A stretch of 37,243 bases of DNA from Ignavibacteria bacterium (GTDB lineage Bacteria > Bacteroidota > Ignavibacteria > UBA10030). Below the pieces are notes generated by a model that was given only the letters and a program-made list of their open reading frames with translations, was not told the origin of the DNA and searched no databases. Within the stretch, counting starts at the first letter, position 1. Each line of letters begins with the position of its first letter. A program made the position numbers and the translations under genes. Positions 1 through 37,243 of this stretch are shown here, piece after piece. Where the stretch lies: positions 1 through 37,243 of the forward strand of contig VGVZ01000029.1 of the NCBI GenBank assembly GCA_016873805.1. The letters are read 5' to 3'.

Positions 1-2
1 AG

Positions 3-758
3 GGGATTTATCTTGCGAACGTGCCATACGATGATGCGAAGAGTGGTTTGGTATGGTTCGTAGCCGATGGGGAGAATCCGATTGGTCTGAATCCGCAGAG
101 GGTGGATATCGGAGTGACGGGAGCAGGGAAGGAAGGGGTGGGAAGAGTGTGGCTGCGGGCCAGAATCGAAAAGTTCAGCCAACTCGATTCAGCTTGGGCA
201 AACATTAGGTATGACAACTATGTGAGAAAAACAAAAGATGGTCGTAGAGACTCAACTGATGCCGAAGGAAACCTTGTATACCATACTATTGCCAGCAAGG
301 GGTGCGCATTGACGGCGATGGCTATTGTGGCAAAGGCGGGTGGCGCAGACATTACTCCTCGTACACTGTCAGATTTCATGAATGATAAGAAGACATACGG
401 ATTCAATGGAACTAATGTGCGTTGGGACATCATCAACAGATATCGGGGAAACAAAAGATACAAGTATCACAGCGACAGTGGAGCCGGGTTGTTATACAAA
501 TCCGATAGGAAGACGATCGACGTTGACAAGAGCACACCTCTTGTCGCGTCATCGATATCTGAGTACCTCTCCAATGGCTACCTCGTGATCGCACAAGTTT
601 ACAATCCCTCAACCTCAAACGGTCATTGGGTCGTCGTCTATGGACAGAACGATGGAGAGTATGTGATTGTTGATCCCGGCTGTTATTCGGATAGAAAAGA
701 CCTCAGTGGGGCCTATAGAAACAGGATATACAGATTCATCGTGTACAGGAAAACTTGA
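3..758 (+). CDS. C39-like (papain-fold) cysteine peptidase family protein, 5' end outside window
   Basis: The reading frame is open to the left edge of the window, so the gene most likely starts upstream; an in-frame GTG at 21 is the first start codon visible. Numbering from that GTG, the C-terminal 190 residues look like a C39_2-type papain-like domain. A Gln-Leu-Asp...Trp segment at 54-59 is followed by GCALTAMA with candidate nucleophile Cys95, then GHWVVVYG with His202 and IVDPG with Asp218. That Cys-His-Asp order is the usual catalytic arrangement of the family. Such domains cleave peptides or act as bacteriocin-processing or secreted peptidases; the substrate here is unknown. Because the N-terminus is missing I cannot say whether a signal peptide is present. 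Next gene starts 43 bp downstream on the same strand. Confidence 0.7.
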   Translation, partial: GIYLANVPYDDAKSGLVWFVADGENPIGLNPQRVDIGVTGAGKEGVGRVWLRARIEKFSQLDSAWANIRYDNYVRKTKDGRRDSTDAEGNLVYHTIASKGCALTAMAIVAKAGGADITPRTLSDFMNDKKTYGFNGTNVRWDIINRYRGNKRYKYHSDSGAGLLYKSDRKTIDVDKSTPLVASSISEYLSNGYLVIAQVYNPSTSNGHWVVVYGQNDGEYVIVDPGCYSDRKDLSGAYRNRIYRFIVYRKT

Positions 759-801
759 GCTGTAAAGTCCAACCGATACTCAAACCTTAATGGAGTTTCG
801 T

Positions 802-1614
802 ATGAAACACATGATTGCGCCACTGCTAGCCATATGTGCTCTTCAGGTTACGGTTTCAGCTCAAGAAGAAGCAGTATTGTGGATTACGACAACAAATGAA
901 GTTCACTTCGTGGTCATAGATCCGTACAGCAGGCGGACGGGAAGAGATCCGCGAGGATCAAAGGAGCTTTGGGTTGGTACATCAGTGAGAGAGATCCCAA
1001 AAGCAAATTACTCATTTGAGTCTGTAGGTGACAGTCCTATTGATGATTCGCCGCACCGGAACGACGTGATGCACAGGTTTACCTATCGGTTTACGAGTCC
1101 GGGAAATGATGGAGCATATATGATAGACCTTTTTGGCATTGAAACAGGTATGTACCGCTTTTATTTACACGTTGAACCAGACGATGTTGACAAGATCCAA
1201 CGCTTCGAAACGGAAGAGCGGGGCCTGGTGGTCAAAGGTGGTCTCATCAGGTATCGATTTGAGTACCATGGACAGCATGGAAAAACCGTTCGTCTCTCTA
1301 AGAATATCCAACTGACAAATATCCGCGAAGACATCGCGGCAGCTCATCAACTCAGTTTCCTTGGCGACAAGAAGCTCTTCGACGACTGGAACAAAGAACT
1401 CGACAAATTCGAGCGTGATCTCGGCAAGAAGGATTCAGCCAAGGCGCGACAAGAGCTTGACAAATTCGGCAAAGAAGTCGACAAGCTGCGGAAAGAGACG
1501 ATCAAGCACGAGGATAAGAAAATCCCGAAACCTTCGAAGTTTATCACGCAAGATGCGTATCAGGTGATCAGGGAAGACATCGATATCTTGTTGAACCAGC
1601 TGCCGAAGAAGTAG
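802..1614 (+). CDS. Secreted protein of unknown function with charged helical C-terminus
   Basis: The start at 802 is preferred over the in-frame ATG at 790 because GGAG (792-795) lies six bases before it and the protein then opens with a classic signal peptide (MKHMIAPLLAICALQVTVSA, cleavage near Ala20-Gln21). The mature protein is about 250 residues. Its middle is beta-rich and unrecognised. Its last 90 residues are strongly charged and helical, with repeated DKF/DKL units, ending in a segment around ITQDAYQVIREDIDILLNQL. That ending resembles the FIMAH-type helical module found at the C-terminus of other secreted bacterial proteins; this is a resemblance by eye, not a proven assignment. 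It probably acts outside the inner membrane. The upstream C39-like gene is 43 bp away and may be co-transcribed. No catalytic motif is visible. Confidence 0.75.
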   Translation: MKHMIAPLLAICALQVTVSAQEEAVLWITTTNEVHFVVIDPYSRRTGRDPRGSKELWVGTSVREIPKANYSFESVGDSPIDDSPHRNDVMHRFTYRFTSPGNDGAYMIDLFGIETGMYRFYLHVEPDDVDKIQRFETEERGLVVKGGLIRYRFEYHGQHGKTVRLSKNIQLTNIREDIAAAHQLSFLGDKKLFDDWNKELDKFERDLGKKDSAKARQELDKFGKEVDKLRKETIKHEDKKIPKPSKFITQDAYQVIREDIDILLNQLPKK

Positions 1615-1668
1615 CGCACACGTTCTGAGGCCGCGCGTCCCGCGAGTCTTAATAGGACAACTCAGGTC

Positions 1669-1695
1669 CCGAAGGTCAGAAAGTGATACCTTCGG
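1669..1695. terminator. Hairpin downstream of the secreted-protein gene, possible terminator
   Basis: Perfect 8-bp arms CCGAAGGT (1669-1676) and ACCTTCGG (1688-1695) with an 11-base loop, 55 bp after the stop codon at 1614. There is no T-run after it, so it may be part of the neighbouring repeat DNA rather than an intrinsic terminator. Confidence 0.35.
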
Positions 1696-1738
1696 TAGAT
1701 GGCGTTGCCAGGAGTCGTCCCACCGGATGCAATCGGTA

Positions 1739-1796
1739 CGACGGGACTTCCCGCGTGCCCAAGAAACAGCCTTGGTACGGGCAGGCTGTCCCGTCG
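1739..1796. repeat. Dispersed palindromic repeat, copy A (GACGGGA...GGGCAGG family)
   Basis: Outer 9-bp perfect inverted arms CGACGGGAC (1739-1747) and GTCCCGTCG (1788-1796), with inner arms TGCCC (1756-1760) and GGGCA (1779-1783). A related copy with the same order of blocks lies at 37118-37180 at the other end of the window. Function unknown; resembles REP-like intergenic palindromes. Confidence 0.6.
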
Positions 1797-1944
1797 GAAT
1801 CACAAATCCAGAAAAAGGCTCCCGGTCTGGAGGAGGGACTTCGTCCTCACGCCGGAGAGCGGAGTTCTTCCATCATTGCTTCTCCCTCCGAATTCCTCTA
1901 TCATCTTCTATCACAACATTCCTCCATACCAACCTTGAGTTCCC

Positions 1945-2862
1945 ATGAAGATCCGCGTCGGCATCGCGCAATTTGCACCGGTTGTTCTTGATCTGAAACG
2001 ATCTGTAGAGAAAGCGGTCGACATCATCAAGTCAGCATCGAAAAAGAATGTGCAACTCCTGGCGTTTCCCGAGACCTGGATTCCAGTCTATCCTGTTTGG
2101 GCCGATATGGGAACCTACAGCCAGTGGGATAACGAAGCAGGGAAGAAGCTCTACGCGCGATTGCTCAAGAATTCCCTCTCAGTCCCCTCGCCCGAACTCA
2201 CTGCCATAGCCAGCGCATGCAAAAAGTCCAAAACACACGTGATGCTCGGCGTCAATGAACGCGTTGGGAAATCGATCTTCAATTCCCTCCTCTTCATCAA
2301 TCCCAAAGGCGAATTGATCGGACATCATCGCAAGCTGGTTCCCACTCACGGTGAGCGGCTTGTCTGGGCGCACGGAGACGGTGAGGGTTTGCGCGCCCAT
2401 GAAACATCCTTTGGCAAAGTGGGAGGATTGATCTGCTGGGAGCACTGGATGCCGCCGGCACGACAGGTCCTGCATGAACAGGGGGAGACAATTCATGTCG
2501 CCGCGTGGCCTCATGGCAAAGAACGGCATCAGATTGCCAGCCGACACTATGCATTCGAAGGGCGATGCTTTGTCCTCGCCGCAGCGATGATTTTGAAAAA
2601 GAAGATGTTCCCACGCGATTACGAGCTCCGGGAGGAACTCGCATCACAACCAGAGGTACTCCTCGACGGTGGGAGTGCGATTATCGGTCCGGATGGCAAC
2701 TATATCGTTGAACCGGTGTACGGGAAAGAAACGCTGATCGTTGCCGACATCGATACGAATCGGGCTTTGGAAGAAAGCCTCACCCTCGACGTAGCCGGAC
2801 ATTATTCAAGGCCCGATGTGTTTGAACTGAAGGTTCACCGGAGGCGGCATTCAGGAACATAA
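1945..2862 (+). CDS. Nitrilase / carbon-nitrogen hydrolase
   Basis: A nitrilase-superfamily enzyme of 305 residues. The catalytic triad is visible in order: Glu43 in AFPETWIP, Lys130 in HHRKLVPTHGERLVW, and nucleophile Cys164 in GGLICWEHWMP. The CWEH context is typical of the true nitrilase branch (conversion of R-CN to the carboxylic acid and ammonia) rather than of the amidase or beta-ureidopropionase branches. Substrate (aliphatic, aryl or cyanide-like) cannot be read from sequence. The protein is cytoplasmic, with no signal peptide. It is somewhat shorter than most nitrilases (about 330-370 residues), the shortfall being at the C-terminus. Start is the first ATG of the frame and gives the usual N-terminal beta strand (MKIRVGIAQFAPV); the ribosome site is weak. 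It stands alone between repeat-bearing gaps, so no operon context helps. Confidence 0.88.
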   Translation: MKIRVGIAQFAPVVLDLKRSVEKAVDIIKSASKKNVQLLAFPETWIPVYPVWADMGTYSQWDNEAGKKLYARLLKNSLSVPSPELTAIASACKKSKTHVMLGVNERVGKSIFNSLLFINPKGELIGHHRKLVPTHGERLVWAHGDGEGLRAHETSFGKVGGLICWEHWMPPARQVLHEQGETIHVAAWPHGKERHQIASRHYAFEGRCFVLAAAMILKKKMFPRDYELREELASQPEVLLDGGSAIIGPDGNYIVEPVYGKETLIVADIDTNRALEESLTLDVAGHYSRPDVFELKVHRRRHSGT

Positions 2863-2870
2863 GCTTGGCC

Positions 2871-2905
2871 GCGGATGACACGGAAGGATCGGATGTACGC
2901 GGATT
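2871..2905. repeat. GCGGATGAC-type dispersed repeat, short copy
   Basis: This 35-bp stretch matches 6590-6624 at 28 of 35 positions, including identical GCGGATGAC starts and ACGCGGATT ends. It lies just after the nitrilase stop. Only the left half of the longer palindromic copy at 6590-6665 is present. Confidence 0.55.
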
Positions 2906-3012
2906 GAGCTACCGGACTTGTGCCGTTTCAGCGCGTCGGTTGCTGCAGGAACATCACCCTCCCGTTCCCGTCTAATCTTCATTCGTTTTCCGATACCAAC
3001 GGAGCAATCGTC

Positions 3013-4380
3013 ATGGTTCGATCTGTGATGTTCTTCAGTGCGATGTGTCTGATGATGAGCGAAATCCTTATTGCTCAGCCGGCGCAACAGGCTGTAATCC
3101 CAGATACGCCTGTGGGGAAACTCGCGCGATCGTATTTGGTTGCGTTCAATTCCGGTGCGGAATCGAATCTCCGTGCGTTCTTTCTCGATCACGCATCTCC
3201 CGCGTCGTTCGATCAAAATCCGGTCGCACAACGTGTGCGTCGTTCCCTGCAGATGCGATCCGAAATAGGAGAAATAACTGTCAGGCGACTGATCGGGTCG
3301 AGCGATTTTCAACTGAGCATCCTCGTGCAAACTCGACGTGGGGATTGGCTCACATTTGAGTTCAGATGTGACTCCCAACCGCCCCACTATCTGGCTGGAA
3401 TCGGCATCGATCAGTCCTCCCCGGAACTAGCAGATCAGGTCAGAGCGGCGAACATCGACGAACTGATACGGCGAGTCAAGTCGCACATCGACACGCTTGC
3501 ACGCAACGACCAGTTCTCCGGTGTGGTGCTGATCGCGCAGAATGGAAAACCGTTGCTTCTGAAGGCGTGCGGGTATGCAGATCGGAAAAAGCGAATTCCC
3601 AACGCAACAGATACAAAGTTCAACATCGGCTCGATCAACAAGACGTTTACCAAACTTGCGATCCTCCGGCTCGCGTCGGAAGGAAAGCTGTCGTTATCGG
3701 ACACCTTGAAGAAATTTCTTCCTGATTACCCGAACAAAGACGCGGCCAACAAGGTCACAGTGCAGCATCTGCTCGATATGACGTCGGAGATTGGCGACTT
3801 CTTCGGTGAGCGGTACCGCAACACACCGAAGGAAAGGATCCGAACTATCTCCGACTACCTCCCCCTCTTCGCAGATCTTCCTCTCCAGTTTGAGCCCGGA
3901 ACCAGTCGACGCTACTCGAACGGCGGGTACATCGTCCTTGGAGCGATTATTGAAAAGGTGACAAGGAGGGATTACTACGACCGCATCCGGGAGACGATCT
4001 TCAAACCTGCAGGGATGATGGATACCGACTGGTTTGACAAAGATGCCAGGGTGAACAATCTGGCTCTCGGGTATACACGCCAGAGGGGAGAAGAATGGGT
4101 GCAGAACTACGAGACTTTGCCGGGGCGAGGGAGTTCGGCCGGCGGAGGTTATTCAACGGCGACCGATTTGTTGAAGTACACAATCGCGTTATCAGAAGGG
4201 AAGTTCAACGTACCCGGCTACGAAGGGGTGAGGGGGCTTGGTGTTGCCGGTGGAGCGCCGGGTCTGAATGCGGCATTGGAATGGGATCCGCGCAGCGGCT
4301 CTGCCATTGTCGTGATGTCAAACTTCGATCCGCCATCTGCGGAACGCGTCGCCAGGACCATACGGGCGTGGGTGCCGTAG
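3013..4380 (+). CDS. Secreted SxxK serine hydrolase (beta-lactamase/PBP-like) with extra N-terminal domain
   Basis: The ATG at 3013 is chosen because GGAG (3001-3004) precedes it and a signal peptide follows (MVRSVMFFSAMCLMMSEILI, cleaved near AQ). The 455-residue product has an N-terminal domain of about 130 residues, possibly NTF2/SnoaL-like, then a beta-lactamase-related serine hydrolase domain. The SxxK motif is Ser207-Ile-Asn-Lys210 in GSINKTFTKLA, and the YxN motif is Tyr301-Ser-Asn. The third motif, normally HxG or KTG, is replaced: GVAGGAPG at 410-417 sits where relatives usually have a His-Gly-Gly. The protein is probably periplasmic and may act on peptides, esters or D-amino-acid substrates; the activity is not predictable. 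It is unlikely to be a resistance beta-lactamase. A second SxxK hydrolase without the extra domain lies at 36000. Confidence 0.85.
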   Translation: MVRSVMFFSAMCLMMSEILIAQPAQQAVIPDTPVGKLARSYLVAFNSGAESNLRAFFLDHASPASFDQNPVAQRVRRSLQMRSEIGEITVRRLIGSSDFQLSILVQTRRGDWLTFEFRCDSQPPHYLAGIGIDQSSPELADQVRAANIDELIRRVKSHIDTLARNDQFSGVVLIAQNGKPLLLKACGYADRKKRIPNATDTKFNIGSINKTFTKLAILRLASEGKLSLSDTLKKFLPDYPNKDAANKVTVQHLLDMTSEIGDFFGERYRNTPKERIRTISDYLPLFADLPLQFEPGTSRRYSNGGYIVLGAIIEKVTRRDYYDRIRETIFKPAGMMDTDWFDKDARVNNLALGYTRQRGEEWVQNYETLPGRGSSAGGGYSTATDLLKYTIALSEGKFNVPGYEGVRGLGVAGGAPGLNAALEWDPRSGSAIVVMSNFDPPSAERVARTIRAWVP

Positions 4381-4448
4381 ATGCTTGAGACGAGAAGTCT
4401 GGCGAAACATAGCCGGAGAAATCTAGAGTCTCTCGGTCGGTACATTAG

Positions 4449-4628
4449 CAGGTTGTTGAAAAAGTATTTTTCTGTCATTCTGAAGGAACCCTGCCTGCCG
4501 GTTCACCCGCCGAAAGGTGGGCAGGCAGGGAAGCGACTGAAGAATCTCGCTTTATGAGTCAGATTCTTCATCCCGCTAATAAACAGCGGGATTCAGAATG
4601 ACATTGGACCTCGTTTTTCAACACCCTG
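4449..4628. mobile_element. MITE-like nested palindromic element flanked by TTAG
   Basis: A 180-bp non-coding element. Terminal inverted repeats are CAGGTTGTTGAAAAA (4449-4463) and TTTTTCAACACCCTG (4614-4628), matching at 14 of 15. Inside are nested perfect arms: TGTCATTCTGAA (4473-4484) with TTCAGAATGACA (4592-4603). Three local hairpins follow: CCCTGCCTGC/GCAGGCAGGG (4489-4498, 4521-4530), GAAGAATCT/AGATTCTTC (4539-4547, 4561-4569) and ATCCCGCT/AGCGGGAT (4570-4577, 4585-4592). TTAG occurs directly on both sides (4445-4448 and 4629-4632), which could be a target duplication. The right boundary abuts the stop codon of the methyltransferase remnant. No transposase is encoded, so movement would need one supplied in trans. 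Confidence 0.7.
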
Positions 4629-5064
4629 TTAGGTTCGAACGAAGACAGATTTCTTCTTCACGTGTTGTGAAGCAAGGAAGTGCCTAAGTGTCGGATTCAC
4701 TGCTTTGGCTCCTTCGAATCGGAAAAAGGATCCTTTAAGATATTCTGCCGCGAGGTCTATGCTAATCCATCTCCTCCCAAACCTCTCGGCAACAAGGCCA
4801 ACGACATTGCTACCTGCAAACGGGATCAAGAACAATATCTCCTGGTCTTGTGAAACTCATAATCAACTCTCTTGCTAACACGGGAGACATACTCGCAGGA
4901 TACCGATAGAGGGGATGGGTCAAGCTGGTCGCAGGAGAGAGATCGCCTGCTGCCTTCTGGATCCTAGCTCGAAGGTCTCCAACTTCTTTCTTTTTCATTT
5001 TCGGCCACCTCTGTCCACTAATAGAATGCTGGTCTTCTTCACTGAATCCATCGAATTCTGACAT
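4629..5064 (-). pseudogene. Frameshifted remnant of a DNA (N4-cytosine/N6-adenine) methyltransferase
   Basis: Two consecutive minus-strand frames make one methyltransferase C-terminal region. The first (5064 down to 4810) ends in SLTHPLYRYP...PGDIVLDP. The second (about 4835 down to 4629) continues FAGSNVVGLVAERFGRRWISIDLAAEY and GSFFRFE. Joined, they form motif I (DPFAGSN) with the VAE..GRRW signature usual in type II/III DNA methyltransferases. The break is one extra base: the minus strand reads GAT CCC G TTT GCA, and removing the G (plus-strand C at 4821) restores DPFAGSN. The catalytic (S/D/N)PPY motif and the N-terminal half are absent, so this is a 3' remnant even without the frameshift. 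Its first ATG overlaps the end of the PIN gene by 26 nt. Its stop lies at the edge of the MITE-like element. A sequencing error at 4821 is possible. Confidence 0.75.
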
Positions 5065-5440
5065 CTTTTTCTACCTGCTTGAACTCCCTATCACCCGTTA
5101 CCAGCTCACATTTCTTCTTTGCGGCAAGCGCAGCCGCGAAGCAGTCTGCATAAGACATCCTGTTGGAAGCTTTGAAGCGTGCAGCCAGAAGAGTAAGATC
5201 TTCTCCAACCTCAACGATCTCAATCGGGAGTGCGCGGATTGCTTCCTGTGCGAGCCTGGCAGTTTGATCGCCCCCTACACGGAGTGCGTGATAGATTACC
5301 TCTCCCCAGTTGACAACGCACAAAAAAACTTCTCTGTCTTTGGTTACGCACTCGTCGAAGAGACCGGCCACCGTTTCATATCCCTTCTCACGATCGAGAT
5401 AGGCAATCAGCGCGTAGCTATCAAGAACGGCAGCTTTCAT
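5039..5440 (-). CDS. PIN-domain toxin (VapC-like ribonuclease)
   Basis: A 133-residue PIN domain, full length for the family. The acidic metal-binding residues are all visible: Asp7 in AVLDSYALIAYLD, Glu47 in VVNWGEVIYH, Asp99 in MSYADCFAAALA and Asp117 in ELVTGDREF. PIN toxins are Mg2+-dependent endoribonucleases that typically cut tRNA or rRNA and are neutralised by the antitoxin encoded upstream. Here the start codon overlaps the stop of the AbrB-type gene by 4 nt (ATGA), so translation is coupled and the pair is a type II toxin-antitoxin module. The pair sits beside a broken methyltransferase and a palindromic element, a setting consistent with acquired DNA. All four acidic residues are intact, so the toxin should be active. 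Confidence 0.9.
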   Translation of the reverse strand: MKAAVLDSYALIAYLDREKGYETVAGLFDECVTKDREVFLCVVNWGEVIYHALRVGGDQTARLAQEAIRALPIEIVEVGEDLTLLAARFKASNRMSYADCFAAALAAKKKCELVTGDREFKQVEKDVRIRWIQ

Positions 5441-5667
5441 AATTCGCGCTCCTTCTTCTTGTCCGCCTGGAGCGATTTCATCATCTTCCCCTCGGTTCCG
5501 AGAATTCCCGCAAGGCTTTCAAAATAGCTCTTGTTCAGCGGCTGGATAATGAGCTTCCCTTCCTGTTCAATGAAAGCAATCTTTGTCCCTTTCTTGATTC
5601 CGAATTTTCGACGGATGTTCGCCGGAACAACAATCTGCCCCTTCACTGTTACTACCGAAGTCACCAT
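5437..5667 (-). CDS. AbrB/SpoVT-type antitoxin, partner of the PIN toxin
   Basis: A 76-residue protein. The start at 5667 is chosen over a longer frame because AAGAGGT (minus strand, at 5680-5674) sits at the right distance and the protein then begins at the domain: MVTSVVTVKGQIVVPANIRR, followed by KFGIKKGTKIAFIEQEGKLII. This is a complete swapped-hairpin AbrB DNA-binding domain (residues 1-47). A basic, helical tail (48-76) is likely to bind and mask the PIN toxin. Antitoxins of this type autoregulate their own promoter, and a 19-bp palindrome lies just upstream of the predicted promoter. The toxin gene overlaps by 4 nt. The dimeric AbrB fold is sure; the antitoxin role is inferred from context. 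Confidence 0.88.
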   Translation of the reverse strand: MVTSVVTVKGQIVVPANIRRKFGIKKGTKIAFIEQEGKLIIQPLNKSYFESLAGILGTEGKMMKSLQADKKKEREL

Positions 5668-5689
5668 TGGTACACCTCTTTTTGATTTG

Positions 5690-5718
5690 AATATACGACA
5701 TAAAAATAAGTAAGTCAA
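5690..5718 (-). promoter_or_regulatory. Sigma-70-like promoter of the antitoxin-toxin operon
   Basis: On the minus strand, TTGACT (5718-5713) is separated by exactly 17 bases from TATATT (5695-5690), placing the start site about 15 bases upstream of the ribosome site of the antitoxin gene. The match to the housekeeping sigma-70 consensus is strong and is not of the Bacteroidetes TAnnTTTG form. Confidence 0.6.
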
Positions 5719-5721
5719 GTT

Positions 5722-5740
5722 CAAATGTGTCTTACATTTG
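5722..5740. promoter_or_regulatory. Palindrome upstream of the toxin-antitoxin promoter, candidate operator
   Basis: CAAATGT-GTCTT-ACATTTG is a perfect inverted repeat with 7-bp arms and a 5-base centre, four bases upstream of the -35 element. It is a plausible binding site for the AbrB-type antitoxin or the toxin-antitoxin complex. The role is inferred from position only. Confidence 0.4.
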
Positions 5741-5832
5741 TTCAACATGGCTTACATCATTGAAAACCATAGGTGTTGCCCATTTCGCGCAGATTCGTGG
5801 AAGTGGAGTGAACAGGGGGCGCGTCGGGTTGG

Positions 5833-6555
5833 TCAAGGAGATCGGCGCAAATCCTGCGGCAACAGGATAAAACCGGTCCTTGCGTTGCCGATGACCTCGC
5901 TTCGCTTTCCCCGATGCTTCCAGTGCCACAAGCCGATCAGAGCACAGAAAAGGGCGTCCAGATGATCTTCAATAGTCTTTGTCCATGGTGCACAAAGATA
6001 GTGTCGCGACTCCTGATCAAGCTCGAGTTCTGGAAACATCTCATCAAGACAGCCGCGCATCAAAGACTGCAGCCGGCGAAATTCCTTCCTTCGTTCTTCG
6101 ACTGTTCCTTTCTTGTACTTGACGATGCGCGGAAGTCGGAACATCCGAACCATGGCGGGATGAGGGTAGACTTCGGCAACAACTCTGCTGTGACTGTTCA
6201 ATTCCCATCCGGCTTCGAATCCCAGGTTCTTGAGCTTTCTTCGTATGCGGGGAGGGCGGGGACATTTTGTCGAGTTGGCGGGATGGCAGGCGGCATGCTC
6301 GCGGTGGAACATCCGGTGCGTCAGACGATCGACCGGTCGTGTTCCGGTCCGGTTGGGGCAGACGATCGGCGCGTCGACGGTGATGAGAGTGTTCCCTGTG
6401 CGGCCGACTCGCTTCCGAAGCAGATCGAGAAGCTCGTGGTCTCCCAACGGGTAATCATAGCCAACCACCTTCGCTGAGCGACGCGTCGCGCGAACGAGAC
6501 AAACGCCGTCCCGTTTCTTATCCCCCCATGCCAGGTCTATTCCAACAATGAGCAT
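5833..6555 (-). CDS. DUF429 family protein (predicted RNase H-fold nuclease)
   Basis: A 240-residue cytoplasmic protein of the DUF429 family. The N-terminal MLIVGIDLAWGDKKRDGVCL contains Asp7 in the GIDLAW motif, the first acidic residue of an RNase H-like fold. A second conserved acidic site is Asp61 in TLITVDAPIVCPN. The central part has EVYPHPAM. A C-terminal DHLDALFCALIGLW (Asp200) supplies the third acidic position expected for metal binding. Family members are predicted nucleases with no firmly established substrate. The start ATG at 6555 gives the usual N-terminus. The gene stands alone on the minus strand: its upstream side is a palindromic repeat and its downstream side faces the toxin-antitoxin promoter. 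Confidence 0.8.
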   Translation of the reverse strand: MLIVGIDLAWGDKKRDGVCLVRATRRSAKVVGYDYPLGDHELLDLLRKRVGRTGNTLITVDAPIVCPNRTGTRPVDRLTHRMFHREHAACHPANSTKCPRPPRIRRKLKNLGFEAGWELNSHSRVVAEVYPHPAMVRMFRLPRIVKYKKGTVEERRKEFRRLQSLMRGCLDEMFPELELDQESRHYLCAPWTKTIEDHLDALFCALIGLWHWKHRGKRSEVIGNARTGFILLPQDLRRSP

Positions 6556-6589
6556 CTTCTCGACGAGGAAATAGAAAAAACATTTGGAC

Positions 6590-6665
6590 GCGGATGACGC
6601 GGATCAGACGGATGAACGCGGATTTCTGGTCTGTGAGAATCCGTGTTTCATCAGCGTGATCCGCG
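6590..6665. repeat. GCGGATGAC-type dispersed palindromic repeat, long copy
   Basis: The left arm (6598-6624, CGCGGATCA...ACGCGGATT) is an imperfect inverted match of the right arm (6638-6665, AATCCGTG...GATCCGCG), giving a large hairpin. The left arm also matches 2871-2905. It sits between the DUF429 gene start and the dehydrogenase stop, and may act as a transcription barrier there. Confidence 0.55.
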
Positions 6666-6692
6666 GTAGATTCTCAGAAGTCTCCAACAACC

Positions 6693-7547
6693 TTACTTCG
6701 AACCTCGTCGCCGTTGAATCATTCGCAAGACGCTGGCGGCAAATACCGTCGGAGCCAGCTTCGCTGCCGCTCGGCCAAACTTGTTCAGCATCCCGGGGAT
6801 GATGATTGTCTTCGCATTCATCACTCCCTCGTAGCCGATGCGCGCCACGTCCTCAGACGTCATGAAAGAAAGCTTCATCAGTCCGGAGTCCTCCATCTGC
6901 GCGCGTTTGTGGAATTCGGTGAGTGTCGGTCCGGGACAAAGGACCGAGACGGTGACTCCGGTGTCGCGGAGTTCCTCGGCAAGAGCGACTGAGAATGAAA
7001 CGACATATGCTTTGGAGGCATAGTAGGTTGCCATCAGTGGACCGGGCTGGAAGGCGGCAGTCGAGGCAATGTTCAAGATTCTCCCCGCATGTCTTCTCAC
7101 CATCGACGGCAGAAACAACTTCGTCAGATGAGAAAGCGCGGCGATGTTGATCTGGATCAAGTCAAGTTCCCTCTTCGTTTCTGCCTCGGCAAAGGGACCA
7201 AATGTTCCGATGCCGGCATTGTTCACAAGCAGATCCACGGAGATGCCTTCCCTCGTTACAGTCTCATAAATCCTTTCGGCAATATTTGGATCTGACAGAT
7301 CCGCCGGTATGACGAGAACCGATCGCTCATACATCCTGCGGAGATCGGATGATAGCGCTTCAAGTCTTGGAGTGGTCCGGGCAACCAGAACAAGGTTAAA
7401 TCCTTTCCCGGCAAGGAGCCGAGAGAACGCGCTCCCAATTCCGCTGGATGCTCCGGTGACGAGGGCGGTGAGTCCCGGCTTCCACGATGACCGGGATTGC
7501 CGAGGTGTGAACGGCTTGCGAGCGACGCTCTTTCTCTTTGAACCCAT
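6693..7547 (-). CDS. Short-chain dehydrogenase/reductase (SDR, DltE-like)
   Basis: A classical SDR of 284 residues. The ATG at 7547 is preferred over a TTG nine codons upstream because AGGAAG (minus strand, 7560-7555) precedes it. Rossmann NAD(P) motif TGASSGIG is at 31-38. The Arg in VLVARTTPRLE suggests NADPH preference. NNAG is at 109-112. The catalytic residues are Ser162 or Ser163 in LNIASTAAF and Tyr175-x3-Lys179 in ATYYASKAY. The length and order match the cytosolic DltE/YdfG-like group (COG0300), which reduces diverse ketones and acyl substrates; the substrate is not predictable. The first 25 residues are basic and unstructured, an extension not needed for the fold. The gene is transcribed away from the phosphoesterase at 7707. 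Confidence 0.88.
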   Translation of the reverse strand: MGSKRKSVARKPFTPRQSRSSWKPGLTALVTGASSGIGSAFSRLLAGKGFNLVLVARTTPRLEALSSDLRRMYERSVLVIPADLSDPNIAERIYETVTREGISVDLLVNNAGIGTFGPFAEAETKRELDLIQINIAALSHLTKLFLPSMVRRHAGRILNIASTAAFQPGPLMATYYASKAYVVSFSVALAEELRDTGVTVSVLCPGPTLTEFHKRAQMEDSGLMKLSFMTSEDVARIGYEGVMNAKTIIIPGMLNKFGRAAAKLAPTVFAASVLRMIQRRRGSK

Positions 7548-7706
7548 CGGGGTGCTTCCTGAAGGTGTTGACAAATATTGAAAGCCAAAGTAGCCAGACG
7601 AGACTCAACTTGCAAACGGTTACGCGAACTGCAGGAATTTTTCCGCCCCCCTTTTCTCAATGCAACTTCCTTGGTATCTTCCGACAACAAGCAGAAGGAG
7701 GGAAGA

Positions 7707-8357
7707 ATGCGCATTCTTGCCTTTTCTGATGTTCACGGGTCGTACGACAAGACGTATGCAATCATCGAAAAAGAGCGCCTGTTCGATGTTGTTCTCATTG
7801 CGGGTGACCTTACGACGTACGGAACCCCCGATGAAGCCGAAGAGGCTATCATCCGATTGAAGAAGTACGGCAAACCGGTGGTGCTTGTGGCCGGAAACAT
7901 GGATCCCCCGACACTGGAAAGTACGTTCGAAAAGTTCCATGTGTCGATCAACGGAAGGGCAAAAACGATTGATTTTGTGGCTTTTTTCGGAGTATCCGGC
8001 TCGCCCGTCACCCCCATGCGAACTCCGTATGAAATCTCGGAGGAGGAAATCATGGCAAGGGCTCAGCGAGGATGGGAACAGGCAGGTGCCGCAACGACAA
8101 AAGTCTTCGTTCCCCATGTTCCCCCGCGCAATACCAAGGTCGATAAAGCGCTTATGGGGATTCACGTCGGCAGCACTGCCGTCCGGACATTCGTTGAAGA
8201 ATACAAGCCGGATGTCGTCGTGTGTGGCCATATCCACGAAGCACGCGGCCAACACGAAATCGGTCGGACGTTGATTGTCAATTGCGGTCCGGTTGCGAAG
8301 GGGAACTACGCCGTCATCGATATTGGGAAGAAGATCACCGTCACGAGTAAGGGATGA
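7707..8357 (+). CDS. Metallophosphoesterase (calcineurin-like, Icc/YfcE-type)
   Basis: A 216-residue phosphoesterase. The ATG at 7707 follows GGAGGGAAG, and the longer upstream frame has no domain. All five metallophosphatase blocks are visible: Asp8-x-His10 (FSDVHG), Asp34 (IAGDLTTYG), Asn64 with Asp66 (VAGNMD), His137 (VPHVPP) and His175-x-His177 (VCGHIHEARG). This is a two-metal hydrolase, probably acting on phosphodiesters or phosphomonoesters in the cytoplasm. The chain ends after the typical VNCGPVAKGNYAVID beta strands. Its stop overlaps the next ORF by 4 nt (ATGA), so it is coupled to the HAD phosphatase. Physiological substrate unknown. Confidence 0.9.
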   Translation: MRILAFSDVHGSYDKTYAIIEKERLFDVVLIAGDLTTYGTPDEAEEAIIRLKKYGKPVVLVAGNMDPPTLESTFEKFHVSINGRAKTIDFVAFFGVSGSPVTPMRTPYEISEEEIMARAQRGWEQAGAATTKVFVPHVPPRNTKVDKALMGIHVGSTAVRTFVEEYKPDVVVCGHIHEARGQHEIGRTLIVNCGPVAKGNYAVIDIGKKITVTSKG

Positions 8358-8956
8358 AGAGAGCAAGAATTACGTTGTTCGACCTTGGGAACGTTCTGGT
8401 TGATATCCACCCGGTGGCGTTTACGAGGAGGCTGGGAATTGACGACAACCGTGCCAACGACGTATACCGAGAGGGCATTGTCTCTCTTGTCTGGAGATAC
8501 GAAAGCGGCACCATGACGACGGAAGAATACCTGAATGGGCTTGACGCCCTCTTCGACTCCCGATATTCCTTCGACGAGCTCCGTCAGGCAATGCTTGCCG
8601 TTATCGGAGAGCCGGTAGAGGGAATGGAAGCCATTGTGCGGGAGGTGAACAAACGGATGCCGATCGCGCTGGTGAGCAATACGAATGAGCTTCACTTCAA
8701 CCATTCGCTGGAACGTGTCCCGGCAGTCAGATTGATGTCGAACTACTTTCTTTCGTACCAACTGCGGGCAATGAAACCGGATCCGTTGTACTACCTGCAC
8801 GTGCTGAACGGAGTGGCGGCCGATCCGGCGGAGGTGGTCTTCATCGACGATCTCAAGGAAAACGTGGACGGCGCCTCACAAGCAGGAATGCAGGGGGTGC
8901 ACTTCACGAGTGTAGAGTCACTGTCGGGGAATCTCCGCCGCTGCGGCGTACTATAG
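8354..8956 (+). CDS. HAD-family hydrolase (YihX-like sugar/acid phosphatase)
   Basis: A 200-residue HAD hydrolase. Motif I is LFDLGNVLVDI with nucleophile Asp10 and the DxGNV form typical of the YihX/haloacid-dehalogenase-like subgroup. Motif II is ALVSNT (Ser108). Motif III is Lys141 in AMKPDP. Motif IV is FIDDLKENVDGA (Asp165, Asp166). The small helical cap lies between motifs I and II. YihX-type enzymes dephosphorylate small sugar phosphates such as glucose 1-phosphate; the substrate here is open. The start codon overlaps the phosphoesterase stop (ATGA), implying one operon of two phosphatases. A 174-bp gap without recognised features follows. Confidence 0.9.
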   Translation: MKRARITLFDLGNVLVDIHPVAFTRRLGIDDNRANDVYREGIVSLVWRYESGTMTTEEYLNGLDALFDSRYSFDELRQAMLAVIGEPVEGMEAIVREVNKRMPIALVSNTNELHFNHSLERVPAVRLMSNYFLSYQLRAMKPDPLYYLHVLNGVAADPAEVVFIDDLKENVDGASQAGMQGVHFTSVESLSGNLRRCGVL

Positions 8957-9130
8957 CTTCATCTTCCTCAATATTCCGTCCTTCCCCGCGTTCCTCTTCC
9001 GTTGTTACTCATGTTTGAATCCTGTGACGGTGGTGAATGATGGACACCGCAATGCCTTCTTGTAGACCAATCTTCGTATTGCCATCATGACACATGATCG
9101 ACCAACCGTAAATGACTCGGGAGAATTTCA

Positions 9131-9997
9131 ATGCGTGAACGTGTCGGTTTTGTCGGCCTCGGATTGATGGGATTTGCCATGGCAGAACGCCTCCTTGGGG
9201 CGGGGTATCGGCTCAGCGTGTACAACAGAACATCTGAAAAAATCACCCCCCTGGAGAGAACGGGAGCCGTGAGGTGCGCGACCCCTTCCTCCGTCGCATC
9301 AAGATCGGATATCGTGCTTTCCATGCTCTCAACCTCGGAGGTTCTTGAGGATCTCTCGCTCTCCGATGGCGGAATTCTCGCGGGATGTCGGGAATCCTCG
9401 ATTCACGTTGATTTCAGCACGGTCTCTCCGGCGCTGACCCAACGACTGCAGGAGCGGTACGTTGCCAAGAACTGTCATTTCGTTCATTGTCCAGTCCTCG
9501 GGAGCGTTCCCCAGGCGAGGGATGGGAAGCTTCTTCTCTTTGCCGGAGGGAAGGCGGAAATTCTCCAGCGGATTTCCCCTCTCCTCGCGACCCTCGGGGA
9601 AGAAATCTGGATGTTCGATCGCCCGGAATTGGCGTCGCACACAAAACTCCTCTGCAATTCATTCATCGCGGGAATGATCACCACGCTTGCCCAAGCATTG
9701 GTCTATTCGGGAAGGGCAGGTGTCAACCCAGAAATTCTGCTGGAGATCCTGAGTCACTCGGCCTTAAATGCCCCGATGTATCAAACGAAAGGAAAGTCGA
9801 TCATCGATGGGAACTTCTCGCCGAGATTCTTTCTCGAGCATATGTTGAAGGACAGTCATCTGATTCTCGACTCAGCCGAAGAGCTTCAGGTCCCGATGCC
9901 GGGAATCGTAGCCGCGAGAGGAATCTATGAGAAGGCCGAGCAACAGGGCTTTGGACGCGCCGACTATTCCTCCGTTGTGAAGATTTTGAAGCAGTGA
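9131..9997 (+). CDS. NAD(P)-dependent beta-hydroxyacid dehydrogenase (3-hydroxyisobutyrate dehydrogenase family)
   Basis: A 288-residue enzyme of the 3-hydroxyisobutyrate/6-phosphogluconate dehydrogenase-like family. The N-terminal Rossmann motif is FVGLGLMGFAMAERLL (GLGLMG at 9-14), with NRT at 32-34 binding the cofactor phosphate side and suggesting NADP. The substrate-binding block is DFSTVSP (94-100). A second conserved block is PVLGSVPQARDGKL. The catalytic Lys172 lies in HTKLLCNSF. The C-terminal all-alpha domain is complete. Relatives include tartronate semialdehyde, glyoxylate/succinic semialdehyde and hydroxyisobutyrate reductases; which one cannot be settled. The start has GGGAG ten bases upstream. 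The gene precedes the dcw promoter region and is probably not part of that operon. Confidence 0.88.
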   Translation: MRERVGFVGLGLMGFAMAERLLGAGYRLSVYNRTSEKITPLERTGAVRCATPSSVASRSDIVLSMLSTSEVLEDLSLSDGGILAGCRESSIHVDFSTVSPALTQRLQERYVAKNCHFVHCPVLGSVPQARDGKLLLFAGGKAEILQRISPLLATLGEEIWMFDRPELASHTKLLCNSFIAGMITTLAQALVYSGRAGVNPEILLEILSHSALNAPMYQTKGKSIIDGNFSPRFFLEHMLKDSHLILDSAEELQVPMPGIVAARGIYEKAEQQGFGRADYSSVVKILKQ

Positions 9998-10107
9998 GGT
10001 TGGTCACAGTAACACCGCAGTGGGGAATTTTCCTCTTCGATTTTTCTCCGTTTCGGGGGATTCCAGCCGATTATTCGCAATACGTTCGATTTTAGGGCGT
10101 TTTCCGC

Positions 10108-10137
10108 TTGACTTTAAATCTATATTCAATAACTTTC
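10108..10137 (+). promoter_or_regulatory. Candidate promoter of the dcw operon
   Basis: TTG (10108-10110) and TAACTTTC (10130-10137) are separated by 19 bases. This fits the Bacteroidetes-type pattern TTTG-N19-TAnnTTTG except for the last base. Read as sigma-70, TTGACT at 10108-10113 has a poor -10 at 17 bp. It lies immediately upstream of the MraZ boxes. Confidence 0.4.
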
Positions 10138-10146
10138 GTCTCCGAG

Positions 10147-10170
10147 TGGGGAAAAGTGGGGAATGTGGGC
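10147..10170 (+). promoter_or_regulatory. MraZ-box array (three TGGGN repeats)
   Basis: Three direct TGGGN repeats lie at 10147-10151 (TGGGG), 10157-10161 (TGGGG) and 10166-10170 (TGGGC), with spacers of 5 and 4 bases, 56-79 bases before mraZ. Direct TGGGN repeats with 5-nt spacers are the known MraZ operator in other bacteria, so autoregulation of the dcw operon is predicted. Confidence 0.7.
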
Positions 10171-10225
10171 GAACCCGCGAAATCCCTAGTGTTCAACGAG
10201 TATTCTTGCGCGTACAGGTGGATTC

Positions 10226-10675
10226 ATGTCTTCGTTCAAGGGACGGTTCTCGTATTCGGTTGATAACAAAGGGCGAATTGCGCTCCCTGCGAAGCTGCGC
10301 AAAAACGTCTCCCCCGAGGCCAATGAAACGTTCATTGTGACACGGGGATTTGAGCAATGCCTCTTCGTCTATCCGCAGGACGAATGGAACAAGCTCGAAG
10401 AGGCGATTCGTCATCTTTCTCCCTCCAACCCACAGCACCGTTTCTTTGTTCGCACGCTTCTCCAATGGTCCACGGATTGTCAGCTGGACAGTCAGGCACG
10501 CATTTCTATTCCTCATGATCTACTGAAATTCGCCGGCATTGAGAATGAGGTTCAGATTCTCGGTGTACTTGAACGCATCGAAATCTGGAACCCGAACATT
10601 TATGAGGAATACATGAACAATCAGCCGGCAACGTATGAAACGGTCGCCGAAGCCGTCCTGAAGCCCCAGGAATAA
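10226..10675 (+). CDS. mraZ: Transcriptional regulator MraZ
   Basis: First gene of the dcw cluster. The 149-residue protein has two SpoVT/AbrB-like half-domains, the usual MraZ layout. The first is FSYSVDNKGRIALPAKLRKN (residues 9-28) and the second is CQLDSQARISIPHDLLKFAG (about 88-108). Each carries the conserved D-x-K/Q-G/A-R-I-x-(L/I)-P core. MraZ forms a ring-shaped oligomer that binds TGGGN repeats and controls its own operon; three such repeats lie just upstream. rsmH starts 5 bp after its stop. The ATG at 10226 gives the standard N-terminus. Confidence 0.95.
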   Translation: MSSFKGRFSYSVDNKGRIALPAKLRKNVSPEANETFIVTRGFEQCLFVYPQDEWNKLEEAIRHLSPSNPQHRFFVRTLLQWSTDCQLDSQARISIPHDLLKFAGIENEVQILGVLERIEIWNPNIYEEYMNNQPATYETVAEAVLKPQE

Positions 10676-10680
10676 CGGAG

Positions 10681-11634
10681 GTGGCTGGCTCGTACCATAC
10701 TCCGGTACTCCTCCCAGAGGTACTTAACTTCCTTCTCACTAACCTGAACGGTATCTATGTCGACGCGACACTCGGAGGAGGAGGTCACGCGGAGGCAGTA
10801 CTCGAGAGACTTGCGCCGGAAGGACGCCTCCTTGGCATCGATGCCGATCCCGATGCCCTTGCCGCTGCGGCGGAGCGATTGCGCCGCTTCAAGACACAGA
10901 CAACGTTGGTTCGGGGCAACTTCGGGCGGTTGAGTCGGATTCTTCCGGAGTCGGATACGGAGCGCATCGCTGGAGTGCTGTTTGATTTCGGGGTCTCTTC
11001 ACGCCAGCTTGACGATGCGGTCAAAGGTTTTTCGTACCGGACGGATTCGCGTCTCGATATGAGGATGGACCCGGACGCGCCACATGATGCGTATTTCCTT
11101 GTCAACACGTATCCGGTCGATCAGCTCAGTGAGATATTGTGGACATACGGAGAGGAGAGGGAAAGTCGCAGAATCGCTAAGGCGATCGAATCGGCGCGGC
11201 AGCGTTCCCCGATCGAGACAACAGGCGATCTCTCCCGGATCGTTGAGAGCGTGATCGGACGGGGTAATGTGACGAAGTCACTGGCCCGTGTCTTTCAGGC
11301 GCTCCGTATTGAAGTGAACAACGAACTGGACCAAATCAAACGTGCCCTGCAGGACGTGATGGATTTTCTCGAGCCGGGAGGCCGCATTGTGGCAATTTCC
11401 TACCACTCCCTCGAAGATAAAATTGTGAAAGATTTCTTCGCTCAAGAGGCGGCCCGCATCATTCCAGGTCGCCATAAGCTTGAAGCAGATGTGCCGCGCC
11501 AGCCACGATTATCGGTGCTGACGAAGTCGCCTGTCCAGGCCGATCGCGACGAGATCACGGCAAACCCGCGCGCACGAAGCGCCAAACTGCGTGCGGCAGA
11601 ACGAGTCGATAATACGGATCGGCCGCAATCATGA
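10681..11634 (+). CDS. rsmH: 16S rRNA (cytosine(1402)-N(4))-methyltransferase RsmH
   Basis: A 317-residue RsmH (MraW). The N-terminus SYHTPVLLPEVLNFL, the SAM-binding motif YVDATLGGGGHAEAVLE with GIDADPDAL, and the FDFGVSSRQLDD and FSYRTDSRLDMRMDP blocks are all family hallmarks. The C-terminal part has FQALRIEVNNEL and AISYHSLEDKIVKDFF. The enzyme methylates N4 of C1402 in the 16S rRNA P-site. A GTG start at 10681 is the only start codon giving the standard N-terminus; AGGA at 10668-10671 lies nine bases before it. The stop overlaps the ftsL start by 4 nt (ATGA). Confidence 0.96.
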   Translation: MAGSYHTPVLLPEVLNFLLTNLNGIYVDATLGGGGHAEAVLERLAPEGRLLGIDADPDALAAAAERLRRFKTQTTLVRGNFGRLSRILPESDTERIAGVLFDFGVSSRQLDDAVKGFSYRTDSRLDMRMDPDAPHDAYFLVNTYPVDQLSEILWTYGEERESRRIAKAIESARQRSPIETTGDLSRIVESVIGRGNVTKSLARVFQALRIEVNNELDQIKRALQDVMDFLEPGGRIVAISYHSLEDKIVKDFFAQEAARIIPGRHKLEADVPRQPRLSVLTKSPVQADRDEITANPRARSAKLRAAERVDNTDRPQS

Positions 11635-12065
11635 ATCCCGACCCTGCATGGCGGAACAATGCACATCTGTCGGGGAACAGGCCCGAAGCTTCCGACTCGA
11701 GCTTCATGCATCCCCCGGCGGCGCGGAATCGGAAGGCAGCGGGGCGAAGGATCTCCGCGTCGAAGGTGCTTCTGGTCCTTTTCGTTTCAGCAGTCGTGAT
11801 CGTTCTCTACGTTGGAAATATTGTTGCAATCGATCTGCTCCTGGATGATATCAGCAAACTTGAGACACGATTGCAGCGCATCCAGACAGATCAGGAGCTT
11901 CTGAAGGCGCAAATCAATAAGATGTCTGGTCTGGAACAGATTCAACAAAAGGCAGAAGAAGAACTGAACCTGCGGAGTCTGAGAGAACCCCCGGTCTGGT
12001 TGACGGTTGACCAGGAGCGCATCAGGAAGCTCACCCAGGAAATGCAAAAGAAAATCGATGGCTGA
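11631..12065 (+). CDS. ftsL: Cell division protein FtsL-like
   Basis: A 144-residue bitopic membrane protein in the position of ftsL between rsmH and ftsI. Residues 1-44 are a basic cytoplasmic tail. One transmembrane helix spans about 46-67. A periplasmic coiled coil follows (about 70-120, DDISKLETRLQRIQTDQELLKAQ), ending in the FtsL-like ELNLRSLREPPVW, after which comes a short tail. FtsL partners FtsB/DivIC and FtsQ and activates FtsW-FtsI at the septum. FtsL sequences diverge strongly, so the name rests on topology and position. It overlaps rsmH by 4 nt and ftsI by 8 nt. Confidence 0.85.
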   Translation: MNPDPAWRNNAHLSGNRPEASDSSFMHPPAARNRKAAGRRISASKVLLVLFVSAVVIVLYVGNIVAIDLLLDDISKLETRLQRIQTDQELLKAQINKMSGLEQIQQKAEEELNLRSLREPPVWLTVDQERIRKLTQEMQKKIDG

Positions 12066-14244
12066 GCCTCCTCCACATACGGTTTCCAGCGATCCGCCCC
12101 AGACGGCAAACCGTCCCGATGGGCGCGTCCTCGTTCTGAAGCTCTTTTTCTTGGTGTTCTTTGTCATCGTCGCGGGACGGCTGGTTCAGGTTCAGCTCCT
12201 TGAAGCGCCGAAGTATCAGACAATCGCCAAAAAGCAACATGAGCAGACCTTTGCACTCCCCCCGGTTCGGGGGAGCATGTTCGACCGGCACGGAAATGTC
12301 CTCGTCTCGAATTCCATGTTTGTCTCCCTGGCGGCCGATCCCAAGATGGTCGGGCAGAGCGCCGACCGTATTGCGACACGGTTCTCCCGAGTATTTGGAA
12401 AACCGCGGTCGTACTATCTGGAGCGACTGAGAGCAACGACGAATGGAGGAACCAAACGACGCTTTGTCTGGCTGGAGCGCCGCGTCACGCCCGAGTTGGG
12501 ACGAAAGATCGAGGCAGATCGGTTGGACGGGATTGTGGTGATCAATGAGGCAAAACGCCTCTATCATTACGACGAACTCGCCAGCTCCCTCTTGGGCCTC
12601 ACCGATGTTGACAACAACGGGATTGCCGGTCTCGAAACTCAGTTCAATGAGCTGCTCAAAGGGAAAAGCGGTTCCGTCACCATGCAGAGGGATGGATTTG
12701 GCCGAGCCAGACCTTCGGCGGATTATCCCCGCGTCGACCCCGTTGACGGAGACGATATCATCCTGACAATTGATCTTGCCTATCAAGCAATTGCGGAAGA
12801 AGAACTGAAAAAGGGAATTGAGAAAAATAAAGCTGACGGCGGGATTGTAATCATGCTCGATCCTCGGAGCGGAGCGATTCTTGCCATGGCCAATCAGCCA
12901 AGCATGAATCCCAATGCCGTGGGGCTCTCCCCATCAAACATTCCCCGCAATCGAGCCCTGACCGACGTGTTTGAACCGGGCTCGCTGTTCAAAATCGTCA
13001 CGACCGCGTCGGCGTACGAATACAAACTCATCAATCCCGGTCGTCGCTACAACGCGGAAGGGGGAAAGTACCGAGTCTTCCTCGGCGGAAATCAATACCG
13101 ACTCATCACGGATACAAAAGAATACGATGTGCTCACATTCCAGGAGGGATTTGAAGTCTCGAGCAACATCGTGATGGCGAAGGCGAGCGAAATAATCGGA
13201 GCCGAGAAACTGTACCGACAGGCACGTGATATGGGATTTGGCATTCCGACAGGCATTGAGCTTCCGGGGGAAGTGCGCGGACGCCTCAAGAAACCTCATG
13301 AATGGTCAAAAACGACACTCAATAGTCTCTCCTACGGATACGAAATTTCGTGCACACCTCTCCAAATGGTCGTGGCGTACTCGGCCATTGCGAACAAGGG
13401 GATTCTGATGAAGCCCTCTATCCTTGCCGAAGTGCGGAAGAAGAGCGGTGACATCGCATACGCCCAGACGCCGCAGAAGATCCGGCGTGTCGTCTCGGAG
13501 GAGACGGCGGCGCTCCTGGCAGAGGCAATGGAGGGAGTCGTCGAGAGGGGAACGGGGACGGAGGTGAAGACTTCCAGTGTGCGCATCGGAGGAAAAACGG
13601 GAACATCGAGGCGAATCGTGGATGGTCGGTATGTCCGGGACAGCCATACGGCCTCGTTCGTCGGGTACTTCCCTCTTGAAGATCCTCAAATTGTCTGTTT
13701 GGTGATGCTCGACAATCCGCGCACGATCGGATACTACGGCGGCATAACAGCCGGTCCCGTGTTTCGCCGGATCGCTGAACGGATCGTCCAGACTTCGGCA
13801 AGGTTCTCGGGTCAACGTACGGTTGTTGCCGCGCGGAAGAACGAGGGACCAACAGTCCCCGACTTGAGGAATCTTCAACCGGCGATCGCAACGAAGATTC
13901 TTGAGGGAAATGGACTCGGATATGAGGTATTCGGCTCCGGTGAAATTGTCGTGAAGCAATCTCCCAATCCGGGAACGCGCATTGAAGCGGGAGCAATGGT
14001 ACACCTGGTCTTGAACGTTGAGGGGAGCGCGCCCTCAAAGGGATCGCTCGTTGTGCCGGATGTGCGGGGAATGAGCGTCCGGCGAGCCATCAATCGCCTC
14101 GTGGTTGACGACTTTGATGTTTCGGTGCAGGGATCCGGGATCGTGCGGCACCAGGTCCCGCCTCCGATGAGCGAAGTCGCCCCAGGGAGCAAGATCAGAT
14201 TGCAGTGTGAACCACGTTCCACATTGTCTGCGGCCCTGTACTAA
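12058..14244 (+). CDS. ftsI: Septal peptidoglycan transpeptidase FtsI (PBP3) with two PASTA domains
   Basis: A 728-residue class B penicillin-binding protein. The ATG at 12058, inside the ftsL 3' end, is chosen over an upstream TTG because it gives the normal short cytoplasmic tail. A transmembrane anchor is at about 24-45. The pedestal domain contains VRGSMFDRHGNVLVSN. The transpeptidase domain has Ser309-x-x-Lys312 (EPGSLFKIVT), Ser368-x-Asn370 (SSN) and Lys513-Thr-Gly (GGKTGTSRR). Two C-terminal PASTA domains follow (about 598-653 and 663-718), each opening with VPDLR or VPDVRG. It cross-links septal peptidoglycan together with FtsW. All catalytic residues are intact. PASTA repeats on the septal transpeptidase are known in FCB bacteria as well as in Gram-positives. 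Confidence 0.95.
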   Translation: MAEPPPHTVSSDPPQTANRPDGRVLVLKLFFLVFFVIVAGRLVQVQLLEAPKYQTIAKKQHEQTFALPPVRGSMFDRHGNVLVSNSMFVSLAADPKMVGQSADRIATRFSRVFGKPRSYYLERLRATTNGGTKRRFVWLERRVTPELGRKIEADRLDGIVVINEAKRLYHYDELASSLLGLTDVDNNGIAGLETQFNELLKGKSGSVTMQRDGFGRARPSADYPRVDPVDGDDIILTIDLAYQAIAEEELKKGIEKNKADGGIVIMLDPRSGAILAMANQPSMNPNAVGLSPSNIPRNRALTDVFEPGSLFKIVTTASAYEYKLINPGRRYNAEGGKYRVFLGGNQYRLITDTKEYDVLTFQEGFEVSSNIVMAKASEIIGAEKLYRQARDMGFGIPTGIELPGEVRGRLKKPHEWSKTTLNSLSYGYEISCTPLQMVVAYSAIANKGILMKPSILAEVRKKSGDIAYAQTPQKIRRVVSEETAALLAEAMEGVVERGTGTEVKTSSVRIGGKTGTSRRIVDGRYVRDSHTASFVGYFPLEDPQIVCLVMLDNPRTIGYYGGITAGPVFRRIAERIVQTSARFSGQRTVVAARKNEGPTVPDLRNLQPAIATKILEGNGLGYEVFGSGEIVVKQSPNPGTRIEAGAMVHLVLNVEGSAPSKGSLVVPDVRGMSVRRAINRLVVDDFDVSVQGSGIVRHQVPPPMSEVAPGSKIRLQCEPRSTLSAALY

Positions 14245-14272
14245 TGACGATCTTTCGATTCAGAGAGTCTCT

Positions 14273-15769
14273 ATGAAGTTGTCTCAGCTGCTGGATGGAG
14301 TTGTCGTGACAAAGTTGTTTCAGACGATGTATGGTCAGATGGTAGTCACTCACGATGTTGAGGTGATGTCGGTCCAGTACGATTCGCGCAAGGTAGGCAA
14401 AGGCGATTGCTTTGTGGCGATCCGGGGTCTGGATACCGACGGCCACAGGTTTGTGCCGGAAGCGATTGCGCAAGGGGCCTCCGTCGTCGTGCTGGAAGAC
14501 GATACGGCTTTTCCCGATGCGTATTTTATGCATTCGGGAACACTGAAAGTCGTGGTAAGCGACAGCCGCAAGGCGTTGGCCCGGATGAGTGCAAACCGCT
14601 TTGGCCATCCGTCGCGCGAACTCACGATGGTTGGAGTTACCGGAACCAACGGAAAAACGAGCACCACGTGGCTTATCCAGTCGATCCTTGAAGCCGCAAC
14701 GATCAAGACGGGAGTCATCGGCACGATCGACTACAAGATCGGCGATCATTCGTATCCGGCAAAATTTACCACCCCGGAGTCGGTCGAGCTGAATGAGCTT
14801 CTCGTGGAGATGAAGGTGGCGGGATGTCGGGCTGTCTCCATGGAGGTGTCGTCCCACGCCCTCCACCAATCGCGTGTCCACGGGATATCGTTCGATGCGG
14901 CAGTGTTCACGAACCTGACGCAGGATCATCTCGACTATCATAAGACGATGGAAGAGTACTTCCGGGCAAAGAAGATCCTGTTTGACGATCTCGAGTCGAC
15001 ATCGTGGGCCATCATTAATACTGATGATGCATGGGGGCGCACACTCTTCTCGACCACATCGGCACAACGCCTCAGCTACGGTTTCGAATCGACCGCCGCT
15101 GTCCGGGCGATCGACGCACAATTTTCGATCGAGCAAACGAATCTTACAATCCGGTACGAAGGAAACGATCACCAGATCTCCTCACCGCTTGCCGGCCGAT
15201 TCAATGCGTACAACATTCTTGCGAGTTATGCGACGGGCATCGCGCTGCAAGTTCCTCGGGAGGCGATCGAGAGGGGAATCAGAACCCTGAGGTCGGTCAG
15301 AGGACGTCTCGAACGACTTTCGTCTCCAAAAGGATGGACGGCGTTCATCGACTACGCCCACACGCCGGACGCGCTGGAAAAGTGCCTGTCGTCGATTCGG
15401 GAAATCGTGCCCGATGCCACCCGCAGAAGGATGATCACCGTCTTTGGAGCCGGTGGCGATCGCGACGCAACGAAACGTCCTCAAATGGGCAAAATTGCGA
15501 GTGAGCGAAGCGACATTGTCGTCGTGACGTCGGATAACCCCCGAACGGAAAACCCTGACGCCATCATCGATGCGATTGTTGAGGGTATTCCCGATCGCAC
15601 AAAGGTTGTTCGGATCGTGAATCGGCGCGAAGCGATTATTCACGCGCTGACAATTGCCCAACCGGGAGACGTTGTGCTCATCGCCGGAAAGGGACATGAA
15701 GAGTATCAGATCATCGGCAAAGAGAAAAAACCATTCAGTGATCGATCAGTTGTGGAATCGTTCGTGTAG
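14273..15769 (+). CDS. murE: UDP-MurNAc-L-Ala-D-Glu:meso-diaminopimelate ligase MurE
   Basis: A 498-residue Mur ligase. The ATG at 14273 gives the standard N-terminus (MKLSQLLDGV), in preference to a GTG 22 codons upstream that would overlap ftsI. The ATP-binding loop is GTNGKT at 124-129. The central domain has VSSHALHQSRVHG and FTNLTQDHLDYHKTMEEYF. The C-terminal domain carries DNPR at 421-424, the signature that selects meso-diaminopimelate as third amino acid rather than lysine, and GKGHE near the end. It adds mDAP to the UDP-MurNAc dipeptide. The 28-bp gap after ftsI holds only a weak AGAGAG ribosome site. murF follows after 17 bp. Confidence 0.96.
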   Translation: MKLSQLLDGVVVTKLFQTMYGQMVVTHDVEVMSVQYDSRKVGKGDCFVAIRGLDTDGHRFVPEAIAQGASVVVLEDDTAFPDAYFMHSGTLKVVVSDSRKALARMSANRFGHPSRELTMVGVTGTNGKTSTTWLIQSILEAATIKTGVIGTIDYKIGDHSYPAKFTTPESVELNELLVEMKVAGCRAVSMEVSSHALHQSRVHGISFDAAVFTNLTQDHLDYHKTMEEYFRAKKILFDDLESTSWAIINTDDAWGRTLFSTTSAQRLSYGFESTAAVRAIDAQFSIEQTNLTIRYEGNDHQISSPLAGRFNAYNILASYATGIALQVPREAIERGIRTLRSVRGRLERLSSPKGWTAFIDYAHTPDALEKCLSSIREIVPDATRRRMITVFGAGGDRDATKRPQMGKIASERSDIVVVTSDNPRTENPDAIIDAIVEGIPDRTKVVRIVNRREAIIHALTIAQPGDVVLIAGKGHEEYQIIGKEKKPFSDRSVVESFV

Positions 15770-15786
15770 AGCGTGGAGAATTGCAG

Positions 15787-17208
15787 GTGCAGCTCTCGTT
15801 TCGTGATATACAATCAATGCGGCATCGGATGATCATCGCGGCGCAGGATCCGTCACGATTGTCGTTTTCGGGTGTTTCCATCGATTCGCGGACGCTGCAA
15901 TCAGGCGAGCTCTTCTTCGCGATTCGAGGTTCACGCTTCAACGGTCATGACTTCCTCACGCGAGCGGTCGAGCGCGGTGCCCGCGCGCTGGTTGTGGATC
16001 ATTTCTATGCCGATAAAAATGGAAGTCTCCTGAAAAGCCTGCTGCCTCCGACGATTGTCGTGGATGATACAATTCAGGCATTGGGGGAATTTGCTTCGGG
16101 GTATCGTGACAAGTTCGATCTACCCATTCTCGCGGTCGGCGGAAGCAACGGCAAAACGACGACCAAGGACATGATCGCGGCCGTCCTGAAAAGCAGATTC
16201 AACATACTCACCACCGAAGGAAACCTGAACAACCAGATCGGTGTGCCGATGATGCTGTTTCGCCTCCGCAAGCAGCACGAAGTGGCGGTGATTGAGATTG
16301 GGACCAATCATTTTGGAGAAATTAATTACCTCTGTTCCATTCTCAAACCGAGCCATGCCCTTATCACGAACATCGGACACGAACATCTTGAGTTCTTCGG
16401 AAATCTTCGTGGGGTCGCAAAGGCCGAGATGGAACTTCACGACTGGCTCGACGAACACAATGCTCGCCGCGGCGTCGCATTCGTGAACACGGATGATCCT
16501 TACCTCAAAGCAAAGTCCCCCAAGCTGAAGAAGCTGATTTTCTACGGGTTTGAAACGCGGGGGGGTGACTACAAAGGGTCACAGGTTCGCCTTGACCAGA
16601 ACGGTTGTGCGTCGTTTGAGGTAAAGCCGAAAGGGAAAACCCCGTTCACCATCTCGCTCGGTGTCCCGGGGATCCACAATGCCAAAAACGCGCTTGCTGC
16701 AGCCGCCGTGGGCCACTCCTTCAGAGTGCCCGTAACGGGAATTCAACGCGCGCTGGCAGAATTCGCATCGCCGAGCAAGAGGTCGGAAGTGATCGAGATC
16801 AACGGTGTGAGGATCATCAACGATTCGTACAACTCGAATCCGGATTCGGCAAAAGCTGCTCTCGATATGCTGACGACAATTCGCTCGGAGGGCAAGCGCA
16901 TTGCGGTGCTCGGAGACATGTTGGAACTGGGAGTCAACGCAGAAGAGCAGCATACCAAAGTCGGTCGTGCGGCGAGCAAGGCAAAGGTGGATTACCTATT
17001 GACGTACGGCCCGTTATCGATTCACACGCACGAGGCAGCAGCCGTTCCGTTCAAGACGCACTATGCTCAGAAGAACATGCTGGCAGAATATCTTGCCGAG
17101 CTTATTTCTCCGGGAGATCTCGTGCTCGTGAAAGGATCTCGGGGAATGAAAATGGAAGACATCGTCCTTTTTCTGAAGGAGAGGTTCGCCGTTCCTCAGC
17201 CCGTCTGA
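15787..17208 (+). CDS. murF: UDP-MurNAc-tripeptide:D-Ala-D-Ala ligase MurF
   Basis: A 473-residue Mur ligase. The ATP loop is GGSNGKTTTKDM (GSNGKTT about 119-125). Other family blocks are EGNLNNQIGVP, EIGTNHFGEI, ITNIGHEHLEFF and INDSYNSNPDS. The enzyme adds D-Ala-D-Ala to complete the UDP-MurNAc-pentapeptide. The frame has a TTG at 15781 and a GTG at 15787. The GTG is preferred because GGAG (15775-15778) is eight bases before it, while the TTG would sit only two bases away. No ddl gene for the D-Ala-D-Ala substrate is present in the window. Confidence 0.95.
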   Translation: MQLSFRDIQSMRHRMIIAAQDPSRLSFSGVSIDSRTLQSGELFFAIRGSRFNGHDFLTRAVERGARALVVDHFYADKNGSLLKSLLPPTIVVDDTIQALGEFASGYRDKFDLPILAVGGSNGKTTTKDMIAAVLKSRFNILTTEGNLNNQIGVPMMLFRLRKQHEVAVIEIGTNHFGEINYLCSILKPSHALITNIGHEHLEFFGNLRGVAKAEMELHDWLDEHNARRGVAFVNTDDPYLKAKSPKLKKLIFYGFETRGGDYKGSQVRLDQNGCASFEVKPKGKTPFTISLGVPGIHNAKNALAAAAVGHSFRVPVTGIQRALAEFASPSKRSEVIEINGVRIINDSYNSNPDSAKAALDMLTTIRSEGKRIAVLGDMLELGVNAEEQHTKVGRAASKAKVDYLLTYGPLSIHTHEAAAVPFKTHYAQKNMLAEYLAELISPGDLVLVKGSRGMKMEDIVLFLKERFAVPQPV

Positions 17209-17236
17209 CAGCAATGACGAGGACCAAGACAGCGCC

Positions 17237-18361
17237 ATGCTCTATCACCTTCTGACATATCTCGACAAGCTCTATGATCTCCCGGGATTTGGTGTCTTCC
17301 GGTACCTTACCTTTCGGGCCGGCATGGCGGCACTGACAGCCCTTATTGTCTCGTTCTGGTTGGGTCCGAAGATCATTGCAGTTCTCCGAAAACGACAGAT
17401 CGGCGAATCGGCAAAACTTGAAGCACCGAAGACGCACCTGACGAAAGCCGGTACACCGACGATGGGCGGTCTGATTGTTCTCGCATCGATCCTGATTCCG
17501 GGATTATTGTGGGCGGATGTCAACAATCCGTATATCATCCTCATCCTGTTCGTGACGATCGGACTTGGAACCGTTGGTTTTCTCGATGACTATCTGAAGG
17601 TTGTGAAGAAGAAACCGAAAGGACTCATCGGCAAGTACAAAATCGTCGGACAGGTGACTGTGGGATTGGTGGTTGGAGGAATCATCTATTTCGTTCCGGA
17701 ATGGATCGATTCGACCGTTGTCCCTCTGAGATCAAGCACCACCGTCCCCTTCTTCAAGAATCTCGAACTCGACGTGGGGATCTTCTACATCCCCCTCGTC
17801 ATCTTCATTATCACCGCAACGTCGAATGCAGTCAATCTCACCGACGGATTGGATGGATTGGCGATTGGAACCGTGGGGATCGTTGCGATGACCCTGGCTG
17901 TGATCGCGTATGTCTCGGGACATGCAGAGCTAAGCCAGTACCTGACAATTCCATATTTGCGGGGAAACGGCGAGTTAGCCATTTTCTGTGCTGCGATGGT
18001 GGGTGCGGCGCTGGGTTTCCTCTGGTATAACTCCTACCCCGCACAAGTGTTCATGGGTGATACCGGATCGCTCGCCCTCGGGGGGATCATCGGCGCGATG
18101 TGTGTTCTCCTAAAGAAGGAACTCCTCCTCCCGACCTTGGGTGGCGTGTTTCTCATGGAAACGCTTTCGGTCATCATCCAAAGGATGTACTTCAAATACA
18201 CGAAGAAGAAGTATGGCGAAGGGCGGCGGGTCTTCCGCATGGCCCCGATCCATCACCACTTTGAATTGCAAGGGTGGCCCGAGCCGAAGATCGTTACACG
18301 CTTCTACATCGTTGCAGTGCTGCTGATGATTGTGAGCCTGGCCACGTTCAAGGTGCGGTAG
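17237..18361 (+). CDS. mraY: Phospho-N-acetylmuramoyl-pentapeptide transferase MraY
   Basis: A 374-residue integral membrane enzyme with about ten transmembrane helices. It transfers phospho-MurNAc-pentapeptide to undecaprenyl phosphate, making lipid I. Signature blocks in order are AGTPTMGG (71-78), GFLDDYLKV with the catalytic aspartates Asp117 and Asp118, NAVNLTDGLDGLA, MGDTGSLALGG and the HHHFELQGW loop. All known active-site residues are intact. The length is normal for the family. The start is 28 bp after murF. Confidence 0.97.
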   Translation: MLYHLLTYLDKLYDLPGFGVFRYLTFRAGMAALTALIVSFWLGPKIIAVLRKRQIGESAKLEAPKTHLTKAGTPTMGGLIVLASILIPGLLWADVNNPYIILILFVTIGLGTVGFLDDYLKVVKKKPKGLIGKYKIVGQVTVGLVVGGIIYFVPEWIDSTVVPLRSSTTVPFFKNLELDVGIFYIPLVIFIITATSNAVNLTDGLDGLAIGTVGIVAMTLAVIAYVSGHAELSQYLTIPYLRGNGELAIFCAAMVGAALGFLWYNSYPAQVFMGDTGSLALGGIIGAMCVLLKKELLLPTLGGVFLMETLSVIIQRMYFKYTKKKYGEGRRVFRMAPIHHHFELQGWPEPKIVTRFYIVAVLLMIVSLATFKVR

Positions 18362-18385
18362 TCAATCGGAGGCGGTGCAGCATAG

Positions 18386-19741
18386 ATGGATGTCCGAAGC
18401 CTACAGTCTGCGAAGGTATCGATCATTGGCGCCGCACGCAGCGGAGTAGGGATCGCAACGCTCCTGAAGACCCACGGCGCAAACGTCTTCGTCAGTGATC
18501 TGCAGACGAGAGACAAACTTGTCCGATGGCTCGAGGAGTTGGAAGCTCTTGGAATTGAATTTGAGACCGGCGGCCATACAGAGCGAGTCTTCAACTGTTC
18601 ATTGATGGTTATCAGTCCGGGTGTTCCAAGCACGGCTGAGGTTGTGCTGAACGCGTTGCGACGGAATGTAAGGGTCGTCAGTGAGCTGGAGGTCGCGAGC
18701 TGGTTCTGTCGGTCACCGATCGTGGCGATCACCGGAAGCAACGGTAAGACAACGACGACGACACTGGTCGGTCGGATGCTCGCAGACGCCCGGATCGGAC
18801 ACGTGGTGGCAGGGAACATCGGGACAGCGTTCTCGACGGTTGTTCGAGAGCTGAAACCGGCCGATACTGCCGTTCTCGAAGTGAGTAGTTTTCAGCTTGA
18901 TCATATTGAATCGTTCAGACCGTCGATCTCGGTCATTCTGAACATCACGGAAGATCACATGGATCGGTACGATTATTCCATGGAAAAATACTCGGCCTCA
19001 AAAGGGCGCATCTTCATGAACCAGCGGAACGAGGATGTACTGATCTACGATGCCGATGACCCATGGACAAGTCGGATCGTACCGCGTGCCAATTGCCGGA
19101 CGATTCCCTTCAGTGCCAGGGAACGGCTGAACGAGGGAGCGTTTGTCGAACGCGATCAGCTGATCACGGTACTCGATGGAAAACGAAGTGCCATCATCAA
19201 CACCGAAGAGATTTCGATCAAAGGACTCCACAATCTGTACAACTCGATGGCGGCAACGGTCGTCGGCCAGCTTCTTGGTGTTTCGGCGGCTTCCCTCCGT
19301 TCAACGCTTCGGAATTTCAAGGGTGTCGAACATCGGCTTGAGTTCGTGCGCGAGGTTGACGGCGTGAGGTACATCAATGATTCGAAAGCGACGAACGTCG
19401 ATTCGGTCTGGTATGCCCTTCAGGCATTCAAGGAGCCCATCGTATTGCTTCTCGGTGGGCGTGACAAAGGAAACGATTACACACGCCTGGCATCGGTCGT
19501 TGCCGATCGCGTGAAAACCATTATCGCGATCGGAGAATCGGCGGCCAAAGTCGAATCGTTCTTTGGTCCGAGCGTGCAAACGATTATCGCAGCGTCAATG
19601 GAAGATGCCGTGGTGGAGGCGAAGCGGCAGGCGAAGACCGGAGAGATCGTCCTGCTTTCCCCTGCCTGTGCGTCATTTGACTGGTTCGAGAACTACGAAC
19701 ATCGGGGAAGAGTATTCAAGGAAATTGTCGGGCGGCTCTGA
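18386..19741 (+). CDS. murD: UDP-MurNAc-L-Ala:D-Glu ligase MurD
   Basis: A 451-residue Mur ligase. The N-terminal Rossmann-like domain (VSIIGAARSGVGIATLL) binds the UDP part. The ATP loop is ITGSNGKTTTTT (GSNGKTT 117-123). The central domain has LEVSSFQLDHIESF and NITEDHMDRY. The C-terminal domain contains FINDSKATN-like YINDSKATNVDSVWYAL and LLLGGRDKGNDY. The enzyme adds D-glutamate to UDP-MurNAc-L-Ala. A GGAGG lies 13 bases before the ATG. Its stop overlaps the ftsW start by one base. Confidence 0.96.
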   Translation: MDVRSLQSAKVSIIGAARSGVGIATLLKTHGANVFVSDLQTRDKLVRWLEELEALGIEFETGGHTERVFNCSLMVISPGVPSTAEVVLNALRRNVRVVSELEVASWFCRSPIVAITGSNGKTTTTTLVGRMLADARIGHVVAGNIGTAFSTVVRELKPADTAVLEVSSFQLDHIESFRPSISVILNITEDHMDRYDYSMEKYSASKGRIFMNQRNEDVLIYDADDPWTSRIVPRANCRTIPFSARERLNEGAFVERDQLITVLDGKRSAIINTEEISIKGLHNLYNSMAATVVGQLLGVSAASLRSTLRNFKGVEHRLEFVREVDGVRYINDSKATNVDSVWYALQAFKEPIVLLLGGRDKGNDYTRLASVVADRVKTIIAIGESAAKVESFFGPSVQTIIAASMEDAVVEAKRQAKTGEIVLLSPACASFDWFENYEHRGRVFKEIVGRL

Positions 19742-20931
19742 TGAATGAACCGCGAACCATATCGTCGGGAGTCAAACGAAATCATATCGACCTTCCTGTT
19801 CTCATTGCCATCCTCACGCTGATGGTTCTGAGTCTGGGAGTTGTCTACAGCGCGTCGGCCACTTGGGCGATGCAGCGCTTCGGCGAGAGCAGTCGCATGA
19901 TCAGCCTCCATGCCCTGCGCGTACTGCTTGGCATCGTGGCGCTCTTTGTCGGCATGGCCATCGACTACACGAAATTGAAACGCATCACCAAACTCACACT
20001 GGTCGTGTCGGTTGTCCTCTTGTTTGTAACGTTGATCTTCGGCGGGGAAATGAAGGGGGCAAGTCGCTGGCTTCGGTTTGGTGGTTTCGGCTTCCAGCCC
20101 TCCGAGCTCGCAAAGATCGCGTTGCTGTTTCACTTGTCAACCCTGATTGCCGCGAAGGGAGAACTTATCAAGGATTTCAAGCGGGGATTCATCCCGATGA
20201 TGATTTGGATCATAGGGGTGACGATGCTCGTGCTCATCCAGCCAAACTTCAGCACGGGATTCATGATTCTTTCTCTCGGATTGATCATGCTCTTCGTCAG
20301 CCGGGCCAGAATGCTGCATCTCGTAGGCGTGAGTCTGGTTTCTCTTCCGTTGCTGGTTGGATATCTCGTGAGCGCCGAATACCGACTGGAGCGAGTACGG
20401 TCATTTCTTGAAGGGGGACTCTCGGGCGGAGGGATGAGCTATCAACTGTATCAGGGAATCATCGGCTTCGGAAACGGAGGATTGATTGGCGTCGGCCCGG
20501 GTGAGAGCAGACAACGGGATCTCTTCCTTCCGGAATCGTACGGCGATTTTGTGTTTTCGATCGTCGGTGAAGAGTACGGATTGATCGGGACACTTTTCTT
20601 CATGTCCCTGTTTCTCGTCATCATGTTGCGAGGATTCAAAATTGCCAAACACGCACCCGATCGGTTCAGCCAACTGATTGCCATCGCCATTACGAGCATG
20701 GTGACCCTCTACGCGCTTGTCAATGCGGGCGTAACGCTTGGCGTGCTTCCCACGACCGGACTGCCGATGCCCTTTGTGAGCTACGGGGGATCGTCGCTCC
20801 TCTTCACGTCGTTTGCCGTCGGTGTGCTTCTGAACATATCCGCGAGAACAGATTTGCATCCGCGGGCATCGGTGCTCCCCGAAGGGACGATGCCTCTGGA
20901 GCCGTTGGAAAAAAAAGTACGGATTACATAG
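19741..20931 (+). CDS. ftsW: Lipid II polymerase FtsW (SEDS family)
   Basis: A 396-residue SEDS glycosyltransferase with about ten transmembrane helices, starting on the last base of the murD stop. SEDS blocks are visible: GASRWLRFGGFGFQPSELAKIALL, FGNGGLIGVGPGESRQR with FLPESYGDFVFSIVGEE (containing the conserved acidic residues), and LPTTGLPMPFVSYGGSSLL near the C-terminus. It polymerises lipid II at the septum in complex with FtsI. Its place between murD and murG and its septal partners argue for FtsW rather than RodA. Confidence 0.95.
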   Translation: MNEPRTISSGVKRNHIDLPVLIAILTLMVLSLGVVYSASATWAMQRFGESSRMISLHALRVLLGIVALFVGMAIDYTKLKRITKLTLVVSVVLLFVTLIFGGEMKGASRWLRFGGFGFQPSELAKIALLFHLSTLIAAKGELIKDFKRGFIPMMIWIIGVTMLVLIQPNFSTGFMILSLGLIMLFVSRARMLHLVGVSLVSLPLLVGYLVSAEYRLERVRSFLEGGLSGGGMSYQLYQGIIGFGNGGLIGVGPGESRQRDLFLPESYGDFVFSIVGEEYGLIGTLFFMSLFLVIMLRGFKIAKHAPDRFSQLIAIAITSMVTLYALVNAGVTLGVLPTTGLPMPFVSYGGSSLLFTSFAVGVLLNISARTDLHPRASVLPEGTMPLEPLEKKVRIT

Positions 20932-20934
20932 CGT

Positions 20935-22032
20935 GTGGCCACGCGTAAGCTCAAATTCATGTTTGCCGGAGGCGGAACGGGAGGGCATCTCTTCCCGGCC
21001 CTGGCACTGGCTGAAACGCTACGCATACTGCGACCGGACGCAGAGTTTCTCTTTGTCGGGACGCGTGACAGGATTGAGTCGAGAGTGGTGCCGGAACATG
21101 GATTCCCGTTTCGCGCCATCTGGATTTCCGGGTATCAGCGCCGACGGATCCTCCGCAACGTCCTGGTTCCGTTGAAAGTTGTTGTTTCGCTTCTCCAATC
21201 GTTCTTTCTTATCAAACGGTTCAAGCCCGATCTGGTCGTCGGCACCGGCAGCTATGTCTGTGCACCAGTGCTCTTCATGGCGAGCGTGATTGGCATTCCG
21301 ACAGTCCTCCACGAATCGAACAGCTATCCGGGAATCACCACCAAACTTCTCGCCCGGAGAATGACGAAAGTCTACACGGCGTTCGAGAGCGTGGCTCGCT
21401 GGCTTCCCGGCGTCGCGTCCCTGGACACAATCGGGACGCCCACGCGGCTTTCGCTCGGAACGGTCAGTCGCGAAAAAGGGTGTGCTGCATTCGGTGTCGA
21501 TGCATCCCGCACCATCGTGTTGATCACGGGCGGGAGTCTCGGCGCAGCCTCCGTCAACCGTGCGGTGTTGGACAACATCGACAAGCTGTTGGCGCTCGAT
21601 ATCCAACTGATCTGGCAGACCGGAAATGCTGATATCGATCGTGTCCGCAAGTCTGTTGGAAACAAAGCAGCCGGATGGATTGGACCGTTCATTACGAATA
21701 TGGCGGAAGCATACGCCGCCGCTGATCTGATCGTCGCTCGATCAGGAGCAACAACCGTTGCGGAATTGTGTGTTGTCGGTAAACCGGCAATCCTGATTCC
21801 GTATCCTCATGCGGCGGAGGATCATCAGACACACAATGCGCGGGCACTGGAAGAGGTTGGAGCTGCTGTCATGATTCCGGATCTCGAACTCCCGACGAGA
21901 TTCGTGGAGATTGTGACAGCTCTGTTGAGGGATGCGGTTCGCCGGCGCAACATGAAGGAAGCCTTTCAACGTTTTGGCCGGCAGCATGCGGGAACCACGA
22001 TTGCGAAAAAGATACTGGAACTCGTTGAGTAG
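20935..22032 (+). CDS. murG: UDP-GlcNAc:lipid I N-acetylglucosaminyltransferase MurG
   Basis: A 365-residue GT-B glycosyltransferase that converts lipid I to lipid II at the inner face of the membrane. The N-terminal glycine-rich loop is FAGGGTGGHLFPALALAE (GGGTGGH 12-18). The second domain has ITGGSLGAASVNRAV and the UDP-GlcNAc site ARSGATTVAELCVVGKPAILIPYPHAAEDHQ. A GTG start at 20935, three bases after the ftsW stop, gives the standard N-terminus; no strong ribosome site is seen, so translation is probably coupled. The next ORF starts 3 bp after its stop. Confidence 0.95.
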   Translation: MATRKLKFMFAGGGTGGHLFPALALAETLRILRPDAEFLFVGTRDRIESRVVPEHGFPFRAIWISGYQRRRILRNVLVPLKVVVSLLQSFFLIKRFKPDLVVGTGSYVCAPVLFMASVIGIPTVLHESNSYPGITTKLLARRMTKVYTAFESVARWLPGVASLDTIGTPTRLSLGTVSREKGCAAFGVDASRTIVLITGGSLGAASVNRAVLDNIDKLLALDIQLIWQTGNADIDRVRKSVGNKAAGWIGPFITNMAEAYAAADLIVARSGATTVAELCVVGKPAILIPYPHAAEDHQTHNARALEEVGAAVMIPDLELPTRFVEIVTALLRDAVRRRNMKEAFQRFGRQHAGTTIAKKILELVE

Positions 22033-22034
22033 GA

Positions 22035-22529
22035 ATGGAACAGACATTCAAATATAAACTTGATTTCTACTACCAGCAGACTCTGATCTATCTGGCCACG
22101 CTGGTTGTCTATGTCGGCATCAAAGGAAGTTTCATTGAGGAGCAGTTCACCTTCTTCTACAAAGACCCGTTGGTGATCATCATCGCGCTCTTCTTTGTCG
22201 TTTCACTTGTCGTCCTCCTTCTGAACCGACTGAGGAATCGCAAGCTGGTCATCAATGATTCGGCAATCATATTCATGAGCCGTCGCCGGCAGCATGAAAT
22301 CCGGATCGATTCGATCGAATGGATGTATGTTGGCCGGGAACGGCTTGTTCAAACGGCGGGACGTTTTCAGCTCGTCGTCATCAAAGTCAAAGGGCGTCGT
22401 CGTCTCTTTCGGATTCGCGTGGGGCGGTATGAACGCGATCGGGAGCTGAGCGCCGCAATCGAGCGGATCGGCGAACTGGTCCCGAAAGTGAGACGGCGTC
22501 GATTCGGCATGCAGCGTCGAAGACCATAG
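22035..22529 (+). CDS. Unrecognised two-helix membrane protein with PH-like tail, in the dcw cluster
   Basis: A 164-residue protein between murG and murC, a place usually without a gene. Two hydrophobic helices (about 14-31 and 45-64) form a hairpin. They are followed by about 80 residues of alternating beta strands (LVINDSAIIFMSRRRQHEIR, SIEWMYVGRERL, FQLVVIKVKGRRRLFRIRVG) and a last helix (YERDRELSAAIERIGELV). That topology resembles bacterial PH-like (bPH) membrane proteins. The C-terminus is very basic. The gene begins 3 bp after the murG stop and ends 26 bp before murC, so it is surely co-transcribed with division genes. No known division protein matches it by eye. The role is unknown; a scaffold or regulator at the septal membrane is a guess. 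Confidence 0.75.
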   Translation: MEQTFKYKLDFYYQQTLIYLATLVVYVGIKGSFIEEQFTFFYKDPLVIIIALFFVVSLVVLLLNRLRNRKLVINDSAIIFMSRRRQHEIRIDSIEWMYVGRERLVQTAGRFQLVVIKVKGRRRLFRIRVGRYERDRELSAAIERIGELVPKVRRRRFGMQRRRP

Positions 22530-22554
22530 GCGCGGGGAGCAGGAATTCACAGAA

Positions 22555-23934
22555 ATGTTTTCATCCATAAAGACAATTCATTTTGTGGGAATCGGCGGCA
22601 TCGGGATGAGCGGCATCGCAGAGATTTTGCTCGACCAGGGATTCTCCGTTACCGGATCGGACCGTGCGTTGAGCGAGGTCACCGACCGCCTCAGGGAGCT
22701 GGGCGCGACCATCATGGAGGGACATCGACCGGAAAATATTTCGGACGTTGTTGATGTGCTGGTCTATTCCTCGGCGGTGACGCTCGACAATCCGGAAATC
22801 GTGGAAGCGCAACGGCGGAAGATTCCGGTGATACGCCGCGCGGAAATGCTCGCCGAAGTCATGCGGCTCCGGTACGGGATCGGGATCGCCGGTACACACG
22901 GCAAAACGACAACTACCTCGATGGTGAGCCTGGTCCTGATGGAAGGCAAGATCGATCCCACGGTTATCGTCGGCGGCAAGCTCAGTGGTCTGGGTGGTAC
23001 CAATGCGCGGCTCGGGCGCGGCGAATTCATCGTCGTGGAAGCAGATGAGTTCGATCGGTCGTTTCTGTCTCTCACGCCAACGATTGCCGTGTTGACGACG
23101 CTGGAAACCGATCATCTCGACTGTTACCGCGATCTTGAAGATATCAAGGGAGCATTCGTCCAATTTGCGCTGAAGGTTCCCTTCTACGGATTTGTTGTCC
23201 TGTGTCTCGATGAGCCGGCTCTGCTTGACATCCTGCCGACGCTCAAAAAGAAACGAGTACTCACGTACGGGCTCAATCCTCAAGCAGATATTCAGGCAAC
23301 GGATATCCGTCACAAAGATGACACGTCCACGTTCACCCTGATGCGACACGGCAGCGAGCTTGGCCAAGTTTCCATTCAGGTCCCCGGAAAACACAACATT
23401 CAGAATGCATTAGCGGCGATCACGGTGGGACTTGAACTTGGCGTACCGTTCGAAAGGGTCAAAACAGGGATTGAAAAATTCGCCGGTGTCTACCGCAGGT
23501 GGGAGAAGAAAGGGACCGTCGATGGGATTACGCTCTACGACGACTATGCCCATCATCCGACGGAATGCCGCGCAACGCTGAGCGGTGTGAAGGCGGGCTG
23601 GCGGCGGCGGGTGGTCTGTGTGTTTCAGCCGCACCTCTATTCACGAACGCGCGACTTCTATGAGGAATTCGGGAAATCGTTCCTCCTCTCAGATGTCTTG
23701 ATCGTGACCGATGTGTATCCGGCCCGCGAAGAACCGATTCAAGGGATTACAGGAGAAATCATCGTCAACGCCGCGAGACAGTTCGGCCACAAAGAAACAC
23801 ACTATGTTCCTGACAAAAAAAATGTTCCTGCGTTTCTGAAATCCATCGTGAAGAAGGATGATATCGTCATCACGATGGGAGCCGGAGACATCTGGAAATA
23901 CGGCGAAGAGTTTCTCAAACAGATGAGTCGGTGA
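22555..23934 (+). CDS. murC: UDP-N-acetylmuramate:L-alanine ligase MurC
   Basis: A 459-residue Mur ligase, the first to add an amino acid to UDP-MurNAc. The N-terminal Rossmann motif is IHFVGIGGIGMSGIAEIL. The ATP loop is IAGTHGKTTTTSM (GTHGKTTT 113-120), with the His that marks MurC. EADEFDRSFL and LETDHLDCY lie in the central domain. YDDYAHHPTE lies in the C-terminal domain. All residues are intact and the length is normal. AGGA (22541-22544) is ten bases before the ATG. Its stop overlaps the murB start by 4 nt. Confidence 0.96.
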   Translation: MFSSIKTIHFVGIGGIGMSGIAEILLDQGFSVTGSDRALSEVTDRLRELGATIMEGHRPENISDVVDVLVYSSAVTLDNPEIVEAQRRKIPVIRRAEMLAEVMRLRYGIGIAGTHGKTTTTSMVSLVLMEGKIDPTVIVGGKLSGLGGTNARLGRGEFIVVEADEFDRSFLSLTPTIAVLTTLETDHLDCYRDLEDIKGAFVQFALKVPFYGFVVLCLDEPALLDILPTLKKKRVLTYGLNPQADIQATDIRHKDDTSTFTLMRHGSELGQVSIQVPGKHNIQNALAAITVGLELGVPFERVKTGIEKFAGVYRRWEKKGTVDGITLYDDYAHHPTECRATLSGVKAGWRRRVVCVFQPHLYSRTRDFYEEFGKSFLLSDVLIVTDVYPAREEPIQGITGEIIVNAARQFGHKETHYVPDKKNVPAFLKSIVKKDDIVITMGAGDIWKYGEEFLKQMSR

Positions 23935-24860
23935 CGGGAGCCATGGTCTCGCTAAGCGACATACGAGCATTCTTTCGCGGTTCGATTTCGATCAATGAGC
24001 CCCTCGCGGGGTATACCTCGATGAGAATCGGCGGGCCGGTTGACTATTTCATGGAGCCGGCGGACAAGGATGACTTGGTATCGATCGTGCGGTACTTCCG
24101 GCAGAACAAGTTCGATTTCATCATGGTGGGGCGCGGTAGCAACATGCTGGTAAGCGATGACGGATTTCGAGGAGCGGCGATCAATCTCGAAGAGAAGTTT
24201 TCCGATGTTCGACTCGAGGATGGAGATGTCGTCGCAGAAGCGGGGGCGGGACTCTCGAAGCTCGTTGATTTCTGTATCCAACATGGGAAGGCAGGGCTCG
24301 AATGGGCCGCCGGGATCCCCGGCACTGTTGGAGGTGCCATCGTGATGAACGCCGGTGCACATGGAGGAGAGACCGCTGATCAGCTCGTGGAGGTCGAAGT
24401 GCTGCGCGGATCGGAGATTGTCACAGTTCCCAAATCAAGCATTAGTTTCGGCTATCGCCGGTCGGGACTTGAATCTGACATCGTGCTCTCCGGCCGATTC
24501 AGGCTGCCGGAGGGGGATCGCGAAGAGATAAACCAACGCCGGCGCACGTTCATTCAGCAACGAAATGCATCTCAACCGGTCAACATGCCGAACTCGGGAA
24601 GCATCTTTAAGAACCCGTCCGGCAACTACGCGGCCCGTCTTATTGATGCCGCAAATCTTAAAGGGAAACGCGTGGGAGGCGCGCAGATCTCCGAGAAGCA
24701 CGCGAACTTCATCGTCAACACGGGAAACGCGACGGCGAGCGACGTGTTGACGCTTATCGATCTTGCCCGACGGACCGTCTACCAGAACGCGGGCATCCTC
24801 CTTGAACTTGAAATCCGGTTGGTCGGTTTCCCCAACGATGTGCGAGAGAAGGTTGCATGA
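23931..24860 (+). CDS. murB: UDP-N-acetylenolpyruvoylglucosamine reductase MurB
   Basis: A 309-residue FAD-dependent reductase that makes UDP-MurNAc. FAD-binding blocks are YTSMRIGGPVDYF, MVGRGSNMLVSDDG and WAAGIPGTVGGAIVMNAGAHGGE. The active-site serine lies in NSGSIFKNP. The C-terminal part has LIDAANLKGKRVGGAQISEKHANFIVN. Length and lack of a long insertion fit the type II MurB group. A GTG at 23931 (GTGA overlap with the murC stop) is used; an ATG at 23943 is possible, but GGGAG lies only two bases before it. The stop overlaps ftsQ by 4 nt. Confidence 0.94.
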   Translation: MTGAMVSLSDIRAFFRGSISINEPLAGYTSMRIGGPVDYFMEPADKDDLVSIVRYFRQNKFDFIMVGRGSNMLVSDDGFRGAAINLEEKFSDVRLEDGDVVAEAGAGLSKLVDFCIQHGKAGLEWAAGIPGTVGGAIVMNAGAHGGETADQLVEVEVLRGSEIVTVPKSSISFGYRRSGLESDIVLSGRFRLPEGDREEINQRRRTFIQQRNASQPVNMPNSGSIFKNPSGNYAARLIDAANLKGKRVGGAQISEKHANFIVNTGNATASDVLTLIDLARRTVYQNAGILLELEIRLVGFPNDVREKVA

Positions 24861-25606
24861 CGCTGAGAAAGAAAATATGGATCACGTTTGCCGTACTCGT
24901 GGTTTGCGCCCTGGGGCTTGTTGTCTTTGCCAATGTGTGGAAAGCCGATCTGATCGTGAAACAAGTCTCGATCGAGGGAACCCGCATCATCCATCCGAAC
25001 GAGATTCGTCAACTCGCCCATGTCCGTGAGGGGGACAGATTGTTTGATGTCGATTTGTTGGCGGTGCAACATGATATCGCCGCGCATCCCTACGTCAAAT
25101 CCGTCGTGGTCGAACGGGATATTCCCTCGACGCTGAAAATCACCGTCGTCGAACGTGCGCCTCTCGCAATGATCAGCCGCCAGGAGACGATGTACATTGA
25201 CGAGACGGGCGTCGTGTTGCCGCAGGCGCTCTCCCGCGAGCTTCTTGATCTTCCCGTGGTGAGCGGACTCCCGGCGGGAGTGCCGTTGAAACCGGGGCTG
25301 CAACTGAAGCACCAGGACATCGGCGAGTGTCTCGAAATACTCGCGGCGGCAAAAATGGTGAGCAAAGAGGTCTATCACTTGATTTCCGAAATCCGTCTTC
25401 GGAACGGAGGAGACATTATTCTGTATGCGACGGAATGGGGAGCGCCGATCATCTATGGTCGGGGAGAGTCGGTTCGAAAACTCGTGTATCTGGAAACGTT
25501 CTGGCACGATGTGGCACGTCTCCGGGGATCGCAGCACATCGAATACATCGATCTCCGGTTCGAGAATCAAATCGTCGTTCGATGGAACGACGCAAAATCG
25601 TTGTAG
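24857..25606 (+). CDS. ftsQ: Cell division protein FtsQ/DivIB
   Basis: A 249-residue bitopic protein. One transmembrane helix (about 7-28) follows a short basic tail. A POTRA domain comes next (about 33-100; VKQVSIEGTRIIHPNEIRQL, DVDLLAVQHDIAAHPYVKSV, STLKITVVERAPLA), then the FtsQ beta domain to the C-terminus (about 101-245). FtsQ links early Z-ring proteins to FtsL/FtsB and FtsW/FtsI. Its start overlaps murB by 4 nt (ATGA). The position before ftsA is the usual one. No ddl separates murB and ftsQ. Confidence 0.92.
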   Translation: MTLRKKIWITFAVLVVCALGLVVFANVWKADLIVKQVSIEGTRIIHPNEIRQLAHVREGDRLFDVDLLAVQHDIAAHPYVKSVVVERDIPSTLKITVVERAPLAMISRQETMYIDETGVVLPQALSRELLDLPVVSGLPAGVPLKPGLQLKHQDIGECLEILAAAKMVSKEVYHLISEIRLRNGGDIILYATEWGAPIIYGRGESVRKLVYLETFWHDVARLRGSQHIEYIDLRFENQIVVRWNDAKSL

Positions 25607-25640
25607 TACCTTCACCGGAGTTCTTGAGAAGCGAGCACGT

Positions 25641-26891
25641 ATGAAAAACGAAATTGCAGTCGGATTGGATATAGGAACCACCAAAGTGTGCGCGATTGTT
25701 GCCGCGCCGGACGAGACTCGTCCCGGAAAACTAAGCATTCTGGGGATCGGACGAAGTCCTTCGGATGGTCTAACGCGCGGCGTCGTGACAAACATCGACA
25801 AGACCGTGAGATCTATTCAAACAGCGATTAAGGAGGCGGAATCGCAGTCCGGCGTGAAGATCTCTACCGTCACCGTCGGGATTGCCGGAGATCATATTCA
25901 GAGCTTTCAGAGCAGAGGCGTGGTCTCTATCAGCAGGCCCGACAACGAGATTACACAGGAAGATGTTGAACGGTTGATTGCCGATACGAGGCGTGTCGCA
26001 CTTCCCTCCGACCGGAAGATTATTCATGTCATTCCGCAGCAGTTCATCGTCGACGGCCAGGATGGGATTTACGATCCGGTCGGCATGTCCGGCGTTCGGA
26101 TGGAAGCGGTCGTCCATATCATCACCGGTCTCATCACGGCGGCGCAAAACATCTACCGCTGTGTCCAACGAGCCGGACTCCAGGTCAACGACATGGTACT
26201 GGAGCCGCTGGCCTCGAGCTACGCGGTGTTGGATGACGAGGAGAAGGAAGTCGGTGTTGCTCTGCTCGACATCGGCGGCGGAACCACGGATCTCGCCGTC
26301 TTCGAAGAGAAGACGATCAGACACACGGCGGTGATCGGCATTGCAGGAAAGAAGGTCACGGACGACATCCGGAAGGGATTTGGAATCCTGACGGAGCAAG
26401 CAGAAAAACTGAAGCAGGATCACGGCTTTGCGTTCAAGCCGGCGCTGGTGAACAATGATCCCATCGTGCTTCCCGGCATCGGGGGCCGGCCACCCATCGA
26501 GATTGACAAGCAGCTGCTGTGTGAAGTAATCCAGCCGCGCATGGAAGAAATTCTGGAAATCGCGGCAATGGAAATCAAGCGATCGGGATACTCCCGGCAC
26601 TTGTCGGCCGGCGTGGTCCTCACCGGCGGCGGATCATTGATCAAGGGGACATCGGAACTCGCGAAGGAGGTGATGGGAATGCCGGTGAAGATCGGTATCC
26701 CTTCGGGATTCGCATCGGGACTCGTTCGCGAAATCGAAAATCCTATCTACGCGACGGGGGTTGGACTGGTTCTCCATGAATTGAAACATCGCGATCGTTC
26801 AAACATCACTGCGGTGATGAAAAACGGAAAAGGAAAAGGATCGTTCAAGAATGTGTTCGAACGGATGAAGAGATGGTTTGATGAGCTGTGA
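25641..26891 (+). CDS. ftsA: Cell division protein FtsA
   Basis: A 416-residue actin-like ATPase. The ATG at 25641 gives the standard N-terminus (MKNEIAVGLDIGTTKVCAIV, phosphate-1 loop), while the longer frame overlapping ftsQ does not. The 1C subdomain characteristic of FtsA follows, with IPQQFIVDGQDGIYDPVGMSG. The phosphate-2 loop is ALLDIGGGTTDLAVF. The adenosine motif is VVLTGGGSLIKG. The last 15 residues (FKNVFERMKRWFDEL) form the amphipathic membrane-targeting helix. FtsA anchors FtsZ filaments to the membrane. It has a 34-bp gap after ftsQ. The last base of its stop codon is the first base of a heptad repeat array that leads into an inserted gene. Confidence 0.96.
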   Translation: MKNEIAVGLDIGTTKVCAIVAAPDETRPGKLSILGIGRSPSDGLTRGVVTNIDKTVRSIQTAIKEAESQSGVKISTVTVGIAGDHIQSFQSRGVVSISRPDNEITQEDVERLIADTRRVALPSDRKIIHVIPQQFIVDGQDGIYDPVGMSGVRMEAVVHIITGLITAAQNIYRCVQRAGLQVNDMVLEPLASSYAVLDDEEKEVGVALLDIGGGTTDLAVFEEKTIRHTAVIGIAGKKVTDDIRKGFGILTEQAEKLKQDHGFAFKPALVNNDPIVLPGIGGRPPIEIDKQLLCEVIQPRMEEILEIAAMEIKRSGYSRHLSAGVVLTGGGSLIKGTSELAKEVMGMPVKIGIPSGFASGLVREIENPIYATGVGLVLHELKHRDRSNITAVMKNGKGKGSFKNVFERMKRWFDEL

Positions 26892-26939
26892 GTGAAGAGT
26901 AGAAAGTGGAAAGTAGAGAGTAGAGAGTGGGAAGTGAAT
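26891..26939 (+). repeat. Left 7-bp-period array (AGTnnnn) after ftsA
   Basis: Seven contiguous heptads in exact 7-base register: AGTGAAG, AGTAGAA, AGTGGAA, AGTAGAG, AGTAGAG, AGTGGGA, AGTGAAT. AGT is invariant at the start of each. The array begins on the last base of the ftsA TGA stop. Purine-rich on the + strand. Confidence 0.8.
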
Positions 26940-26994
26940 ATGGGGAGATTGTAGGCGAGGATAAGACAACAGATGAATAAAGGGGGGAAACGAA

Positions 26995-27360
26995 GTGCAT
27001 GATTTTCGTCAACTTGATGTCTATGCCCGAGCGCTGCGGTTTACGCGCAAGGTTCGCTTGACGACGGCGCTGTTTCCGAGGGATGAATTGTTCTCCTTGA
27101 CATCGCAATTTCGAAGGGCTTCGGATTCAGTAGTGCTGAACATCGCCGAAGGAGCAGGTAACAAATCTAAACGCGAATTTGCAAGGTTCCTCGGCTACGC
27201 AATTCGTTCAGGATTTGAATGTGGCGGTTGTGCGGATATTGCCAAAACACAGGATTACATAGATGAAGCTGAGTACGAGACATTGGTGGCGGAGGGACAA
27301 GAAATCATTGCCATGCTGGTTGGTCTCCAGCGAGCCGTCCTTCGCGGGATCGAACCGTAG
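26995..27360 (+). CDS. Four-helix-bundle protein (S23 / 23S rRNA intervening-sequence protein family) between ftsA and ftsZ
   Basis: A 121-residue, all-helical protein of the S23-type family, whose members are encoded in 23S rRNA intervening sequences of spirochaetes and as free-standing genes; the retroelement protein Avd is a relative. Family blocks are MHDFRQLDVYARAL at the N-terminus, LTSQFRRASDSVVLNIAEGAG in helix 2 and SKREFARFLGYAIRSGFECG in helix 3. Cys76 and Cys79 (ECGGC) replace the usual LEYQL-like residues. A GTG start is preceded by GGGGGG about seven bases upstream; an ATG at 26999 is out of frame. It sits alone in the normally tight ftsA-ftsZ junction, between two heptad arrays, and is not a known division protein. 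Basic faces suggest nucleic-acid binding, but the role is unknown. Confidence 0.9.
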   Translation: MHDFRQLDVYARALRFTRKVRLTTALFPRDELFSLTSQFRRASDSVVLNIAEGAGNKSKREFARFLGYAIRSGFECGGCADIAKTQDYIDEAEYETLVAEGQEIIAMLVGLQRAVLRGIEP

Positions 27361-27395
27361 ATGCGCGCGTGGATTCCTCGCGCGGTCTGCTCAGC

Positions 27396-27491
27396 ACTCA
27401 TACATCATACTCAATACTTAGTACTTAATACTTAATACTTGATACTAAATACTTAATACTTATACTCCATACTTGATACTCAATACTTGTC
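27396..27491 (+). repeat. Right 7-bp-period array (ACTTAAT-like) before ftsZ
   Basis: Fourteen units run in heptad register, beginning ACTCAT, ACATCAT, ACTCAAT, ACTTAGT, ACTTAAT, ACTTAAT, ACTTGAT, ACTAAAT, ACTTAAT and ending ACTTGTC; two units (27396-27401, 27458-27463) are six bases. Read on the minus strand, most units begin AGT when rotated, the same leading trinucleotide as the left array. AT-rich, unlike its surroundings. Confidence 0.8.
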
Positions 27492-27544
27492 TCATGCGAA
27501 TGTGAAGTACTAACAAACTAAACAATCCAAAGGGAGGATCCATC

Positions 27545-28714
27545 GTGATAGAACTCGATACTTCTTCTGCTCGCGGAGCCAAAATCCGAGTAGTCGGTGT
27601 TGGCGGCGGAGGCGGAAACGCCGTCAACAGCATGATCGACAAAGGGCTCATTGGAGTAGACTTTGTTTCGATCAATTGCGACTTGCAAGCGCTCGAACGG
27701 AACAAAGCGTCACACAAAATTCAAATAGGCAAAAACCTCACGCGTGGCCTCGGCGCCGGCGCAGATCCGGGTATCGGCTATCGGGCCGTCGAGGAGGACC
27801 GAGAGGAGATTGCCCGAGCCCTCACCGGCAGCGATATGGTCTTCGTGACCGCCGGCATGGGGGGCGGAACGGGCACCGGCGGCGGACCCCTCGTGTCAAA
27901 TATTGCCAAGAGCGTCGGCGCTCTGGTGGTCGGCATCATTACCAAGCCCTTCGCCAGTGAAGGGAAGAAACGGCGTGAACAGGCCGATCTGGGTATCGAG
28001 GAGATGAAGAAACAGGTCGATACGCTGATCATCATTCCGAATCAGAAACTGCTTGATATCATCGATCGGCGCACCCCGCTCCTCGATGCGTTCGAGCTTG
28101 CGAATCAGGTTCTCTACAACGCCACGCGCGGCATCTCGGAAGTGATTACTGTCCCGGGCCTCATCAACGTCGATTTCGCCGATGTTCGGACCATCATGCG
28201 TGAGATGGGTGATGCCTTGATGGGAACGGGTGTGGCAACCGGGGAGAATCGCGCCATCGAAGCAGCGAACGCGGCCATCTCAAGCCCGCTCCTCGAAGGG
28301 ATCTCGATCGCCGGTGCCCAGGGCATTCTGGTCAACATCACCGGCGGCAAAGACATGACGCTTGTCGAGGTGGACGAGGCGACCGGCATTATCCACGAAG
28401 CCGCCGGCGACGATGCGAACGTCATTCTCGGAACGGTGATTGACGACGAGATGACCGAAGAAATTACGGTCACGGTCATTGCCACGGGATTCAACAAGAA
28501 AGCCGCTGCCGTGAAACCTTCCCGCCCGGTGACGACACTTGTTGAGCGCATTCCATCCGGACCGGCGGAGCTTCAGAAATTCGATGAACCGACGTTTCGA
28601 CGACGGGGTGTCGAGCTCCCGTTCAGCGCATTCCGTGATGGAGCAGAAGAAAAAGAGAAAATCGACAAAACAGATCCCGATAAACCGGCATTTCTCCGCA
28701 AGATCATGGACTAA
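27545..28714 (+). CDS. ftsZ: Cell division tubulin FtsZ
   Basis: A 389-residue FtsZ, the Z-ring GTPase. The G-box is GMGGGTGTGGGP (GGGTGTG 106-112). The T7 synergy loop is NVDFAD (208-213), which completes the GTPase site of the neighbouring subunit. The first strand is RVVGVGGGGGNAVNSM. After a short linker the C-terminal conserved peptide DKPAFLRKIMD (last 11 residues) matches the D-x-PAFLR motif that binds FtsA. The GTG start at 27545 has GGGAGGA (27532-27538) at six bases, the strongest ribosome site in the cluster, fitting the high FtsZ level needed. That independent site also suggests ftsZ escapes coupling after the inserted gene. Confidence 0.97.
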   Translation: MIELDTSSARGAKIRVVGVGGGGGNAVNSMIDKGLIGVDFVSINCDLQALERNKASHKIQIGKNLTRGLGAGADPGIGYRAVEEDREEIARALTGSDMVFVTAGMGGGTGTGGGPLVSNIAKSVGALVVGIITKPFASEGKKRREQADLGIEEMKKQVDTLIIIPNQKLLDIIDRRTPLLDAFELANQVLYNATRGISEVITVPGLINVDFADVRTIMREMGDALMGTGVATGENRAIEAANAAISSPLLEGISIAGAQGILVNITGGKDMTLVEVDEATGIIHEAAGDDANVILGTVIDDEMTEEITVTVIATGFNKKAAAVKPSRPVTTLVERIPSGPAELQKFDEPTFRRRGVELPFSAFRDGAEEKEKIDKTDPDKPAFLRKIMD

Positions 28715-28850
28715 TGCCGCTCCGATCCATTCGGCCGGACGAAGCGCCGGGAGACCGCATGCTGCAACGGGCATCCCTCCTCGTCGGGCCGAATCATCGT
28801 TGCCATCGCTCTCGGTCGATTTCCTCACGATGCATAATCCCCCTTGAACG

Positions 28851-28880
28851 AATTCCGGTCTCACCGCCGAGGCCGGAATT
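28851..28880 (+). terminator. Strong hairpin downstream of ftsZ, possible dcw terminator
   Basis: AATTCCGGTCTC (28851-28862) pairs with GAGGCCGGAATT (28869-28880) over 12 bp with one G-U wobble and a 6-base loop. It lies 137 bp after the ftsZ stop and 110 bp before the next gene. No T-run follows, so termination may be imperfect or Rho-assisted. Confidence 0.5.
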
Positions 28881-28990
28881 GTTGTATCGAGCCCTCCCAA
28901 ACGGTAGAACTTCTCGCATCTCGATTCTGCTGTCGACGGTCCGTTGATCACTCTCTTTGTTTCTCGCTCGCGCTTTTTCTACATTGTACC

Positions 28991-29656
28991 ATGAAACGCT
29001 TTGTCCTTGTCGCACTGGTCCTCCTCCTCTGTTCAATCACCACGGCGCAGTCACGAATCGAGAGTCAATTTCGCATTGCGCGGGTCAAGTATCATGGGGG
29101 CGGTGATTGGTACAACGACCCCTCAGCAGAGGTCAATCTATTGAAGTTCGTGCTTGAGCATACGAACATTGACGCTGATCCGCGCTACGAATTCGTCGAA
29201 CTCTCGCATGAGCGGCTCTTCACCTATCCGTTCCTCTTTCTTACCGGTCATGGCAATATCGTGCTCTCGGATCTCGAGGTGGAACGACTTCGACTCTACC
29301 TCTTGAACGGGGGATTCCTGTATGTCGATGACGACTATGGATTGGACAAAGCATTCCGGCGTGAGATCAAACGGGTCTTCCCGGATCTCGATCTTGTCGA
29401 ATTACCGCTGAGTTATGGGCTCTTCCGCGCCCATTTCCCGTTTCCAAACGGCGTTCCGAAAACTCATGAGCATGACGGAAAACCTCCACAGGCATTCGGG
29501 CTCTTTCATAAAGGGCGATTGATCGTCCTCTACACTTATGAATCGAATCCAAGCGACGGATGGGTCGATGCAGAAGTCCACGGCGATCCGGAGTCCGTGC
29601 GGGTCGAGGCACTCCGCTTTGGAACAAACATTGTCGTGTGGGCGTTGACGCAGTAG
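28991..29656 (+). CDS. Secreted DUF4159 family protein
   Basis: A 221-residue protein of the DUF4159 family. The ATG at 28991 starts a clear signal peptide (MKRFVLVALVLLLCSITTAQ), and longer upstream frames are unlikely. The mature domain has KYHGGGDWYNDPSAEVNLL at its N-terminus, the FLTGHGNIVLSDLEVERLRLYLLNGGFLYVDDDYG core and a GLFRAHFPFPNG segment. The core looks like the glutamine-amidotransferase-like fold seen in this family but has no obvious catalytic Cys. Members usually lie in aerotolerance-type operons with BatA-like and DUF4175-like genes. Here the large DUF4175-like gene follows after 7 bp, so the two form a unit. The biochemical activity is unknown. Confidence 0.85.
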   Translation: MKRFVLVALVLLLCSITTAQSRIESQFRIARVKYHGGGDWYNDPSAEVNLLKFVLEHTNIDADPRYEFVELSHERLFTYPFLFLTGHGNIVLSDLEVERLRLYLLNGGFLYVDDDYGLDKAFRREIKRVFPDLDLVELPLSYGLFRAHFPFPNGVPKTHEHDGKPPQAFGLFHKGRLIVLYTYESNPSDGWVDAEVHGDPESVRVEALRFGTNIVVWALTQ

Positions 29657-29663
29657 GCATCTT

Positions 29664-32600
29664 GTGAATGACCGCCTCAACATATCGGCGATCGAGTCAC
29701 ACATCGCACAATACCGTGCGGCGCATACAAAACAGATCGCGCTCGTCGCGGGACTTCGGTTCTTCACGATCACGATCTGGACTATCGGTCTGCTTGTATG
29801 TGGTGAAACATTGTTTCGTTTCGATTCACCGATTCGAACGGTCCTTGCCTATGCATTCCTGATCTTCCTTGCTGTTCTCCTCGCCCGCCAGATTCTGATG
29901 CCCCTTCTGACCGTTTTCGAAATCCTGCCGTCGATCTCCAGCGAGGCCGTTGCACGCAGGATTGGGGAGTATTTTCCGTCGATCAAAGATCGCCTCTTGA
30001 ATGTTATGCAGATTCGTGAGGGGCTTGCTGCCGAGGAGGGACGTATCTCTGAGGAGTTTGTCGACGAGGCCGCGCGTGAGCTTGCGGATGTTATACGGCA
30101 TCTGGACTTCACCCAAGTCGTGAATCGAAGGCCTCTGCGAAACGCCGCACGCACTGCGGCCGTTTCCGCACTTGTGGCCGTGTCGGTCGTTTCGGTTTCT
30201 CCGTCGTCTGTACTGGACGCGGCTCACCGCCTGCTGATGTATGGCCGGGACTTTGCCGCTCCTCACCGGTTCGAGTTCGCCGTATTGCCGGGAAATGTGG
30301 AAGTTGTGAAGGGAGAGGATGTCGAAATCTCGGTTCATGTCACGACGACGGACAGCTGGTTGGGGGGCGGGACGGAACTTCGACCCTCGCTTCGCTGGAA
30401 GTCCGGGGGAGTCGAAGAATTTGAGCAGCTTGACTTGCCGCAATCAACAGAAGGATCATTCCGAACAGTCATGAGAAATCTTCGCACCTCGCTGGAGTAT
30501 CAAGTCGTTCTCGAAGATGAAGCGAGCAGCCGTTATCAGATCACCGTTGTCGATCGTCCGATTATCAGATCGCTTCAGGTGAGATTGGACTATCCTCGCT
30601 ATTCGAATCTTCCGCAGAGAGTGCAGGAGGAGTTTGCCGGGGACGTCGCTGCACTCAAGGGGACAAGGGTGTCTCTGCGCGGTGCCGCGAGCAAGAATCT
30701 CCGCGAGGGAATGATCGTTTTCGGAAACGGAACCCGACAACCGCTAACGATTCGTGGGGAGAGGTTCGAGACATCCTTTCCTCTCAGCGAGGAGACACGA
30801 TACAGGATAGAGCTGAAAGACGTCGATGGTCTGGAGAATCGCAATCCGGTTTCATACGCTTTGACCATCCTGCCGGACAATCATCCCACGGTGTCAATTA
30901 TCTATCCCGGAAGAAATGTCGACATCGCAGGAGATCAAAAACTGCTTTTGGGCGTTGAGGCGCGTGACGATTTCGCCATCTCCAGACTCCGGTTGGGATA
31001 CAGACTATCCCATTCACGGTATGAGCCGCCGACCGAGGAATTTCGATTTTCCGAGATACCGTTTCCTCGAGGCTTCGCTTCAGAAGTGCACGTTACCCAT
31101 GAGTGGAACCTGACTCCCTTGAGCCTCGTCCCGGAAGACGTTGTCGAGTATTTCGTGGAAGCGTTTGACAACGATGACGTGAGCGGTCCGAAATCCTCAC
31201 GGAGCCAGATGTATCTGTTGCGCCTCCCGTCTCTGGAGGAAGTGTTTGCCGAACTTGATAAGGGACACGAACAATCGCTGCAGGAAATTGAGGAAGGACT
31301 GGAGACCGCGAAAGAACTTCGCGAGCGCGTCGAAGAGATTTCCGCTGATATGAAGAAGAACAAGGAGATCGATTGGCAGCAGCAGAAGCGGATGGAAGAC
31401 CTGGTGAAGCGCTACGAGCAGCTGCAGAAGGAGATCGAAAAGACAAAAGGCAATCTCGATCGAATGATCGAACAGATGCAGCAGCAAAACGTCCTCTCCA
31501 TCGAGACACTTGAAAAATACCTCGAGCTGCAGCAGCTGTTCCAGGAGCTGAATTCGGAAGAACTCAACCGCGCACTACGCCAGATGCAACAGGCGATGCA
31601 GAACATGAATCGCGATCAGATGCAGCAGGCGCTTCAGCAACTCACATTCTCCGAAGAGCGATTCCGCGCCTCGATCGAACGCACGATGAGTCTGCTCAAA
31701 CGGATTCAAATAGAACAAAAGCTGGATGAGCTCAGAAAGCGTTCGGAGGAGCTCTCCGATCTCCAGCGCCAACTCGGCGATGAAAGCTTGAGAGAATCCC
31801 GGTCGACGCGGGAACTCGAAGAAATGGCGCAGAGACAATCCGATCTTCTGCAGAAGGAAGAACAACTGGAAACCGCAGCCGGGACCCTGCATACACGAAT
31901 GGAGGAATTCTTCGCGGAAATGCCGGTCGATCGGCTTGAGGAGCTGAATCGACAGCTGCGCGAAGCAGGTCTTGATTCTTTGATGCGGGGGGCGGCACGG
32001 GATCTCAGAAGCGGCAAGATGCAATCCGCGCGACAACTTCAACTGCAAGCAGAGCAGGCATTGAGCCGATACGCACAGGATCTGAGCATGATGCAGGAAG
32101 AAATGCTCCGGCAGCACTCGCGATACGCCATCAATGAACTGAGGCGTGCAATTCAGAATCTCCTTGAGCTGTCGCGTCGCCAGGAATCGCTCAAATCTCA
32201 ATCCCAGACTGCCTTCCCAAACTCGCCGCAACTTCGAGAAAACGCGCAAAACCAGATGCGGATTGTGCACGATCTTCAACACGTGATTGCAGGACTTGCG
32301 GAGCTGTCGCAACGCTCCTTTGCCGTTACGCCGGAGATGGGAAAGGCGCTGGGTGAGGCGCTCGGCAGAATGCATGCCGCCCTGCGATCGCTGGAAATCC
32401 GGAGCGCTCAACAAGCGTCGGAAGAGCAACGGCAGGCCATGGCCTCCCTGAACAAGGCGTCCATGCAGGTGCAGAATGCAATGCAGGCCATGATGCAGGC
32501 CGGCGGAAGCAGTGGAATGGCAGGATTGATGCAACAACTCCAGTCCTTCGCGGCACAACAGATGTCGATCAATGCCCAGACGCAGCAACTGGGAGAAGGA

Positions 32601-33062
32601 GCAGCAGAGCGTCTCGCGTCAGAAGCGGCTCGCCTTGCCATGGAGCAGGAAGCAGTGCGAAAATCACTCGAGCAGCTGAATCGGGAAGCTCAGGCGAGCA
32701 TGGAGCAAAACAGAATTCTGGGAGATTTGGAGAGGATCGGGGAGGAAATGCGGGAAGTGGTGAGAAATCTGGAACAAGCACAAATCAATCCCGAGACGAT
32801 TCAGAAACAGGATCGGATTCTCTCGCGACTGCTTGATGCCGCGCGTTCGATGCGGGAACGGGATTTCGAAAAACGCCGCCGGGCACAGACAGGAACGCAA
32901 ACCGCCCGGAGAAATCCGGGGGAACTTGATCCCGAAACGCTGGAGGGAAGAAACCGGCTCTACGAGGATCTGCTGAAAGCTCTCGAGCAGGGATATTCAA
33001 AAGACTATCAGGAATTGATACGGAAGTATTTCGAGGAGCTCCGGAAGTTGGAGAAGAAATAA
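29664..33062 (+). CDS. DUF4175-like large membrane protein with Gln-rich coiled-coil
   Basis: An 1132-residue protein. Transmembrane helices are predicted at about 25-47, 58-80 and 162-180. The segment 205-470 is beta-rich and likely carries Ig-like domains, exported if the third helix is crossed. From about 520 to the end the chain is almost wholly helical, rich in Gln, Glu, Met and Arg, with long coiled-coil stretches (for example LDRMIEQMQQQNVLSIETLE, MQQAMQNMNRDQMQQALQQL). This layout matches DUF4175-like proteins of the FCB group. A GTG start at 29664 follows the DUF4159 stop by 7 bp. The function is not established; an envelope-spanning or scaffold role fits the shape. A strong terminator follows directly. 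Confidence 0.75.
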   Translation: MNDRLNISAIESHIAQYRAAHTKQIALVAGLRFFTITIWTIGLLVCGETLFRFDSPIRTVLAYAFLIFLAVLLARQILMPLLTVFEILPSISSEAVARRIGEYFPSIKDRLLNVMQIREGLAAEEGRISEEFVDEAARELADVIRHLDFTQVVNRRPLRNAARTAAVSALVAVSVVSVSPSSVLDAAHRLLMYGRDFAAPHRFEFAVLPGNVEVVKGEDVEISVHVTTTDSWLGGGTELRPSLRWKSGGVEEFEQLDLPQSTEGSFRTVMRNLRTSLEYQVVLEDEASSRYQITVVDRPIIRSLQVRLDYPRYSNLPQRVQEEFAGDVAALKGTRVSLRGAASKNLREGMIVFGNGTRQPLTIRGERFETSFPLSEETRYRIELKDVDGLENRNPVSYALTILPDNHPTVSIIYPGRNVDIAGDQKLLLGVEARDDFAISRLRLGYRLSHSRYEPPTEEFRFSEIPFPRGFASEVHVTHEWNLTPLSLVPEDVVEYFVEAFDNDDVSGPKSSRSQMYLLRLPSLEEVFAELDKGHEQSLQEIEEGLETAKELRERVEEISADMKKNKEIDWQQQKRMEDLVKRYEQLQKEIEKTKGNLDRMIEQMQQQNVLSIETLEKYLELQQLFQELNSEELNRALRQMQQAMQNMNRDQMQQALQQLTFSEERFRASIERTMSLLKRIQIEQKLDELRKRSEELSDLQRQLGDESLRESRSTRELEEMAQRQSDLLQKEEQLETAAGTLHTRMEEFFAEMPVDRLEELNRQLREAGLDSLMRGAARDLRSGKMQSARQLQLQAEQALSRYAQDLSMMQEEMLRQHSRYAINELRRAIQNLLELSRRQESLKSQSQTAFPNSPQLRENAQNQMRIVHDLQHVIAGLAELSQRSFAVTPEMGKALGEALGRMHAALRSLEIRSAQQASEEQRQAMASLNKASMQVQNAMQAMMQAGGSSGMAGLMQQLQSFAAQQMSINAQTQQLGEGAAERLASEAARLAMEQEAVRKSLEQLNREAQASMEQNRILGDLERIGEEMREVVRNLEQAQINPETIQKQDRILSRLLDAARSMRERDFEKRRRAQTGTQTARRNPGELDPETLEGRNRLYEDLLKALEQGYSKDYQELIRKYFEELRKLEKK

Positions 33063-33065
33063 TGG

Positions 33066-33101
33066 AAAGCCGAGACGTTCAAAACGAGCGCCTCGGCTTT
33101 T
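33066..33101. terminator. Bidirectional intrinsic terminator between convergent genes
   Basis: AAAGCCGAG (33066-33074) and CTCGGCTTT (33092-33100) form a 9-bp perfect stem with a T at 33101. It follows the plus-strand stop by 3 bp and lies 52 bp from the stop of the convergent minus-strand gene. The A-tract on one side and T-tract on the other allow function in both directions. Confidence 0.75.
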
Positions 33102-33152
33102 GAGTATTCACGAATCGGGAGGTACCGTCGTCAGCTCAGGAATGAGATCGCA

Positions 33153-33920
33153 CTACTTGGGCAGAACGAAGTGAACAGTGACGGTCACGCTCCCGTTGTC
33201 GGCATATCGTTCGTAGAGAGGATCCTGACTAAAATCATATGTCGCCACGGCACGAATGACCGCTTCGTCGCATCCCGCACCGAGTCCTCTCAGCACGTTT
33301 ACCTGTGAGATGCTTCTGTTTCGAAACAGCACCTGAACCTGCACCATTCCCTCAATACCCGCGCGCACAGCAATCTCGGGATACACGATCGAACGTTGAA
33401 GCTTCTCGAACCGAGCTTCAGTCATGATCGTTGGCCGACGAACCGGTCCGGGAGGAGGAAGTGAGGATGGCTTTTCGTCGGGACTCAAACGAAATCGTAT
33501 TGGGATAGAAATTCGTACCCTGACCGGCTTTCCTTTTTGTTTTCCCGGAGTGAACTTCGTTGATTGAACCGCCGCTTGTGCGGCCTGGTCAAGATCAGAA
33601 CGGACGCCTTTCACGATGGCCGTCTTTACCACTGCCCCCTTTTCATCAAGAAATGCCTCAACATAGACTGTTCCCTCAACGGTATCCTTCTTCGCTGAGT
33701 CCGGATACCGGACATTCCTGGCCATTGCCATCATTCCACCTACCGGTTTAGGCATTTCGTCGACTTCAATGAAATACGTGGTGTCCTGCAAAGATGCCTT
33801 GGCCAGCGTGCCACTGGCAATGCCCGATACCGTGTGAACATCCGGCCTTCCCGGCGTCTGCGCGACTGCAGAAGAACCAAAGGTGATCACAATTGCCGCG
33901 ATGACGAAATTCTGTTTCAT
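33153..33920 (-). CDS. Secreted protein with two TonB C-terminal domains
   Basis: A 255-residue protein with a signal peptide (MKQNFVIAAIVITFGSSAVA, cleaved before QTPG). Two TonB_C-type domains follow. The first (about 60-146) has YPDSAKKDTVEGTVYVEAFL and AAVQSTKFTPGKQKGKPVRV. The second (about 170-254) has IVYPEIAVRAGIEGMVQVQV and GCDEAVIRAVATYDF. They are joined by a Pro-rich linker (SSLPPPGPVRRP). There is no transmembrane anchor or energiser-binding helix as in true TonB, so it is probably a periplasmic TonB-like carrier or envelope-stress protein. It is the third gene of an ECF sigma / anti-sigma operon, 18 bp after the anti-sigma stop, and is a likely target of that sigma factor. Confidence 0.85.
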   Translation of the reverse strand: MKQNFVIAAIVITFGSSAVAQTPGRPDVHTVSGIASGTLAKASLQDTTYFIEVDEMPKPVGGMMAMARNVRYPDSAKKDTVEGTVYVEAFLDEKGAVVKTAIVKGVRSDLDQAAQAAVQSTKFTPGKQKGKPVRVRISIPIRFRLSPDEKPSSLPPPGPVRRPTIMTEARFEKLQRSIVYPEIAVRAGIEGMVQVQVLFRNRSISQVNVLRGLGAGCDEAVIRAVATYDFSQDPLYERYADNGSVTVTVHFVLPK

Positions 33921-33938
33921 GGCATAGGTCCCTTCATT

Positions 33939-34376
33939 TCACTGTGGTTTCTTTTCGATCAGGGAGTACTCTTGCACATCAATTAACGGATACGTTGAGA
34001 CGTATTCGATGCGAATCGAATCGCCGGTTGCTTTGGCGCTCCAGACAGATGAGATAGTTGCCGTGATGATGATCGTGAGGGCCAGAACAACCGCAGCGGC
34101 GAGACGGGAAATGGTAAGAGATCTGCGGAAGAAGGCGAATGGCTTTCCCGTAGCGCTTGGAACTCCGCGGCGAATATCGCCCCGCGGCGTCGCTCGCTCC
34201 AGGTACGCTCCATCGTCGGATTTGAGAAGTATTGTGTGCAATTTCAGCGATGACCGATGAAACTCTCGACAGCCGGCACACCCGCTCATGTGGCTGAAAA
34301 GGTCCACTGCGTCCGTATCGTTTAATTCGTGATCGATCGCTTGACTGATTTGCCGTTCAAATACCTCGCAACTCAT
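33939..34376 (-). CDS. Membrane anti-sigma factor with zinc-finger (ZAS) domain
   Basis: A 145-residue anti-sigma factor. The N-terminal cytoplasmic domain contains the zinc-binding anti-sigma motif His29-x3-Cys33-x2-Cys36 (SHMSGCAGCREF), with Cys3 as a likely extra ligand. A single transmembrane helix spans about 92-112. A short tail (113-145) lies in the periplasm. It holds the ECF sigma factor encoded just upstream inactive until a signal releases it. Its ATG follows the sigma stop by 5 bp with GGAG eight bases before, so the two are co-translated. The short periplasmic part leaves little room for a large sensor. Confidence 0.9.
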   Translation of the reverse strand: MSCEVFERQISQAIDHELNDTDAVDLFSHMSGCAGCREFHRSSLKLHTILLKSDDGAYLERATPRGDIRRGVPSATGKPFAFFRRSLTISRLAAAVVLALTIIITATISSVWSAKATGDSIRIEYVSTYPLIDVQEYSLIEKKPQ

Positions 34377-34381
34377 CTCCC

Positions 34382-34924
34382 TTACTCCTTCCCAAAGAAT
34401 GGTTCAAGTTTCTTGATCAGCGCCTTGCGCGCTTTGAACAACCGTGACTTCACGGAACTCTCCGTGTCTCCCGTGATCTCCGCAATCTCCACGTACGAAA
34501 AGCCTTCAAACTCTCGCAACACGATTGCCTCTCGATATTCATCTTTCAAGGACTGCAATGCCTTCCTGACAATTTCCGTTTGCTCCAGCGCAACAAGCGA
34601 ATCGTAAGGCGTTTGTTCACTCCAAACATCCTCGGCATCGTCGTATGGGCGATGCTGAGGTTTCCGCATCAGACCATATGCTTCGTTCCGGGCGATTCGA
34701 AAAAGCCAGACGCGGAAAAGCGCCGGGTCGTTCAATCCGTCGAGCGAAGCGTATGCCTTGAGGAACGCCTCGTGCAAAACATCCTCAGCTCTCTCCTTGC
34801 CGTTGAGAAGGCGATAGCAGTACGCGAAAAGCGGACGCCGGTACCGTTCGTACAACGCCCCGAAGAGCTTACACTCACCCTTCTGGAGTCGCGCAACGAG
34901 AGCTTGTTCTTCTGCGTTATTCAA
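34382..34924 (-). CDS. ECF-family RNA polymerase sigma factor
   Basis: A 180-residue sigma-70 factor. Region 2 spans about 18-85, with FGALYERYRRPLFAYCYRLL and the AEDVLHEAFLKAY core-binding helix. Region 4 spans about 118-170 (LKDEYREAIVLREFEGFSYVEIAEI, SSVKSRLFKARKAL). The minus-strand frame is open much further upstream, but the sequence before residue 1 has no family match. A TTG at 34924, giving NNAEEQALVARL, is the best start; no ATG or GTG lies near. Region 3 is absent, as expected for ECF factors. The downstream anti-sigma gene is its regulator, and the double TonB_C protein is a candidate target. Confidence 0.88.
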   Translation of the reverse strand: MNNAEEQALVARLQKGECKLFGALYERYRRPLFAYCYRLLNGKERAEDVLHEAFLKAYASLDGLNDPALFRVWLFRIARNEAYGLMRKPQHRPYDDAEDVWSEQTPYDSLVALEQTEIVRKALQSLKDEYREAIVLREFEGFSYVEIAEITGDTESSVKSRLFKARKALIKKLEPFFGKE

Positions 34925-34966
34925 GTTTCGCCAGTGCGATCGGACTGGTTTTGTGGAGCCTATAAG

Positions 34967-34993
34967 TAAAGATGCGCGAAACGACCAAAAGTT
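34967..34993 (-). promoter_or_regulatory. Candidate ECF-type autoregulatory promoter
   Basis: On the minus strand, AACTT (34993-34989) is followed after 16 bases by TCTTTA (34972-34967), about 43 bases before the TTG start. The AACTT/16 bp/TC pattern resembles ECF sigma promoters. The -10 match is poor; this is a weak call. Confidence 0.25.
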
Positions 34994-35122
34994 GCTCCCC
35001 CGGAAACCGATCAACGAGTCCTTGCCTATCAGACCACAATCCGCTAATTTGGCACAAATCTGAGCCAAGGAATGGGTGATTCCTCCCTCCCACTCAGACA
35101 GACGGAATGTGAAGGAACGTGA

Positions 35123-35911
35123 ATGAATTCGAAGCCACTCATCGGCATCGTGGGCGGTATGGGCCCTTACGCGGGTCTTGATCTCGCAAAGAAAGTATTC
35201 GATCAGACCATTGCCACCCGCGATCAGGAACATCTCCCGTTGGTGCTCGTCTCTGCCCCGGAAGAGATCGAAGACCGGACGCTTTTTGTGACCGGCAAAT
35301 CAAATCGAAATCCCGCGGATTCCATCTTCCCCGTTATCACGATGCTTGCACAGGCCGGAGCGACAGTGGCCGGGATACCATGCAACACGGCACACGCGCC
35401 GCAAATCATCTCTCCTCTTGTGGCGAAGATCAACGAGGCAGGCTACCAGGTCAAACTCCTCCATATGATCAAAGAGGTGGGACGGTTCGTTCGGGAATCG
35501 TTTGCTCATGTGAAAACCATCGGACTTCTCTCAACAACGGGCACGTATCACACGCGCATCTATCCAATGGTGCTTGAGCCGCTCGGGGTAAACATCGTCG
35601 CACCGGATCAACACGTTCAGGAATCGCTCGTGCATGATGCGATTTACAATCCGGCGTATGGCATCAAGGCGCAATCGAATCCGGTGACAACACGTGCCCG
35701 CGGTCAACTGCTGGAAGGGATCATGCATCTTCGCGGGAAAGGAGTGGAAGCCGTCATTCTGGGTTGCACAGAGATACCGCTCGCAATTCCGGAGGGCGAG
35801 GAAGAAGGAATCCAATTGATCGATCCGACGATCGTTCTGGCGAGAGCGCTGATTCGCGAAACTTTTCCTCACAAACTACGACCCCTGTCAAACTTCGCGA
35901 AGAGTACATAA
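35123..35911 (+). CDS. Aspartate/glutamate racemase family protein
   Basis: A 262-residue member of the Asp/Glu racemase superfamily. The N-terminal motif is IGIVGGMGPYAGLDLAKKVF. The two catalytic cysteines are Cys87 in GIPCNTAH and Cys215 in LGCTEIPLAI, each acting as acid or base on one face of the amino acid. Cofactor-independent racemases of this group convert L-Asp or other amino acids to the D-form. It is closer to YgeA/aspartate racemase than to MurI glutamate racemase because of the GGMGP start. AAGGAA precedes the ATG. It is divergent from the ECF operon and may share its upstream region. A role in supplying D-amino acids for the wall is possible but not shown. Confidence 0.88.
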   Translation: MNSKPLIGIVGGMGPYAGLDLAKKVFDQTIATRDQEHLPLVLVSAPEEIEDRTLFVTGKSNRNPADSIFPVITMLAQAGATVAGIPCNTAHAPQIISPLVAKINEAGYQVKLLHMIKEVGRFVRESFAHVKTIGLLSTTGTYHTRIYPMVLEPLGVNIVAPDQHVQESLVHDAIYNPAYGIKAQSNPVTTRARGQLLEGIMHLRGKGVEAVILGCTEIPLAIPEGEEEGIQLIDPTIVLARALIRETFPHKLRPLSNFAKST

Positions 35912-35999
35912 CCAGCCTGCAGCCACGATAGTACATCGAAGAGTATCATCCATCGTGTTGTCTGACCGACCTGCATCTACGGCAAAGGAATCCAACGCC

Positions 36000-37103
36000 A
36001 TGATTGTCAAACCGAAAGCTGTACTCCTGTTCTTTCTATCTCTCTTCGTATCTGTCTGCATCGCACAAAATGCACTTGCCCCGAAAACGATCGAACGATT
36101 GGAGAAGGAAATCTCATCGGAGATGCCGAAGCTCGGCATTCCGGGACTCTCGATTGCCGTGGTCGTCGACCACAAGCTGGTCTGGTCGAACGGCTATGGC
36201 TTTTCCGACATCGAGAATTACGTTCCGGCGAAGGCGACGACCGCATATCGTCTTGCCTCGATTTCGAAACCGTTGACTGCAGTAGCCCTCCTGCAACTTG
36301 CCGAACAAAAGAGAATCGATCTCGATCTCCCCATTCAAACATATTGTCCTTCCTTTCCCGCAAAACGATGGCGGGTCACGGCGCGACAGCTTCTCGCGCA
36401 CATCGGCGGCATCCGTCATTACCGCGGGGACGAAATCATGCTCACCCGACAGTTCGATTCTCTCGCGGATGGATTGAGCATTTTCAAGGATGATTCGCTC
36501 GAACATGAGCCCGGGACAAAGTACCTCTATTCGACATACGGGTACAATCTCCTTGGGTGTGTGATTGAAGGAGCATCCGGGATGCCGTATGTGGAGTACA
36601 TGAAGAAGTTCGTTTTTGTTCCTGCTTCTATGGATCGGATTCAGGTTGATGAGGTATCGGCGATCATTCCGAACCGGGCACAGGGATATCGAAAAGGACC
36701 GAACGGCGAGCTCCTGAATTCCGCTCTGGCAAACACGAGCTACAAAATTCCGGGGGGCGGATACATCTCAACTGTCAATGATCTGGCGAAGTTTGCAATT
36801 GCGGTCCAGACGAATGGATTACTCAAACCGGAGACGGTGCGAATGATGTTCACCCCGCAGAAAACCCGCGATGGAAAGCCGGCTTCAGATGCCCCGGGAG
36901 CTGCGTACGCGTTGGGGTGGCGCATCAGCGAGTACAAGGGGGAGCGTGAAGTTGCGCACAGCGGGAGCCAGCAGAGAGTGCGCACGTATTTGTATATGCG
37001 TCCCGACAGAAAATTTGCCCTCGTGTTGATGTGCAATCTGGAGGGAATAAACCTCACGCCCATTGCGCGGTCGTTGTCAGACATCATTTTAGATAAACCG
37101 TAA
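36000..37103 (+). CDS. Secreted SxxK serine hydrolase (class C beta-lactamase-like / LACTB-like)
   Basis: A 367-residue secreted hydrolase. The ATG at 36000 is preferred over GTG 35955 because a signal peptide begins there (AVLLFFLSLFVSVCIA). All three motifs are intact: Ser87-x-x-Lys90 (LASISKPLTAVALL), Tyr177-Ser-Thr179 in LYSTYGYNLLG, and His320-Ser-Gly (VAHSGSQQ). The YST-YGY and HSG forms are like LACTB and other non-PBP serine beta-lactamase-related peptidases. The active site is likely periplasmic, and the substrate may be peptide-like. It differs from the hydrolase at 3013, which lacks the His of the third motif. It follows the racemase by 88 bp and may be in the same operon. Confidence 0.88.
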   Translation: MIVKPKAVLLFFLSLFVSVCIAQNALAPKTIERLEKEISSEMPKLGIPGLSIAVVVDHKLVWSNGYGFSDIENYVPAKATTAYRLASISKPLTAVALLQLAEQKRIDLDLPIQTYCPSFPAKRWRVTARQLLAHIGGIRHYRGDEIMLTRQFDSLADGLSIFKDDSLEHEPGTKYLYSTYGYNLLGCVIEGASGMPYVEYMKKFVFVPASMDRIQVDEVSAIIPNRAQGYRKGPNGELLNSALANTSYKIPGGGYISTVNDLAKFAIAVQTNGLLKPETVRMMFTPQKTRDGKPASDAPGAAYALGWRISEYKGEREVAHSGSQQRVRTYLYMRPDRKFALVLMCNLEGINLTPIARSLSDIILDKP

Positions 37104-37117
37104 CGTGTCACAGGTAG

Positions 37118-37180
37118 GACGGGAATCCCTGCCTGCCCAAAACACAGCGTTCGTACAGCGGGCAGGCTCTCCCATCCGTC
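37118..37180. repeat. Dispersed palindromic repeat, copy B (GACGGGA...GGGCAGG family)
   Basis: Perfect 8-bp arms GCCTGCCC (37131-37138) and GGGCAGGC (37160-37167) lie inside GACGGGA (37118-37124) and TCCGTC (37175-37180). It shares the block order with copy A at 1739-1796, including GTGCCCAA/CTGCCCAA, CAGC-TT-GTAC and GGGCAGGCT. It is 14 bp after the serine hydrolase stop, so it may also terminate transcription. Confidence 0.6.
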
Positions 37181-37231
37181 GTGCTGAACACACATTCAAC
37201 CATCAATTTCCAGATTCATAGGATATCACGT

Positions 37232-37243
37232 ATGAGAAGACAC
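37232..37243 (+). CDS. Possible start of a gene truncated by the window end
   Basis: ATGAGAAGACAC at the edge is preceded by AGGA (37220-37223) at eight bases, a good ribosome site. Only four codons are visible, so the product cannot be identified. Confidence 0.3.

Follow-up and report, generated by a model that had tools for sequence, protein, structure and literature searches.

The ftsA–ftsZ junction of the window

The window, a whole contig (C29; 37,243 nucleotides) of a 3.2-Mb genome that is 99% complete (G000, hereafter the own genome), carries ftsA at 25641–26891 (TIGR01174, E 1.7e-125) and ftsZ at 27545–28714 (TIGR00065, E 2e-124), both on the plus strand. Between them lies a unit with a single gene on the same strand (26995–27360), which encodes 121 aa from a GTG start, with a probable ribosome-binding site, GGGGGG, at 26982–26987, 7 nt before the GTG. 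The product matched PF05635 (E 1.2e-28, 99.8 bits against a cut-off of 33.8) and TIGR02436 (E 1.6e-27, 95.8 bits against a cut-off of 24), and its predicted model is a four-helix bundle (pLDDT 96). With both matches above the curated cut-offs and this fold, the protein is a member of the S23 / 23S_rRNA_IVP family, and the gene is intact, as the initial annotation of this DNA had it.

The 7-bp array that had been described on each side of the gene was also recovered. The left array (26891–26939, plus strand; TRF rows 26896–26936; self-identity 0.77) consists of seven AGTANNN-type units, in order AGTGAAG, AGTAGAA, AGTGGAA, AGTAGAG, AGTAGAG, AGTGGGA and AGTGAAT, and it opens on the final base of the ftsA stop codon, in agreement with the annotation. 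The right array (27396–27489; TRF score 101–102; self-identity 0.86) has about 13 units with AGTANNN on the minus strand, where exact AGTANNN runs of four units occur. The right array is thus an inverted copy of the left, a relation that the annotation did not contain. About 55 bp separate its end from the ftsZ start (53 had been given), and here the ftsZ leader is left in place at 27490–27544 with a good ribosome site, GGGAGG, at 27532–27537. Comparable leaders of 42–111 nt occur at most empty ftsA–ftsZ junctions of relatives.

No transposase is encoded in the unit. The window has no Rfam match, and the S23 gene lies outside any 23S rRNA gene. The host genes are abutted by the heptad arrays, which would hide short target-site duplications. 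Directly past the S23 stop codon there is a GC-rich inverted repeat, GCGCGCGTGG...CCTCGCGCGG (27362–27387), without a T run. Elsewhere in the division and cell-wall cluster, a 164-aa membrane-like ORF with a sub-threshold Pfam match to DUF6585 lies between murG and murC (22035–22529).

Structural relatives of the S23 protein

To our knowledge, S23 proteins have no known function. The structures nearest to the model were 2gsc (TM 0.93) and 2rld, with five chains each, followed by Avd of diversity-generating retroelements (DGRs), which shares the fold (TM 0.81–0.84 to 4dwl and 8ub7) at a low identity of 12–14%. As 8ub7 is Avd in a DGR ribonucleoprotein, this kinship makes nucleic-acid binding by S23 plausible. 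Unlike the Avd systems, the own genome has no reverse transcriptase (no RVT_1 match in G000), and mobility driven by such an enzyme was therefore rejected. S23 is under purifying selection, with dN/dS of 0.03–0.14 where computable.

Heptad arrays accompany S23 genes

Association with 7-bp arrays was scored at about 107 loci (one from a related family) drawn from the S23 genes of 32 genomes belonging to the window's family. An array was called when a 35-bp stretch within 250 bp of the S23 gene had a 7-period self-identity of at least 0.6. Arrays were found upstream of 53% and downstream of 44% of these S23 genes, compared with 0 of 201 control stretches taken 750–1000 bp away. Since these far controls are largely coding, a second control set was taken from ordinary intergenic gaps in the own genome, of which 5 of 334 reached the threshold. 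Both window arrays lie above this seldom-met value; given these controls, they are not a product of chance. Besides 7, the raised periods were 14 and 8 (the latter at 19% upstream and 12% downstream), with no other clearly raised. Nearly half of the S23 flanks fell below the array threshold, which counts against reading the unit as a mobile cassette.

The association extended to a second sample of about 80 S23 loci from Bacteroidota, Acidobacteria, Patescibacteria, Deltaproteobacteria, Verrucomicrobia, Chloroflexi and other phyla: 57% had an array upstream and 56% had one downstream, whereas far controls reached the threshold in 6% of cases. In all of these counts the loci are for the most part best-scoring matches and do not form a random sample, orthologous sites are not independent, and many of the genomes are draft MAGs, whose repeats are easily misassembled. 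S23 lay in sense between co-directional genes at 117 of the 134 loci with both neighbours scorable (48/54, 46/53 and 23/27). Among 95 loci, the distance from the upstream stop codon to the left array was at most 10 nt in 54 and at most 25 nt in 82. A tie between heptad number and the pentamer was considered and dropped, the detection window itself being six heptads long.

Each S23 locus has a heptad of its own, and similarity of heptads followed similarity of the proteins among close relatives. For S23 pairs of at least 60% identity outside orthologous sites, arm similarity was 11.97, compared with about 9.4 for pairs below 50% and 9.55 for a wrong-strand control. This between-site similarity faded below about 50–55% S23 identity, which again counts against the cassette reading.

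The own genome contains five further S23 genes, each with a different heptad. The initial annotation had suggested scoring the flanks of other S23 genes for 7-bp periodicity: the array anatomy is clear in L001, L004 and L005, weak in L006 and hardly present in L003. The L005 unit (L005:1348–1955, G000:C27) is located between tRNA-His and tRNA-Glu and has ATTGANN arms; downstream of it a 142-bp unit occurs three times at 98% identity (L005:1938–2369). Orphan arrays also exist. Sampled stretches of the own genome, about 837 kb in total, yielded five clear cases, and by assignment of type by eye all five were of types belonging to resident S23 units (three AAAATG-like, one GTGAGAA and one AGTA), so the arrays sampled away from S23 genes were not unlinked to them. 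Pattern counts in 16 genomes indicated that heptad types are genome-specific; for example, the CAGA run was absent in G000 and G009, and the GTGA run in G009. Y1_Tnp genes are present elsewhere in the own genome, outside the unit.

The arms are inverted copies

Left arms were compared with reverse-complemented right arms by local alignment at 104 loci. Own pairs scored 16.8, against 10.3 in direct orientation and 10.4 with the arms of other loci (Wilcoxon p = 2e-14), and in the multi-phylum loci the inverted match was again above the direct match (p = 4e-6). Relative to S23, left arms are purine-rich and right arms pyrimidine-rich.

Inverted arms could act in RNA. In that case pairing of the arms in the ftsA–ftsZ transcript would place S23 in a loop, and the insert would be excised by RNase III, so that the operon would tolerate it. 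The intervening sequence (IVS) in the 23S rRNA of Coxiella burnetii sets a precedent: its S23 ORF lies in sense, RNase III cuts its stem, and the ORF is preceded by tandem GACAGAT heptamers in numbers that differ from strain to strain (PMC4990558). The sense placement of S23 inside operons, and once between tRNA genes, fits this explanation. So does the predicted pairing energy, which was better for own arms than with other loci (−38.5 versus −26.9 and −41.6 versus −22.2 kcal/mol), with the arms paired in 5-bp steps with 2-nt loops in the predicted cassette fold. However, the fold of the whole cassette was no better than that of shuffled sequences (z −0.31), and sense G-U-compatible changes were not in excess among the arm mismatches (230 versus 233, ratio 0.99 (0.82–1.20)) or among those of the heptad core (31 versus 24). 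The existence of a flipped cassette, described below, also argues against excision from the transcript, and we consider this explanation quite unlikely for the window.

Maintenance of the arms by sense-RNA pairing found no support, as no wobble bias was seen across loci. Together with the unexceptional fold, this speaks for selection on recognition of the heptads rather than on an RNA stem, as far as sequence comparison can tell. Recognition would more likely be of DNA, because the arms are inverted copies without a G-U bias, while RNA processing may nevertheless apply to certain copies, the rRNA IVSs for instance.

Gain, loss and replacement at ftsA–ftsZ

The ftsA–ftsZ junction was readable in 29 genomes, including the window's. 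S23 was present in 13 of these, with heptads, and absent from 16, so that relatives do offer the empty sites that the initial annotation suggested looking for, and S23 is neither universal here nor devoid of arrays. Two of the 16 S23-less junctions have heptads, CAGA in both orientations (L026:1808–2010 in G020, and L031 in G040).

The large tree includes twelve ftsA–ftsZ S23 proteins, all of which belong to one clade (92/92). Within it, clade A goes with CAGA heptads (in L030 a degenerate TCAG form), while clade B, which includes the window, goes with AGTA heptads; a smaller S23 tree kept clade B and left the rest unresolved. The two clades meet in genus g9, in which G021 and G029 hold clade A, G025 and G027 hold clade B, and G008, the sister of G025, is empty. 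Forcing the g9 S23 proteins together was rejected (AU p = 0.0007, a value that serves as a guide, because the test was selected after the grouping had been noticed and the S23 protein is short). In contrast, 600 + 600 bp of ftsA and ftsZ DNA unite g9 at 100/99. Because the proteins are split between the clades while the flanking DNA unites the genus, S23 and its heptads were exchanged together at this site. No donor recombination tract was seen in identity along the ftsA and ftsZ flanks of the swapped cassettes.

This joint exchange also bears on passive slippage, by which arrays would arise anywhere and an S23 neighbour would be a coincidence. Polymerase slippage has been offered for bacterial heptameric repeats (PMC4692102), and arrays without S23 exist. 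Slippage is hard to reconcile with heptad types exchanged along with the S23 clade, with inverted copies that bracket a coding sequence, or with periods of 7 and 14 that stand out above a smaller rise at 8, and we give it almost no credence.

Movement between sites

One clade of S23 proteins (L060, L062, L089 and L095; 72–78% identity in the listed pairs), with TTAATTGG/TGGTGA heptads, occupies HIT-SLBB, metK-ahcY and DUF4159-DUF4175, three junctions that are unrelated to one another. The last of these has several states. S23 is in sense in G027 and G029 and flipped in G008; heptad arms are present but S23 is missing in G031 and G015; different heptad types occur in other genomes; and in six genomes, including the window's own (29657–29663, plus strand), the two host genes abut. 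In the flipped copy (protein L062; junction L277, G008:C19), S23 is antisense to the host genes while the arms keep their usual polarity; the segment between the arms may have inverted, or the cassette may have inserted independently. In G015, the S23-less DUF4159-DUF4175 copy (L279) and an S23-bearing metK-ahcY copy (L293) share a GC-rich palindromic block in the left arm. The shared block suggests copying within one genome.

Near-identical copies at different sites were not found, the most similar pairs being at orthologous sites, and the scan of viral contigs gave no close relatives. Most S23 sites are orthologous across genera, for example L004 with L116, L121, L122, L120 and L115; movement is therefore rare, and vertical inheritance dominant. 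Both the lack of near-identical copies elsewhere and the prevalence of orthologous sites weigh against the cassette reading, as does the absence of an encoded transposase. Two loci in different genera, L061 (G016) and L104 (G023), have identical S23 proteins in surroundings that are 98% identical, reflecting either a recent transfer or a cross-contaminated MAG (G016 is 69% complete).

Retention at orthologous sites such as those of the L004 group might instead mark a domesticated regulator, in which S23 would bind the heptads of its own operon, TRAP-like with one subunit per heptad, and tune itself and the downstream gene, here ftsZ. The strong purifying selection, the arrays right beside the upstream stop codon and the action of the fold relative Avd inside an RNA-protein complex are all consistent with this. 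Binding of one RNA strand, however, does not need a mirrored right arm, the host operons are unrelated, S23 is missing from more than half of the ftsA–ftsZ junctions, and S23-less arms persist (L026, L031, L276 and L279). On balance, we regard regulation as an unlikely account of the window unit. The initial annotation had left a choice between a recruited regulator of FtsZ expression and a mobile or selfish cassette. The former found no specific support, while the latter is well supported by the empty sites, same-site replacement, one clade at several sites, the flipped copy, the S23-less derivatives and the cross-phylum link.

Comparison with known elements

The 23S rRNA IVSs with an S23p ORF (Coxiella burnetii; also Leptospira and Brucella) resemble the window cassette in having S23 in sense to the host transcript, ends that are complementary in sequence and, in Coxiella, tandem heptamers. 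Here, by contrast, the host is a protein operon and longer heptad arrays form the arms, one on either side; furthermore, the Coxiella ORF has been described as decaying, whereas S23 here is under purifying selection. Insertion sequences and other DNA transposons differ from the cassette in that the latter encodes no transposase.

RAYT-REP(IN) systems comprise a mostly vertically inherited gene with inverted cognate repeats flanking it and further repeat copies elsewhere in the genome; RAYT is a Y1 (HUH) transposase. The S23 cassette is likewise mostly vertical, with inverted cognate repeats and dispersed ones (the five orphan arrays of resident types). Unlike RAYT, S23 is a four-helix bundle without a recognised nuclease domain, its repeats are tandem heptads, and no Y1 gene lies between the arms.

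Heptameric repeats are over-represented in bacteria without an agreed cause, slippage having been proposed (PMC4692102), with cases described in Geobacter (PMC2700814) and Beggiatoaceae (PMC4679880). The dispersed repeats of Xanthomonas, Nostoc, Geobacter and Beggiatoaceae are, like the S23 arrays, 7-bp, mostly intergenic and in some cases inverted pairs, and a text search of these three papers (PMC4692102, PMC2700814, PMC4679880) found no mention of S23. Heptamers in one 23S rRNA insert, that of Coxiella, are already published. We found no report of a general S23–heptad link in the open-licence literature; subscription papers and bioRxiv, where it may be published, lie largely outside that literature.

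Proposed mechanism

We think it probable that the window feature is a copy of a widespread mobile cassette, composed of S23 and cognate inverted heptad arrays and free of a transposase. The comparative support comprises the S23–heptad link, the inverted arms and the match of heptad type to S23 clade among close relatives, as well as gain, loss and replacement at ftsA–ftsZ, one clade at several junctions, a flipped copy and S23-less armed derivatives.

The proposed steps are as follows. The cassette would enter an operon junction in sense orientation, in this case just past the ftsA stop. S23, a homopentamer by analogy with its solved relatives, would recognise the constant 4–5 bases of its own heptads, and the pentamer would hold both arms together, favouring copying or maintenance of the cassette. 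Because the cassette encodes no enzyme for movement, a host or trans-acting one would be needed. A copy that lacks a promoter would persist most readily when S23 is transcribed with the operon around it, and this would explain the preference for the sense orientation. The ftsA–ftsZ cassette would then be a long-term resident that left the ftsZ leader intact and is now mostly inherited vertically.

A broader and more tentative proposal, possible although we would not bet on it, is that S23 proteins form pentamers which bind heptad arrays sequence-specifically and define a transposase-free class of cassettes across phyla. They would be the missing partner behind the bacterial excess of heptamers, and the class would include the S23-bearing 23S rRNA IVSs as one of its branches. 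The combination of a gene, inverted heptads, a clade-matched heptad type and many phyla offers one testable answer both for the function of S23 and for the excess of 7-bp repeats. If true, rRNA IVSs and intergenic S23 genes would join in one family of elements that enter essential operons without breaking them.
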